This document shows positions 1 to 42,688 of a stretch of DNA of 42,688 bases, piece by piece. The translations under genes were made by a program, and so were the position numbers. Location: positions 1-42,688 of IMG/VR virus record IMGVR_UViG_3300048589_000195; one strand, written 5' to 3'. Source of the stretch: a virus. Under the pieces are notes generated by a model. The model had not been told where the DNA came from. It worked only from the letters and a program-made list of their open reading frames with translations, and did no database searches. How positions within the stretch are numbered: the first letter of the stretch is position 1; the number at the start of each line of letters is the position of its first letter.

Positions 1-96
1 AGCCTACTGGCCTGATGGTGGACGCCGGACGAGAGGCGATGCAACGCGCACCCGATTTAGGCGGCATCGTGTCCGCGAATACGGCGGAAGTCATGG
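1..96. repeat. Terminal direct repeat, left copy
   Basis: These 96 bases are identical to the last 96 bases of the window (42593-42688). Reading frame is continuous across the join: the gene starting at 42565 continues in frame at base 3. The simplest reading is an assembly overlap of a circular or circularly permuted genome; a true short terminal repeat is possible but would cut a gene. Confidence 0.95.
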
Positions 97-260
97 ATTC
101 GTACACCGCCATGCTCGCCGCAGCGCCCACCCCGCCGGTCGTGCTGCCGCCGCATGACGACCCGACGAGTGATCCGTGGCTGCATGAGTACGCCGAGAGG
201 TACGCCCGAGCCGCACTGGCGCAGTACGGAATCGTTGATCGGCAGGAGGATGCAGCATGA
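1..260 (+). CDS. Small accessory phage protein, C-terminal part (gene begins at 42565)
   Basis: This is the 3' part of a gene whose ATG lies at 42565, with the join made through the 96-base repeat. The whole protein is about 95 aa and starts MSEWKVVPVEPT. It then carries a segment YTAMLAAAPTPP that also occurs in the protein at 41530-41847, where both blocks sit in the same order. The C-terminal half (HEYAERYARAALAQYG) is helical and resembles short C-termini common in phage accessory proteins. Function unknown. It overlaps the next gene by four bases (ATGA), so it belongs to the plus-strand accessory operon. An internal ATG at 15 could make a shorter product, but the shared N-terminus argues for 42565 as the start. 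Confidence 0.75.
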   Translation, partial: PTGLMVDAGREAMQRAPDLGGIVSANTAEVMDSYTAMLAAAPTPPVVLPPHDDPTSDPWLHEYAERYARAALAQYGIVDRQEDAA

Positions 261-451
261 GTGACGACATGAAATTACGCGACTACTTCGCAGCGAAGGC
301 AATGCATGCGCTCATTGCATCCGGGGCCGAGGTGCATATCCATAAAGCAGACGGAGTCCTCACTCTGCCTGGTAAGGTCGGCATTCCGCCTTTGGCATAT
401 GAGTACGCCGACGCAATGCTTGCAGCGAGGGATCAAGGAGCAGAGCGATGA
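257..451 (+). CDS. Small hypothetical phage protein (64 aa)
   Basis: A 64-residue protein of unknown function. It is soluble, with no membrane segment or cysteine cluster. The middle has alternating beta-like residues (AEVHIHKADGVLTLPG), followed by a helical end (YEYADAMLAARDQ). The block ADAMLAARD resembles the TAMLAAAP block seen in two neighbours, which fits the exchange of small modules in this cluster. It starts at an ATGA overlap with the preceding gene, after the ribosome binding sequence GGAGGATGCAGC, and overlaps the next gene at 448-451 in the same way. It is probably co-translated with its neighbours. Confidence 0.7.
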   Translation: MSDDMKLRDYFAAKAMHALIASGAEVHIHKADGVLTLPGKVGIPPLAYEYADAMLAARDQGAER

Positions 452-795
452 ATGGCCGTGACCTGTTGGAGCTTGCAGCGAAGGCTGCGGAGATCGAATA
501 CGGCGCAGATCGGCTCGACTGTGGTCTGTCGATAACGCTACCAAGCGGCCATCACAAGTCGCTGCCGAGATGGAACCCGCTCGCTGACGACGGCGATGCA
601 CTGCGGCTGGCGGTGAAGCTGTGTTTGCGGGTCGATGTTTTGCCGTGGGCAGTTGACGCATACGAGTGGAATGAGCGCCCCCACGACGACGGCGGTATCC
701 GCGCAGATGAGTGCGGCAACGATCTCTCTGCCGCAACCCGTCGCGCAATCACCCGAGCAGCAGCAGAGATCGGCAGGAGGATGAAGCATGAGTGA
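448..795 (+). CDS. Conserved phage accessory protein (115 aa, starts MNGRDLLELAAKAA)
   Basis: A 115-residue soluble protein that opens with the helix MNGRDLLELAAKAA and contains WNPLADDGDALRLAVKL. Proteins with this opening and this central block are common in the early regions of phages of Burkholderia, Pseudomonas and related hosts; the family resemblance is from memory and no function is established. The segment around residue 80 (HDDGGIRADECG) is followed by a helical tail rich in Arg and Ala. It overlaps its neighbours by four bases on the left and eight on the right. It is part of the plus-strand accessory operon, probably early. Confidence 0.75.
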   Translation: MNGRDLLELAAKAAEIEYGADRLDCGLSITLPSGHHKSLPRWNPLADDGDALRLAVKLCLRVDVLPWAVDAYEWNERPHDDGGIRADECGNDLSAATRRAITRAAAEIGRRMKHE

Positions 796-1204
796 ATACG
801 CCAAACGTGACCACATGATGCTCGACAGGCAGGGAGGACACTACTCACGGCATGTCTCCGCCATGACCGCCGAGGGCCTACATGCCAAGTCCGACATTGC
901 GGGAGAACTGGCCTTCAGAGACTGGAAGATCGCCGCCCTGCTCGACCGGCTCGACGCGGCGGAGAAAGAACTGACAACGCTTTGGGAGGCAATCGGACTC
1001 GCGTCAACCATTAAGAGTGACATGGAGATTGACACATCAGACCCGCTCGGGATGATGCAACAGGTCGCTCGCCATGCGGATGAGTTGGAGCGGGAGAACG
1101 AGCGGCTGCGCGATCTACTGGCCCGCACTCTAGGCGGGCACCGTGACCTCGACTTGCAGGACGCAATCATTGCCGCTCTCGACGCCGCAAGGGGGGAGAA
1201 ATGA
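788..1204 (+). CDS. Ea22-like coiled-coil accessory protein (138 aa)
   Basis: Residues 27-45 (MTAEGLHAKSDIAGELAFR) match the block typical of Ea22-type proteins, a loose family of phage early-region proteins of unknown function. The rest is mostly helical: residues 48-66 (IAALLDRLDAAEKELTTLW) and 96-112 (ADELERENERLRDLLAR) look like coiled-coil heptads with leucines at regular spacing. The C-terminus (RDLDLQDAIIAALDAA) is an amphipathic helix. This probably forms an oligomer. The start is the ATG at 788, seven bases upstream of the preceding stop; the gene ends in an ATGA overlap with the next. Confidence 0.75.
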   Translation: MSEYAKRDHMMLDRQGGHYSRHVSAMTAEGLHAKSDIAGELAFRDWKIAALLDRLDAAEKELTTLWEAIGLASTIKSDMEIDTSDPLGMMQQVARHADELERENERLRDLLARTLGGHRDLDLQDAIIAALDAARGEK

Positions 1205-1413
1205 AGCGCACACCGTGGTACCCATCGAGCGTGAAGCCGGCTCGGGCTGGCCTGTACGAAGTGAAGTTTGCGCTGGATCGCCGGCCGATTCTCCGGCGAT
1301 GGAATGGCGAGCGTTGGACGATGCGGCACACCGATATGCCGACGATTTTCTGTCGGCACCGCCTCGACAAATGGCGCGGACTCGCGCAGCCGAGCGACCG
1401 GAGGGAGAAATGA
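1201..1413 (+). CDS. Small phage protein, paralogue A of the MKRT-WYP pair (70 aa)
   Basis: A 70-residue basic protein opening MKRTPWYPSSVKPARAGLYE and ending in KWRGLAQPSDRREK. The gene at 1715-1915 encodes a paralogue with the same opening and the same end (QWRGLAQPSERREG), and the DNA at both ends is almost identical, whereas the middle differs. The pattern WYP...KP...G.YE...F...WRGL is frequent among short phage proteins of unknown function and suggests a small beta fold with conserved tryptophans. The two copies flank an unrelated gene (1410-1718), so the arrangement looks like duplication or recombination between repeats. ATGA overlaps on both sides. Confidence 0.7.
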   Translation: MKRTPWYPSSVKPARAGLYEVKFALDRRPILRRWNGERWTMRHTDMPTIFCRHRLDKWRGLAQPSDRREK

Positions 1414-1718
1414 TCGACGCCGAAACGATCCGAGTCTGGCGCATCAACTACGGGCTAGACACCCGCACGCCGGAACAGGCCATGCGCTGGTGGTCCGGCG
1501 AAATGCACGGGTGCGCACCGGCTGGGGCTGTCGCTGCGCTCGGGCTGTGCCTTGACGAGATTGAACGGCTGCGCTCTGCAATCAATTGGGCCTGCGGATA
1601 CGACGAAGGAGAGCCCCACTTTGGTGAGCAACCCGAGCAGGACGCGAGCTACGCATGGCGGCACGAACTGCGCAGGCGGGCCGGGATGCCGTGGAAAGTC
1701 GAACGGAGGGAGAAATGA
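1410..1718 (+). CDS. Hypothetical phage protein (102 aa)
   Basis: The start is the ATG at 1410 that overlaps the preceding stop (ATGA), preceded by GGAGGGAGAA, which also precedes the paralogous start at 1715. The protein has an N-terminal stretch TIRVWRINYGLDTRTPEQA, a helical segment AVAALGLCLDEIERLRSAIN, and a final basic helix (YAWRHELRRRAGM). No motif that I can assign to an activity. It lies between two paralogous genes and may have been captured there by recombination at the shared sequences. Confidence 0.65.
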   Translation: MIDAETIRVWRINYGLDTRTPEQAMRWWSGEMHGCAPAGAVAALGLCLDEIERLRSAINWACGYDEGEPHFGEQPEQDASYAWRHELRRRAGMPWKVERREK

Positions 1719-1915
1719 AGCGCACAGCGTGGTACCCGGCGAGCATCAAGCCGGTGCGGGATGGCTGGTATGAGTGGCGCTGTACTAGCCTTTTCCTCTA
1801 TCGCAAGCTGCAATTCGAAATGCAGGATTGGCGAGGCGAGTGGGTGAGACTGTATCCCTGCCCACAATGCCAATGGCGCGGACTCGCGCAGCCGAGCGAG
1901 CGGAGGGAAGGATGA
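1715..1915 (+). CDS. Small phage protein, paralogue B of the MKRT-WYP pair (66 aa)
   Basis: A paralogue of the protein at 1201-1413: it opens MKRTAWYPASIKPVRDGWYE and closes with CPQCQWRGLAQPSERREG. The middle differs and contains a CPQC pair absent from the other copy. The start at 1715 is chosen by alignment with that copy and by the ribosome binding sequence GGAGGGAGAA; a longer frame extends upstream to 1655 but overlaps the previous gene and lacks the shared N-terminus. Function unknown. Confidence 0.7.
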   Translation: MKRTAWYPASIKPVRDGWYEWRCTSLFLYRKLQFEMQDWRGEWVRLYPCPQCQWRGLAQPSERREG

Positions 1916-2148
1916 TCGAGAGATTGCTATGCGCCTTGCTTGGGCACAAATACATTGTGCAGCGGGTATTCAGTGCGACTTCACGGCAGATCGGCTGCAC
2001 ACGATGCGGGCGCGAGTGGGGAATGCACGACCCAACCCGCAGCCTAATTCCGTGGGACGGCGATCTTGAGGATATGTACCGCAGCTTTGGGCAATGGCCC
2101 GGCATCACCGTACCGCCGAGCGATGCTGCTGACCGGAGGGAAGGATGA
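1912..2148 (+). CDS. Small CxxC protein, DUF1660-like (78 aa)
   Basis: A 78-residue protein that opens MIERLLCALLGHKYIVQRV and has a CTRCGREWG knuckle at about residues 32-40. A short hydrophobic start ending in LxGHK followed by one CxxC pair is the pattern of the DUF1660 group of small phage proteins; the assignment is by resemblance only. With Cys7, His12 and the CxxC pair it could bind one zinc ion. It sits at an ATGA overlap with both neighbours. Function unknown. Confidence 0.6.
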   Translation: MIERLLCALLGHKYIVQRVFSATSRQIGCTRCGREWGMHDPTRSLIPWDGDLEDMYRSFGQWPGITVPPSDAADRREG

Positions 2149-2579
2149 AATACAACCTCACGGATCAGCGATTCGGCAGGCTGATTGTCGTAGATTTGGA
2201 TGGCATCACGATCAACGGAAAGTATCGGTGGTTGTGCTCTTGCGAATGTGGCGGATCAGCAATCGTCACCACCGATATGCTGCGTAGTGGTCACTCGCGA
2301 TCTTGCGGATGTCTGCGCGCCGAAGCCGCAGCTGCAACGGGGCGGGCGAAAGCAATCGAGCCTCGCATCGGCGAGAGGCATCATCGGCTCGTCGTGCTGG
2401 CAGCCGCAGGCCGAGATGACGCCGGCAAGGTGCTTGTGCGCTGCCGCTGCGACTGCGGCAGGACGGTTGTCATGCGATGGGGCAATGTGCGCTCTGGGAA
2501 CAGCAAGTCGTGCGGCTGCTACGTGCGCACACGTAAGTACGCGCCGACGATGGCCCATCCGTGGAGGGCCTCGGCGTGA
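2145..2579 (+). CDS. Protein of two zinc-knuckle domains, like the DNA-binding part of phage HNH endonucleases (144 aa)
   Basis: Two tandem copies of one domain. Copy 1 (about residues 5-60) has CSCECG followed by SRSCGCLR; copy 2 (about 78-134) has CRCDCG followed by SKSCGCYV. The same domain, with RCSCG and SCGC, forms the N-terminal part of the HNH endonuclease at 14917-15561 in this genome. In such endonucleases it precedes the HNH nuclease part and probably binds DNA. Here no nuclease domain follows: the protein ends soon after copy 2. It may be a DNA-binding protein derived from a homing endonuclease, or a remnant of one. It starts at an ATGA overlap and ends in a GTGA overlap with the next gene. 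Confidence 0.75.
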   Translation: MKYNLTDQRFGRLIVVDLDGITINGKYRWLCSCECGGSAIVTTDMLRSGHSRSCGCLRAEAAAATGRAKAIEPRIGERHHRLVVLAAAGRDDAGKVLVRCRCDCGRTVVMRWGNVRSGNSKSCGCYVRTRKYAPTMAHPWRASA

Positions 2580-3259
2580 CCCCACTCATCCAGCGATGGG
2601 CGCGCATCCTGCCCTATCCCGGTGACGGCGCGCACTGGTTCGACCTTGGCACGATGAGCGGCGAAACCGAAACGTTCGACTGGTCGGATGATCGAATCGC
2701 TCGACTGCCATTCCAGCGCACGATGATCGTGGCGAGTGATGTTCGCGGCGATGAATGCGCGCTACTGGCAATCTGTGCCCAGGCGTCGGTAACGGTGGCC
2801 GGAGACTTCCTGCATCGTGGCGAGCATAAGCAGATTGGGCCGTTCGTGTACTTCCAGACGCCGGACGGTTTGCGGCTGCATCGAATCGAGGGCATCCCGC
2901 GCGAAACCGTACACCTGTGCCTAGCGCTGATTCACCGGCTCGTCACCAGACTCGACGCAGGATCGGTCGAAGCGTTCGCATCCGAACCGGATCTCGGCCT
3001 GACGAGCAAACGCAGAATGGCGAAGGGCAAACCACCACTGCGGTACTCGTGGCAGACGGTCGTCGTCGGTGGCCCGAAGTCTGAGCAGCGCGATGGGCTC
3101 GGCGGCACGCACGCAAGCCCGAGAGCGCACACACGGCGCGGGCACTGGCGCACCCTTCGTACTGGAAGGCGAGTCTGGATCAAAGACTGCCGAGTAGGCA
3201 ATCCTGCGCTCGGGTCGGTGTTCCATGACTATCGGGTGCGCGATGCTGCTGACCGCTGA
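2576..3259 (+). CDS. Conserved hypothetical phage protein with basic C-terminal region (227 aa)
   Basis: Start is taken as GTG 2576, which overlaps the preceding stop (GTGA); an upstream ATG at 2561 is less likely. The N-terminal 150 residues look like a globular alpha/beta domain (FDLGTMSGETETFDWSDD near the start; FVYFQTPDGLRLHRIEGIPR in the middle). The C-terminal part, about residues 170-227, is very basic and carries RRGHWRTLRTGRRVWIKDCR. This RGHWR...G..VWV..C block occurs at the end of many small phage proteins of unknown function and may bind nucleic acid. It is the last full-length gene of the plus-strand operon before the tandem leftward terminators. Confidence 0.7.
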   Translation: MTPLIQRWARILPYPGDGAHWFDLGTMSGETETFDWSDDRIARLPFQRTMIVASDVRGDECALLAICAQASVTVAGDFLHRGEHKQIGPFVYFQTPDGLRLHRIEGIPRETVHLCLALIHRLVTRLDAGSVEAFASEPDLGLTSKRRMAKGKPPLRYSWQTVVVGGPKSEQRDGLGGTHASPRAHTRRGHWRTLRTGRRVWIKDCRVGNPALGSVFHDYRVRDAADR

Positions 3260-3347
3260 CGACCTGGCCCGGAGGCTCGGCCTGCACCCAGTCTACGTCC
3301 GGGACGTGGTGAGCATGAAAAAGCCCCGGCCCGAAGGCCAGGGCTAA
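3243..3347 (+). pseudogene. Short helix-turn-helix ORF, possible remnant (34 aa)
   Basis: A 34-codon frame overlapping the previous stop. Its first 23 residues (LTADDLARRLGLHPVYVRDV) look like one helix-turn-helix of the HTH_17/excisionase type. The frame then runs into the hairpin of a terminator and ends in low-value sequence. Phage excisionases and MerR-like proteins are longer, so this is either a minimal DNA-binding peptide or the 5' remnant of a gene cut by the arrival of the terminator region. No clear ribosome binding site. Confidence 0.3.
3318..3345 (-). terminator. Intrinsic terminator of the minus-strand block (distal)
   Basis: Stem of AGCCC/GGCC on 3322-3331 with GGCC/GGGCT on 3336-3345, one C-A mismatch, and loop CGAA (UUCG in the minus-strand RNA). 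A run of five A at 3318-3322 gives the U tract in the leftward direction. Second in line after the hairpin at 3384-3417. Confidence 0.8.
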
Positions 3348-3383
3348 CGGTCAACGACCGGAGGAGACACCTGCGCAGCGAGG

Positions 3384-3417
3384 AAAAAACCCCGGCGACC
3401 TTTCGCCGCCGCCGGGG
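3384..3417 (-). terminator. Intrinsic terminator just after Rz1 (proximal)
   Basis: Arms CCCCGGCG (3390-3397) and CGCCGGGG (3410-3417), with six A at 3384-3389 giving a U6 tract on the minus strand. It begins 13 bases after the stop of the Rz1 gene, so it closes the long leftward transcript; the hairpin at 3318-3345 backs it up. No T tract on the other side, so it should not stop plus-strand transcription. Confidence 0.88.
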
Positions 3418-3429
3418 GAACTCCCTCAA

Positions 3430-3693
3430 CTACTCTGGCTGCACCACGTCGGTGACGTAGCGCATCAATCCTTCGTGCCGCGCCTGGCAGTCCGAATGAG
3501 CCACCGCCGCGGATCTGACCGCCTGCGCGGCATCCTCCAGCGGCACGCGGCCCTCACCGCCGAGCGCCGGCCACGGCTGGCACGCCTGCATCGTCCAAGC
3601 TGGCGGCGGCGCCGGCCGGACCAGGATCGGCTGCGGCGTCCCAAAGCAACCGCCAAGAGCCAGGAAGGCTGGAACAATCAGCATCCGCTTCAA
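3430..3693 (-). CDS. Rz1: Rz1-like outer-membrane spanin lipoprotein (87 aa)
   Basis: The N-terminus MKRMLIVPAFLALGGC is a lipoprotein signal peptide with lipobox LGGC, so Cys16 would be lipidated. A proline-rich stretch follows (PQPILVRPAPPPAW), typical of o-spanins. The gene starts inside the Rz gene (3554-3949) in another frame and extends 124 bases past its stop, the overlapping arrangement known for Rz/Rz1 pairs. O-spanins join the inner-membrane Rz protein across the periplasm and fuse the two membranes in the last step of lysis. At 87 aa it is longer than lambda Rz1 (60 aa). The tandem terminators lie just downstream. Confidence 0.88.
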   Translation of the reverse strand: MKRMLIVPAFLALGGCFGTPQPILVRPAPPPAWTMQACQPWPALGGEGRVPLEDAAQAVRSAAVAHSDCQARHEGLMRYVTDVVQPE

Positions 3694-3949
3694 CTCGCAC
3701 CTCCCTGATGACCGTCCGTACCCGCTCGGGCCGGGCGCGCAATGTCTCTATCTCGACGTGCAGCTTGTCCAGCCGCCGCGCCTGATCCAGCCACTCGGCG
3801 TTGATCGCGTTGACCCGCGCCTGCTCGACCGCCTGCCAGCTCGCCCGCTCGCCCGCCACGCCTCGGCGGTAGGCAGCGCCGTGCGACCAGGCAAGGGCCG
3901 CGACCAGCACGCCAGCGGCGGCGAGGTAGAGCCATGCGCGGGGAATCAT
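3554..3949 (-). CDS. Rz: Rz-like inner-membrane spanin (131 aa)
   Basis: Start at the ATG 3949, overlapping the amidase stop (ATGA). Residues 6-22 (WLYLAAAGVLVAALAWS) form the N-terminal membrane anchor; residues 30-80 are a charged helix with coiled-coil character (ERASWQAVEQARVNAINAEW, then RRLDKLHVEIETLRARPERV). This type II topology with a periplasmic helical rod is the hallmark of i-spanins. The C-terminal part contains Cys near residue 91. It works with the overlapping Rz1 lipoprotein to disrupt the outer membrane after the amidase has degraded the wall. Confidence 0.87.
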   Translation of the reverse strand: MIPRAWLYLAAAGVLVAALAWSHGAAYRRGVAGERASWQAVEQARVNAINAEWLDQARRLDKLHVEIETLRARPERVRTVIREVRVEADADCSSLPGSWRLLWDAAADPGPAGAAASLDDAGVPAVAGARR

Positions 3950-4488
3950 CGGCGCACCGTCTCGGCCAAGCCGGCCGCAATCGCAATCGCCGCCTCGCGC
4001 TGGCAGTGCGGATCGGTCAGGATGTGCCGCTCGCGCTCGTTGGACAGAAACGCGAGCTCGACCAGGATCGCGATGCGTTCGTAGCGTAGGATGGCCAGAT
4101 CCGACCGGTGCTTCGCGCCACGATTGCGCGTGCCCAGCGCGCCGCACACGCGCTTGTTCACCGCGGCCGCGACCCATTCATACCCGGCATGCAGCGTCTC
4201 GGTGCCGTGGGCCTGCGGCGACGCTGCCGCGTTGCAGTGGATCGACACTATGCAGTCCGCGCCGGCAGCCCTGAGCTTCGATACCCGGTAGCGCAGTGCC
4301 GAGGGCTCGTCGTTGTCGCGCCGGGTCATGGCCACCGACCAGCCGCGGGACAGGCACTCGTCGCGCAGGTGGTGCGCGACGGCCAGCACCACGTCGGCCT
4401 CGCGGACGCCCGCGTAGACGGCGCCGGGGTCGAACTGGCCCCAGGATCTCGACGCGAGACCGTGGCCCGGGTCGATGCCGACGATCAC
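3946..4488 (-). CDS. Endolysin: N-acetylmuramoyl-L-alanine amidase (180 aa)
   Basis: An Amidase_3 family enzyme, which cuts the amide bond between N-acetylmuramic acid and the stem peptide. Visible zinc ligands and catalytic residues fit the family: His9 in GIDPGHG, Glu30 in GVREADVV, His84 in VSIHCNAA, and Glu144 in ILVELAFLSN. I chose the GTG at 4488, which overlaps the preceding stop (GTGA) and puts the first beta strand right at the N-terminus. No signal peptide or anchor, so release through a holin is expected. Two small membrane proteins upstream and the spanins downstream complete a four-part lysis cassette. Confidence 0.92.
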   Translation of the reverse strand: MIVGIDPGHGLASRSWGQFDPGAVYAGVREADVVLAVAHHLRDECLSRGWSVAMTRRDNDEPSALRYRVSKLRAAGADCIVSIHCNAAASPQAHGTETLHAGYEWVAAAVNKRVCGALGTRNRGAKHRSDLAILRYERIAILVELAFLSNERERHILTDPHCQREAAIAIAAGLAETVRR

Positions 4489-4760
4489 AGCATTCGCCGC
4501 TCGAGGTAGCGTTTCAGGTGGCGCCGGTGCTGCAGCCACGACCACCAGGCCCAGCCGGTGGCACCGGCTAGGCAAGTCAGCAGGCCGACCACCCAGCGCG
4601 GCGGATCAGGCTGATCGAACCCGGAAAGCGCGAACACGGCGGCCCCGCCGATGAACAGTGCCGAGACCCAGCCGCCCGGCACGCAAGGCGCCAGCACGAC
4701 GTAGACGGCAGCGGCAACGATGATCGACAGCGAGACCCACAGCAGCAGGGTCGTGATCAT
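4485..4760 (-). CDS. Small membrane protein, holin candidate (91 aa)
   Basis: Three hydrophobic segments: about residues 2-25 (TTLLLWVSLSIIVAAAVYVV), 31-47 (GWVSALFIGGAAVFALS), and 57-74 (WVVGLLTCLAGATGWAWW). A strongly basic tail follows (QHRRHLKRYLERR). Three membrane spans, a length near 90 aa and a positive C-terminus fit class I holins or their partners. It lies directly upstream of the amidase with a GTGA overlap. The gene upstream (4757-5098) also encodes a membrane protein, so one may be the holin and the other an antiholin or accessory protein; sequence alone does not say which. Confidence 0.72.
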   Translation of the reverse strand: MITTLLLWVSLSIIVAAAVYVVLAPCVPGGWVSALFIGGAAVFALSGFDQPDPPRWVVGLLTCLAGATGWAWWSWLQHRRHLKRYLERRML

Positions 4761-5098
4761 GGGTCGAGCCTCAGAAGTTTTCGAACGAAGTCCCGAAGCA
4801 GCTTTGGGGCCTCGATGCCCTTGATTCCGGCGATGATCTCGGCCACGACGATCAAGCCGAAGAGCGCCACCGCGCCGCCGATCCCCTGGGCCACCGGGAT
4901 CGACGTGACGCCTGCCCAATCGACGATAGCCGGCGACGCGAACATCGACAGGCCCACGCCAGAGGCAGCAGAGAACGCCCGATCGATTCTCGTTGACTCG
5001 GGCGGCTGAAAGCGCATCGAGACAAGCGCCCCGACGAAGGTCGGCCACCACTTGGCGGCCAGGGCGGCGACGCCCTCTATCAAGGAATCGACCGCCAT
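4757..5098 (-). CDS. Membrane protein, second holin or holin-like candidate (113 aa)
   Basis: The start at 5098 overlaps the stop of the upstream repeat protein. There are two or three hydrophobic segments: about 10-25 (ALAAKWWPTFVGALVS, weak), 42-60, and 70-92 (GIGGAVALFGLIVVAEIIAG). The C-terminus is basic (LLRDFVRKLLRLDP). The layout resembles phage holins that have a soluble or amphipathic N-terminus and two spans; similar proteins often stand at the head of lysis cassettes. It overlaps the next membrane protein by four bases. Role as holin, pinholin or antiholin is not decided by the sequence. Confidence 0.65.
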   Translation of the reverse strand: MAVDSLIEGVAALAAKWWPTFVGALVSMRFQPPESTRIDRAFSAASGVGLSMFASPAIVDWAGVTSIPVAQGIGGAVALFGLIVVAEIIAGIKGIEAPKLLRDFVRKLLRLDP

Positions 5099-6525
5099 CA
5101 GTGCGCCTCCCTCGCATTGGCCAGCAGGTAGCCAGCCTTCCCGCTCACCGGCTCTGTGAAAGTGATCGCCGACTGGCCCACGGCGAGGAAGTCGAGCGTG
5201 AATTCCGCGTCGCCGTTCGCGTCGGTGAGCGCATCGGCCGACACCGCGACGAAGCCGGGCGTCTCTGACACCGCCTGCAGGGTGATGCCAGCCGGGCTCC
5301 CAGAACCCACCACGACCTGCACGCGGGCCGTGCGGCTCGCGACCGGGTAATCGGCCATCCGCAGCGCGTAGGGGCGAATACCGACGATGTCCTCGTTCGA
5401 CAGGATCGAGTAGACCGGCGAGAAGGCCAGCGTGACGGCGCGGATCGTGTCCCAGGTGGGCGAGAAGTCCGCCGACACCGCGGCGGTGATGTTCCAGCTC
5501 GGCTGAAGGTCGCGCGCGACGGTGCCCGGCAGCGCGGCGATGTTCCACGACCCCGGCAAGTCCTTGGTGATCGAGGCGGTCGTGTTCCAGGTGATCGCCT
5601 GGTCGGCCGAGACGGCATTCAGGACATCCCACGCCGGCGCGTAGTCGAGCTCGGGATTTGATGTCGAGTCCCAGGTCGCCGTGAAGTCGGCCGTGACCGG
5701 GAACGGCAGGTCGCCGCCGCCATCGATCTCGCCCACCTCGCCGATCTCCCAGCCTGGCGAGAAGTCTGCGGCCACGGACTCGACGATCGAGAACTCGATC
5801 GTGTAGCTTGCGACGACCGACGAGATGCTGCCCGGCGCCCAGGTGTCCGCACCCTCGACGGTGCGCGGGAACCAGGCAATCTCGTACTCGGTCAGGAACC
5901 CGAGCAGCCACGCCGGCGAGAAGTCGCGCGAGACCGCCGCGAGCTCGTCGATGTCCCAGCCCGGCGAGAAGTCCGCTGAGACCGGGTTCAGGTCGGTGAT
6001 CGAATACTCGGTCGCGAAATCCGCTTCGACGTAAGCGATCGTGGCCCATGTGGGCAAGAGATCGCGCGTGACCGAGTTGCGGATGTCCCAGGCCGGCGCG
6101 TAGGATCGCGGCGCCACCGCGGCGATGATCGACCACGACTGCGGGAAACTCGCGCTGATCGAGCCGGCGAGGTTGAACGATGCCGCGTAGTCTTGCGAGA
6201 CCGTGCCGCCCAGGTCGAACGAGACGAGATAGTCCGCCGTGACCGTGGTGCCGTCGTTGTCGAACTCGACGACCAGGTCGGCGGTGATTGCCTCGCGCGC
6301 ATCCCACGAGAACGTCGCCGACGCCGGTCCGACCGAGGCCAGCGTTTCCCACTCGGCGGTGTAATCCGCCGAGACCGCGCCGCCTTCAAGATCGAACGAG
6401 ACGACAAGTTCGGCCGGGCTGACCGGCTCGAAGATGTCGAACGTCGGCGCGAAGTCGGCGGTGACCGGCTCGCTCTCGAGCAGATACCAGCCGTCGAGGT
6501 CGAACCAGCTCGGCGCGACGCTCAC
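5098..6525 (-). CDS. Virion-type protein of about 23 short W-D-I repeats plus a C-terminal Ig-like domain (475 aa)
   Basis: Residues 1 to about 355 consist of roughly 23 degenerate repeats with a period of about 14 residues. The consensus is aromatic-S/T-P/A-x-W-D/N-I-x3-V-T/S-x-D, with examples FSPTWDTIRAV, YAPAWDIRNSV and FSPGWDIDELAAV. The conserved aromatic/W and alternating small and hydrophobic residues suggest a beta structure such as a solenoid or stacked hairpins. A spacer GEVGEIDGGG interrupts the array near residue 270. Residues from about 375 to the end resemble an Ig-like domain (VQVVVGSGSPAGITLQAVSE, then DANGDAEFTLDF). It lies between lysis and tail genes, so it is probably a tail or surface appendage protein. 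Function unknown. Confidence 0.75.
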   Translation of the reverse strand: MSVAPSWFDLDGWYLLESEPVTADFAPTFDIFEPVSPAELVVSFDLEGGAVSADYTAEWETLASVGPASATFSWDAREAITADLVVEFDNDGTTVTADYLVSFDLGGTVSQDYAASFNLAGSISASFPQSWSIIAAVAPRSYAPAWDIRNSVTRDLLPTWATIAYVEADFATEYSITDLNPVSADFSPGWDIDELAAVSRDFSPAWLLGFLTEYEIAWFPRTVEGADTWAPGSISSVVASYTIEFSIVESVAADFSPGWEIGEVGEIDGGGDLPFPVTADFTATWDSTSNPELDYAPAWDVLNAVSADQAITWNTTASITKDLPGSWNIAALPGTVARDLQPSWNITAAVSADFSPTWDTIRAVTLAFSPVYSILSNEDIVGIRPYALRMADYPVASRTARVQVVVGSGSPAGITLQAVSETPGFVAVSADALTDANGDAEFTLDFLAVGQSAITFTEPVSGKAGYLLANAREAH

Positions 6526-6779
6526 AGCACCCCGCCCCCGTCGATCTCACCGACCGCAGGTGCGGTAATGACGACCCGCTCGATCTTCACCGCGGGCGGC
6601 TGGTAGTAGCACACGCCGGGCTCTTTCGACGCCCGCTCGTAGGCTTCTTCGGCCACCAGGTGCCGCGAGATCAGCGTGCCGTCGGCGCGCGTGAGCCGCC
6701 CGTAGCCCTGGCGCGTGAAGCGCAGGGCCGCGGGGGCTTCGCAAGCCTCGCCGTCGATCGGGAACCAGGCATCGGCCAT
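6522..6779 (-). CDS. Small hypothetical protein (85 aa)
   Basis: Unknown function. The centre (ALRFTRQGYGRLTRADGTLI) looks like a short beta-rich domain, followed by a helical stretch and the end PAVGEIDGGGVL. That ending matches the GEIDGGG spacer inside the repeat protein encoded just downstream at 5098-6525, which it overlaps by four bases. Probably a small virion or chaperone-like partner of the neighbouring tail proteins. Confidence 0.65.
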   Translation of the reverse strand: MADAWFPIDGEACEAPAALRFTRQGYGRLTRADGTLISRHLVAEEAYERASKEPGVCYYQPPAVKIERVVITAPAVGEIDGGGVL

Positions 6780-6780
6780 G

Positions 6781-8031
6781 TCATTCCTCGATCACGGTGC
6801 AGCTGATGATCCCGGTCGTGTTCGTAGCGTTGCGCACCAGCGCGACCGGCGTGTCGGAGGTCGTGAGCGCGGAGCCGCCGAAGTCGGCCACCGGAACCTT
6901 AAGCACGGCCTTGCCGCCTTCCAGCGCCGCCTCGAAGGTCGCTCCAGTGAACTCGCCGTACTTGGTCGGGCCGGTGATGTTCGAGCCGGCCGGGGCGCTC
7001 CACACCGCGCCCGCCACGCCAGAGTCTCCCTGTGCGTCGGCGTGCGCGAGCAGCTTGAGCTTCTTCGTCAGCGCCGTGACCGTCAGCGTTACGCTATCCG
7101 TCTCTCCGCTATCCGCAGCATTCGTCGCCGTGATCGTCGTGCTTCCAGCCGCAACGCCAGTCGCGTTGAACGTGATCGACGAATTCCCCTCCAGAATCGT
7201 CGCCGTGGCAGGGACAGTCGCTTTGCCGGTGTCACTGCTGGTCAGGTTGTATGTCACCCCGCCCGCGCCGGCCGGGGCGCTGCGGGTGGCGGTGAAGGTT
7301 CTGGTGCCGCCGACCTGGACGGAAGCCGGGTCGGGGGTCAGCGTGATCGTTGCTGATGCGTCCGCTGGCGTGATAGACACCGCCACCAGCGCATTGTCGT
7401 AATGCGTGACTTCCGCATAATCAAAAGTGGCCGTTACGCTTGAAGCGCCCGCTTTGCTACCGGAAATAATCGAGCGCGACGAATCAAAGGCTGCCTGTTC
7501 ACTATAGTCGGACGTGTCGCCCGCAGAAAAATAGCCAACTTCGTTTCTAGCCGCAGCAAACGCAACAACAAGCTCACCAGTCGCCGAATTAACCGTTATC
7601 GGTAAATCGTTCGCGGGCATATCCGCCTCAAACCGCTTCGCGGAATTTGAGATCATCGCGGCCGTATCATGGCCCGTTATGTGACGGACAATTACAGCAG
7701 CGGAATTATTGTTTGAACCCGAGAAAGTAACTGTAATGTTGCCAGTCTTGGCGGATGTCGGTGCTGCCAGCACATAGACCGCTAGCCACCTTGGATGGAC
7801 ATCATCGACCGCATAAGTTTGCTGTTGCGTCAGGACATGGGTAAACGACTGATTGTCGCCCGCAGAATCCCATACAACCGATGTAATCGTGTCGGCTGTG
7901 GAACCGCCGTTGAACTCATAATGAACGCCGACAAGCAGCCCCTCGCCCGATGCGCGAGCTACCGAAATCGAGTAAGCACCATTTGACGGTGCGCCCCCGC
8001 TCTTTGTCGTGTTGGCGATAGCGACTGCCAT
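6781..8031 (-). CDS. Tail or surface protein with a bacterial Ig-like domain (416 aa)
   Basis: Residues 1 to about 220 form a beta-rich N-terminal domain with motifs such as VGVHYEFNGG and NITVTFSGSNN, without a family I can name with certainty. Residues about 222-318 look like a Big_2-type Ig domain: SITPADASATITLTPDPASV, then GGTRTFTAT, then STTITATNAADSGETDSVTL. The last 95 residues contain APAGSNITGPTKYGEF and a conserved-looking small domain. Such Ig-like domains on phage virions aid weak binding to cell-surface sugars. DNA of the N-terminal half (about 7400-8030) is clearly less GC-rich than the packaging genes, a sign of separate origin. Confidence 0.7.
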   Translation of the reverse strand: MAVAIANTTKSGGAPSNGAYSISVARASGEGLLVGVHYEFNGGSTADTITSVVWDSAGDNQSFTHVLTQQQTYAVDDVHPRWLAVYVLAAPTSAKTGNITVTFSGSNNNSAAVIVRHITGHDTAAMISNSAKRFEADMPANDLPITVNSATGELVVAFAAARNEVGYFSAGDTSDYSEQAAFDSSRSIISGSKAGASSVTATFDYAEVTHYDNALVAVSITPADASATITLTPDPASVQVGGTRTFTATRSAPAGAGGVTYNLTSSDTGKATVPATATILEGNSSITFNATGVAAGSTTITATNAADSGETDSVTLTVTALTKKLKLLAHADAQGDSGVAGAVWSAPAGSNITGPTKYGEFTGATFEAALEGGKAVLKVPVADFGGSALTTSDTPVALVRNATNTTGIISCTVIEE

Positions 8032-8032
8032 G

Positions 8033-9235
8033 TCAGGAAGTCCTCATAAACTTCATGTTTTCAGAAAACCGATTTGCGATCACCAGGCCACCAAGCTCAG
8101 GCGCATACTGGAGTTTTCCCATCGGGCCATACACTGGCCCCTTCGGGATCGTTCCTGACATCGTTGGAGCAGTCACTTCCCAGGTGCCTGAATCTACTCG
8201 ATACAACGTAATCTCGGTCGCCCCTGACTCGTCTGCGTTGGCTCCGAACATGACCCAAAAACAGTCATTCTCCGAGTCGTACACACAACCCGGGTACTGG
8301 CCAGCCGATGAAATCGGGCCTTCGCCCAACCCGCCAAACGTGACCGCGATATTTGCCCCGTCAGGGATCGAAAATACCTTTGGCGTATATCCGGCCGAAG
8401 GAGTGTCGTTGTACCCGCCGATTTTCAGAATTCTGCCGCGCGTGTGATCGAGCGCCATGCCGCAATAACCGGTGCCGTTGTTCGAGTTGCCAACGAACGA
8501 CCATGTGTTTGTTGCCGCCGTGTACTTCTGCACCGCGTAGCCCATCTGCGCGACCCAATACACATCCCCGGTCGTTGGATCGCTACAGCATGCGGAATAA
8601 TCAGTCCCGCCGGCTGGCATCGCAGCCAGGGTGCCGGGGTAAAGCCAACTATTCGTTTCCGCATCGAACGCGGCCATCCCTCCAGATCCGGCAGGGTAGC
8701 CCCACCCTGACGGCGGTTCCGGGATGCCCAACATCAAAAGCCCCGACTTCGACACCCGCATCAGCCGGTTACGCAGTTGATCGAATTGCAGCGCCCAATA
8801 TGTGTGGATCGAGGACGGCGTTAGATCCAGGTAATACTCGGCGTTGTTGATGATGTCGTCGTAGGCACTTGGCGGATGCAACTCCTGCCAGCCTGTGATC
8901 GTGTCCTGGCCGAGTGCGATTGCGTTGACTTCGTTTCCCGCGTAGTCACCGTGCCCGCCAGAGCAAGCAATCTGGTAGACGCTCCCCGAGTGCTTCAGCG
9001 CCGCGCCGTTCCACGCCGTCCACTTCGCCTGCGATGGCGTGCTGGTGCCGGTATTTGGCGGCGGCACAGTCCCAGGGCCGCCCCACGTGATCGGACACTC
9101 GGACAGTTTGGAGTTTGGAATCTCGACCCATTCATGCACGCCGGGCAACGACCCGCCGGACGCCGTGGCCAACCAGGCCGGATATGCGGCAGGGTCACGG
9201 ACATTGATCTTGCGCGTGATGCTGACCCGAGTCAT
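8033..9235 (-). CDS. Predicted beta-propeller tail protein (400 aa)
   Basis: The sequence has several kelch-like blade elements, with recurring pairs such as WTAWNGAALKHSGSVYQIAC, GMAAFDAETNSWLYPGTL, VQKYTAATNTWSFVG and PGCVYDSENDCFWVMFG. Blades of this type (xYDxxTNxW) support a propeller of about six or seven blades. The motif GGHGDYAGNEVNAI near residue 93 is shared with other phage and bacterial kelch-like proteins as far as I recall. The position between fibre and Ig-like genes points to host recognition or sugar binding on the tail. It ends one base before the 416-aa gene and overlaps the YkgJ-like gene by four bases. Confidence 0.62.
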   Translation of the reverse strand: MTRVSITRKINVRDPAAYPAWLATASGGSLPGVHEWVEIPNSKLSECPITWGGPGTVPPPNTGTSTPSQAKWTAWNGAALKHSGSVYQIACSGGHGDYAGNEVNAIALGQDTITGWQELHPPSAYDDIINNAEYYLDLTPSSIHTYWALQFDQLRNRLMRVSKSGLLMLGIPEPPSGWGYPAGSGGMAAFDAETNSWLYPGTLAAMPAGGTDYSACCSDPTTGDVYWVAQMGYAVQKYTAATNTWSFVGNSNNGTGYCGMALDHTRGRILKIGGYNDTPSAGYTPKVFSIPDGANIAVTFGGLGEGPISSAGQYPGCVYDSENDCFWVMFGANADESGATEITLYRVDSGTWEVTAPTMSGTIPKGPVYGPMGKLQYAPELGGLVIANRFSENMKFMRTS

Positions 9236-9597
9236 GCGGCCTCCAATGTGTCAAGGCGGCGCTTGCCTGCGTCATAAACCGATCGCATCGTCGGATTCTC
9301 TTTGACTCGCTGGCGGCGCTTGGCCTTGTTCGTCAGCAGGAACAGCACGCGACAGTCGAACCGCGCGCAAATGTCCGGCGGCGCATCATGAACCGAGCAG
9401 CCCCGATCCGTCAGGTAGACGCATTCACCGTTGGTTTTCCTGTCCAGCACACGCTCCCCGAGTTCCTCGTGCCACTGAAACCGCGCCGATTCGGCCTCGG
9501 TCAAAACAACGCGATCCTGTTTGCAGCAGGCCCGGCAGGAACCGCACGGAACCTTCGCGGGACGAGATTTCATTGCGACGAGTTGGTCACGAGTCAT
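9232..9597 (-). CDS. YkgJ-family cysteine-cluster protein (121 aa)
   Basis: The N-terminal CGSCRACCKQDRVVLTEAE is the CxxCxxCC signature of the YkgJ family (putative zinc- or iron-chelating domain). More cysteines follow at ECVYLTDRGCSVHDAPPDIC and FDC, giving the usual set of eight. The C-terminus is basic and helical. Members are found scattered in bacteria, often as accessory proteins, and the role is not established; a few phages carry them. Here it is wedged between two tail genes with 1-4 base overlaps, so it is expressed with the late genes. It might assist metal loading of a tail protein, but that is only a guess. Confidence 0.8.
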   Translation of the reverse strand: MTRDQLVAMKSRPAKVPCGSCRACCKQDRVVLTEAESARFQWHEELGERVLDRKTNGECVYLTDRGCSVHDAPPDICARFDCRVLFLLTNKAKRRQRVKENPTMRSVYDAGKRRLDTLEAA

Positions 9598-12344
9598 CAG
9601 GCATTCCTCGGATAGAACGACCAGACCGGGGTCGCGCGGAAGTCGGCCGGCGCAAGTAGCCAGCTCTGTGACCCCGTGATGCGCGACCAGGCCGCATCAG
9701 CTCCCGCCGCGCCATGCTCTTTCGCCATCACGAGCGCTGCGTAGTGGAACGCGACGCCGGAAGTAACAGCCCACGATCCAGCAGATACAGGGTTTGCCCC
9801 GTAGTAGATCGCGCCATTCGGGTCGTCAGGGTCCGGGTCCGGCAGCGCGGTCCACCCGCTGTTCGCGTACTGCTGGTAGACGGCGTATACCGCGCCCCAG
9901 TCGGCAAGCCAGGATTCCGGCGGCACGCCCACGCTGTCTGCCGCATACGGCATCGAGTAGCTTCCGAAGTGCCTCCAGTTATAGGTGCCGGCCGACCCTG
10001 GCCCGGCCACCCCGACCGCATGCTTGTAGCCGTGATTACGCACGGCCAAGTGCGACGCCTTGGCGCCGACGCTCTGCGGCACATCCAGATCCCACGCATG
10101 ACCGAACGCCAGAATCAAGGTGTCCTGCATCCATGGGGCATCCCACCAGTGCGTGCCCTCGGTGCCATAGGGGCTCGTGCCGTTTCCACCGTAGAGTCCC
10201 AGGCACCCGAGATTGTTCGCATACGCTCCGGCGCTGCGCGTGCCGGTTACGTACAACCCTTCGTAGGCCGCGACGTTGTTCTCCCACGCCGCTTTGATGC
10301 TCGTGAACGCCGGGTGCTGGGCCAGCGCGCCAGTTCCATCAGGCAGTGCTGAGAGCAACTGCGCAAGCGTGCGCATGTTCCACCCTCGCGACCGGACCTG
10401 CTCGTTCAGATACAGGCCGTTCGCGTACTCCCGTGTGACGTAGCTTTGCGCCAGGTAGTTGCGGAAGTTCCAGAACAGGATCTCGTCGAGGAAGTACCAG
10501 CGGCCAGTCAGCAGCCATGGCAGATAGGCCATCGAGGGCTGGTGCGCCTGATCCTCTGTTCCGACCGTGCCGCCTGTCCCGCTGGGGATCGACGGCGTGC
10601 CGCCCCACTCGATCGACGCATTCGGCCAGTCCGTGTAGAGCGGCGGCTCATTGGTCACCGCATCCCGGTAGTGGATCGACCACGACCCGGCTGCGTGGCC
10701 GTTCGCAAGGACCGAGCGATAGGCGCGGGCATCCGCATTGCTGGACAGGTAGGCCGCCTGCCAGTTCGGCAGAACGCCGATGTGACCCTGGAACCCGGCC
10801 GCGCCCATCGCGGACGGTACGTTGCCGCGCCACATCGGCGTGTAGGTCTGCGTGAGCCCGGCAAGCGTCGATTCCTGCGTCGTCCAGCCATAGTTCGGGA
10901 CAGCCTTCGTGGCCTTCAGATAGGCAACGTCATGCACCGGCTCGATCTGCGGATCGCCACCGATCCAGTAGGAGAAGTGCTTGAAAGACGAGGCCGAATT
11001 GTCCAGCAGGTAGGCGTGCGCGTGGTGCTTTATGTCGATGCTGGCGCTGAATACCACGACGCCACCGATCGTCAGCGTCCAGGTCCGCACATCGTTGGTC
11101 GGACCAGCCGTGAACAGGTAGCCGTTTTCCACCTTCGGCGGGAACAGTTCGACGCGCCCGCCCTTGTAGAGCCGCAACTCGAATAGCACGACCAGGTGAT
11201 TCGACCCCGGAACCGGCGCGCGAAAGATCCACTGCGACATGACCGGCCCGGTCAGCACCGTCTTGAACGGCGTGGCCACGAGGTCGTTGAGCGTGATGAC
11301 CTGCGAGCCGCCCTGCACCGTCACGGCCGCCAGCGCCGCGGCCAGATCGGCCGGCGTGAGCGCCGTGCCGGCCCGGTCGGTCCCCGCGACCGAGAGCTGC
11401 GCGGCCCTGAGCACCTGCGCCGAGCAGGTCGCCCGGCCCGCGATGATCGCGTGACGCAGCGATCCGTCCGGCCAGGTCGTCGTCGGGACGCACTGCCAGT
11501 CGGTCAGGTCGCTATCCACATACGACCCGCTCGGCACATCGCCTTGCTTGAACACATGCCCGAAGGCGAACGGCAGATTCGACCCGCCAACGCTCGACAG
11601 CACGCCGAACGTGGGAAGCGTAGCCGCCACCGCGCTGTCGTCAACGTCGAACACGATGTCGCCGGAAAGCGCGACCGGCGCGCTCGATCCAGCCGCCAGA
11701 GTAGTCGGCCCCGTTTTCGTCACCCCGAGCGGCAGCGACGATCCAGACCCGAGCGCCACCGAGTACGGTGGAACGCCGCCAACGATGTAGTCGGCGAAGT
11801 CGAATGTTCCACCCTGATTGATCTGGATCGGGTTCGGAACCCCGCTTGCATCAAGCGCCTGTGCCGACCCATCCGCCACCGACCAGGACGGCGACAGGCT
11901 CGCCTGAGCGAACGTCATCAGGTTCCACTGCGCCGAGTACGGGCCCTCAACTGGCACGAACCCCTGCGCCTGCACTTCGACCGTGCCGAGCCGGCCGCTC
12001 TGCCCCGTCGCGAACGTCGCCAGCGACCAGTTGAAGTCCGCGCCCGACAGCCCGAACGATCCGCGCATCCAGCGCGAGCCGGCCTCGAAGGCGAGATACC
12101 AGTCCGCATCCGGCGTGCCGCCGTTCGTCACCATGAAGTCGGCGAGCTCGCCAATGACCAGCCGCGACCCCACGATGCTCGCCCATGGCGTTTGCATCGT
12201 TCCCGACCCGCGCGCCACGTCAGAGCCGTCGTAGACAGTCGCCGTGACGGTGCCGGTGATCGCGGCCATGACGACCGCAGCACGCGCCGATGGCGTCTCG
12301 GCTGCGTCGTACTCGGCGCGGGTGGTGGGGTCGAGCGAGAGCAT
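9597..12344 (-). CDS. Large tail-spike-like protein, candidate polysaccharide-degrading enzyme (915 aa)
   Basis: The longest gene here. Residues 1-130 form a start typical of virion proteins (MLSLDPTTRAEYDAAETPSA). Residues 136-156 hold two units of the W-14-W repeat seen in the 475-aa protein (YSAQWNL and LSPSWSV). Residues about 174-240 resemble an Ig/cadherin-like domain (GGVPPYSVALGSGSSLPLGV). From about 255 on, WPDGSLRHAIIAG and later strands recall the first domain of exo-rhamnogalacturonan lyase-like (PcRGLX/YetA) proteins. Residues from about 480 are helical and aromatic-rich (SRGWNMRTLAQLLSALPDG; WWDAPWMQDTLILAFGHAWD), as in an alpha/alpha toroid. Together this suggests a depolymerase or glycan-binding receptor protein. 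The enzyme class is inferred and no catalytic residue is assigned. Confidence 0.62.
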   Translation of the reverse strand: MLSLDPTTRAEYDAAETPSARAAVVMAAITGTVTATVYDGSDVARGSGTMQTPWASIVGSRLVIGELADFMVTNGGTPDADWYLAFEAGSRWMRGSFGLSGADFNWSLATFATGQSGRLGTVEVQAQGFVPVEGPYSAQWNLMTFAQASLSPSWSVADGSAQALDASGVPNPIQINQGGTFDFADYIVGGVPPYSVALGSGSSLPLGVTKTGPTTLAAGSSAPVALSGDIVFDVDDSAVAATLPTFGVLSSVGGSNLPFAFGHVFKQGDVPSGSYVDSDLTDWQCVPTTTWPDGSLRHAIIAGRATCSAQVLRAAQLSVAGTDRAGTALTPADLAAALAAVTVQGGSQVITLNDLVATPFKTVLTGPVMSQWIFRAPVPGSNHLVVLFELRLYKGGRVELFPPKVENGYLFTAGPTNDVRTWTLTIGGVVVFSASIDIKHHAHAYLLDNSASSFKHFSYWIGGDPQIEPVHDVAYLKATKAVPNYGWTTQESTLAGLTQTYTPMWRGNVPSAMGAAGFQGHIGVLPNWQAAYLSSNADARAYRSVLANGHAAGSWSIHYRDAVTNEPPLYTDWPNASIEWGGTPSIPSGTGGTVGTEDQAHQPSMAYLPWLLTGRWYFLDEILFWNFRNYLAQSYVTREYANGLYLNEQVRSRGWNMRTLAQLLSALPDGTGALAQHPAFTSIKAAWENNVAAYEGLYVTGTRSAGAYANNLGCLGLYGGNGTSPYGTEGTHWWDAPWMQDTLILAFGHAWDLDVPQSVGAKASHLAVRNHGYKHAVGVAGPGSAGTYNWRHFGSYSMPYAADSVGVPPESWLADWGAVYAVYQQYANSGWTALPDPDPDDPNGAIYYGANPVSAGSWAVTSGVAFHYAALVMAKEHGAAGADAAWSRITGSQSWLLAPADFRATPVWSFYPRNA

Positions 12345-13040
12345 CTACGCAACCCTCCGCAGGTAGCCTTCGCCGGACTCGCAGAACTCGGCCCACTTGC
12401 GGTACTTGCGCTCGAGCCTCAACAGATCCGAGTCGGCGTAGACCTTCTTAAGCAGATCGGCGGCCTTGCCGCAGTCGAATACGAGGCGATACACGGCGTG
12501 GCCTTTCGTCCCCGTGTACGAAATGCTCCCGCCAACTCGTTTCTGAATGTCTTGCAGGAACGCTTCGCTGCCCGATGCGATCGACACCACCAGGCGCTTG
12601 TATCCGGGGCGGTTGAACTTCCCCCCAGCGCGAACCATCACACTCCCGTCGCCGTCGATCACGCCGCGCAGGAAGTGGTAGAAGTGCTCGGCAGGAAGAT
12701 CGCCCGGTACTCGGCACGTCATCGTCTTGCGCGGCAGCACGCCGTAGCGAGCGAAGGCATCGACCACTTCCTGGCCCTGCACGCGCAGCAGGTAGTAGGT
12801 GCCGTGGCGCCGCTCGCAGGTGCGGATCTCGCGCGTCGCCGACATGATCCGCTTGAGCGTCTCCAGCCAGTCGCGGTCGGCGACGTTCCACTCGACGGCG
12901 CGGTGCCTGTAGACGTAGCCGCCGGACAGATAGTCTGCCGAATGCACGCACCCGTCGGTCAGCGTTGCGCCGATCAGGTAGGCCAGCTCGCGCGACCAGT
13001 TGTCGAAGAGCGAAGCGTCGAAGGTGCCTGGCTTCTTCAT
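12345..13040 (-). CDS. Free-standing LAGLIDADG homing endonuclease (231 aa)
   Basis: Two LAGLIDADG helices are visible: residues 19-31 (ELAYLIGATLTDG) and 122-134 (HFLRGVIDGDGS). Each ends in the acidic residue expected for metal binding (Asp29 and Asp129/Asp131). Their spacing of about 100 residues fits a single-chain two-domain enzyme. Between and after them are beta-rich and basic stretches (RKTMTCRVPGDLP; KRLVVSIASGSEAFLQDIQK) that would form the DNA-contacting saddle. It lies exactly between two tail genes, one base from the 915-aa gene, and has no splicing domains, so it is not an intein or obviously intron-borne. Upstream bases 13041-13070 are AT-rich with no strong ribosome binding site. 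Confidence 0.87.
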   Translation of the reverse strand: MKKPGTFDASLFDNWSRELAYLIGATLTDGCVHSADYLSGGYVYRHRAVEWNVADRDWLETLKRIMSATREIRTCERRHGTYYLLRVQGQEVVDAFARYGVLPRKTMTCRVPGDLPAEHFYHFLRGVIDGDGSVMVRAGGKFNRPGYKRLVVSIASGSEAFLQDIQKRVGGSISYTGTKGHAVYRLVFDCGKAADLLKKVYADSDLLRLERKYRKWAEFCESGEGYLRRVA

Positions 13041-13070
13041 TCTGAAAAGTCGTTTTAAATCAATGACTTA

Positions 13071-13568
13071 TCATGCAGAAGTATCGCCCTTCACGCGGAT
13101 CGTGAACCCGTCGCCCGTGTAGGCAGCCGCAGACGCACCTACGACGCGCTTGATCCAGATCGCCTGATGCTGGCCTGCCGGGATGTTGCCGATCGACAGC
13201 GCAGCGCCTTCGGTGGCCGCCAGGGCGAAGGTCTCTCCGCTCGGCGCCGTGTTCTCGTTGGCGACCGTCTCGGCCGTGCCGTTCACGCCCTCGCCGGCCA
13301 GCGCGATGGTGACCTCGGTGTCGGCCGACGGCGTGTTCGAGTGAATCCACACCTTTGCCGACTGCAGCGCAAGCGTCCCGTGGTTGTTGTGGATGTAGAC
13401 GCACCGGTAATCGGTGTGCCCGGCGCTCGCCTCTGCGCTCGACACGTTGTCGAACAAGTTGGTCGAGGCCTCGGTCGAGGACTTCGCGCCGCCAAGCGCG
13501 AGGTTAGGGTCGGTGTTCGACGCGCCGCCCGAGAGGCGGATCTTGATGTCACTGGTGACGATGGGCAT
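13071..13568 (-). CDS. Conserved phage virion protein (165 aa)
   Basis: A beta-rich protein opening with IKIRLSGGASNTDPNLALGG, a start seen in a family of phage structural proteins that follow tail fibres. The central YRCVYIHNNHGTLALQSAKVW and the end (GNIPAGQHQAIWIKRVVG) alternate polar and hydrophobic residues, as in an Ig-like or jelly-roll domain. It starts at ATG 13568 behind the ribosome binding sequence AAGGAGCAGTC. It could be a fibre-associated decoration or attachment domain; exact role unknown. Confidence 0.7.
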   Translation of the reverse strand: MPIVTSDIKIRLSGGASNTDPNLALGGAKSSTEASTNLFDNVSSAEASAGHTDYRCVYIHNNHGTLALQSAKVWIHSNTPSADTEVTIALAGEGVNGTAETVANENTAPSGETFALAATEGAALSIGNIPAGQHQAIWIKRVVGASAAAYTGDGFTIRVKGDTSA

Positions 13569-13577
13569 GACTGCTCC

Positions 13578-14858
13578 TTAGACCTTGAAAATGAAACAGA
13601 GCGCGTAGTACGGGGGTCGGTTCTCAAGGGCAGTGCCGCTGCCCACGGAAGAGGTCGTGCCGCTCACGGTGTGCGCGTGCGACGAGGCGGTGCTGGTGCT
13701 GATCGAGTGCGAGTGCGTGCCGCCGGAGCCGGTCTGGGTCGCGGTGACGGTGCCGGATGCCGAGACCTGCGTTGCGTTGGAGGTGACCGCAGTGGTGGCC
13801 CCGCCGTCGCCCGACCCGGCGTTCTCGGTGTGCGTGTGCGCGCCGTCGGCGGAAGTCGATCCGCTGTGCGCGTGCGCTCCGGCCGACGAGCTGGTCGCCG
13901 AGAAGGTGTGCGAGTGCGACGGCAGGTTCGCGGTGCCGATCGACACCGATGCCGAGCCGCCGCTCGAGCTCACCGCGTAGCTCGAGCCCGCGCCGACGAT
14001 GAACCGATCTCGCAGGTCCGGCGTGCCATTCGTGCCATCGCACAGGCGCCAGCCGGTCGGAATCGATGCGATCGACCCGGACCACATAAGGATGACGCCG
14101 GACGGCACCGCGGCGACCGCGGCGACCGCCGAATCGACGTAGCCCTTTGTGGCCGCGTCGAGCGCGGCAGCCGGCCCGGCGCCGACCGTCAGGACGCCAG
14201 CAGTCGACCAGCTCGGCCCGCCAGTCGAGAGCGATGCCGGCGTGATCGAGCCAGGCGTGGTGCCGCCCTCGGGGCCGGTCGGGCCTTGCGGCCCCGTCGG
14301 GCCGGCTGGGCCTTCCGGACCCTGCGGGCCTTGGCCCCACGGGATCGGCGCCGTCCAGCCGCTCGCGCCGACCCGGAAATAGATCGCGCCCGCGTCGAGC
14401 GCGAGGAACGAGAACCCGGCCGGCTCGCTGTCGTAGGCGTCGCGGTCCGAGAGCAGCAACGAGGTGGCGTTCGGCTCGAAGCTGTAGCCTTGCGGGCCTT
14501 GCGGGCCGGTGGGCCCATCCGGACCCTCGGGGCCAGTCGGGCCGGTGGCGCCGACCGGGCCTTGCGGACCCGTCGGGCCGATCGGCCCCTGCGGGCCTTC
14601 CGGGCCCTGCACGGTATCCACGGCCGAAGCGATGGCCGCGATGGCGTCTGCGGTCAGGGCCAGCGCCGTGACGACCCCGTCGCGCAGCGTGCCGTCGTCG
14701 TTCTGGATCAGCGCCAGGTTGGCCCGCAGCGCATTGGCCGTGGTGGCAATGCGCGCGAACTCGTTGTCGACGGCCGCGAGCGAGATCAGGCTGCGGCCGG
14801 CGCTGCCTTCGCTCTCGCTGAAGTTCGACTGCGGCTGATAGGCTGGCGCTTGCGGCAC
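13578..14858 (-). CDS. Tail fibre with collagen-like repeats and His-rich collar tip (426 aa)
   Basis: Begins at GTG 14858. Residues 1-85 form an attachment domain ([20 protein letters not shown]). Two collagen-like stretches follow, about 86-128 and 172-205, made of Gly-Pro-X triplets such as [20 protein letters not shown]. Residues about 243-255 ([16 protein letters not shown]) are a trimer linker common in fibres. The C-terminus from about 260 is a tail-collar domain: [20 protein letters not shown], then [13 protein letters not shown], and the end [14 protein letters not shown]. It contains five HxH pairs (HSH, HAH, HTH, HSH, HAH), like the iron-binding HxH pairs in the T4 long tail fibre tip. 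Probable role: reversible receptor binding. Confidence 0.88.
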
Positions 14859-14916
14859 GATTGGGACACAATCCGGGGTGATGCCGCAAGCTACGAAATA
14901 CCGATTGGCTTAATCC
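14859..14916 (-). promoter_or_regulatory. Intergenic dyads upstream of the tail fibre gene
   Basis: Two dyads lie here: GATTG-GGACA-CAATC at 14859-14873 and the recurring motif GATTGGCTTAATCCA at 14903-14917. The second recurs identically before the capsid gene (24857-24871) and nearly so at 29520-29534. In both the fibre and capsid copies a GCCGCA lies exactly 20 bases to the left. The region could hold a promoter or operator for the fibre gene, or the start region of the plus-strand genes. No convincing -35/-10 pair seen. Confidence 0.45.
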
Positions 14917-15561
14917 ATGCCTTCGATAGGAACAGCCCCGATTCGCACATCTACCGCTCGCGTCCCGCGCAACCGGATCGCGTCGAGGATCTCGGTAGGT
15001 GACCGGATAGGTCGCCTGACGGTACTTTCCGAGAACGGTCGAAACCGATTCGGTCAACGGGCCTTGCTGGTCAGGTGTTCTTGCGGACGCGAGGTGGGCA
15101 CTCTTGAGGTTCACCTCCAGCGCGTCACGAAAATAGAAAAGTCATGCGGCTGCGCGAAGAACCACGGCCAATCTGAAGCGCCGACTTACTCGACATGGAA
15201 GGCGATGATGGCCCGGTGTTACAGCCCAAAATCGCCGAGCTACGCGAACTACGGAGGCCGGGGGATATTTGTCGTGCAGGAGTGGCACGACTTCGCTGTT
15301 TTTCTACGGGACATGGGGGAGCGCCCATTCGGTTGCAGCATCGACCGCGTTGACGGCAACGGCCCTTATGCCCCGTGGAACTGCAAATGGTCGAACGCGA
15401 CGGAACAGGCGTTAAACAGACGGACCAATATCGTCGTCGAGATCAACGGCGTGTCGCGCCCACTGTCTGTCTGGGCCGAGATACTTGGCGCCAACTACAG
15501 CACGGTCAAGAGCAGGGTCCGGAGAGGATGGGGCCCCCTCAGAGCGCTGGAAGCGACATGA
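14917..15561 (+). CDS. HNH-family homing endonuclease on the opposite strand (214 aa)
   Basis: Residues 26-80 hold one zinc-knuckle domain (RCSCG at 53-57 and SCGC at 76-79), the same domain that occurs twice in the protein at 2145-2579. Residues 91-165 are an HNH-type nuclease core as found in phage selfish endonucleases: YSTWKAMMARCYSPKSPSYA, then NYGGRGI, then SIDRVDGNGPYAPWNCKW. The end (SVWAEILGANYSTVKSRVRR) is a helix-turn-helix that would bind DNA. The gene lies between the fibre and ejection genes but points the other way. Its ATG is preceded by TTAATCC, and the same TTAATCCATG recurs at 15575-15584 just after its stop. Confidence 0.87.
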   Translation: MPSIGTAPIRTSTARVPRNRIASRISVGDRIGRLTVLSENGRNRFGQRALLVRCSCGREVGTLEVHLQRVTKIEKSCGCAKNHGQSEAPTYSTWKAMMARCYSPKSPSYANYGGRGIFVVQEWHDFAVFLRDMGERPFGCSIDRVDGNGPYAPWNCKWSNATEQALNRRTNIVVEINGVSRPLSVWAEILGANYSTVKSRVRRGWGPLRALEAT

Positions 15562-15581
15562 AAAGAAGGCGAGGTTAATCC

Positions 15582-15743
15582 ATGTCCGATGACGAATTGC
15601 GCATTGCGCTCGCCAGCTTCGGCATGGGGCTGATGGTCGTGCTCAAGCCGCAGATCCGGCGAGCCTTCCAGTGGGCGTGCTACCGGGTCGGCTGGGTCGC
15701 CGGCCGGATCGTGTTACTCGGCCGCCAGTTGCGGCGCCAGTAG
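15582..15743 (+). CDS. Small basic protein on the plus strand after the HNH gene (53 aa)
   Basis: A 53-codon frame starting MSDDELRIALASFGMGLMVV and ending GRQLRRQ. Almost every third codon base is G or C, the pattern of genuine genes in this genome. GAGG at 15571-15574 lies seven bases before the ATG. The protein has a hydrophobic stretch (about 8-21) and a second (about 32-48), with basic residues between, so it may sit at a membrane. It overlaps the 3' end of the ejection-protein gene on the other strand by 30 bases. It probably predates the HNH insertion, whose flanking repeat copies its start region. Function unknown. Confidence 0.5.
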   Translation: MSDDELRIALASFGMGLMVVLKPQIRRAFQWACYRVGWVAGRIVLLGRQLRRQ

Positions 15744-17438
15744 CGTTCCCATCGCGGGCGTGAGCGCACGAATACCGTCTGCGGTGGCTTTGAAGCCCTG
15801 CCCTTGCCGGCCGGCAAGCATCTGCGCGACGAACCGCTGCACGCCGGGGGCGTACATCGCAGCCGGGATTGCGCCGGCCGCCACGGCGGTCGGGTTGATC
15901 GCAGCGCCGGCAGCCAGCCCACCACCGGCCATGATGTTCGTGAGCAGCCGACCAGGCGTGCCGCTGTCGGGCACCGTCTGCGAGAGCACGGACTTCGCCG
16001 GCTCGGACAGGTCTTGCATGACCGCCGTGCCGCGCGAGAACCCGGCCTTGTTCCTGCGCGGATCGAGCGCCTTGACGGCGCCCTGTAGCTGCGCGCCAGT
16101 GAACACGCCTTCGTCCGCCCCGGTCGCCGCTGCCGCACGCTGCACGCGCAGGAAGTTCGACCATGCCTCGTTCACGCGCTTGAGTTCGCCGGAAACGCCT
16201 GGCGGCGCGGCGCGATCGAGCCAGGTGCGAAGCGCGTTGCGCGCCTCTTGCACGGCCTCGCCCAGCACGCGCTTGTCGTAGTCGTCGCTACGCCGGAGCC
16301 CGGCGGCAAGCTGGCCCAGGTTGCTCTCTGCCTTCTTCACCGCATCGCCGGTTAGCCGGCCGTACTGCGTGCGGCTAAGAATCTCGTTCGTCACGATGTC
16401 GTCGAGCCGGCCAGCGATTTCCTTCGGCTGGTTGGCGAGCAGGCCGCGCAGGCTCGACAGCTCTCCGAGCAGTTGATCGTCGACCGCAGGCGCGCCGACG
16501 CGATCGAGCACCTTGCGGTAAGCCGCCGAGAGCATGTCGTCGGTGACTTGCACGGCGTCACGGCCCACGGCGGTCCCGGCCGGCAGCTTTTCGCCGAGCG
16601 GGCGCAGCACCCGGTTATAGGCCGCCTCGTTCATCTGACGAAGCGCGCGCCGCTGCCCTGCCTTGATCGAATCGCCCACGAGCGGCAGGCTGGTGAGCTT
16701 CTCTTCGGTCGACTTCCACGCGCCACCCAGCACCTGGCCGGGCGTCGGCGTGACGCCTTCCTTCATCAGCGTCTGCACGTTGGCCGACGACTTCGGGCTG
16801 ACGATGCGCGCGATGCCGGCGGCCACGGGTGCCGCGGCCGCGCCGAATGCCGCCCCGGTGCCGACCTGCTTCGCCTTCGCGCCCCAGAAGTCGCCGTCCG
16901 CCGCGTCGGTTGGCTGAAATGCACTCATTACGCCACCACCGGCCGCCGACAGCGCCGTGCGCGCGCCAAGGCCTAGCCCGGCACCCGCCGGGATCGCCGC
17001 CGCCAGTGGTGCGCCAGCCAGCAGGTTGCCGACCAGGCGCGAGCCGTCGAAGCCCTCGCGCCCGGCGCGCCAGTTCTGCTGATAGTCCTGCTTGGCGCCC
17101 TTGTTGATGCCCTCGACGCGGGCGACCTCGCCCTTGGCCCACTGGTCGAGCCCTTCCCACGAATCAGGAATCGCCGCCTCGACGCCGCGCACGAGCAGCT
17201 GCGCGCCGCCGTCCATGATGTCGCGCGCACCGCGCACCACGCCGCCCAGGGGCGACGTTTGCCACCAGCCAGCTGGCTCGGGCTGCGGGGGCGTCTCGGC
17301 CGGCGCAAGCGGCGCGAGGCTCACGGCCCCGCCGGCAGGCGGCGCCACCTCGGCAGGCTTCACGACCGGATCGGCTTCCCACGGCCGCGCAGGCTGCCGG
17401 GCCGGCGCGACGATCGGGTCTTTCTCCCACGGTTTCAC
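15714..17438 (-). CDS. Probable DNA-ejection (internal virion) protein (574 aa)
   Basis: I chose GTG 17438, which overlaps the preceding stop (GTGA) and begins MKPWEKDPIVAPARQPARPW, a proline-rich opening with two PWE(K/A)DP(I/V)V copies. Glycine/alanine-rich hydrophobic stretches follow (about residues 135-225, e.g. LLAGAPLAAAIPAGAGLGLG), then long helices (about 240-490), then another Gly/Ala-rich stretch (TNIMAGGGLAAGAAINPTAV). Large helical proteins with membrane-seeking Gly/Ala segments placed after the tail-hub genes are typical of ejected proteins of podoviruses (the P22 gp7/gp16/gp20 set). The exact counterpart is not identifiable by eye. Confidence 0.65.
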   Translation of the reverse strand: MKPWEKDPIVAPARQPARPWEADPVVKPAEVAPPAGGAVSLAPLAPAETPPQPEPAGWWQTSPLGGVVRGARDIMDGGAQLLVRGVEAAIPDSWEGLDQWAKGEVARVEGINKGAKQDYQQNWRAGREGFDGSRLVGNLLAGAPLAAAIPAGAGLGLGARTALSAAGGGVMSAFQPTDAADGDFWGAKAKQVGTGAAFGAAAAPVAAGIARIVSPKSSANVQTLMKEGVTPTPGQVLGGAWKSTEEKLTSLPLVGDSIKAGQRRALRQMNEAAYNRVLRPLGEKLPAGTAVGRDAVQVTDDMLSAAYRKVLDRVGAPAVDDQLLGELSSLRGLLANQPKEIAGRLDDIVTNEILSRTQYGRLTGDAVKKAESNLGQLAAGLRRSDDYDKRVLGEAVQEARNALRTWLDRAAPPGVSGELKRVNEAWSNFLRVQRAAAATGADEGVFTGAQLQGAVKALDPRRNKAGFSRGTAVMQDLSEPAKSVLSQTVPDSGTPGRLLTNIMAGGGLAAGAAINPTAVAAGAIPAAMYAPGVQRFVAQMLAGRQGQGFKATADGIRALTPAMGTLLAPQLAAE

Positions 17439-19132
17439 TGCGGCTTCCTCCGCTCGTTGCCGTCCGGGTCGATGTACCGCGCGCCCGGTGGCAGCGCGGC
17501 GTAGTCCTCGTCGGTCATCACCTGCGGCAGGCCCTCGTTCACCGCGGCCTCGCCGGTCGTGCCGCCGACGCCGTTGACGTCGAGCCTCAGCGGCGGCGCA
17601 GAAGGCGCAGGCTGCTCGCCCCACGTTCCCGTCGCCCCACCCGGGCGCGGCGCGGCCGGCGGCTGCTCGCCCTCGGGATACCAGCCCGGGTCGCCGGGCC
17701 GAAGAATGCCCGTCGGCGTGATGACGCGGCCATCTGGCCAGCGCATGCCGTCGTAGATGCTCGGCTCCGGCGCCGCATTACCCGGCCGTGCGCCGATTGC
17801 CGCTGGCGCGCTGCGAAGCTGAGTCGTGTCCAGCGGCCCGGCGCCGTAGTTGCGGCGGATCGCGTCGATCTTGAACTGGCGCTCGGCAACTGCGCGCTGG
17901 TTGATCGCGCGAATTTCGGCCAAGCGCTGGCGCACCAGGTTCACGTCGGTCGGGTTCTTGATGAGCTCGTTCCAGGCCCTCTGCGAGTCGCCTTCGGTCT
18001 GCACACCCTTGTTCAGACGCAGCGAGTCGTTGCGCAGCTTCTCCAGCGTGGCGAGGAAAGAAGCATAGTTCGTGCTGTTCTCGCTCGGCATTCCGGCCCA
18101 GTTACGCGCCTCGCTCTTCCAGTTTTCAGCCCGACCGAGCTCAAGCTTTCCGCTGGCCAGCTGCGCATCGATAGCGCCAAGATCCTTGTCCAGGTTCGAC
18201 GCCATGCCGATGCCTTCGAGCTCTTCCTGCTGCATCCTCAGCGCGGCGGGCGGGAGCGGGCGATCCTGACCGCCAGCGCCAGGCTTGTCCGCCGGCCCGC
18301 CCGGGATCGGTTCGAGCGTCTCGCCGTCCGGCCCCCAGCGGTAGCCGATTGGCGCGCGGCCGACCACGCCAGCACCGCTCGGCGCCATGGGCGCGCCCGG
18401 AGTCGTTCGGTCCCGCTGCGCCGCCAACGCGTTCGACGCGCCCGCCGACGCCCAATGAGACCCGGCCTGCGCGTTGTTCTCGCCGATCACCGACTGCTGT
18501 AGCGGCTGGTTGATGTTCATCTTGCCGGTGAGCGTGCCGAACGTGCCCAGCCCGCCCGGCATGCTCTCGAACAGCTTTGGCGCATCCTTGCCGGTGCCGG
18601 CGTTGAGCATGAAGGCGGCGGTCACAGGATCCGTGCCGGCCACCTCCGGCGCGCGCAGGCGCTGCGCGCTCGATCCGGCATCGAACACCACGTCGGCCAG
18701 GTCCTTGCCGCCGGTTTCCTTGTCCGCGAGGCTGGTGGCGAAGATGCCGGCCAGCGTCTCGCCCGCGAGCCGCGCCTGGTCGGGGTTGGCGTACTGCGGA
18801 GGCGCGAACGGCCCGCCCTCGGCCCGCCTGACGTGCGCGCGGGCCGCTTCCGGCGGGATGGTCGGGTCGCGCAGCAGCAACATGCGCTGCTGCGTGCCGG
18901 AGTCGCCCCGGGAGCGCCGGGCTTCGAGCGCCGCCTGCTGCATCTGCTGGTCGAGCGCGAGCTTGCCCCGCTCGGCCTCGGCCCGTGCGTCGTTCACGCC
19001 GATCGTCGAGCGCGCCACGTCCATCCGCGTAAGGCGGTCCATCTCGCGGTCGTAGGCGTCCTGCTCAGACATCCCCCCGCCCAGGCCCATCAGCGCCCGG
19101 GTGTTCGGCATTGCGTAGCGCGTGCGCATCAT
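17435..19132 (-). CDS. Probable internal virion/ejection protein (565 aa)
   Basis: Mostly helical N-terminal half rich in Gln, Ala and Arg (DNARAEAERGKLALDQQMQQ region), a middle with the block GYRWGPDGETLEPIPGGPAD, a second helical region (about 300-430), and a proline/glycine-rich end closing with VMTDEDYAALPPGARYIDPD. The GYRW..DG.TLEPIPGGPAD block and the DYxALPxGAxYxxPDG ending recur in structural proteins of many phages of this type, near the ends of large ejection proteins. No enzymatic domain is apparent. It overlaps both neighbours by four bases in the row of three internal proteins (15714-19749). Confidence 0.66.
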   Translation of the reverse strand: MMRTRYAMPNTRALMGLGGGMSEQDAYDREMDRLTRMDVARSTIGVNDARAEAERGKLALDQQMQQAALEARRSRGDSGTQQRMLLLRDPTIPPEAARAHVRRAEGGPFAPPQYANPDQARLAGETLAGIFATSLADKETGGKDLADVVFDAGSSAQRLRAPEVAGTDPVTAAFMLNAGTGKDAPKLFESMPGGLGTFGTLTGKMNINQPLQQSVIGENNAQAGSHWASAGASNALAAQRDRTTPGAPMAPSGAGVVGRAPIGYRWGPDGETLEPIPGGPADKPGAGGQDRPLPPAALRMQQEELEGIGMASNLDKDLGAIDAQLASGKLELGRAENWKSEARNWAGMPSENSTNYASFLATLEKLRNDSLRLNKGVQTEGDSQRAWNELIKNPTDVNLVRQRLAEIRAINQRAVAERQFKIDAIRRNYGAGPLDTTQLRSAPAAIGARPGNAAPEPSIYDGMRWPDGRVITPTGILRPGDPGWYPEGEQPPAAPRPGGATGTWGEQPAPSAPPLRLDVNGVGGTTGEAAVNEGLPQVMTDEDYAALPPGARYIDPDGNERRKPQ

Positions 19133-19749
19133 CGCCCCCAGATCGAACCGTTGAGTCCCGTCACGCGCGAGGCCGCGCGCCCGAGCATCGGCGAAGCGGC
19201 CTGCAGCAGCGTCCCGCCGACCATCGTGCCGGCGTTCACCCGGCCCGCGTTCGTGATCCCTCGGTCGGAGGCCCGCGCGGCGTTGCGCATGATCGAGGTG
19301 ATGTCGTCCATCCCGCTCGCGGCGTTCGCGCCCTGCAAGCCCTGCTCGAACATGAGCCGCTGCCCGCCGCCCGCGCGCGCCGTCATCCCCGCTTCGGCAA
19401 TCGCGCGCTGCAACTCGTCGGCGGCGCGCTTGGCCATCTCGGTGTCGTAGGTCGGCGAGGCGCCGGCCGGGCGCGCCACCTGGGCGCTGGCCGCCTCGCG
19501 CGCGACGCCTTCCAGGCGCTGCTGCTGGGGCTGGATCACCTGGGCAAGCTGCTGTTCGGTCTGCGGCACGGCCATTCGCTGGGCCTGTTCCATCACCATC
19601 GCCTGCCGGCGCCTGGCGAGTGCGTCCTGCTCGGCCTGCGCGGCGGCAATGGCCGCGGCCTGCCGGGTCTGCGCCTGGCGCTGCTCGCGCTGCTGGATCG
19701 CTGTTCCGCCCAGCGAGGCGAGCATCTCGAATGCGGTCGTCCAGTCCAT
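19129..19749 (-). CDS. Probable internal virion protein, helical (206 aa)
   Basis: Starts at ATG 19749 behind GAGGTAACGGC. The protein begins MDWTTAFEMLASLGGTAIQQ and contains a long Gln/Ala/Arg-rich helix (residues 20-75) and then a Gly/Ala-rich region with likely amphipathic helices (ASGMDDITSIMRNAARASD). The opening recalls small phage proteins of the P22 gp7/T7 gp14 kind that are ejected first and insert into the outer membrane, but the similarity is one of style. It stands at the head of the three-gene row of ejection candidates. Confidence 0.6.
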   Translation of the reverse strand: MDWTTAFEMLASLGGTAIQQREQRQAQTRQAAAIAAAQAEQDALARRRQAMVMEQAQRMAVPQTEQQLAQVIQPQQQRLEGVAREAASAQVARPAGASPTYDTEMAKRAADELQRAIAEAGMTARAGGGQRLMFEQGLQGANAASGMDDITSIMRNAARASDRGITNAGRVNAGTMVGGTLLQAASPMLGRAASRVTGLNGSIWGR

Positions 19750-19753
19750 GCCG

Positions 19754-21013
19754 TTACCTCGTGATCGTGCCGCTGTAGGAAGACGGCGTGCGGTAGGTGC
19801 CCCAATCCTGGCGGGCGCGCTGCTTGGCCGCGTTCGTCTCGAATCGCTGGATCGCCGGCATGACCGCGCCCGAATAGGCGTCGATCGCGTCGAACCGCTG
19901 GTCGTTGCGCGCCGCGGTCAGGTTGTCCTGCATCGTGGCGAGAGCGGACTGCGTGGCATCGGCCGAGCCCAGCCCCGAGCGCATCTGCGAGATCAGGTTC
20001 AGGCGCGTGCGTTCGTCGTTGGCGCGCATCTCGTCGGCGCGGCCCTGCGCGGTGTTGCTCGCGTCCATCAGCGCGCGCCCGAACTCCCGCTGCTCGAGCC
20101 CCTTGTTGCTCACGTCGACCGAGCCACCCGTCAGGCCGGTGCGCGCGGCGCCGAACCGCAGCTTGCGCAGCGTGTCCTCGCGTCGCTCGCCAAGCCGCGA
20201 CGCCTGCAGGTCGTACACGTCTTTTCGCACCGTGTCGTAGATGCCGTCGCGGTTGCCGAAAAGGCTGTTGATCTTGCCGATCGAGTCCTGCAGTGCCGCC
20301 TCGCCGGTGTCCTGCACCGGGACATTCGGCGCGGACGGTGCGCCGCCGGCGCCGCCCAGCAGCGGCGTGAGCTTGGACAGGTCCGAGAGCTTCATGCCGC
20401 CGGGAAGCAGCTTCGACAGGCCGCCTGCGGCCGCGCCGCCGGCAGCGCCGCCGATCAGGCCGGCATTCGTGAGCCCCGCGCCGACCGTACCGGGCATGTA
20501 GGACATCGCCGCGGTGCTTGACCCGGCAGGGATGCCCGAGAGCGTCAGGCCCGAGCCCGGGATCGACGACATGCCTCCCGGGATCGCGTAGCCCGCGCCT
20601 CCGGCACTTCCCGCCGCTGTCGTGCCCGCTCCGCCGGCCGCCGCCGCCTCGCCGCCCATGCCTGGCAGGAAACCGCCGGCACCTAGCGCAGCCGCGCCCA
20701 AGACCAGCGCAGGTGCCATGCTCAAAGCCCGATCCGTCCAGCTCGTGCGGTCCTCTTTCCAGCGCACGCCCTGCAGGCTGCCGTCCGGGCCGAAGTCGCC
20801 CACGTACATGCCGGGCTTGCCGTCCGGGCCGGTCGTGAGCTCAGTCAGGCCCGAGTAGTAGCTGCCGGTGTTCGGGTCGTAGTTCAGGCGCAGCCCGCCC
20901 ACGTCCGCATAGCCGGCCTGGCGGCCGTCGTAGGGGTCGACCGCCTGCTGCACAGGCCCCACGCCCCCGGCGTACTGCGCCCTGAGCGCCGCGATGATCT
21001 CTTCTGGCGTCAT
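19754..21013 (-). CDS. Hypothetical virion protein with Gly/Ala-rich centre (419 aa)
   Basis: N-terminus MTPEEIIAALRAQYAGG, then a Gly-Tyr-rich beta-like region (DVGGLRLNYDPNTGSYYSGL), then a strongly Gly/Ala/Ser-rich stretch (about residues 100-190: GGEAAAAGGAGTTAAGSAGG) that could enter membranes. The C-terminal 200 residues are helical and charged (GERREDTLRKLRFGAARTGL; GRADEMRANDERTRLNLISQ) and end TPSSYSGTITR. It is the first of four genes of the ejection type and overlaps the tail-hub gene by four bases. No family assigned. Confidence 0.6.
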   Translation of the reverse strand: MTPEEIIAALRAQYAGGVGPVQQAVDPYDGRQAGYADVGGLRLNYDPNTGSYYSGLTELTTGPDGKPGMYVGDFGPDGSLQGVRWKEDRTSWTDRALSMAPALVLGAAALGAGGFLPGMGGEAAAAGGAGTTAAGSAGGAGYAIPGGMSSIPGSGLTLSGIPAGSSTAAMSYMPGTVGAGLTNAGLIGGAAGGAAAGGLSKLLPGGMKLSDLSKLTPLLGGAGGAPSAPNVPVQDTGEAALQDSIGKINSLFGNRDGIYDTVRKDVYDLQASRLGERREDTLRKLRFGAARTGLTGGSVDVSNKGLEQREFGRALMDASNTAQGRADEMRANDERTRLNLISQMRSGLGSADATQSALATMQDNLTAARNDQRFDAIDAYSGAVMPAIQRFETNAAKQRARQDWGTYRTPSSYSGTITR

Positions 21014-22566
21014 CCGTAGACCCCCAGGTTGTCGAAGTGGTAGACGAGCGCCGACAGCTCGAAGTGCTCGGCGACCTGGTGCTCGAGCCGCGCGGCGATC
21101 GACGGCGCCATCAGGCCGACCGGGATCATCCCTTCGGGCCGGCTGTCGTCCGGCTGACCGGTCAACAGGATCGGCCCCGCTTCGAACAGCTCGCCGCCGG
21201 TGTCCGAGCGGAACAGGTGCGTGATCGAGAACTCGCGATCGGCGCCGGCGATCGTTTCCTCGTCCGTGCGGTGCGCCACCACGTCCATGCCGTGGATCTG
21301 CTTGAGGCTGCCGGGAGCCTTCATGTCGAGGAACGGCGTCTCGATCGTGATCGCCGGCACCGACTTCCCCTCGTCTGGGAAAGCCTCTGCCCAGCCGATC
21401 GGGTCGCGGTCGATGCCCAAGGCAGTCACCGCGGCCGCCGCGTCGTCGTCGACCGGATAGGACTGGTCGAGCTCATAGATGTCGCCGTCAGCCGAGCGCA
21501 GGTAGGCCGAGCCGGCGAAGTCCGCCGCCCCGGCAATCGCCCACGGGAACGTGTACTCGGACCAGGCGTAGACCTTCGCCGTGCGCGAGAACGAGTAGAT
21601 CAGCGCCCGCGCGCCGCGGATGAGCCAGAACTGGCCCAGGCTCGGGAAGTAGCGCGCGAGCAGCGGGTTGCCGTCAGCGACCAGCAGCTCGATTGCCCTG
21701 CGGTCGATCGGCACGCCGACGTCCAGGTCCATGGCGTTGCCGTTCTGGCTGTTCAGGACGATCGAGCGCACGCCAGACGGAGACATGAAGAAAAGGTCGT
21801 TGCCGACGTTCGCGCCCGTGTCGCCGGCCACCTGGCCCACGGCAATGGTCTTGTCGAATGCCATCGCGGCCGGATCCGGGTCGACCGTCCAGAGTTGCGC
21901 CGCATCGCCCATCGAGACGACGAGGAAGCCCTCGAACTCGCCCAGGGCGGCCACCGTCGACAGGCTGCGCGTCTTGCGGTTCGTCGACAGGAACCCGGCG
22001 TCGTCGGTGAGCGTCCAGTCTTTCGGGTCGTCGGTCGCAGAGAATCGGGTCACGCCGTCGGATGCGCCGCCGAACACCTTGGACGCGATCGGAATCGCCG
22101 TCTGGCCGTTCGGGCAGTTCGGGTCGGCGATCATGTTGTCGGCCGAGCCGTCGGCGTAGAAGTGCCGCGTGCCGATGTCTGTCTCGGCCACCGCGTACAT
22201 GCTGCCGGCGAACTGGAAGGCCGTGTGGATCTCGGTGATCGTGTTCCCGGGCGCGCCGCCCCCTGCGACCTGCAGCTTCGTGGTCACGAACTGGTCAGCG
22301 TCCTGCACGAACGCGACCGAGGTCGGGTGCTGCACGTCCTCGTTGGCGGCGCCCCAGAAGCCGGTGAGGTAGCCCGGGCCGGTGTACAGACCCTTGACAC
22401 CCGGACCCCATGACCAGCGGTAGCGCGCGCCTGGGCGCTTGCGCACCGCCTTGCCGGGCGTCACGTAGGCGTTCTTCAGCTCGCGAAACCGGTTCGCGTC
22501 CTGAACCGCCGCCGGCCTCGACAGGTCGATTCCCCCGTCGAAGCGGCTGTAGACGATCTGGCTCAT
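21010..22566 (-). CDS. Tail hub / DNA-stabilisation protein, P22 gp10-like (518 aa)
   Basis: Start at ATG 22566 by overlap with the preceding stop. The N-terminus MSQIVYSRFDGGIDLSRPAA and the following RELKNAYVTPGKAVRKRPGA are the typical opening of podoviral proteins that plug the tail (xNFxGGIxxxxx...NxxxxxxGxxxKRPG). The rest shows repeated beta-rich units of a propeller: KVFGGASDGVTRFSATDDPK, FLVVSMGDAAQLWTVDPDP, NDLFFMSPSGVRSIV, QFWLIRGARALIYSFSRTAK. P22 gp10 and relatives sit below the portal and adaptor and keep DNA inside. The position after the adaptor supports this. Assignment by pattern and gene order. Confidence 0.72.
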   Translation of the reverse strand: MSQIVYSRFDGGIDLSRPAAVQDANRFRELKNAYVTPGKAVRKRPGARYRWSWGPGVKGLYTGPGYLTGFWGAANEDVQHPTSVAFVQDADQFVTTKLQVAGGGAPGNTITEIHTAFQFAGSMYAVAETDIGTRHFYADGSADNMIADPNCPNGQTAIPIASKVFGGASDGVTRFSATDDPKDWTLTDDAGFLSTNRKTRSLSTVAALGEFEGFLVVSMGDAAQLWTVDPDPAAMAFDKTIAVGQVAGDTGANVGNDLFFMSPSGVRSIVLNSQNGNAMDLDVGVPIDRRAIELLVADGNPLLARYFPSLGQFWLIRGARALIYSFSRTAKVYAWSEYTFPWAIAGAADFAGSAYLRSADGDIYELDQSYPVDDDAAAAVTALGIDRDPIGWAEAFPDEGKSVPAITIETPFLDMKAPGSLKQIHGMDVVAHRTDEETIAGADREFSITHLFRSDTGGELFEAGPILLTGQPDDSRPEGMIPVGLMAPSIAARLEHQVAEHFELSALVYHFDNLGVYG

Positions 22567-23267
22567 GCCGGATAGTCCGTCGGCGGAACGAGGTAGGCGA
22601 CGTCCTCGTCGAGGATCCGCGTGCCGCCGCGGGGCGTCACCACAGTCTTGCGGCGATGCCGGCCCTTGAGCTCCATGAGCATCGCCTCGAGCTGCTGCGC
22701 GTACTGCGGACCGTCCGGCTGGCGGTAGTGCAGCTTGGCGTTGGTCAGCGCGTGCAGGAACAGCGGCCCGGTCGGGATCGACGCGACGTGGTTGTCTTCG
22801 GTGAAGGGCAGCAGCGTGCGCACGTACTCGACGAGCATCCGGCCGTCGAGCAGCGGCTCGGGATGGATCTCGATCTGCACCTTCCAGGCGCTGGCCGCAT
22901 CCGCGTTCCACGAAACGTCGTAGCGCGTGGGCGTGGCCGGCGACGAGTACCAGTTGCGCCGATGCAGGTCGATGCCCTCGACGAGCGGCGTCCAGCGCCC
23001 GGCCTCCTCGATGGCGACCAGCGTGACCTTCTCCATGTTGCAGTCGGTCGGCAGGTCATACCAGACAGAGCCGTTCGCCACGGTGATGATCTTCCGGGCC
23101 CGCAGGTGCTTCCAGTCGGTCGCCTCGTAGAGCGCCTCCTGGGCGGACTGCAGGAAGGAATTCAGGATCGGCTTGTTGAAGCTGATCCCCGCCGCCCCGC
23201 CGATGCGCGCCTGCAGGTCGGTGCGCAGCGCCTCCAGCGTCTTGAACGGGGTGGCGGATTGCGTCAT
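22563..23267 (-). CDS. Head-tail adaptor protein (234 aa)
   Basis: The N-terminal half is helical, as in adaptor rings: FKTLEALRTDLQARIGG, then FLQSAQEALYEATDWKHL. A beta region follows with WYDLPTDCNMEKVTLVAIEE and a conserved-looking WYSSPATPTRYDVSW. The segment ALTNAKLHYRQPD near residue 170 is another helix. Podoviral adaptor proteins (P22 gp4/T7 gp11 type and SU10-like adaptors) share such a helix plus beta-sandwich plan and stand between coat and hub genes, as here. The ribosome binding sequence GAGGCG overlaps the end of the previous gene. Confidence 0.68.
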   Translation of the reverse strand: MTQSATPFKTLEALRTDLQARIGGAAGISFNKPILNSFLQSAQEALYEATDWKHLRARKIITVANGSVWYDLPTDCNMEKVTLVAIEEAGRWTPLVEGIDLHRRNWYSSPATPTRYDVSWNADAASAWKVQIEIHPEPLLDGRMLVEYVRTLLPFTEDNHVASIPTGPLFLHALTNAKLHYRQPDGPQYAQQLEAMLMELKGRHRRKTVVTPRGGTRILDEDVAYLVPPTDYPA

Positions 23268-23271
23268 GGGT

Positions 23272-23601
23272 TCACGCCTCGGCGGCGGCTCGCTTGCGCT
23301 TGGGCGCGCCGTTCAGGGCTTCCAGGTCCGAAAGGAACTGGCGGAAGTTCACATAGGCCAGGTCCACGAAGGCCCGGCCGCTGTCCGCGTCTCGCCCGTA
23401 CAGGCGCGCGAGCCGCTCGTATTCGATCTTGGGGTCGTCGATGTTGCGAACCTCGTCGCTCGTGTCGATCAGGTCGGTCTGCACCCGGCCTTCGCCGTGG
23501 ACCGCGATCAGAACCGGGATCTCGTGCTCGCCGACCTCGACGAACAGGGTTTCGGCCATGTCGCGCCGGATCGGGACGCGCTTCAGGGGCACTTGCATCA
23601 T
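23272..23601 (-). CDS. Small protein between capsid and adaptor genes (109 aa)
   Basis: I prefer the ATG at 23601 (protein begins MMQVPLKRVPIRRDMAETLF) with GGAG nine bases ahead; an upstream TTG at 23616 is less likely. Residues about 25-45 (EIPVLIAVHGEGRVQTD) look like a beta strand pair, then helices (YERLARLYGRDADSGRAFVD and NFRQFLSDLEALN) and a basic tail (KRKRAAAEA). It lies directly after the major capsid gene and a strong hairpin. It may be a head-completion or decoration protein; no family recognised. Confidence 0.62.
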   Translation of the reverse strand: MMQVPLKRVPIRRDMAETLFVEVGEHEIPVLIAVHGEGRVQTDLIDTSDEVRNIDDPKIEYERLARLYGRDADSGRAFVDLAYVNFRQFLSDLEALNGAPKRKRAAAEA

Positions 23602-23621
23602 GGGACGGCACTCCAAGAGAT

Positions 23622-23641
23622 GCGGGGGCCGAAGCCCCCGC
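23622..23641 (-). other. Strong UUCG-loop hairpin after the capsid gene
   Basis: Perfect arms GCGGGGGC and GCCCCCGC around CGAA (UUCG on the minus-strand RNA), ten bases past the capsid stop. No U tract follows in either direction, so it is better seen as an RNA-stabilising or partial-terminating hairpin. A near-identical one lies at 26673-26690. Confidence 0.7.
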
Positions 23642-23650
23642 GGTTGCGGA

Positions 23651-24718
23651 TCAGGTCAGCGCCAGAGCCGCGTGCGCCGAGCGCATGTTGCAGGTCATGG
23701 CGCCCTTCCACGTCAGCGCCATGTAGACCACGTAGCGGTCATGCGGGCGCGGAGGCTTGCGGCTCACCATGTCCTGCCCCGCGAGCGGGCGCAGCTTCAG
23801 GTGCTTGAGGTTCAGGATGTAGGCCCGCTTCGTCCAGCCGGTGGCCGGCGACACGATCCCGCCGAAGTCGTCGTCGAACTCGGGGCACCAGACGATCGGC
23901 ACGCCCTTGTACGCCAGACCGGTGATGCCGGGGTCGATGCCGGTGCCGCCCTTGGCCGGGGTCTGCACGAAGCGCTGGATGCCGTTCGTCGCGGCGTCGA
24001 TCGCCCCCGCCTCGAACGCGTCGATGAACGCGCCGCCCGCGAAGATGTTGGTCGGACGACCACCGTGCCGGGTGCAGTTGCGCCACTCGGTTTCCATCTT
24101 GCCCAGCACCGTCGAGCTCGACAGGCCGGTTTCGCGGTTGGCGAGCCACCACGGATAGGTGTAGGCGTCCAGGCCGCCGACGACCTCCTGGCCGGTGCCG
24201 GTGGGCGCCGCGCTGATCGGGACGATGTGATCCAGACCCGCGATGGCATCGGCCGAGGACGAACCGTCGAAGTGCAGCGCGGCCGAGAACTTCTCCTCGA
24301 AGCCCAGGCGCAGCGCCTCGGACTGCTCGGTGAGCAGGTTCGTGAGCTGGATCATCTCGGCGTCGCTGGCCTTGGCCTGGCGGTCGTCGGTCACGATGAT
24401 GCCGTTCTGGCTCAGACGATCCTCGTCGATCATCACGCCGTCGTGGGCCGAGCGCCAGGGGTACTTGACCTGCTCGATCGTGTTGCGCTCGTTGTAGGTC
24501 ACGGCGCCCGAACCCCGGTACCACTGGAAGTTCGAGTCGTAGCGCGCGCGCAGCTGCTCGACCACGTACTCCTTGGCGCCCGGGAACTCGGCCTTGCGGG
24601 CCTGCAGCGCCTTGAGCAGCGGGCGGTCGACCGAGACCTGGTCGACCGGGTTGTTCTTCATGTAGAAGTCGAGGCCGACCTTGGCGGCTTCGGCTAGCTG
24701 ATTGACGGTGAAAGGCAT
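23651..24718 (-). CDS. Major capsid protein (355 aa)
   Basis: Placed between scaffold and adaptor genes, with a strong ribosome binding sequence (AGGAGCGAACC before ATG 24718). The N-terminus MPFTVNQLAEAAKVGLDFYM is followed by an extended arm (RYDSNFQWYRGSGAVTYNER), a spine helix rich in charged residues (AEMIQLTNLLTEQSEALRLG), and a later domain including WWLANRETGLSSSTVLGKME and NIFAGGAFIDAFEAG. These features and the length fit HK97-fold coat proteins of podovirus-like phages. A terminator and the recurring dyad lie upstream, so it may have its own promoter and be made in excess. Confidence 0.85.
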   Translation of the reverse strand: MPFTVNQLAEAAKVGLDFYMKNNPVDQVSVDRPLLKALQARKAEFPGAKEYVVEQLRARYDSNFQWYRGSGAVTYNERNTIEQVKYPWRSAHDGVMIDEDRLSQNGIIVTDDRQAKASDAEMIQLTNLLTEQSEALRLGFEEKFSAALHFDGSSSADAIAGLDHIVPISAAPTGTGQEVVGGLDAYTYPWWLANRETGLSSSTVLGKMETEWRNCTRHGGRPTNIFAGGAFIDAFEAGAIDAATNGIQRFVQTPAKGGTGIDPGITGLAYKGVPIVWCPEFDDDFGGIVSPATGWTKRAYILNLKHLKLRPLAGQDMVSRKPPRPHDRYVVYMALTWKGAMTCNMRSAHAALALT

Positions 24719-24846
24719 GGTTCGCTCCTGCGAATGAATGGAATCCCGAGGGTTTCCGCTCCGATTCGCGGTGGCGAGCCGCACATCAGCCGATCAGGTC
24801 GGGCGGGGTCCGGCGACGAACTCCGGATGCAGTCACGCCGCAGCCT

Positions 24847-24871
24847 GCCAATTCATGATTGGCTTAATCCA
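24847..24871 (-). promoter_or_regulatory. Overlapping dyads upstream of the capsid gene, possible promoter/operator
   Basis: The palindrome GCCAAT-TCATG-ATTGGC (24847-24863) overlaps the recurring motif GATTGGCTTAATCCA (24857-24871). It lies in the 231-base spacer between scaffold and capsid, right after a leftward terminator (24879-24904). A site that restarts leftward transcription would be expected here. The rest of the spacer (24719-24846) shows only the capsid ribosome binding site. Confidence 0.5.
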
Positions 24872-24878
24872 CAGCACG

Positions 24879-24904
24879 AAAAAAGGCCCGCACGCGGCGG
24901 GCCT
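24879..24904 (-). terminator. Intrinsic terminator between scaffold and capsid genes
   Basis: Arms AGGCCCGC (24884-24891) and GCGGGCCT (24897-24904) around ACGCG, with six A at 24879-24884 giving the U tract for leftward RNA. It starts 46 bases after the scaffold stop. It would cut read-through from packaging and scaffold genes into the capsid gene. Confidence 0.85.
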
Positions 24905-24949
24905 GAAGGTCGCTTTCGCAACCGGAGGAGACACAGGGAAACCTTCTAG

Positions 24950-26032
24950 TCAGCCTTCCCCGCCGCCAAGCGCGGCCTGAATCGCTTCCTGCATGTTCGA
25001 CGGCTCGCGCCGCCCGCCTTGCGCGCCGGACGGACGCAGCGGCTGCGGCGTGCCGGGGCCGACCGGCGGGCGCTGCGGCGCCTGGGCGGCCATCGTCTGC
25101 GTGATCGTGTCGTAGGCCAGCTTGAGCGCGAAGCCCCACTGATCCGGCGGCAGAGTCTCGGCGATCTGCTTGGCGTGCGCCTGCATCAGCGACTGCTTGC
25201 GCGGCCAGTCGAGGTCACGCTGCGACCACTGCTGCACCATCTGCGAGACCTGGCCGGTGGCCTGGCGCACGCTCTGCACGTAGCCATGCTCCTGCTGCTG
25301 GCGCTGCTGCGCCTCGGCCTGCTGGCGCTGCTGCTGCGCGAGCACCTGCCGGGCCTGCATGACCTGGATCGCCGCCTCGCGGGTGATCTGCCCGGCCTGC
25401 ACCGCCTGCGACAGGTCCGCGTGCTGCGCGAACGGGTCGGAGCCGTTCGGGTCGCGCCCGGTAGCCACGCGGAACTGCTGCGCCAAGTGCGCCAGCAGCG
25501 GCTCGGCCGCGTTCCAATCGCCCTGCTTGACCGCCTTGGCGAAGTCCAGCAGCGCGCCGAACTCCTGATCGCTCGCGCCGGTCTCGACGAGCATCTGCTG
25601 GAAGGCCTGCGTGACCTGCGCCTGCTGCTCGAACTGCTCGCGCACCTGGGCAAGTTCGGCCTCGCGCTCGCGCGCCACGCTCACAAGCTGCTGGAACCGC
25701 TCGCGCGCGCCTTCCTTCAGCCCCTCGGGTTCCTTGTACAGGTCGTCCGCGGGCTTCTCGGGCGGCTTGGCCGCCTCGGGCTGCTTCTCCGCGCCGGGCT
25801 CGTCCTCGGGCGTGCCGTCCTTCTTCAGGAATCGGCCGTCCGGGCCGCGCGGGCGGTCACCACTGGCCTGCGGCTCGTCGTCGCCTTCTACCGCGCCGCG
25901 GATGGCGTCGAGCAGGCTGGGCTCTTCCTCTTGGCCCTCGGGGGCTTCGGGGGCGATTCCTTCGGCGACAGGCTGTTGCGCCTCCTCGGCTTCTCCGAGT
26001 CCGCCGCCGTCTTGCGGATCGATTTCATCCAT
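24950..26032 (-). CDS. Scaffolding protein (360 aa)
   Basis: The first 120 residues are acidic and disordered (GEAEEAQQPVAEGIAPEAPE; PEDEPGAEKQPEAAKPPEKP), with PRGPDGRFLKKDG inside. From about 105 the protein is helical, and Gln-rich coiled coil covers about 115-275 (AREREAELAQVREQFEQQAQ; RQVLAQQQRQQAEAQQRQQQ). The C-terminus is proline-rich, then a short basic helix segment (GGRREPSNMQEAIQAALGG) that could bind the coat. Acidic start, helical rod and C-terminal coat-binding helix, placed just before the coat gene, are typical of phage scaffolds, which guide procapsid assembly and then leave. Confidence 0.85.
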   Translation of the reverse strand: MDEIDPQDGGGLGEAEEAQQPVAEGIAPEAPEGQEEEPSLLDAIRGAVEGDDEPQASGDRPRGPDGRFLKKDGTPEDEPGAEKQPEAAKPPEKPADDLYKEPEGLKEGARERFQQLVSVAREREAELAQVREQFEQQAQVTQAFQQMLVETGASDQEFGALLDFAKAVKQGDWNAAEPLLAHLAQQFRVATGRDPNGSDPFAQHADLSQAVQAGQITREAAIQVMQARQVLAQQQRQQAEAQQRQQQEHGYVQSVRQATGQVSQMVQQWSQRDLDWPRKQSLMQAHAKQIAETLPPDQWGFALKLAYDTITQTMAAQAPQRPPVGPGTPQPLRPSGAQGGRREPSNMQEAIQAALGGGEG

Positions 26033-26058
26033 GCGCTACCTCAAGTGTAGAGTGGTTA

Positions 26059-26646
26059 TCAGAACCGGCCGGTGAACTGCAGTCCGGCGTTCGCCCCGGA
26101 ACTTCCTATCCCGCCGTACACGCCAAGCGCAGAGTTCTTTCCGATCTGGCGCAGATACTGAAGCTGCAAGTCGCGAAGCTTCCCGCCGCCATCGTCTCGG
26201 CCGATAGCACCTCTCACGGCGAGGTCGCCTCCCAGCATCGGAGTCGTATAAGTCGCCTCAACTCTGCGCCCCTGGCCTCGCGAATTCATGTGAGCGCCAA
26301 CATCCAAAGAGCCGACTGGCACCTGGATATTGTTCTTCAGGTGAAAATCAGTGCGCCATCCACCCGGATTCTTCGTCCTGGAGGCTCCGATATTGCCGAT
26401 TGGCGTAGAAACATCAGCCGATCCAGTAACTTCTCGCCACGGCTCGAACGCATCGACACCCGGCGGAACGCCATCCACCTGCTCTGCCCCGTATAGTCCT
26501 GACGCATCGAGACCGAAACGCGCCATACCAACCCGCTTCTCTAGGCTGATATCCGGCGGCACAGGACGAAGACGATCAAGAGCCGCCAGCATTTCTGCGG
26601 CGATCTGATTTCCTTGTGCGGCGCCGTGGTTATTGACGCGGTCCAT
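26059..26646 (-). CDS. Protein with outer-membrane-barrel-like C-terminal half (195 aa)
   Basis: Residues 1-80 are mixed helix and coil (MDRVNNHGAAQGNQIAAEML...). From about 95 the sequence shows alternating polar/hydrophobic strands of about ten residues separated by Gly/Asp/Asn turns: NNIQVPVGSLDVGAHM, RRVEATYTTPM, GDLAVRGAIGR, LRDLQLQYLRQIG, SALGVYGGIG, AGLQFTGRF. Ending in an aromatic strand with final Phe is a mark of outer-membrane barrels. There is no signal peptide. The gene lies between scaffold and the portal-side gene, and its DNA is less GC-rich than both neighbours, so it looks acquired. It might be a virion protein that enters the outer membrane or cargo acting on the host. Function unknown. 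Confidence 0.55.
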   Translation of the reverse strand: MDRVNNHGAAQGNQIAAEMLAALDRLRPVPPDISLEKRVGMARFGLDASGLYGAEQVDGVPPGVDAFEPWREVTGSADVSTPIGNIGASRTKNPGGWRTDFHLKNNIQVPVGSLDVGAHMNSRGQGRRVEATYTTPMLGGDLAVRGAIGRDDGGGKLRDLQLQYLRQIGKNSALGVYGGIGSSGANAGLQFTGRF

Positions 26647-26672
26647 ATGCGCTACCCGTCTCGGTCAGGAAT

Positions 26673-26690
26673 GCGGGGCCGAAGCCCCGC
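26673..26690 (-). other. UUCG-loop hairpin after the 143-aa gene
   Basis: Perfect arms GCGGGGC and GCCCCGC around CGAA, just after the stop at 26698. No U tract. It is the same design as the hairpin at 23622-23641 and perhaps protects mRNA ends or weakens transcription. Confidence 0.65.
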
Positions 26691-26697
26691 GCCGTCA

Positions 26698-27129
26698 TCA
26701 GGCGTCGGTCAGCGGCGACCAGCCGGTGGCGTCGGTGCCCGACTCCTTGACGTAGACGATCGTGTCCTCGCCGCCGTCGTAGCGGATCGCCACGGTGCCG
26801 GCGGGCGCGGCCACCAGCGAGGCCGGCGTGCCCTTCACGAAGATCAGGCCGGCAGCGTCGGGGTCGTCGATCTCGAGCGTCGCGGTGCCGGTCACGGCCG
26901 TGCCGCGCACCACCACGTCGATCGGGAACTTCTGCTCCTGCGTCGAGCCGGCGGCCTGCGTGCCGAAGGCCCAGGTCTTCCAGGTCAGGCCGCCGTTCGT
27001 GCTGTACTCGACCTTCGCGGTCGACAGCGCGGCGGTGATCAGCCGAACGGGCGAGAACGCCGGGACGGCAAACACTTCGGGGGCCGAGACGTTGATCTCG
27101 AGGGCTTTGGTAACGACATCACCAGCCAT
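26698..27129 (-). CDS. Small beta-rich head protein (143 aa)
   Basis: Almost entirely beta-type sequence: ALEINVSAPEVFAVPAFSPV, KVEYSTNGGLTWKTWAFG, TGTATLEIDDPDAAGLIF, TIVYVKESGTDATGW. The pattern VEYSxNGGxTW is common in Ig-like and decoration-like proteins. It begins two bases after the portal stop behind AGGAGTGTAATC. A head decoration or head-fibre protein is the likeliest role, by analogy with Hoc-like and other Ig-type decorations in the capsid cluster; not proven by motif. Confidence 0.6.
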   Translation of the reverse strand: MAGDVVTKALEINVSAPEVFAVPAFSPVRLITAALSTAKVEYSTNGGLTWKTWAFGTQAAGSTQEQKFPIDVVVRGTAVTGTATLEIDDPDAAGLIFVKGTPASLVAAPAGTVAIRYDGGEDTIVYVKESGTDATGWSPLTDA

Positions 27130-27131
27130 GA

Positions 27132-29099
27132 TTACACTCCTTGCGGGATTGACGCGGGCGACATGCCCGCAGGGTTGAAAGCGTCGACCGGCAGACCGCC
27201 GGCCATCTCTGGTTCGATCGGGATGCCGAGCTCGGGGGGCATCGCAGCCGGCATCTCGCCAGCCATTCCGGGTTGCATCGCCGCCATCGGGTCCACGGGC
27301 GGCGGCAGCGGCGGGAAGTATTTCTCGATGTCGAGCCGCTCGTCAAAGCGCTTGAGCGTCTCGCGCAGCAACTCGATCACGCCCTCGGCCTGGTCGTTCA
27401 GGCCCGCCTGGCGGAACTGCTGAACCTGCTGCATGAAGCTGATGATCTGCGGCGCAAGCTGCACCCACTGCTCGCGCTCCTGGTGCCGGTTCGGCTTGCC
27501 GGTCGAGCCGCCGCGAATGCTCACCGACACGAGGTCGAAAATTTCCTCGCGCGGCATCTCCGGCCACACGTAGCCGGGGCCTGCGATGCGCTCGACCTGC
27601 TCGGGCGTGAGCTCCTGCAGCAGGATCTGCGCCGCGTACTCGGCCATCTCGCCGATCATGTCCTCGATCACGTCCTGCCGGTAGGCGGTGCGTGACTGCA
27701 TGCCCATCGCCTGGATCTCGGCCTCGGTCGCCGTCTTGGCCTTGTTGATCGAGGCGCGCGAGGCGTCCGATGCGCCAGACGTCTGCTCGAGGTCGCGCAG
27801 GATCGGCGTCGAGTCGTAGGCGTTGCCGTCGATCGTGTACTGCGGGAAGGGCACGATCTCGCCCTGCAAGGGCGCCTGCTGGCCGTTGGTCGTCACGCCC
27901 ACGAACTGCCGGCCGCGCCGGTTGGCGAGGTTCTCGACATCCTCGTCGGTCAGCGCGCCGCCCTTGCGGTACGCGAAACCGGGCCGATTCTCCTTGCGGG
28001 CCTGCGCGAGCTGCGTGCGCATGGCGTTGTACTCGTCCTGCAGTCCGGTCCACTGCTCCACGTCCGACAGCGGATAGAACTGGCCGTCGACCTCGTTCCA
28101 GAACAGGCCGAAGAACGGATACCAGCGCCGACCCAGCCGCTGCGGCCGGTACGGATCGCGCGCCCAGGCCTTCGCGCCGTCCTCCATCGTGTAGATGGTC
28201 TGGCTGCGCCGGTCCCAGATCTCGAACACGCGCACGAACTGCTGGCGCTCGCCGCGCTGGCGCGTCTGCGACTGCTCGTTGCCGGCGGCGGCTTCGCGCC
28301 GATCGCCGTACTTCTTGCCGGTGGGCTTCTTGCCGAACCGCTCCTCGAAGTCGCCCGTCGTCATGAAGAGCTGATGCGCGATGGCGCGCGACTGCGGGTA
28401 CTCGCTGAACGTCGTCAGGCCGTCGTCGAGGATCAGGATGTCCTGGTCCGCCACGAAGTCCAGCACCAGGCCCTCCTCGAGCAGCACCTCGACTTGCTCC
28501 TGCAGGGCCGCGATCTGCTGCTCGAGCTCGGCCTCGTCGGCCTCGGTGTTCTCGCCGCCGTCCTGGCTCTCGGCCGACTCGGTCAGCTTTCGGATGCGCG
28601 CGAGGTTGTCCTGCGCGTCGGCGATCCGGTTCTGGATGATCGGGTCTTGCCAGTAGTCGCGCTGGTAGCTGACCTTGATCCACGCCACGCCGTTGGTCAT
28701 CGCCGACGGAATGGCGCGCGTCATGCGCTTCTTGAGCCGGCCGTCGCGGATGAACAGCCGGTTCAGGACGATTTCCAGCGTCTGGCAGAACACGCCCAGC
28801 GCCGCGTAGGACTGATCCTGGATCTGCTCCTCTGGCGAGGCGTCGACCTCGGGGTCCTTGGCGTAGTAGAGCGGAACGAGCGTCTGCATGACGCCCAGGA
28901 TCAGGTTGGCCCGAACCTCTTCCGGGTCGGGCCGGGTCTCGTCCTGCAGGCCCTGCACGCCGCGCACGTACTTGGCGAGCTCGGCATTGCGCTTGCGCCG
29001 GCTCTTGTTGTCCTCGATGGCCAGCTCGATCGAGGACTGGAAGCGCCGGATCAACGCCCGCGAGCGGTCGTCGGCCTCGGGCGTCTGGTCTTCGGTCAT
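27132..29099 (-). CDS. Portal protein, podovirus type (655 aa)
   Basis: A large protein directly after the packaging genes. It starts MTEDQTPEADDRSRALIRRF and carries the motifs usual in P22-like portals: NLILGVMQTLVPLYYAKDPE near 67-86, TNGVAWIKVSYQRDYW near 135-150, an insert rich in Glu/Gln (about 175-210), a wing region with WYPFFGLFWNEVDGQFYPLS near 330-350, and helices such as INKAKTATEAEIQAMGMQSR that match the channel stem region. The C-terminus is Pro/Met-rich. Portals form the dodecameric vertex for DNA entry and exit. Length fits the family (P22 gp1 is 725 aa). Confidence 0.87.
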   Translation of the reverse strand: MTEDQTPEADDRSRALIRRFQSSIELAIEDNKSRRKRNAELAKYVRGVQGLQDETRPDPEEVRANLILGVMQTLVPLYYAKDPEVDASPEEQIQDQSYAALGVFCQTLEIVLNRLFIRDGRLKKRMTRAIPSAMTNGVAWIKVSYQRDYWQDPIIQNRIADAQDNLARIRKLTESAESQDGGENTEADEAELEQQIAALQEQVEVLLEEGLVLDFVADQDILILDDGLTTFSEYPQSRAIAHQLFMTTGDFEERFGKKPTGKKYGDRREAAAGNEQSQTRQRGERQQFVRVFEIWDRRSQTIYTMEDGAKAWARDPYRPQRLGRRWYPFFGLFWNEVDGQFYPLSDVEQWTGLQDEYNAMRTQLAQARKENRPGFAYRKGGALTDEDVENLANRRGRQFVGVTTNGQQAPLQGEIVPFPQYTIDGNAYDSTPILRDLEQTSGASDASRASINKAKTATEAEIQAMGMQSRTAYRQDVIEDMIGEMAEYAAQILLQELTPEQVERIAGPGYVWPEMPREEIFDLVSVSIRGGSTGKPNRHQEREQWVQLAPQIISFMQQVQQFRQAGLNDQAEGVIELLRETLKRFDERLDIEKYFPPLPPPVDPMAAMQPGMAGEMPAAMPPELGIPIEPEMAGGLPVDAFNPAGMSPASIPQGV

Positions 29100-29479
29100 G
29101 CCCGATCCGCCAGGATGCGCTCGATCATCGTGCGCTGCTCGCCGGTCAGGCCCGCCGAGTCGCTGGGCTTGGCGATCAACTCGCGGTCGGTCTCGGAATC
29201 GAGCGATTCGAGCGCCAGGCGCCCGTTGCGGATCGTGTCTTCGAGCCCGGCCTGGGCGATGCTGTCCGCTTCCAACGCGCTCTTGGACATGGGCACCAGG
29301 ATCGGCTGGCCTTCCATGAGGTGGCCGTCGATCGAGTACACGCGGAATCGCTTGAACTCGCCGCGGCCGTCGCGAAGCTCGTCGACACCCTCGAAGCGCG
29401 CACGCACGCCGGAGGATGCCAGCAGCTCAGGAAACGACAGGTCGGGGCGCTCGGCGCGCAGCTTGGCGATCAGGTTCAT
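29096..29479 (-). CDS. Hypothetical protein between terminase and portal (127 aa)
   Basis: A helical protein with no motif I recognise: MNLIAKLRAERPDLSFPELL, a beta section FKRFRVYSIDGHLMEGQPIL, then helices SALEADSIAQAGLEDTIRNG and GLTGEQRTMIERILADRA. It overlaps the portal start by four bases and is preceded by a 58-base spacer with the recurring dyad. It may be translated in a fixed ratio with the portal and help assemble it, but that is inferred from position only. Confidence 0.6.
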   Translation of the reverse strand: MNLIAKLRAERPDLSFPELLASSGVRARFEGVDELRDGRGEFKRFRVYSIDGHLMEGQPILVPMSKSALEADSIAQAGLEDTIRNGRLALESLDSETDRELIAKPSDSAGLTGEQRTMIERILADRA

Positions 29480-29519
29480 GGGCGGCCAGTGATAGACCGC
29501 GCCATGTGTACCGGGGGCT

Positions 29520-29534
29520 GATTGAGTTAATCCA
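29520..29534 (-). promoter_or_regulatory. Recurring dyad motif after the terminase gene
   Basis: GATTGAGTTAATCCA differs at two bases from the motif at 14903 and 24857. It lies in the 58-base spacer between the large terminase stop and the start of the 127-aa gene. It holds GATT-N5-AATC dyad symmetry. Possible operator or promoter element for the head genes. Confidence 0.45.
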
Positions 29535-29537
29535 GCA

Positions 29538-31040
29538 TCAAGCCTTGTACCGACTCACCGCCCGCCGCTCGGGCGCATCCAGCACCCGCGCCGGCAGCCT
29601 GCCGAGCGACGGCGGCGGTGGCGGCGGTGCCACAAGCTCGGGCTTCAGGCCCTTGCCGAACTTGTCCATGCCCCGGGCGGCCAGCGACAGCACGTCGACG
29701 CCGTCGTCGTAGGCGCCCGAGGGGAACATCATCATCTGGTCGAGCAGCTCCTGCGTCCACGGCCGGTCAGGCATCGACAGCCAGCCCATCGCCACCAGCG
29801 CCTGCAACGACCGTGCGCGCGTCGGCTTGTCGTTGATCGACGGCAGCCACTCTAGCCAGCAGGCGACCGAGCGCTGCGCCATCCTGCGATGCAGGAACGG
29901 CTCGACGGCGCGCCGGATCGGCCCGGACTCGCCGAACCAGACGGCAGGCTTCCACTTCTCGATCAGGTCGAGCTGGCGCTCGATCCACACGTCGGACTGC
30001 GTCTGGCCGCGCCACCAGTCGAGCAGGTGCCAGCGCGACTCGTGGTCGATGCCGATTACGCCCAGCTCGGTATAGTCTCCGCCATCCTCGGTCACGGCGT
30101 AGTCGGCCGCGCCGATCACGACCATGCCGCGCGGCGCGACCCCGTATCGGACGATCTTGTCGGTGGCGAAGTAGCCGCCCGAGTCGGGCGCCGGGCGCTG
30201 CTGGTAGAGCGATGCCCATTCGCGGTTCGGCAGGCCCTGCCTCAGCTTCTCCAGCTCGGCGAGCGGCCACTGCTCAGGCCAGAGCGGCTCGCCTGGCGTG
30301 CGGCCCAGCGCATCATCGGCCGACTCGGCCACGGCCGGCAGTTTGACGACCTTCCAGCCCTCATGCGCGTACTGGTCGAGCACGTATCCGGTCAGGTCGC
30401 GTTCGTGCCAGCGCGTGGCCGTGATGCACACGCCGCCGCCCGGCATCACGCGCGTGCGGGCAACAGAGTCGTACCAGGCATGCAGCTTGCGCCGCACAAC
30501 GTCCGAATCGGCCTCCTCGCGGTTCTTGATCGGGTCGTCGATCAGCAGCATGCGCGCCCCGCGTCCCGTCGCCGGGCCGCCCACGCCGACCGCCGCATAG
30601 ACGCCGCGCTTCGCCGACCCGGGCCCAGACACCTCGAAGCGCTTGACCGACTGGCTGTCCTCGGCGAGCGCCACGCCCGGAAAGATCGCCTGGTGAATCG
30701 GGTCGATCAGCAGGTTTCGCACGACGCGCGAGTGATCCTCCGAGAAGTCCTGCGCGTAGGTCGAGAAGATCATCTCCCAATCCGGGCGCCGGCCCAGCGA
30801 CCAGGCCGGGAAGTGCCGCGATGCGAGCTCGGTCTTTCCGTGGCGCGGCGGGCATTCGATGATGAGCCGCGGCCCCTGCCGATCGTCGACGGCGGCCTCG
30901 AATCGCATCAGCTCGTCGGCCAGCATGTGGTGCATGTCGCCGACCTTGTACCAGGGCGACACCAGCAGGGTGTAGGCGATGAGGTCGTTGCGGGCGAGCG
31001 CGAGAAGCGCCGCCAGCTCATCCTTTGTCCACGCGGACAT
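29538..31040 (-). CDS. Terminase large subunit (500 aa)
   Basis: ATPase and nuclease that package DNA. Walker A is at residues 63-71 (CPPRHGKTE), Walker B at about 164-169 (MLLIDD), and the coupling motif at 207-211 (TATRW). The nuclease domain shows the first acidic site at Asp313 in GAADYAVTEDGGDY and the last at Asp446/Asp449 in YDDGVDVLSLA. The C-terminus ends in a polyproline stretch (VAPPPPPPSLGR) and a basic tail. Length is normal for the family. It overlaps the small-subunit gene by 23 bases. The family is found with headful packaging phages, which fits the circular assembly. Confidence 0.95.
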   Translation of the reverse strand: MSAWTKDELAALLALARNDLIAYTLLVSPWYKVGDMHHMLADELMRFEAAVDDRQGPRLIIECPPRHGKTELASRHFPAWSLGRRPDWEMIFSTYAQDFSEDHSRVVRNLLIDPIHQAIFPGVALAEDSQSVKRFEVSGPGSAKRGVYAAVGVGGPATGRGARMLLIDDPIKNREEADSDVVRRKLHAWYDSVARTRVMPGGGVCITATRWHERDLTGYVLDQYAHEGWKVVKLPAVAESADDALGRTPGEPLWPEQWPLAELEKLRQGLPNREWASLYQQRPAPDSGGYFATDKIVRYGVAPRGMVVIGAADYAVTEDGGDYTELGVIGIDHESRWHLLDWWRGQTQSDVWIERQLDLIEKWKPAVWFGESGPIRRAVEPFLHRRMAQRSVACWLEWLPSINDKPTRARSLQALVAMGWLSMPDRPWTQELLDQMMMFPSGAYDDGVDVLSLAARGMDKFGKGLKPELVAPPPPPPSLGRLPARVLDAPERRAVSRYKA

Positions 31041-31482
31041 TGTCCAGCCTCTTGCGCAGCACGGCGGCCACGTCGGACGGCATCTGGCCGCCCAGGATCT
31101 GCAGCGGGCCGCCGCCCGGGCCGGTCACGCTGACCTTCTCCATGCCGTAGCCCAGCAGCTTCGCCTTGCCCATCGTGGCCGAGACCGCGGCGGAAGTCTG
31201 GCCCTCGCGCACGGCGAGCATGCGTGCCTCCTCGAGCTCGCGGATCAGGTCGTCGACGGTGATCTGGTGGCGCTCGACGACGGCCGAGCGCAATTCTGCG
31301 ACCCTTACGGAAACCCTAGGTTCAGCTGCGGTGCGGCTTGCCTGGGCCCATAGCGCCTCCGGCTTCCACTGCGCCGAGCGCGGGTAGGCGATGCGATAGG
31401 CGTCTGCCTGGCTTTTCCCGGCGGCAAGTGCCTGGGCGAAAGCCTCCTTGCGGGGCGCGAGCGGCTTCTGGTCCGTCGTCAC
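31018..31482 (-). CDS. Terminase small subunit (154 aa)
   Basis: Start at GTG 31482, overlapping the previous stop. The N-terminal part has the usual small-terminase pattern: EAFAQALAAGKSQADAYRIA, then ALWAQASRTAAEPRVSVRVA, a helix-turn-helix that binds the packaging site. Residues about 75-112 (VDDLIRELEEARMLAVREGQ, then SAAVSATMGKAKLLGYG) form the oligomerising helices. The end (DVAAVLRKRLDNVRVDKG) is the tail that would contact the large subunit. It is directly upstream of, and overlaps, the large-subunit gene. Confidence 0.86.
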   Translation of the reverse strand: MTTDQKPLAPRKEAFAQALAAGKSQADAYRIAYPRSAQWKPEALWAQASRTAAEPRVSVRVAELRSAVVERHQITVDDLIRELEEARMLAVREGQTSAAVSATMGKAKLLGYGMEKVSVTGPGGGPLQILGGQMPSDVAAVLRKRLDNVRVDKG

Positions 31483-31781
31483 GGCTGCACCACCCTCGCC
31501 TTGTAGTACCGCACGACATGCCGCTTCCGCCCAGGCCCCTCGCGGTCGTACTCGACCACGCGCCGGTACACCTCGAAGATGTTCCGACTGAGCTTGAGCT
31601 GGGTCAGGTGGACCCTGACGGTTTCGATATTCATGCCGGTGCGCTCGGCCAGGTCGGCGGCGCACAGGGTCCGGCGGGCGAGCCAGAAGAGCAGCAGCGT
31701 CTTGGCCGGCGCCGGCTTGACGATCGGCCGCGGTGCCGAGCAGCGCTCGCGGTCGGCGACGATGGCGGTAATGCCGTTCAC
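31479..31781 (-). CDS. Winged-helix DNA-binding protein (100 aa)
   Basis: Start at GTG 31781 in a GTGA overlap. Residues about 28-62 hold a helix-turn-helix: TLLLFWLARRTLCAADLAER followed by TGMNIETVRVHLTQL; a wing and basic end follow (YRRVVEYDREGPGRKRHVVR). Such small winged-helix proteins just ahead of terminase genes can be transcription factors for late genes or companions of packaging. Its position at the border between replication and packaging genes suits a late regulator; this is inference. Confidence 0.65.
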   Translation of the reverse strand: MNGITAIVADRERCSAPRPIVKPAPAKTLLLFWLARRTLCAADLAERTGMNIETVRVHLTQLKLSRNIFEVYRRVVEYDREGPGRKRHVVRYYKARVVQP

Positions 31782-31999
31782 TGCAGCCCCGCTGGCGCCC
31801 CGTTGGCCTCGCGCATCTCGCGCTCGCGGACCATCTCGGAGGCGTTGGTGAGCAGCAGCATGGCGTCTGGCGAGTTGGTCGGCCAGAACGATGCGCAGGC
31901 CCCTTCCTGGCGGATGACGAGCAGCCAGTCGCCGTCGACGGGCTTTACGCCGGCCTCGTCGAGCTGGTCGAGCAGGTCTCGGATTTGGGAGGTGCTCAT
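31778..31999 (-). CDS. Small hypothetical protein (73 aa)
   Basis: A 73-residue acidic protein: MSTSQIRDLLDQLDEAGVKP, a beta part GDWLLVIRQEGACASFWP, then a helical end SEMVREREMREANG. No known family recognised. The ATG at 31999 overlaps the resolvase stop (ATGA), and it overlaps the next gene by four bases. Its place among DNA-processing genes suggests an accessory role in replication or recombination, without direct evidence. Confidence 0.65.
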   Translation of the reverse strand: MSTSQIRDLLDQLDEAGVKPVDGDWLLVIRQEGACASFWPTNSPDAMLLLTNASEMVREREMREANGAPAGLQ

Positions 32000-32481
32000 G
32001 CGTGTTCCCCCCATCCGTAGCGCGCAATGAGCGCAGCCTCGGCCCGGTTGTGCTGCGACTTCGTCCGCCAGAATCCCGCCTGCTCGGGGTAGCAAAGCGA
32101 GGCTTTCGCCCGCGCGTCGCTCTTGTCCCGGCCCAGCTCCATCGAACGCTTCCAGACGGCCGGCGCGACAAACTCGACCGGCACGCCCAGCGCGAGCATG
32201 ACGGCCTCGACCACCCCGGCGGTATGGCCCAGGCTGAACACGGACGCCACGCCCTGCTTCGGCATGGCGCCGACCCGCTCGATCACGGCGAGCTCGCTGT
32301 CGATCCCATGCTGGCGCCGGACCTCGCGCACCATCGCGGCGAGCACTGCGGCGTCGAGCCGGCGCTTGACCGTCCCGCCGCCTTCCTCGCGCACCGGCAG
32401 GTCGGCGACGTCGAGCAGGCGGCCGTTGACCATGACTGCCAGGGCGCCGGTGATGCCGGGGTCGATGGCGTACAGGATCAC
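31996..32481 (-). CDS. RuvC-like Holliday junction resolvase (161 aa)
   Basis: RNase H-fold nuclease of the RuvC type. Asp7 lies in AIDPGITGALA, the first catalytic site; Glu68 in AVIERVGAMPKQG is the second; the C-terminal HNRAEAALIARYG carries Glu148 near the third acidic site. RuvC has His/Asp there, so this belongs to a divergent phage branch. Start is GTG 32481, which overlaps the preceding stop and places the first beta strand at the N-terminus. Phage resolvases trim branched DNA before packaging, and the gene stands a short distance upstream of the terminase genes. Confidence 0.85.
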   Translation of the reverse strand: MILYAIDPGITGALAVMVNGRLLDVADLPVREEGGGTVKRRLDAAVLAAMVREVRRQHGIDSELAVIERVGAMPKQGVASVFSLGHTAGVVEAVMLALGVPVEFVAPAVWKRSMELGRDKSDARAKASLCYPEQAGFWRTKSQHNRAEAALIARYGWGEHA

Positions 32482-32630
32482 GGCTTCGCCCAGCCCTTGC
32501 CGCCGCAGCGATTGCGCCAGACGACCACGGCAGCGCGTGGACCGTAGGCTGGCCGCTCTGGCTCGGATGGATGCACGCAGCACAGCACCGGGCCGATTTG
32601 CTGCGAGTGCTTGCAGTCGGCGCAGGTCAT
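32478..32630 (-). CDS. Small cysteine-rich protein (50 aa)
   Basis: Opens MTCADCKHSQQIGPVLCCVH and ends RNRCGGKGWAKP. The pattern CxxCxxS...CxxH...C is seen in very small phage proteins placed in replication clusters and fits one zinc site. It begins MTC-x-x-C like the 41-aa protein just upstream. ATG 32630 overlaps the stop of that protein and its own stop overlaps the resolvase GTG. Confidence 0.6.
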   Translation of the reverse strand: MTCADCKHSQQIGPVLCCVHPSEPERPAYGPRAAVVVWRNRCGGKGWAKP

Positions 32631-32752
32631 CCTTCCGCCCCCGGTTCCCTCTGCCAGCCATCGCACACCGTCTGCGCTTTGGCGTTGAACAGCCGGCACC
32701 ACAACCCGAACGGGTGCGCGTATTCGCTCCAGTGGCAAGTGGTACAGGTCAT
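32627..32752 (-). CDS. Tiny cysteine-rich protein (41 aa)
   Basis: Frame of 41 codons linking the methylase and the next small gene by ATGA overlaps on both sides. Protein: MTCTTCHWSEYAHPFGLWCR then a short helix and VCDGWQREPGAEG. It has CxxCH, a third Cys near 19 and a fourth near 30, enough for one zinc ion. Similarity of the first residues to the next gene product suggests an old duplication. Good overlap spacing makes it likely to be real even though it is very short. Confidence 0.55.
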   Translation of the reverse strand: MTCTTCHWSEYAHPFGLWCRLFNAKAQTVCDGWQREPGAEG

Positions 32753-33630
32753 GCTGCTTCCACCGCGAAAAGGTCGGCCGTTTTCATCGTCGCGGCCTCC
32801 AGGTTTCGCGTGGCCTGCTCGTAATAGCTGCGCTTCAGTTCAACTCCGACGAACCTGCGGCCCATCTCGACCGAGACATAGCCCTCCGACCCGATGCCCA
32901 TGAACGGAGAAAGCACAATGTCATCGGGGTTCGACCAGAGCATGACCCCGCGCCGGATCACTTCCAACTGAAGCGGGCATATGTGTTTCTCGTCGTCATG
33001 CTCCCTGGCAGACTGGTATTGCAGCGTGTCGGACGGGTTGATATCCATCCAGACCGGCGAGGCAACCTTCTGCCAGAGGTCAACCGGGTATTCCTCCCGC
33101 GTATGCGTGACCCGCTCGGACTCTCCGGGAGCCCGCATCGTCACCAGATAGTCAGGGATACCCTGGCGGCACATGGCGGAGTTTTCCCGCACGGACTTGT
33201 GCAACAGGCCGAGCGCCTTCGTGCGCTGCATCGCCGTTACCGGGTCTTTCCAGATCACCACTTCGGAATGGAAAATGAAGCCGTGAGCCTGAAACGCCCG
33301 GATCAGATCGCCCCGAAAGTCCTTCAGGCCGATGAATCCATCGCGGGTTTTCGTGGTCGGCAACAACATGCAATGGAACGAGACATTCCGGCCGGGCTTC
33401 ATGACCCTCCGAAGCTCGGCAATCAGGAAATCGAAGTGCGCAAAGAATTCCGCGTCGTCCCGAACATTCCCCATGTCCCTCGGGGAATTGGAATAGGTGT
33501 AGAGACTTGCGAACGGCGGCGAGAAGATCGAATAACCGATGCAATGATCCGGAAGGCCCTTGATCGCTTCCACGCAATCGCCATTGATGGCGGTGTACTT
33601 GTCCGTCACAACTTGATCCATCGCGCTCAT
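32749..33630 (-). CDS. DNA methyltransferase, beta-type N4-C/N6-A class (293 aa)
   Basis: Residues 37-40 SPPF are the catalytic motif IV and 240-252 (LSPFMGIGSEGYV) are motif I for S-adenosylmethionine binding; motif IV before motif I marks the beta group of N4-cytosine/N6-adenine enzymes. MGRRFVGVELKRSYYEQA follows as the usual motif II-III region. The ATG at 33630 is chosen: it overlaps the helicase stop and has AGGAG six bases before it. The pair with the helicase at 33627-35021 is a common phage arrangement; the methylase likely protects phage DNA from restriction. Recognition site unknown. Confidence 0.88.
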   Translation of the reverse strand: MSAMDQVVTDKYTAINGDCVEAIKGLPDHCIGYSIFSPPFASLYTYSNSPRDMGNVRDDAEFFAHFDFLIAELRRVMKPGRNVSFHCMLLPTTKTRDGFIGLKDFRGDLIRAFQAHGFIFHSEVVIWKDPVTAMQRTKALGLLHKSVRENSAMCRQGIPDYLVTMRAPGESERVTHTREEYPVDLWQKVASPVWMDINPSDTLQYQSAREHDDEKHICPLQLEVIRRGVMLWSNPDDIVLSPFMGIGSEGYVSVEMGRRFVGVELKRSYYEQATRNLEAATMKTADLFAVEAA

Positions 33631-35021
33631 GCTGCACTCCTGAGCCAATCCGGCACGATCACGGCACGGTCGGCGTTGTAAATGTTCGTCTGGCGGCTGG
33701 CTCCGACAACCTCGGCCATCACCGCGTCATGCGTCTCCGCGCTCAAAGCCTCTGCCATCGCCAGCGCGTCGCGCTCTTTCCGTTTCAGATTGGAAACGAC
33801 TGCGCCCTCGGCCTCAGACGCGAAGATATGAACGTGAACCGGCCTCTTTTGACCGAAGCGCCAGCAGCGCCGGACCGCCTGGTAATAGGCTTCAAACGAG
33901 TCCGTCACCCCGACGAATGCCATTCGGTTGCAGTGCTGCCAATTAAGGCCCCAGCCCGCAATGCTCGGCTTCGTGACGAGTACGCGAATCTTCCCGGCGG
34001 CGAAGTCCTGCAAACGAGACTCCTTTGTGTCAACGTCATCAGCGCCGCGAATCTCGACCGCTCCGGGGATGGCCTTGCAAAGCGCATCGCTTTCAGCATT
34101 CAGGTCGCACCAGACGACCCAAGGCTCCGCGTCAGCGTTCACAATCGATGCGCAATCGTTCACCCGATCCTCCAGGCTCGACTTTCTGGCCTCCCTTCGC
34201 TCTGACAGGGTTTGAGCCTCCATCGCAAACAGCATCCCGTTCACCGCCATCTCTGTTTCGACGGTATGCTCGTGAACGTGAAGCGGCGGCAGCGCGTAAG
34301 CCGAATCATCAAACCCAAGATCGGAAGGCTTGCGAATCAACGCGCCCCACGAAACGACCCATCGCCAGAAAGCCTCGCGGGCGTGGCCCTTGAGCCGCCA
34401 TACCGACGTATCGCCGCCATCGTGGACAAAGAATTCCGCAAGCATCTCTGCGTGCGTGCAGATGCCCAAAAATTCAGCATGAGTCCCTAGCTCGGTCCAG
34501 TCGTTCGGCGCTGGCGTTGCGGTGGCGGCGAGCTTGTACGGCGTATCCCTGAAAGCCTCTTTCAGCAAACCGAACGTCTTGGCGTCGTGGTGCTTGATGA
34601 TCGAGGATTCGTCCAACACGACACCGCCGAAAGATTCAGGATTGAACCTGTGCAGCCTGTCGTAATTCGTAATGTTGATGCCAGAACCAACGTCCGAACC
34701 GGAGCGGCAGACCTTAACCGGAATGTCGATCCGATCGCCCTCGGCGGAAGTCTGCGCGGCCACCGCAAGGGGAGCCAGGATCAGGACTGGCATGTTCGTG
34801 TATCGCTGGATTGCGTCTGCCCATACGATCTCCATGCGCGACTTGCCGAGCCCGGTATCAGCGAAGATTGCGGCCCGGCCACGTTTCAGCGCCCACGACG
34901 TGAGAGCGGATTGGTGCGGGAACAGACAATCCGGCATCGTGAACCGTTCAAGCCCTGACGGCGGGCGCATCGCGAGCTTTTGACTCACGAACCGCTCGTA
35001 ATCTATGCTTCGGTCAGCCAT
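33627..35021 (-). CDS. SNF2/DEAD-type helicase (464 aa)
   Basis: Superfamily 2 helicase. Motif Ia-like PHQSAL at 35-40 precedes Walker A at 54-61 (ADTGLGKS), Walker B DESS at 137-140, motif III TATP at 167-170, and motif VI QAVRRCWRFGQ at 381-391. The first Walker B residues give a DExx box. The order fits phage helicases that sit beside a methylase, as here. Its role may be to remodel DNA or to serve replication; in some related systems these pairs are linked with epigenetic or anti-restriction functions. Translation of the methylase is coupled through a four-base overlap. Confidence 0.88.
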   Translation of the reverse strand: MADRSIDYERFVSQKLAMRPPSGLERFTMPDCLFPHQSALTSWALKRGRAAIFADTGLGKSRMEIVWADAIQRYTNMPVLILAPLAVAAQTSAEGDRIDIPVKVCRSGSDVGSGINITNYDRLHRFNPESFGGVVLDESSIIKHHDAKTFGLLKEAFRDTPYKLAATATPAPNDWTELGTHAEFLGICTHAEMLAEFFVHDGGDTSVWRLKGHAREAFWRWVVSWGALIRKPSDLGFDDSAYALPPLHVHEHTVETEMAVNGMLFAMEAQTLSERREARKSSLEDRVNDCASIVNADAEPWVVWCDLNAESDALCKAIPGAVEIRGADDVDTKESRLQDFAAGKIRVLVTKPSIAGWGLNWQHCNRMAFVGVTDSFEAYYQAVRRCWRFGQKRPVHVHIFASEAEGAVVSNLKRKERDALAMAEALSAETHDAVMAEVVGASRQTNIYNADRAVIVPDWLRSAA

Positions 35022-35052
35022 GTTGACTCCTTGCTAGTCGGCTGGTTAGAGG

Positions 35053-35074
35053 CCCCGGCGTTAGCGCGTCGGGG
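35053..35074 (+). other. Hairpin at the end of the P-like gene
   Basis: CCCCG(GCG)-TTAG-(CGC)GT-CGGGG overlaps the stop codon of the P-like gene. On the plus strand it is followed by TTTCGTTTT, so it might end antisense transcription; for the leftward transcript it has no U tract. Low certainty. Confidence 0.3.
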
Positions 35075-35648
35075 TTTCGTTTTCTGCGGTCAGCAGCGAG
35101 TGATCCCGCTCCAGTGCCGCAGTGAACAATCGAACGGCATCATCATTCGGCAGTCGGTCTCCGGCATCCTCAACGTGCCCCCGAACGATCTCGCGCAGCC
35201 GGTTGTCACGCTCTGCTCCGCGCAGCATCAATTCGACCGCCTTGACGGACTTCGGATGCCTCGCCCAATGAAGCGGATCAGCTCGCCCGGCTTCACCGAT
35301 CCGCGACAACATCTCGCGAATGCGGGCCAGGTTTTCATGCGCCACGTCACGAGGCGTCGGCGTCGGCTGGTACGGAATCCCTACCGCATTGCTTCGCGTG
35401 ACCGCAGCATCCCGGCACAATGCGACGAACTCTGGCAACGTCGGCGGCCACTCCCGGCCAGAATCAATGACCGACTGCAAAGCCGCTCCGACTGTCTGCG
35501 GGTGAAACCTGGACAACTGATCGGCCCACATCTTCATGACGTTATCCCGCTCTTCCAGCCCATCCCACATTGCGCCAAATTTCTGCACACCGAAAGCGCC
35601 GATGAAACGATCAAATAGGCGTTCAACTAATGCGAGTTGCGATGACAT
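35061..35648 (-). CDS. Replication protein P-like helicase loader (195 aa)
   Basis: The N-terminal half has the features of phage lambda P-type proteins: LFDRFIGAFGVQKFGAMWDG, then MWADQLSRFHPQTVGAALQS, then SGREWPPTLPEFVALCRDAA. The WPPTLPEFV..C block is characteristic. The C-terminal half is helical with conserved Arg and Leu (NLARIREMLSRIGE). Lambda P takes the host helicase DnaB to the O protein at the origin; the O-like gene lies just upstream (35623-36351) and overlaps this gene by 26 bases. Lambda P is 233 aa, so this is somewhat short. Confidence 0.83.
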   Translation of the reverse strand: MSSQLALVERLFDRFIGAFGVQKFGAMWDGLEERDNVMKMWADQLSRFHPQTVGAALQSVIDSGREWPPTLPEFVALCRDAAVTRSNAVGIPYQPTPTPRDVAHENLARIREMLSRIGEAGRADPLHWARHPKSVKAVELMLRGAERDNRLREIVRGHVEDAGDRLPNDDAVRLFTAALERDHSLLTAENETPTR

Positions 35649-36351
35649 CGACGTATTCCTCTTGCTTCTTACTGCGGCCCGTCATTTCCGAAATGACGTT
35701 TGCGTAACGCGCCTGCTTCGGCGCGTCTCTTGCCTTTCTACCGAACTCGCTGCGAACAAAGTTCCGCCAGGTTGCCGGCCAGTCCGCCTTCCTGCCTCTC
35801 GCACCAGGAACCGCGCACCAGTAATCTCGGAACTTGTCTCGCAACTCCACAGGGTCAAGGTCTGGCCGCTCTTTTCTGCACCAGTCCATGCACTCATTCG
35901 ACGGAAAATCGTCTGGTAGGCGTGAGCCGCGAGGCGAACGAACTCTCTCTATCTTTTCTTCTGTCTCTGTATCTGTCTCTGTCTCTGTCTCTTGGGCTGT
36001 TTCAGAAACGTTTTTGTAACGTTTCACCCGTTCCCGATACGCCCTAACCCGCTCTGTGCTGTCGTCTGACTTGAATTGGCGCTTCGCCCAGGCCAGCGGT
36101 TGAAGGTTCTCTGCGTCAATCAACCCAACCTCTTGCAGCCGTCGCGCTACCTCGTCCAACTCCCGCAGAGACAGCCCGAGCTTGACCGCGACCTTCCTTC
36201 GCATTAGGTCGCCAGAACCATCAAGCAGCCCCTGAGCCTTGCAGCACAGCAGCGCGACAAAGTGCCAGCGATCCTCAAACGCGATGAGTCGCAGCTTCTC
36301 GTCATCTACGGCTTCGGTGTACATCCGAAACCAGCGCAAAGCATCCGCCAT
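35623..36351 (-). CDS. Replication initiator, O-like (242 aa)
   Basis: Start at ATG 36351 (TAATG overlap). Residues 1-100 are a winged-helix domain as in phage replication initiators: ALRWFRMYTEAVDDEKLRLI, then WHFVALLCCKAQGLLDG, then VAVKLGLSLRELDEVARRLQ. A linker with a Glu-Thr repeat (ETETETDTETEE at about 127-138) joins a second domain rich in basic and aromatic residues (LPDDFPSNECMDWCRKERPD; RDYWCAVPGARGRKADWPAT), typical of the C-terminal end of DnaT/O-like proteins. It is followed by the P-like loader gene. The initiator probably recognises an origin within or near its own gene. Confidence 0.8.
   Translation of the reverse strand: MADALRWFRMYTEAVDDEKLRLIAFEDRWHFVALLCCKAQGLLDGSGDLMRRKVAVKLGLSLRELDEVARRLQEVGLIDAENLQPLAWAKRQFKSDDSTERVRAYRERVKRYKNVSETAQETETETDTETEEKIERVRSPRGSRLPDDFPSNECMDWCRKERPDLDPVELRDKFRDYWCAVPGARGRKADWPATWRNFVRSEFGRKARDAPKQARYANVISEMTGRSKKQEEYVDVIATRIS
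35961..35992. repeat. Hexanucleotide tract CTGTCT inside the initiator gene
   Basis: Tandem CTGTCT/CTGTAT units over 32 bases encode the Glu-Thr linker of the initiator on the minus strand. Such tracts can slip and change linker length without loss of frame, because the unit is six bases long. They could also form iteron-like origin sequence, but the repeats are shorter than known O-binding iterons. Confidence 0.75.
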
Positions 36352-36542
36352 TAGACGAGCCGATACTTCGCGTAAGTCGTCCGGCCGGTGCGCTGCGGCT
36401 CGGTCAGGACAGAGTGACCATGCCGCCGGAGCTTGTGCACAACGTCTGCCAGGCGCGTGATGCTGTACCGAGACCACGCCTGCATTGGCGTTATCGTCCG
36501 ATGGCGTTTCAGGTGCGTAAGGACGAGCTTTTCCTGCGTCAT
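36351..36542 (-). CDS. Small helix-turn-helix protein (63 aa)
   Basis: Resembles the HTH_39 type domain found at the head of phage replication clusters: KLVLTHLKRHRTITPMQAW, then YSITRLADVVHKLRRHGHSV, and a wing TGRTTYAKYRL. It is strongly basic and the whole protein is the domain. It starts at ATG 36542, four bases into the preceding gene. Probable transcription regulator or initiator partner; the target is unknown. Confidence 0.72.
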   Translation of the reverse strand: MTQEKLVLTHLKRHRTITPMQAWSRYSITRLADVVHKLRRHGHSVLTEPQRTGRTTYAKYRLV

Positions 36543-36829
36543 CGCCAGTCTCCCGAAAGGTCGTACAAGTTGACCGTGCGCCCCTGCCAGCTTCGTTTGC
36601 CGACAACGCGCACCACTCCAGCCCGCTCGGCCTTGTAAAGCCGCTGACAGGCCATGTGATTAGCTATGTGCGCACGCTGTGCGAGCTGGCCTGCTGTGAC
36701 CGGGCCTAGCTCTTTGATCGCCGAGATAACCGAACGGGTGCCGGTTCCCAAAGCGACCGCGCCAGAGGGCTCTTGCGCCGCGACTGCGGCCTCGACTTGG
36801 CCGACCATCCACGCGAACGGATCGCTCAT
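36539..36829 (-). CDS. Winged-helix protein (96 aa)
   Basis: Residues 30-70 form a helix-turn-helix: TRSVISAIKELGPVTAGQLA then QRAHIANHMACQRLYKAERA. Residues 75-92 (VRVVGKRSWQGRTVNLYDLS) form a wing. The first 25 residues are acidic-helical (DPFAWMVGQVEAAVAAQEPS). It overlaps its two neighbours by four bases. It is one of three DNA-binding proteins at the start of the leftward block, so it probably has a regulatory part in the switch to replication. Confidence 0.72.
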   Translation of the reverse strand: MSDPFAWMVGQVEAAVAAQEPSGAVALGTGTRSVISAIKELGPVTAGQLAQRAHIANHMACQRLYKAERAGVVRVVGKRSWQGRTVNLYDLSGDWR

Positions 36830-37023
36830 GCCGGCACCCTTCTGCGATGCTTGCGGGCATACTGCATAAGCGGCTCGACAGTCTTGATCCGGGGATTTGG
36901 CACCCTGCCATCCCTGAGCTTGCTGATGACGTTGATGCTAACCCCTGTATCCGCCGCGACCCTAGCCATTGCCGGCCAATCCAGCGTTGCAAGCCACTCG
37001 ACAAGATCAGAATAGGTTTTCAT
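36826..37023 (-). CDS. Cro-like regulator (65 aa)
   Basis: The central helix-turn-helix (AMARVAADTGVSINVISKLR, then DGRVPNPRIKTVEPLMQYAR) is of the Cro/C1 type. The length of 65 aa matches Cro-like proteins, without the dimer/cleavage domain of CI repressors. It is the first gene of the leftward block and faces the first rightward gene across 155 bases of AT-rich DNA, the usual place for an operator that controls both. It probably represses its own and the divergent promoter. Confidence 0.78.
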   Translation of the reverse strand: MKTYSDLVEWLATLDWPAMARVAADTGVSINVISKLRDGRVPNPRIKTVEPLMQYARKHRRRVPA

Positions 37024-37178
37024 GCCGCTATTCTATGGCCTAATCGCGCCGCATTGGCAATTGATTTTTTCAACTAATGTCGAATCGTAGATAGAAACAA
37101 TTCAACACAAATTCGCTTGCATGGATGGCGCAACTAGGCCAATATCCATACATCGCAACGCCACACAGGAGAGCAGCG
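37024..37178. promoter_or_regulatory. Divergent control region (two promoters and operators)
   Basis: 155 bases between the leftward regulator and the first rightward gene, much more AT-rich than the genome. Leftward candidate promoter: TTGCCA (37060-37055), 19-base spacer, TAGAAT (37035-37030). Rightward candidate: TTGCAT (37117-37122), 17-base spacer, CAATAT (37140-37145). Both are imperfect. TTCAAC occurs twice (near 37070 and 37101), and a T6 run is at 37064-37069. Ribosome binding sequence CAGGAGAGCAGCG precedes ATG 37179. Confidence 0.6.
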
Positions 37179-37595
37179 ATGGGACACCGGGAACTGCAAG
37201 CACGAGTCGAAGCGCGAGATGACGCGCTGCTGATCGACATGGATCGCAAGTCCGAGCTGGCCGACAAGGCGCACGATGAGGCGCTGCTTGTGGCCGCGCA
37301 GATCGTCAAAGACCCGGCGCGGCTGATCGGGTTCGTGAAGCGCGGCGACCTGATGTTGCACGAGATCACCTTTCACGACCCGTTTGCCAACGAAGTGAAA
37401 GACCTGGAAACGGCGCTGTGCGAACTGATCTCGCACGCCGCGAAGATGCGCCAGAACGACCTGCTTGGGAAGATCGGCGGTGCGCTGATCGACCACCTTG
37501 CCGAGTCTCCGGATGTGCAGGACGAGGCCACGCGCCTCGCTTACGCCGGCATGGCCGACGAGCAGGCCGACCGCAACGATTGGGAGCGGTACTGA
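37179..37595 (+). CDS. First early protein (138 aa)
   Basis: Start at ATG 37179 behind the strong site AGGAGAGC; a longer frame from 37125 lacks such a site. It is a helical, charged protein: ELQARVEARDDALLIDMDRK, SELADKAHDEALLVAAQIVK, then DLMLHEITFHDPFANEVKDL and a helical end. Long runs of heptad-like Leu/Ala suggest a coiled coil. No known domain is visible. Being first behind the rightward promoter, it is likely made earliest and may act on the host or on transcription. Confidence 0.75.
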   Translation: MGHRELQARVEARDDALLIDMDRKSELADKAHDEALLVAAQIVKDPARLIGFVKRGDLMLHEITFHDPFANEVKDLETALCELISHAAKMRQNDLLGKIGGALIDHLAESPDVQDEATRLAYAGMADEQADRNDWERY

Positions 37596-37762
37596 TGGAC
37601 ACCTTCATCGCAGACCTGCCACGCATCCCGGAGCGCGTCGAGCTGGTCGATGCGCTGCGCGAACTGATCCGGCTCGCTGCCGTGGATTGGTCAATCGAAA
37701 CCGAGTCGAGCGTGATCGAGCATCCCTCGTTGACTCGCGCGCGAAAGCTGATCGGAGAGTGA
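37595..37762 (+). CDS. Small early protein (55 aa)
   Basis: 55 residues: MDTFIADLPRIPERVELVDA, then LRELIRLAAVDWSIETESSV, then a short basic end. Helical with hydrophobic faces, without membrane segment or cysteines. ATG 37595 shares one base with the previous stop (TGATG). Function unknown. The next gene starts one base after its stop. Confidence 0.62.
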   Translation: MDTFIADLPRIPERVELVDALRELIRLAAVDWSIETESSVIEHPSLTRARKLIGE

Positions 37763-37763
37763 C

Positions 37764-37892
37764 ATGCGCGAACGCACAAGCATCTGGATTCGCATGGCCC
37801 TGTGGCTCGGCTGCGAGGACGGAAAGGACGCTACCGCACTGATCGCGTTCGGCGTCCTGCTCGGCTGGATTCTTTGCGAGGCAGCGACATGA
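37764..37892 (+). CDS. Tiny membrane protein (42 aa)
   Basis: A 42-residue protein with one membrane segment (about 24-39, ALIAFGVLLGWILC) and a basic/aromatic N-terminus (RERTSIWIRMALWLG). Starts one base after the previous stop and ends in an ATGA overlap with the next tiny membrane protein. First of a row of five single-span proteins. Confidence 0.55.
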   Translation: MRERTSIWIRMALWLGCEDGKDATALIAFGVLLGWILCEAAT

Positions 37893-38005
37893 GGATTGCC
37901 ATCGCCGCTGCCGTCATTTTCGCCGCATGGATCTACGCGGCCGACCACCTGCTCGGCGGCCAGGTACGCGCCGAAGGCAACCGGATCGCGAGGTGCGTGC
38001 TGTGA
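37889..38005 (+). CDS. Tiny membrane protein (38 aa)
   Basis: A 38-residue protein: MRIAIAAAVIFAAWIYAADH gives a membrane segment at about residues 2-18, then a short polar and basic tail (QVRAEGNRIARCVL). It could instead be an uncleaved signal-anchor. Overlaps both neighbours by four bases. Confidence 0.55.
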   Translation: MRIAIAAAVIFAAWIYAADHLLGGQVRAEGNRIARCVL

Positions 38006-38097
38006 GAGCTAACCGCATCCCCCGCATTCCGCCCGCCTCGCCCGGCTGGGCCGTGGCCGGTGCGCTCGCAGTCTTTGCTATTTGGTGGCTGGCATGA
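38002..38097 (+). CDS. Tiny membrane protein (31 aa, GTG start)
   Basis: GTG 38002 overlaps the previous stop. MRANRIPRIPPASPGW then a span GWAVAGALAVFAIWWLA. Basic, Pro-rich N-terminus followed by a C-terminal span. The tight overlaps on both sides support translation. Confidence 0.5.
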   Translation: MRANRIPRIPPASPGWAVAGALAVFAIWWLA

Positions 38098-38192
38098 ATG
38101 ACGACAAAGACGAGCGCGCAGAGACGGCGCTTGGGCTGATGATTATCTGGATCATCGGCATGACGTTCATCTTTTTCGTTGGTTGGTGCTGA
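38094..38192 (+). CDS. Tiny membrane protein (32 aa)
   Basis: ATG 38094 overlaps the previous stop. Acidic start MNDDKDERAETALG, then a span GLMIIWIIGMTFIFFVGW at about residues 14-31, ending in Cys. One base separates its stop from the next gene's ATG. Confidence 0.5.
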   Translation: MNDDKDERAETALGLMIIWIIGMTFIFFVGWC

Positions 38193-38193
38193 T

Positions 38194-38421
38194 ATGGAAA
38201 TCGAAAAGAACATCCCAATCCCGAACCCGTTTAGCAAGAAGCGCCTCTATCCGTTCGACAAGATGGAAGTCGGCGATTCGTTTTTTGTGCAGTCCGACAA
38301 CCCGAAGACTATTCAAAAGCGGCTTTCGGTTGCCATCAATAAATATCGGCGAGAGAACATCACGGCGAAGTTTTCAATGCGCACTGTGGAAGGCGGGGTG
38401 CGTTGCTGGCGGATCGCATGA
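38194..38421 (+). CDS. Small early-region protein (75 aa)
   Basis: A 75-residue protein starting MEIEKNIPIPNPFSKKRLYP, with a beta segment MEVGDSFFVQSDNPKTIQKR and a helical/beta end (VAINKYRRENITAKFSMRTV and RCWRIA). The RYPFxxMxVGDSFF pattern recurs in small phage proteins that I associate with DNA-metabolism regions, but I know of no established function. It lies between the tiny membrane proteins and the recombination genes. Confidence 0.65.
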   Translation: MEIEKNIPIPNPFSKKRLYPFDKMEVGDSFFVQSDNPKTIQKRLSVAINKYRRENITAKFSMRTVEGGVRCWRIA

Positions 38422-38483
38422 CGCTACTGGACTGGCTAGCAATCGGATACGTGTTCGTCTACCTCGCATGGATGCAAACGTGA
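38418..38483 (+). CDS. Possible very small membrane peptide (21 aa)
   Basis: A 21-codon frame in an ATGA overlap with the previous gene: MTLLDWLAIGYVFVYLAWMQ, nearly all one membrane span. Its stop overlaps GTG 38480 of the next frame. Fits the row of small single-span proteins, but at this length chance cannot be excluded. Confidence 0.35.
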   Translation: MTLLDWLAIGYVFVYLAWMQT

Positions 38484-38755
38484 AGAACAGCGACAAGCGC
38501 CATCTTTCCCGCGTTGCCTCGCTCGGCTGTGCGCTGTGCAGGCGGATCGGGCTCGGGGAAACGCCAGCAGAGATTCACCACCTGCGCGAAGGACAAGGCG
38601 CAAGCCAGCGCGGAAGCAACTGGACTGCCATACCGCTATGTCCGACTCACCATCGCGGGCCGCATGGAGTCCACGGAGACAGGCAGGCATTCAAGGATGC
38701 GCGAGTAGACGAGATTGATTTGCTCGCAGACACGCTAGAGGCTTTGTATGGATGA
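38468..38755 (+). CDS. HNH nuclease of the Ref-like family (95 aa)
   Basis: The motif CALCRRIGLGETPAEIHHLR followed by GSNWTAIPLCPTHHRGPHGV has the CxxC...HH...CPxHH layout of Ref-like HNH proteins. P1 Ref is a RecA-dependent nuclease that stimulates recombination; small phage relatives lie among recombination genes, as here before Erf and the exonuclease. Start is taken as ATG 38468; GTG 38480 is possible, since it overlaps the preceding tiny frame. The HNH core covers nearly the whole protein. Confidence 0.8.
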   Translation: MDANVKNSDKRHLSRVASLGCALCRRIGLGETPAEIHHLREGQGASQRGSNWTAIPLCPTHHRGPHGVHGDRQAFKDARVDEIDLLADTLEALYG

Positions 38756-38798
38756 GATCGAATTCGGCGCAACCGTCGCCGCACAGGAGGAATACGAG

Positions 38799-39413
38799 AT
38801 GAACACGCCGCAGGTTTACAAGGCGATCAACGCGGTGCAGGCCCGGCTCGCAAAGACAGGCATCAGCAAGGATCGCAAGAACACGCAGGGCAACGGCTAC
38901 ATGTTCCGGGGGATTGATGACGTGTACAACGCCCTGTCGCCGCTGCTTGCCGAGCATGGGCTTTGCATCATGCCGCGCATCCTCTCGCGTGAGTGCGTCG
39001 AGCGGCAGAGCCAGAAAGGCGGCGCGCTGTTCTACGTAACCGTGGAGGCCGAATTCGATTTCGTCTGCGCTGCGGACGGATCGCGCCACGTCGTGCGCAC
39101 ATTTGGCGAAGCGATGGACTCGGGCGACAAGGCCACGAACAAGGCCATGTCTGCCGCGTATAAGTACGCCGCGTTTCAGGCTTTCGCAATCCCGACCGAG
39201 GGCGACAACGACGCCGACGCGCAGACGCATGAAGTGAAAGCGCAGGCGGTTCCGCCGCAACTGCTGAACGACGCACGCGAGGCCGCGACGAATGGCGTTG
39301 AGGCATTCCGGGCCTTCTACAAACCACTTTCGCAAGAACAGCGCCGCCTTCTCGCCACTGAGATTCCTGCGCTTGAGGTTGCTGCGCGGAAGGCAGACGA
39401 GGCGCTGGCATGA
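38799..39413 (+). CDS. erf: Erf-family single-strand annealing recombinase (204 aa)
   Basis: I prefer ATG 38799: an ideal site AGGAGG lies eight bases before it, and the protein then begins MNTPQVYKAINAVQARLAKT, the usual Erf start. An in-frame ATG at 38748 would add 17 residues. Family signatures follow: YMFRGIDDVYNALSPLLAEH, then VTVEAEFDFVCAADGSRHVV, then AMDSGDKATNKAMSAAYKYA (the conserved D..DKA..KA.S.A.K). P22 Erf is the model: it anneals single strands and helps circularise DNA. Partner exonuclease follows directly. Confidence 0.92.
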   Translation: MNTPQVYKAINAVQARLAKTGISKDRKNTQGNGYMFRGIDDVYNALSPLLAEHGLCIMPRILSRECVERQSQKGGALFYVTVEAEFDFVCAADGSRHVVRTFGEAMDSGDKATNKAMSAAYKYAAFQAFAIPTEGDNDADAQTHEVKAQAVPPQLLNDAREAATNGVEAFRAFYKPLSQEQRRLLATEIPALEVAARKADEALA

Positions 39414-40027
39414 ACGCGCCCCAGGGTTCCGGTCGCTGGCTGAATCAGCGCGTTGGCAAGCTGACTGCCTCGCGCATGGCCGCTGCGATGGACTTCCTCA
39501 AGACCGGAAAGCCGAGCGCAGAGCGGGACAAGCTCATGAAGGAATTGCTTGCCGAACGGCTTACCGGCGATGCGGTGCCACACCCGGTTAACTCGTTCAT
39601 GTTGTGGGGCATCGAACAAGAGCCGTTCGCAAAAGAGGAATTCCAGGTCGTAACCGGCACGCTGTTAACCCCCTGCGGGTTCATCGAACACCCGACCATC
39701 GAATTTTTCGGCGGTTCGCCCGATGCGCTGATCGACGCGGACGCCGTGTTTGAGGCGAAATGCCCGCAGACCACGACGCATATCGGATGGATCGAGGCCG
39801 GGCAGGTTCCCGAGCAGCACAAGCCGCAAATCTTGGCGCAACTGGCCTGCACCCGCAGACAGCGAGCCGTGTTTGTTTCGTTCGATCCGCGCATCCCAGG
39901 TCGGCAACGGCTGTTCATCCGTGAGTGGGAGCCGAGCGCAGACGAAATCGCCGCCGTTGAACAGGCCGCAGTCGATTTCCTGCGCGAACTGGATCAACGC
40001 TTTCAAAACCTAGTGGAGAGCATGTAA
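39410..40027 (+). CDS. YqaJ/lambda-exonuclease-like recombination nuclease (205 aa)
   Basis: Residues about 8-30 (GRWLNQRVGKLTASRMAAAM) are the usual start of YqaJ-type proteins. Catalytic residues fit the PD-(D/E)XK family: Glu in GIEQEPFAKEEF (67-78), Asp105 in GGSPDALID, Glu115 and Lys117 in FEAKCP. A later QILAQLACTRRQRAVFVSFD is also typical. Lambda exonuclease degrades one strand from double-stranded ends, giving the single strands on which the annealing protein acts; here the partner is the Erf protein encoded just upstream with a four-base overlap. Confidence 0.91.
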   Translation: MNAPQGSGRWLNQRVGKLTASRMAAAMDFLKTGKPSAERDKLMKELLAERLTGDAVPHPVNSFMLWGIEQEPFAKEEFQVVTGTLLTPCGFIEHPTIEFFGGSPDALIDADAVFEAKCPQTTTHIGWIEAGQVPEQHKPQILAQLACTRRQRAVFVSFDPRIPGRQRLFIREWEPSADEIAAVEQAAVDFLRELDQRFQNLVESM

Positions 40028-40287
40028 TGCCCGTAACGCACGAACTGATGGCCCGCGCAGGTTCCTACACCGACCGCGACGGCAACGAGAAAACCCGCTG
40101 GCAGAAATGCGGGATCATGATCGAGAAGGACGGCAGGCTGTCGGTCAAGATCGAGGCGCTGCCAATCGGATTCGACGGCTGGCTGTCGTGCTTTGAGCCG
40201 CGCCAGGACGACAAGCCGCAGCGTCAAGCGCCGCGCCAGTCTCGGAAAGACGATCCGTTTGACGATAGCGGATCTATCCCGTTCTGA
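40027..40287 (+). CDS. SSB-like or single-strand-associated protein with acidic IPF tail (86 aa)
   Basis: About 60 residues of beta-type sequence (MARAGSYTDRDGNEKTRWQK, then MIEKDGRLSVKIEALPIGFD) are followed by a flexible Gln/Arg linker and the end DDPFDDSGSIPF. The ending resembles the acidic DDDIPF tip of bacterial SSB, through which SSB recruits partners. The beta part is shorter than an OB fold of SSB (about 105 aa), so it may be a mini OB protein. It follows Erf and exonuclease genes, a natural setting. ATG 40027 shares one base with the exonuclease stop. Confidence 0.66.
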   Translation: MPVTHELMARAGSYTDRDGNEKTRWQKCGIMIEKDGRLSVKIEALPIGFDGWLSCFEPRQDDKPQRQAPRQSRKDDPFDDSGSIPF

Positions 40288-40289
40288 CC

Positions 40290-40622
40290 ATGCGCGACCC
40301 CGGCACCCACGGCCTGCACATTCTGCGCGTACTCGCCGCAGGCCCGCTCACCCATGCCGAGCTGTCTGCGCAGATCAGCGCCATTGCAGCGCCTCAGATT
40401 CAGGCGATATGCAATCGGTTGGTGCGGCAGGGCTATGTGAGCGATGCGTTTTCAAAGTACCGCATCACCAGCAAGGGCCGCTCGCAGTTACCGCAGGCCG
40501 CGCAGTCGTACACGATGCGCCCGTATGTGCCGCCAGTCGTCGTCAGGCGCTCCGGCAGCGATGTTGCGTCGAGACTGCCGAGCGTGTTTGCGGGCGAGAG
40601 GGTTTACAAATGCGAATCCTGA
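40290..40622 (+). CDS. Winged-helix (MarR-like) protein (110 aa)
   Basis: Residues 8-58 form a winged helix: HILRVLAAGPLTHAELSAQI, AAPQIQAICNRLVRQGYV, then FSKYRITSKGRSQLP. The second half is less ordered and basic. Likely DNA-binding regulator within the early operon. Overlaps the next gene by 13 bases. Confidence 0.62.
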   Translation: MRDPGTHGLHILRVLAAGPLTHAELSAQISAIAAPQIQAICNRLVRQGYVSDAFSKYRITSKGRSQLPQAAQSYTMRPYVPPVVVRRSGSDVASRLPSVFAGERVYKCES

Positions 40623-41164
40623 TTGCCTGCGAATACAGTGGCACCGTTCGTGATGCGTTCCTCGCACGCGGACACGACGCCATGTCGTGCGACCTTCTTC
40701 CGACCGAGAGTCCCGGCCCGCATTACCAGGGCGACGTGCGGGACGTGATTTGCGACGGATGGGACTTGATGGTTTGCCACCCGCCATGCACGCACCTGGC
40801 CGTGTCCGGTGCGCGATGGTTCAAGGACAAGCAGGCCGAGCAGGCCGAGGCGCTGGAGTTTGTCCGGTTCCTGCTAAACGCGACCATTCCGATGATCGCG
40901 CTTGAAAACCCCGTGTCGGTAATCAGCAGCAGAATCAGGAAGCCTGACCAGACGATACAGCCGTGGATGTTTGGGCATGGGGAAACGAAAGCGACTTGCT
41001 TGTGGCTTAAGAACCTTCCGACGCTTGTACCTACGAACATCGTAGATGGCAGGGAACCTAGGGTGCACAGAATGCCGCCCGGCCCTGATCGGTGGAAAGA
41101 GCGCAGCCGGACTTTCTCAGGAATCGCCGAAGCAATGGCCGAGCAATGGGGACGCCCGCAATGA
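40610..41164 (+). CDS. Short C5-methyltransferase-like protein (184 aa)
   Basis: The start MRILIACEYSGTVRDAFLAR corresponds to motif I of cytosine-C5 methylases (sam-binding), VCHPPCTHLAVSGARW to catalytic motif IV with the PPC site, and IALENPVSV to motif VI (ENV). It lacks the target recognition part and about 150 residues of a full enzyme (usually 300 or more), so it is a minimal form. Such short proteins are widespread in phages; activity is unproven. The segment EPRVHRMPPGPDRWKERSRT near the end is shared by the group as I recall. It may methylate phage DNA or mimic a methylase. Confidence 0.75.
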   Translation: MRILIACEYSGTVRDAFLARGHDAMSCDLLPTESPGPHYQGDVRDVICDGWDLMVCHPPCTHLAVSGARWFKDKQAEQAEALEFVRFLLNATIPMIALENPVSVISSRIRKPDQTIQPWMFGHGETKATCLWLKNLPTLVPTNIVDGREPRVHRMPPGPDRWKERSRTFSGIAEAMAEQWGRPQ

Positions 41165-41292
41165 CTACCGTCCCGCGTTCCGAGTCGCGCTCGGAATCCC
41201 ACGAGAACACCCGGAGTCCGTTGCTGGCCGGGCGGGAGTGGACACGGCCAGTAGCCAATCTGGCCGGGACGACCCAACAGGAGAGGACATGA
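41161..41292 (+). CDS. Possible small protein (43 aa)
   Basis: A 43-codon frame in ATGA overlap with the methylase-like gene and ending in a TGA overlap with the next ATG: MTTVPRSESRSESHENTRSP, then LLAGREWTRPVANLAGTTQQ. Low-complexity Ser/Arg-rich start. Overlap pattern supports it; amino-acid content does not look like a folded protein. Confidence 0.4.
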   Translation: MTTVPRSESRSESHENTRSPLLAGREWTRPVANLAGTTQQERT

Positions 41293-41528
41293 CCCGCACC
41301 GAACTCCTCGCGCTGGCCGACTGCCTTGACGACCCGAACGCTATGCAGCGCACAGCGAGGCTCAAGGCATCCGCCATCCTGCGCCAGATCGCAGAGTCGA
41401 AGCCGGTGGCCGCTCGATACGGCTGGGATGGCGATGGCTGGCTGTACATCGACAACGGCAGCGGAAGCGATTGGCTGACGAGGCACGCGGATGCGGAACC
41501 GCTCTACACCCTGACTCTGGAGGATTGA
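41289..41528 (+). CDS. Small accessory protein with the NGSGSDWL module (79 aa)
   Basis: Start ATG 41289 behind AGGAGAGG. The N-terminus is helical (MTRTELLALADCLDDPNAMQ). The end DGDGWLYIDNGSGSDWLTRH then ADAEPLYTLTLED is shared with the protein at 42052-42321, where the N-terminus differs. The shared DNA is part of a 126-base repeat with about 94 percent identity. The motif GWLYxDNGSGSDW...ADAEPLYxL recurs in many small phage proteins; the function is not known. Together the copies suggest module exchange by recombination. Confidence 0.75.
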   Translation: MTRTELLALADCLDDPNAMQRTARLKASAILRQIAESKPVAARYGWDGDGWLYIDNGSGSDWLTRHADAEPLYTLTLED

Positions 41529-41561
41529 CATGACCGACAAAGCACTGGCAGCGCGACTGCG
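41436..41561. repeat. 126-base direct repeat, copy 1
   Basis: Matches 42229-42354 with about seven differences and no gap. It covers the end of one small gene and the start of the next (MTDKALAARLR), so the junction of two genes is duplicated. Confidence 0.9.
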
Positions 41562-41847
41562 GGAACACGCGAACCTGCACCGCGAGCATCTGCCGCAAGA
41601 CCACGAGCAGCAACAATGGACCGACGACCTCGACCGCGCCGCCGACCTGATCGAGCAGATGAGCGAATGGAAAGTTGTGCCGGTGGAGCCGACGTCGAAG
41701 ATGGTCGCAGCGTATTCAGCCGCCGCCGAAGACCTGATTAAGCGGCATCTTTTGAGCGGTAGCTATCCGGCGACATGGCAACCGATTGAAGCCGGATATA
41801 CCGCCATGCTCGCAGCCGCCCCCAAGCCGGGAGACAGCAATGAGTAA
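41530..41847 (+). CDS. Mosaic small accessory protein (105 aa)
   Basis: Assembled from blocks that occur elsewhere. The start MTDKALAARLR is shared with 42323-42568. DLDRAADLIEQM (DNA 41626-41661, a 36-base exact repeat of 42148-42183) is shared with 42052-42321. MSEWKVVPVEPT (41659) is the start of the protein at 42565. YTAMLAAAP is shared with that same protein. The end is APKPGDSNE. So in one protein the segments of three neighbours are lined up. Helical, soluble; function unknown. Confidence 0.75.
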   Translation: MTDKALAARLREHANLHREHLPQDHEQQQWTDDLDRAADLIEQMSEWKVVPVEPTSKMVAAYSAAAEDLIKRHLLSGSYPATWQPIEAGYTAMLAAAPKPGDSNE

Positions 41848-42055
41848 CGAACTGCCGCCGCTGCCAAAAGGGGCGTATGGAGATGCCTACTCCCGGAATC
41901 AGATGCGCGAGTACGGCCGAGCCTGCGAGCGTGCTGCGTATGAGCGTGCTGCGCAGCGGTTCGAGTCAGAGGATAGCCGCCGCACCTTCTTCGGCGAAAT
42001 GCTGCATCCCCATGAAATCGCACGGCGACTCCGCGCACTAGGGGAACAGACATGA
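41840..42055 (+). CDS. Small accessory protein (71 aa)
   Basis: Starts at ATG 41840 in an overlap with the previous gene. MSNELPPLPKGAYGDAYSRN is a frequent opening of small phage proteins (pattern LPPLP), followed by helices YGRACERAAYERAAQRFE and HPHEIARRLRALGEQ. Function not known. Ends in an ATGA overlap with the next gene. Confidence 0.7.
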   Translation: MSNELPPLPKGAYGDAYSRNQMREYGRACERAAYERAAQRFESEDSRRTFFGEMLHPHEIARRLRALGEQT

Positions 42056-42321
42056 CCACCGACCAGATGCAAGCACTGGCAGCGCGGCTGCGGGACGACA
42101 GTCAGGATGTTCGCAGCGGAATTGTGTTGCGCTTTCTTCTGCACGCCGACCTCGACCGCGCCGCCGACCTGATCGAGCAGATGGCGCAGGCCGAGCCGGT
42201 AGCGGTGCGCCACAACTTTGACGGTCACGGCTGGCTGTATCTCGACAACGGCAGCGGGAGCGATTGGCTGACGAGGCACGCGGATGCGGAACCGCTCTAC
42301 ACCCTGCCGCTGGAGGACTGA
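42052..42321 (+). CDS. Small accessory protein, paralogue of 41289-41528 (89 aa)
   Basis: MTTDQMQALAARLRDDSQDV opens the protein; DLDRAADLIEQM and the NGSGSDWLTRHADAEPLYTL block follow. These two blocks are present in two separate neighbouring proteins (41530-41847 and 41289-41528), so this gene is a fusion of what are separate parts there, or the reverse. The last 93 bases belong to the 126-base repeat. Function unknown. Confidence 0.75.
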   Translation: MTTDQMQALAARLRDDSQDVRSGIVLRFLLHADLDRAADLIEQMAQAEPVAVRHNFDGHGWLYLDNGSGSDWLTRHADAEPLYTLPLED

Positions 42322-42354
42322 CATGACCGACAAAGCACTAGCAGCGCGACTGCG
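42229..42354. repeat. 126-base direct repeat, copy 2
   Basis: Partner of 41436-41561 at a fixed distance of 793 bases. It spans the end of the 89-aa gene and the start of the Lar-like gene. Confidence 0.9.
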
Positions 42355-42568
42355 AGTGAACCCGCTGCCCTGCCCGTTCTGCGGCGGCACGAATATCGAA
42401 GTGGTCGAGGGCGACACTTTCCGGTGGCGGCTGGCCTGTTGTCGAGAATGCGGCGCTCAGGCCGGAGAAGTCCGTATCCAGACGCTAGGCGATGGAACGC
42501 CGGAGGAATGGGAAGCCGACGCTGCTTCTCGCGCAATCGAGGAATGGAATCGAAGGAGCGAGAAATGA
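42323..42568 (+). CDS. Lar-like restriction alleviation protein (81 aa)
   Basis: After the shared start MTDKALAARLR comes a Lar-type zinc domain: LPCPFCGGTNIEVVEG, then ACCRECGAQAGE, and the closing EEWNRRS. Two CxxC pairs plus the final W-N-R are the family pattern. In phage Rac, Lar modifies type I restriction behaviour and protects unmodified DNA; many phages carry homologues. Here the domain is joined to an N-terminal block borrowed from the small-gene pool. It starts in the repeat copy 2 and overlaps the next gene by four bases. Confidence 0.82.
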   Translation: MTDKALAARLRVNPLPCPFCGGTNIEVVEGDTFRWRLACCRECGAQAGEVRIQTLGDGTPEEWEADAASRAIEEWNRRSEK

Positions 42569-42688
42569 GCGAATGGAAAGTCGTGCCGGTGGAGCCTACT
42601 GGCCTGATGGTGGACGCCGGACGAGAGGCGATGCAACGCGCACCCGATTTAGGCGGCATCGTGTCCGCGAATACGGCGGAAGTCATGG
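42565..42688 (+). CDS. Small accessory phage protein, N-terminal part (continues at base 3)
   Basis: ATG 42565 overlaps the Lar-like stop (ATGA). The first 41 codons lie here and the gene continues, through the 96-base terminal repeat, to the stop at 258-260. The start MSEWKVVPVEPT also appears inside the protein at 41530-41847. See the entry at 1-260. Confidence 0.85.
   Translation, partial: MSEWKVVPVEPTGLMVDAGREAMQRAPDLGGIVSANTAEVM
42593..42688. repeat. Terminal direct repeat, right copy
   Basis: Identical to bases 1-96. One copy should be removed to obtain the circular unit of 42592 bases. Confidence 0.95.

Follow-up and report, generated by a model that had tools for sequence, protein, structure and literature searches.

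In many phages, the genes for arrays of a 14-residue aromatic repeat are linked to the gene for phrog_13135, a PHROG of about 180 aa with no known function; this gene linkage is a new finding. The array that led to it is encoded by ORF 5098-6525 of the IMG/VR virus record IMGVR_UViG_3300048589_000195, of which the whole 42,688-nt stretch, here called the window, was analyzed. Because the ORF 5098-6525 protein scored 88.7 against a profile of the repeat, compared with at most 13.7 for its shuffled copies, and because in-register arrays were found elsewhere, it belongs, judged by its sequence, to a phage repeat that is widespread and unnamed. We put at about even the chance that it serves as the scaffold of a virion appendage made of two components, the partner being the phrog_13135 protein.

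The repeat gene and its surroundings

ORF 5098-6525 lies within a late-gene block on the minus strand. Its parts, and the features of the window considered with it, are as follows.

5098-6525, minus strand: repeat protein, 475 aa; GTG start at 6525, stop codon at 5098-5100
5395-6465, minus strand: array spanning residues 21-377, with about 23 units, each of 14-17 aa, divided by eye
5713-5733, minus strand: GEIDGGG spacer within the array (residues 265-271)
5101-5394, minus strand: non-repeat C-terminal part of about 98 residues (378-475), Ig-like by eye only
3946-4575, minus strand: endolysin, N-acetylmuramoyl-L-alanine amidase (Amidase_3)
4757-5098, minus strand: holin (phrog_2359), directly downstream of the repeat gene and touching it
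6522-6779, minus strand: 85-aa ORF with GEIDGGGVL as its last residues; its overlap with the start of the repeat gene is 4 nt
6781-8031, minus strand: 416-aa protein with a Big_2 Ig-like domain, sharing the strand and gene block of the array
9597-12344, minus strand: 915-aa protein of no known family, near the phrog_13135 gene, with two array units inside
11868-11951, minus strand: the two units VEGPYSAQWNLMTF AQASLSPSWSVADG in the 915-aa protein, weak when taken alone
13071-13568, minus strand: phrog_13135 protein, 165 aa (E = 7.4e-28); candidate partner gene, linked to arrays in many phages

The closest gene to ORF 5098-6525 is 93% identical and is found in the one close relative, contig IMGVR_UViG_3300048839_000328 (L003). 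Substitutions between the two number 27/15/65 at codon positions 1/2/3, and dN is 0.043 and dS 0.192 (dN/dS of about 0.22). Because of this codon-position pattern and this dN/dS, ORF 5098-6525 is, on comparison with its relative, an old and maintained coding sequence, in agreement with the first-pass annotation of this DNA, which had called the array old and maintained.

The self-similarity of the protein is maximal at a lag of 14 residues (z = 6.8, top of 60 lags; BLOSUM62, residues 1-390, against 300 shuffles), and the units are mostly of 14 residues, with some of 15-17, which bears out the roughly 23 repeats of a 14-residue unit that had been counted by reading. The description of the unit as W-D-I holds as far as the repeat itself is concerned; a strict W-D-I does not, and alternating hydrophobic residues with an aromatic residue (W, F or Y) at position 8 fit better. 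The GEIDGGG spacer is real. The C-terminal part is likewise separate from the array, while its supposed Ig-like nature was an impression by eye and found no family match.

GEIDGGG occurs twice in this region, once within the array protein and once closing the 85-aa ORF, and the pair may be the mark of a duplication or of an old fusion point. A resemblance, seen by eye, of the N-terminal domain of the 416-aa neighbor to the N-terminal domains of relatives received no support from hhalign or phmmer, and a search of IMG/VR with the holin found no relative. Elsewhere in the window, the late structural block includes a gene (9232-9597, minus strand) for a 121-aa protein whose zinc/iron-chelating domain is of the CxxCxxCC type (PF03692), and a tail-fiber protein (phrog_8469, Pfam Collagen; 13578-14858, minus strand) combines GXY repeats like those of collagen with a weak tail-collar domain.

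Register of the repeat

The register in the ORF 5098-6525 array is V0-x-A-D-F/L4-x-P-x-W/F/Y8-D-I10-x-x-x, and the consensus of the family, taken from IMG/VR arrays, is V/I0-S-x-D/T-L4-x-L6-x-W8-N/D-I/V10-R/L-x-x. In ORF 5098-6525, the fraction of V, I, L, M, F, W or Y is 1.0, 0.94, 1.0 and 0.65 at positions 0, 4, 8 and 10, and 0.06, 0.0, 0.06 and 0.0 at positions 1, 3, 7 and 9; at position 6 the hydrophobic fraction is 0.24, against 0.59 in the family. The periodic profile mentioned above, which defines the 14-residue aromatic strand repeat, was built from 46 IMG/VR arrays, all from other phages. With the aromatic (Trp) column removed, it still gave the ORF 5098-6525 protein a score of 45.2, against a shuffle maximum of 16.0.

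At first reading the repeat could not be placed in a known family, and the library searches agree. The ORF 5098-6525 protein had no match in Pfam (best 14.9 bits, cut-off 25) or NCBIfam, no PDB chain matched it (the family profile reached at best E = 1.9), and the repeat is described nowhere in the open-access papers searched. The nearest PHROG is phrog_6079 ('tail protein', 605 positions), of which positions of about 42-210 match many IMG/VR arrays (best E = 8e-25); its HMM, however, gave the ORF 5098-6525 protein only a non-significant E of 0.033, and PHROG names neither a repeat nor a mechanism. Pfam DUF6150 (PF19647) matched one relative, L058, weakly (E = 1.4e-5; 25.4 bits, under the 27-bit cut-off), whereas ORF 5098-6525 and the other relatives scanned had no match. 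The triple beta-spiral of adenovirus and reovirus fibers is built of 15-residue units in which hydrophobic residues alternate and the turn is conserved as Gly/Pro. It resembles the present repeat in its short units, its alternating hydrophobic residues and its viral fiber context, but the period here is 14 and no position is conserved as Gly/Pro among 766 units.

Arrays in other phages and genomes

IMG/VR was scanned with a degenerate DNA pattern written for three W-x-I units; the pattern scans are biased to Trp units. This pattern matched 72 stretches, of which 46 were genuine arrays with 766 units in all; a wider DNA pattern raised the number to at least 104 array ORFs, and an earlier, stricter Trp pattern gave no match. 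The repeat is not private to the phage of ORF 5098-6525: the consensus search shows widespread arrays in many phages. Recurrent QCWCYC pattern matches in IMG/VR were judged to be due to chance and were dropped. Applied to 257 Gb of genomes of bacteria and archaea, the DNA pattern gave 37 matches, three of which (L102, L103 and L106) seem genuine; the others were mostly low-complexity or alternative-frame sequence.

Among the matches listed, the 72 complete array ORFs have 5-74 units, with a median of 14. Arrays fill the ORF or sit at its C-terminus, and a C-terminal flank of at least 100 aa was found in only three of these 72. The largest array among the matches listed is that of L039 (6259-9747; 1163 aa), in which nearly all of the 74 units read WN(I/L)RHD. 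The N-terminal partners vary, and include minor-tail domains (phrog_553/2106), Fn3, metallophosphoesterase and, in KVP40-like phages, gp15. Judged by its sequence contexts, the array acts like a module that is joined to various, mostly tail-type, proteins.

With tblastn, arrays of equal period and register were found in named phages at two places: in KVP40-like Vibrio phages they make up a C-terminal extension of the tail sheath terminator gp15, and in Aeromonas Casjensviridae a large tail protein ends in a Tyr variant of the array. The arrays of gp15 from KVP40, F86, nt-1 and EniLVp02 and of the vB_C4 tail protein scored 57-142, with shuffle maxima of 13-17. The gp15 extension of the four Vibrio phages is made of 14-residue units with V/I at position 0 and an aromatic residue at position 8, and gp15 is followed by the gene of a phrog_13135 homologue, KVP40.0353 in KVP40; the array is fused to gp15 in these phages, whereas it is a protein of its own in ORF 5098-6525. 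The protein C4000016 of Aeromonas phage vB_C4 and its relatives end in about 25 14-residue units (LLPPYGLRSTVQAE) of matching register (score 107.7, with shuffles reaching at most 14.0), but they differ in having Tyr for Trp, near-identical units and no detectable phrog_13135; in the more divergent relative 13AC503A, the score is lost (7.9). Alteromonas phage A5 (Schitoviridae) carries a stand-alone array, gp16 (score 25), directly upstream of gp17, a phrog_13135 homologue, although gp16 has only six units and is annotated as hypothetical.

Several other candidates were rejected. Klebsiella Webervirus matches to a family array proved to be an artifact, since they read the opposite strand of a tail-fiber gene that encodes a heptad coiled coil; at L124 2855-5770 and L125 1798-4740, the antisense of a 42-bp heptad repeat mimics a 14-residue array in translated searches. 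Matches to Klebsiella RCIP and Acinetobacter LAPP1 (E of about 1 or worse) are baseplate J-like proteins without repeats, and gp21 of Stenotrophomonas S1, which scores 15.0 where shuffles reach 13.0, is not claimed as an array. In MG592456.1 (Vibrio phage 1.081.O), several CRISPR spacers are annotated within the gp15 repeat region.

Linkage to phrog_13135

When the neighbors of arrays were scanned against PHROGs, phrog_13135 led, with 23 occurrences upstream and 11 downstream; the next upstream family had three. With an HMM built here, a phrog_13135 homologue was recognized in 69 of the 103 array loci listed, always on the strand of the array (69 of 69) and at a median gap of 11 nt; about a third of the array loci listed have none in the available DNA. 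Loci fetched by the pattern and without a called array held it in only three of 57 cases, and at least two of these (L018 and L083) are arrays clipped by the end of the locus. In the reciprocal test, 53 loci were fetched by phrog_13135 alone, of which 40 had an array scoring at least 30, with all 40 best arrays on the same strand; at one locus, a score of 30 was also reached on the opposite strand. A score of at least 30 was reached at none of the 53 loci with residue-shuffled proteins and at six of the 53 with reversed proteins; these controls replaced control loci, which had mostly been chosen by the Trp pattern and of which nine of 40 score at least 30. In alignment A7, the phrog_13135 homologue L133 seems misassigned. 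The array from a bacterial genome, L106, is also accompanied by phrog_13135.

A search of 50,697 records of named phages recognized phrog_13135 in 55: 52 Vibrio records, one Alteromonas schitovirus and two uncultured phages, the last two with no array nearby. In KVP40 and nt-1, the phrog_13135 homologue is the gene adjoining the array-bearing gp15, and the search for gp15 arrays likewise matched 52 Vibrio records, the two lists having been compared by eye. These linkage counts repeat related genomes, and the 52 Vibrio records represent one lineage, so that the independent lineages (KVP40-like phages, A5, IMGVR_UViG_3300048589_000195 and an uncounted variety in IMG/VR) outweigh the counts.

In the window the two genes are not adjacent: the array gene lies about 6.5 kb downstream of the phrog_13135 gene, on the same strand, and ORFs of 231, 915, 121, 400, 416 and 85 aa lie between them. 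The 231-aa ORF (12345-13040, minus strand), situated between the phrog_13135 and 915-aa genes, resembles by eye a LAGLIDADG-type homing endonuclease (LIGATLTDGC, LRGVIDGDGS). It may be an insertion there, which is suspected because the homologue of the 915-aa protein in L217, a locus on the contig of the close relative, starts only 4 nt after phrog_13135. This homologue has an array score of 29.

It is possible, though less likely than the appendage, that the array is a mere length-setting stalk or spacer in tail or neck proteins and that phrog_13135 is a passenger of the late module, whose product does not touch the array. The fusion of arrays to many unrelated domains (metallophosphoesterase, Fn3, minor-tail), the range of unit number among the matches listed, and the lack of phrog_13135 with the Aeromonas arrays and at about a third of the array loci listed would all suit such a stalk. 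However, the linkage is reciprocal and strand-consistent and spans KVP40-like Straboviridae, a schitovirus and metagenomic lineages, and a passenger would be expected to part from the array more often.

Fold of the array

AlphaFold2 gave a pLDDT of 31 for the full ORF 5098-6525 protein with a single relative, and a pLDDT of 66 and a pTM of 0.52 for eight units with a 38-row in-phase alignment, where mostly one strand per unit was seen. At this low to middling confidence, the model suggests that each 14-residue unit probably forms one beta-strand. In the covariation of neighboring units, the antiparallel line j+j'=10 was top in all three adjacent-unit runs, with p-values, corrected for 26 lines, of 0.007-0.47 depending on the identity filter; a same-position (parallel) signal was not seen. 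If the line reflects antiparallel pairing, the hairpin turn would be at positions 11-13.

A parallel-stacked, narrow beta-solenoid with ladders of Trp, Asp/Asn and Val, instead of an antiparallel meander, is a rival for the fold only and is compatible with the appendage. W8, D/N9 and V0 are indeed conserved at fixed positions, and the Foldseek list of the eight-unit model against PDB consists mostly of beta-solenoids, led by FapC amyloid, bactofilin and CsgA, although none was significant (best E = 0.018, TM of about 0.15); against a viral library, there was no match at E ≤ 0.001. The covariation, by contrast, leans weakly to the antiparallel side, though too unsteadily under the identity filter to decide the topology. 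With these pLDDT values and no significant fold match, the beta-solenoid of the first-pass annotation is not shown, and we regard it as possible but less likely than not.

An early unit profile had weak PDB matches to the designed beta-barrels TMB10_163 (E = 0.0017) and TMB12sol9_3 (E = 0.041), which fit a strand-hairpin periodicity. Since the array gene adjoins the holin and amidase genes, an up-and-down beta-barrel or membrane-active sheet acting in lysis with these two was considered, and it is quite improbable: the matches were gone with the larger family profile, up to 74 units are ill-suited to a closed barrel, and KVP40-like phages carry the array in their tail terminator. A compositional or antisense artifact with no real protein, such as is real in the Weberviruses and might be feared in a GC-rich region with long ORFs on both strands, is refuted for ORF 5098-6525 by its codon-position pattern and dN/dS, its 4-nt overlap upstream and contact with the downstream gene, the annotation of the KVP40 and Aeromonas arrays in sense, and the strand-consistent linkage to phrog_13135.

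A candidate two-component appendage

Repeat-built phage appendages are already known. A virion appendage, which had been proposed at first reading, is judged the most likely role because the repeat occurs in tail proteins of named phages, and the gene itself stands in a late-gene region beside lysis genes. We infer that the ORF 5098-6525 protein is present in the virion, that it contacts the phrog_13135 protein and that it serves in an appendage. In the two-component appendage, each unit would contribute about one beta-strand (roughly positions 3-11) and a short turn, with positions 0, 4, 8 and 10 facing the core, together with position 6 in the family and A2 in ORF 5098-6525. Twenty-three units would form a long sheet-like or fibrous element, the length of which would be set by copy number. 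The array would be a mobile module, standing as its own protein in ORF 5098-6525 and in A5 gp16, and carried elsewhere on the C-terminus of differing tail or neck proteins, such as the gp15 tail terminator (KVP40-like), the large tail protein of Aeromonas Casjensviridae, and proteins with minor-tail or Fn3 domains. The phrog_13135 protein would probably dock on the units or cap the appendage, which, at the tail or neck, may have a host-facing or head-tail-junction role.

Against this appendage model speak the gap of about 6.5 kb in the window, though the 915-aa protein near phrog_13135 has two units; the Aeromonas arrays without detectable phrog_13135; the low to middling AlphaFold confidence; and the contact of the array gene with the holin gene, which makes a role at the lysis stage conceivable. 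More tentatively, the pair could be a cassette distributed across unrelated tailed phages, in which an extensible aromatic repeat scaffold, with one strand per unit and carried on whichever tail, neck or stand-alone protein is at hand, is combined with a dedicated small binder, phrog_13135, and unit number sets how many partner copies are displayed. The 'beaded' structure that had been suggested is possible only in the sense of a partner protein docking on the array.

In short, neither a name nor a fold was found for this repeat, yet it is carried by well-known phages such as KVP40 and by very many environmental viruses. Through the linkage to phrog_13135, proteins annotated as 'hypothetical' and 'tail', in two large sets, gain a shared, testable role, and the linkage is a starting point for explaining what gp15 of the KVP40 group does with its C-terminal extension at the head-tail junction.
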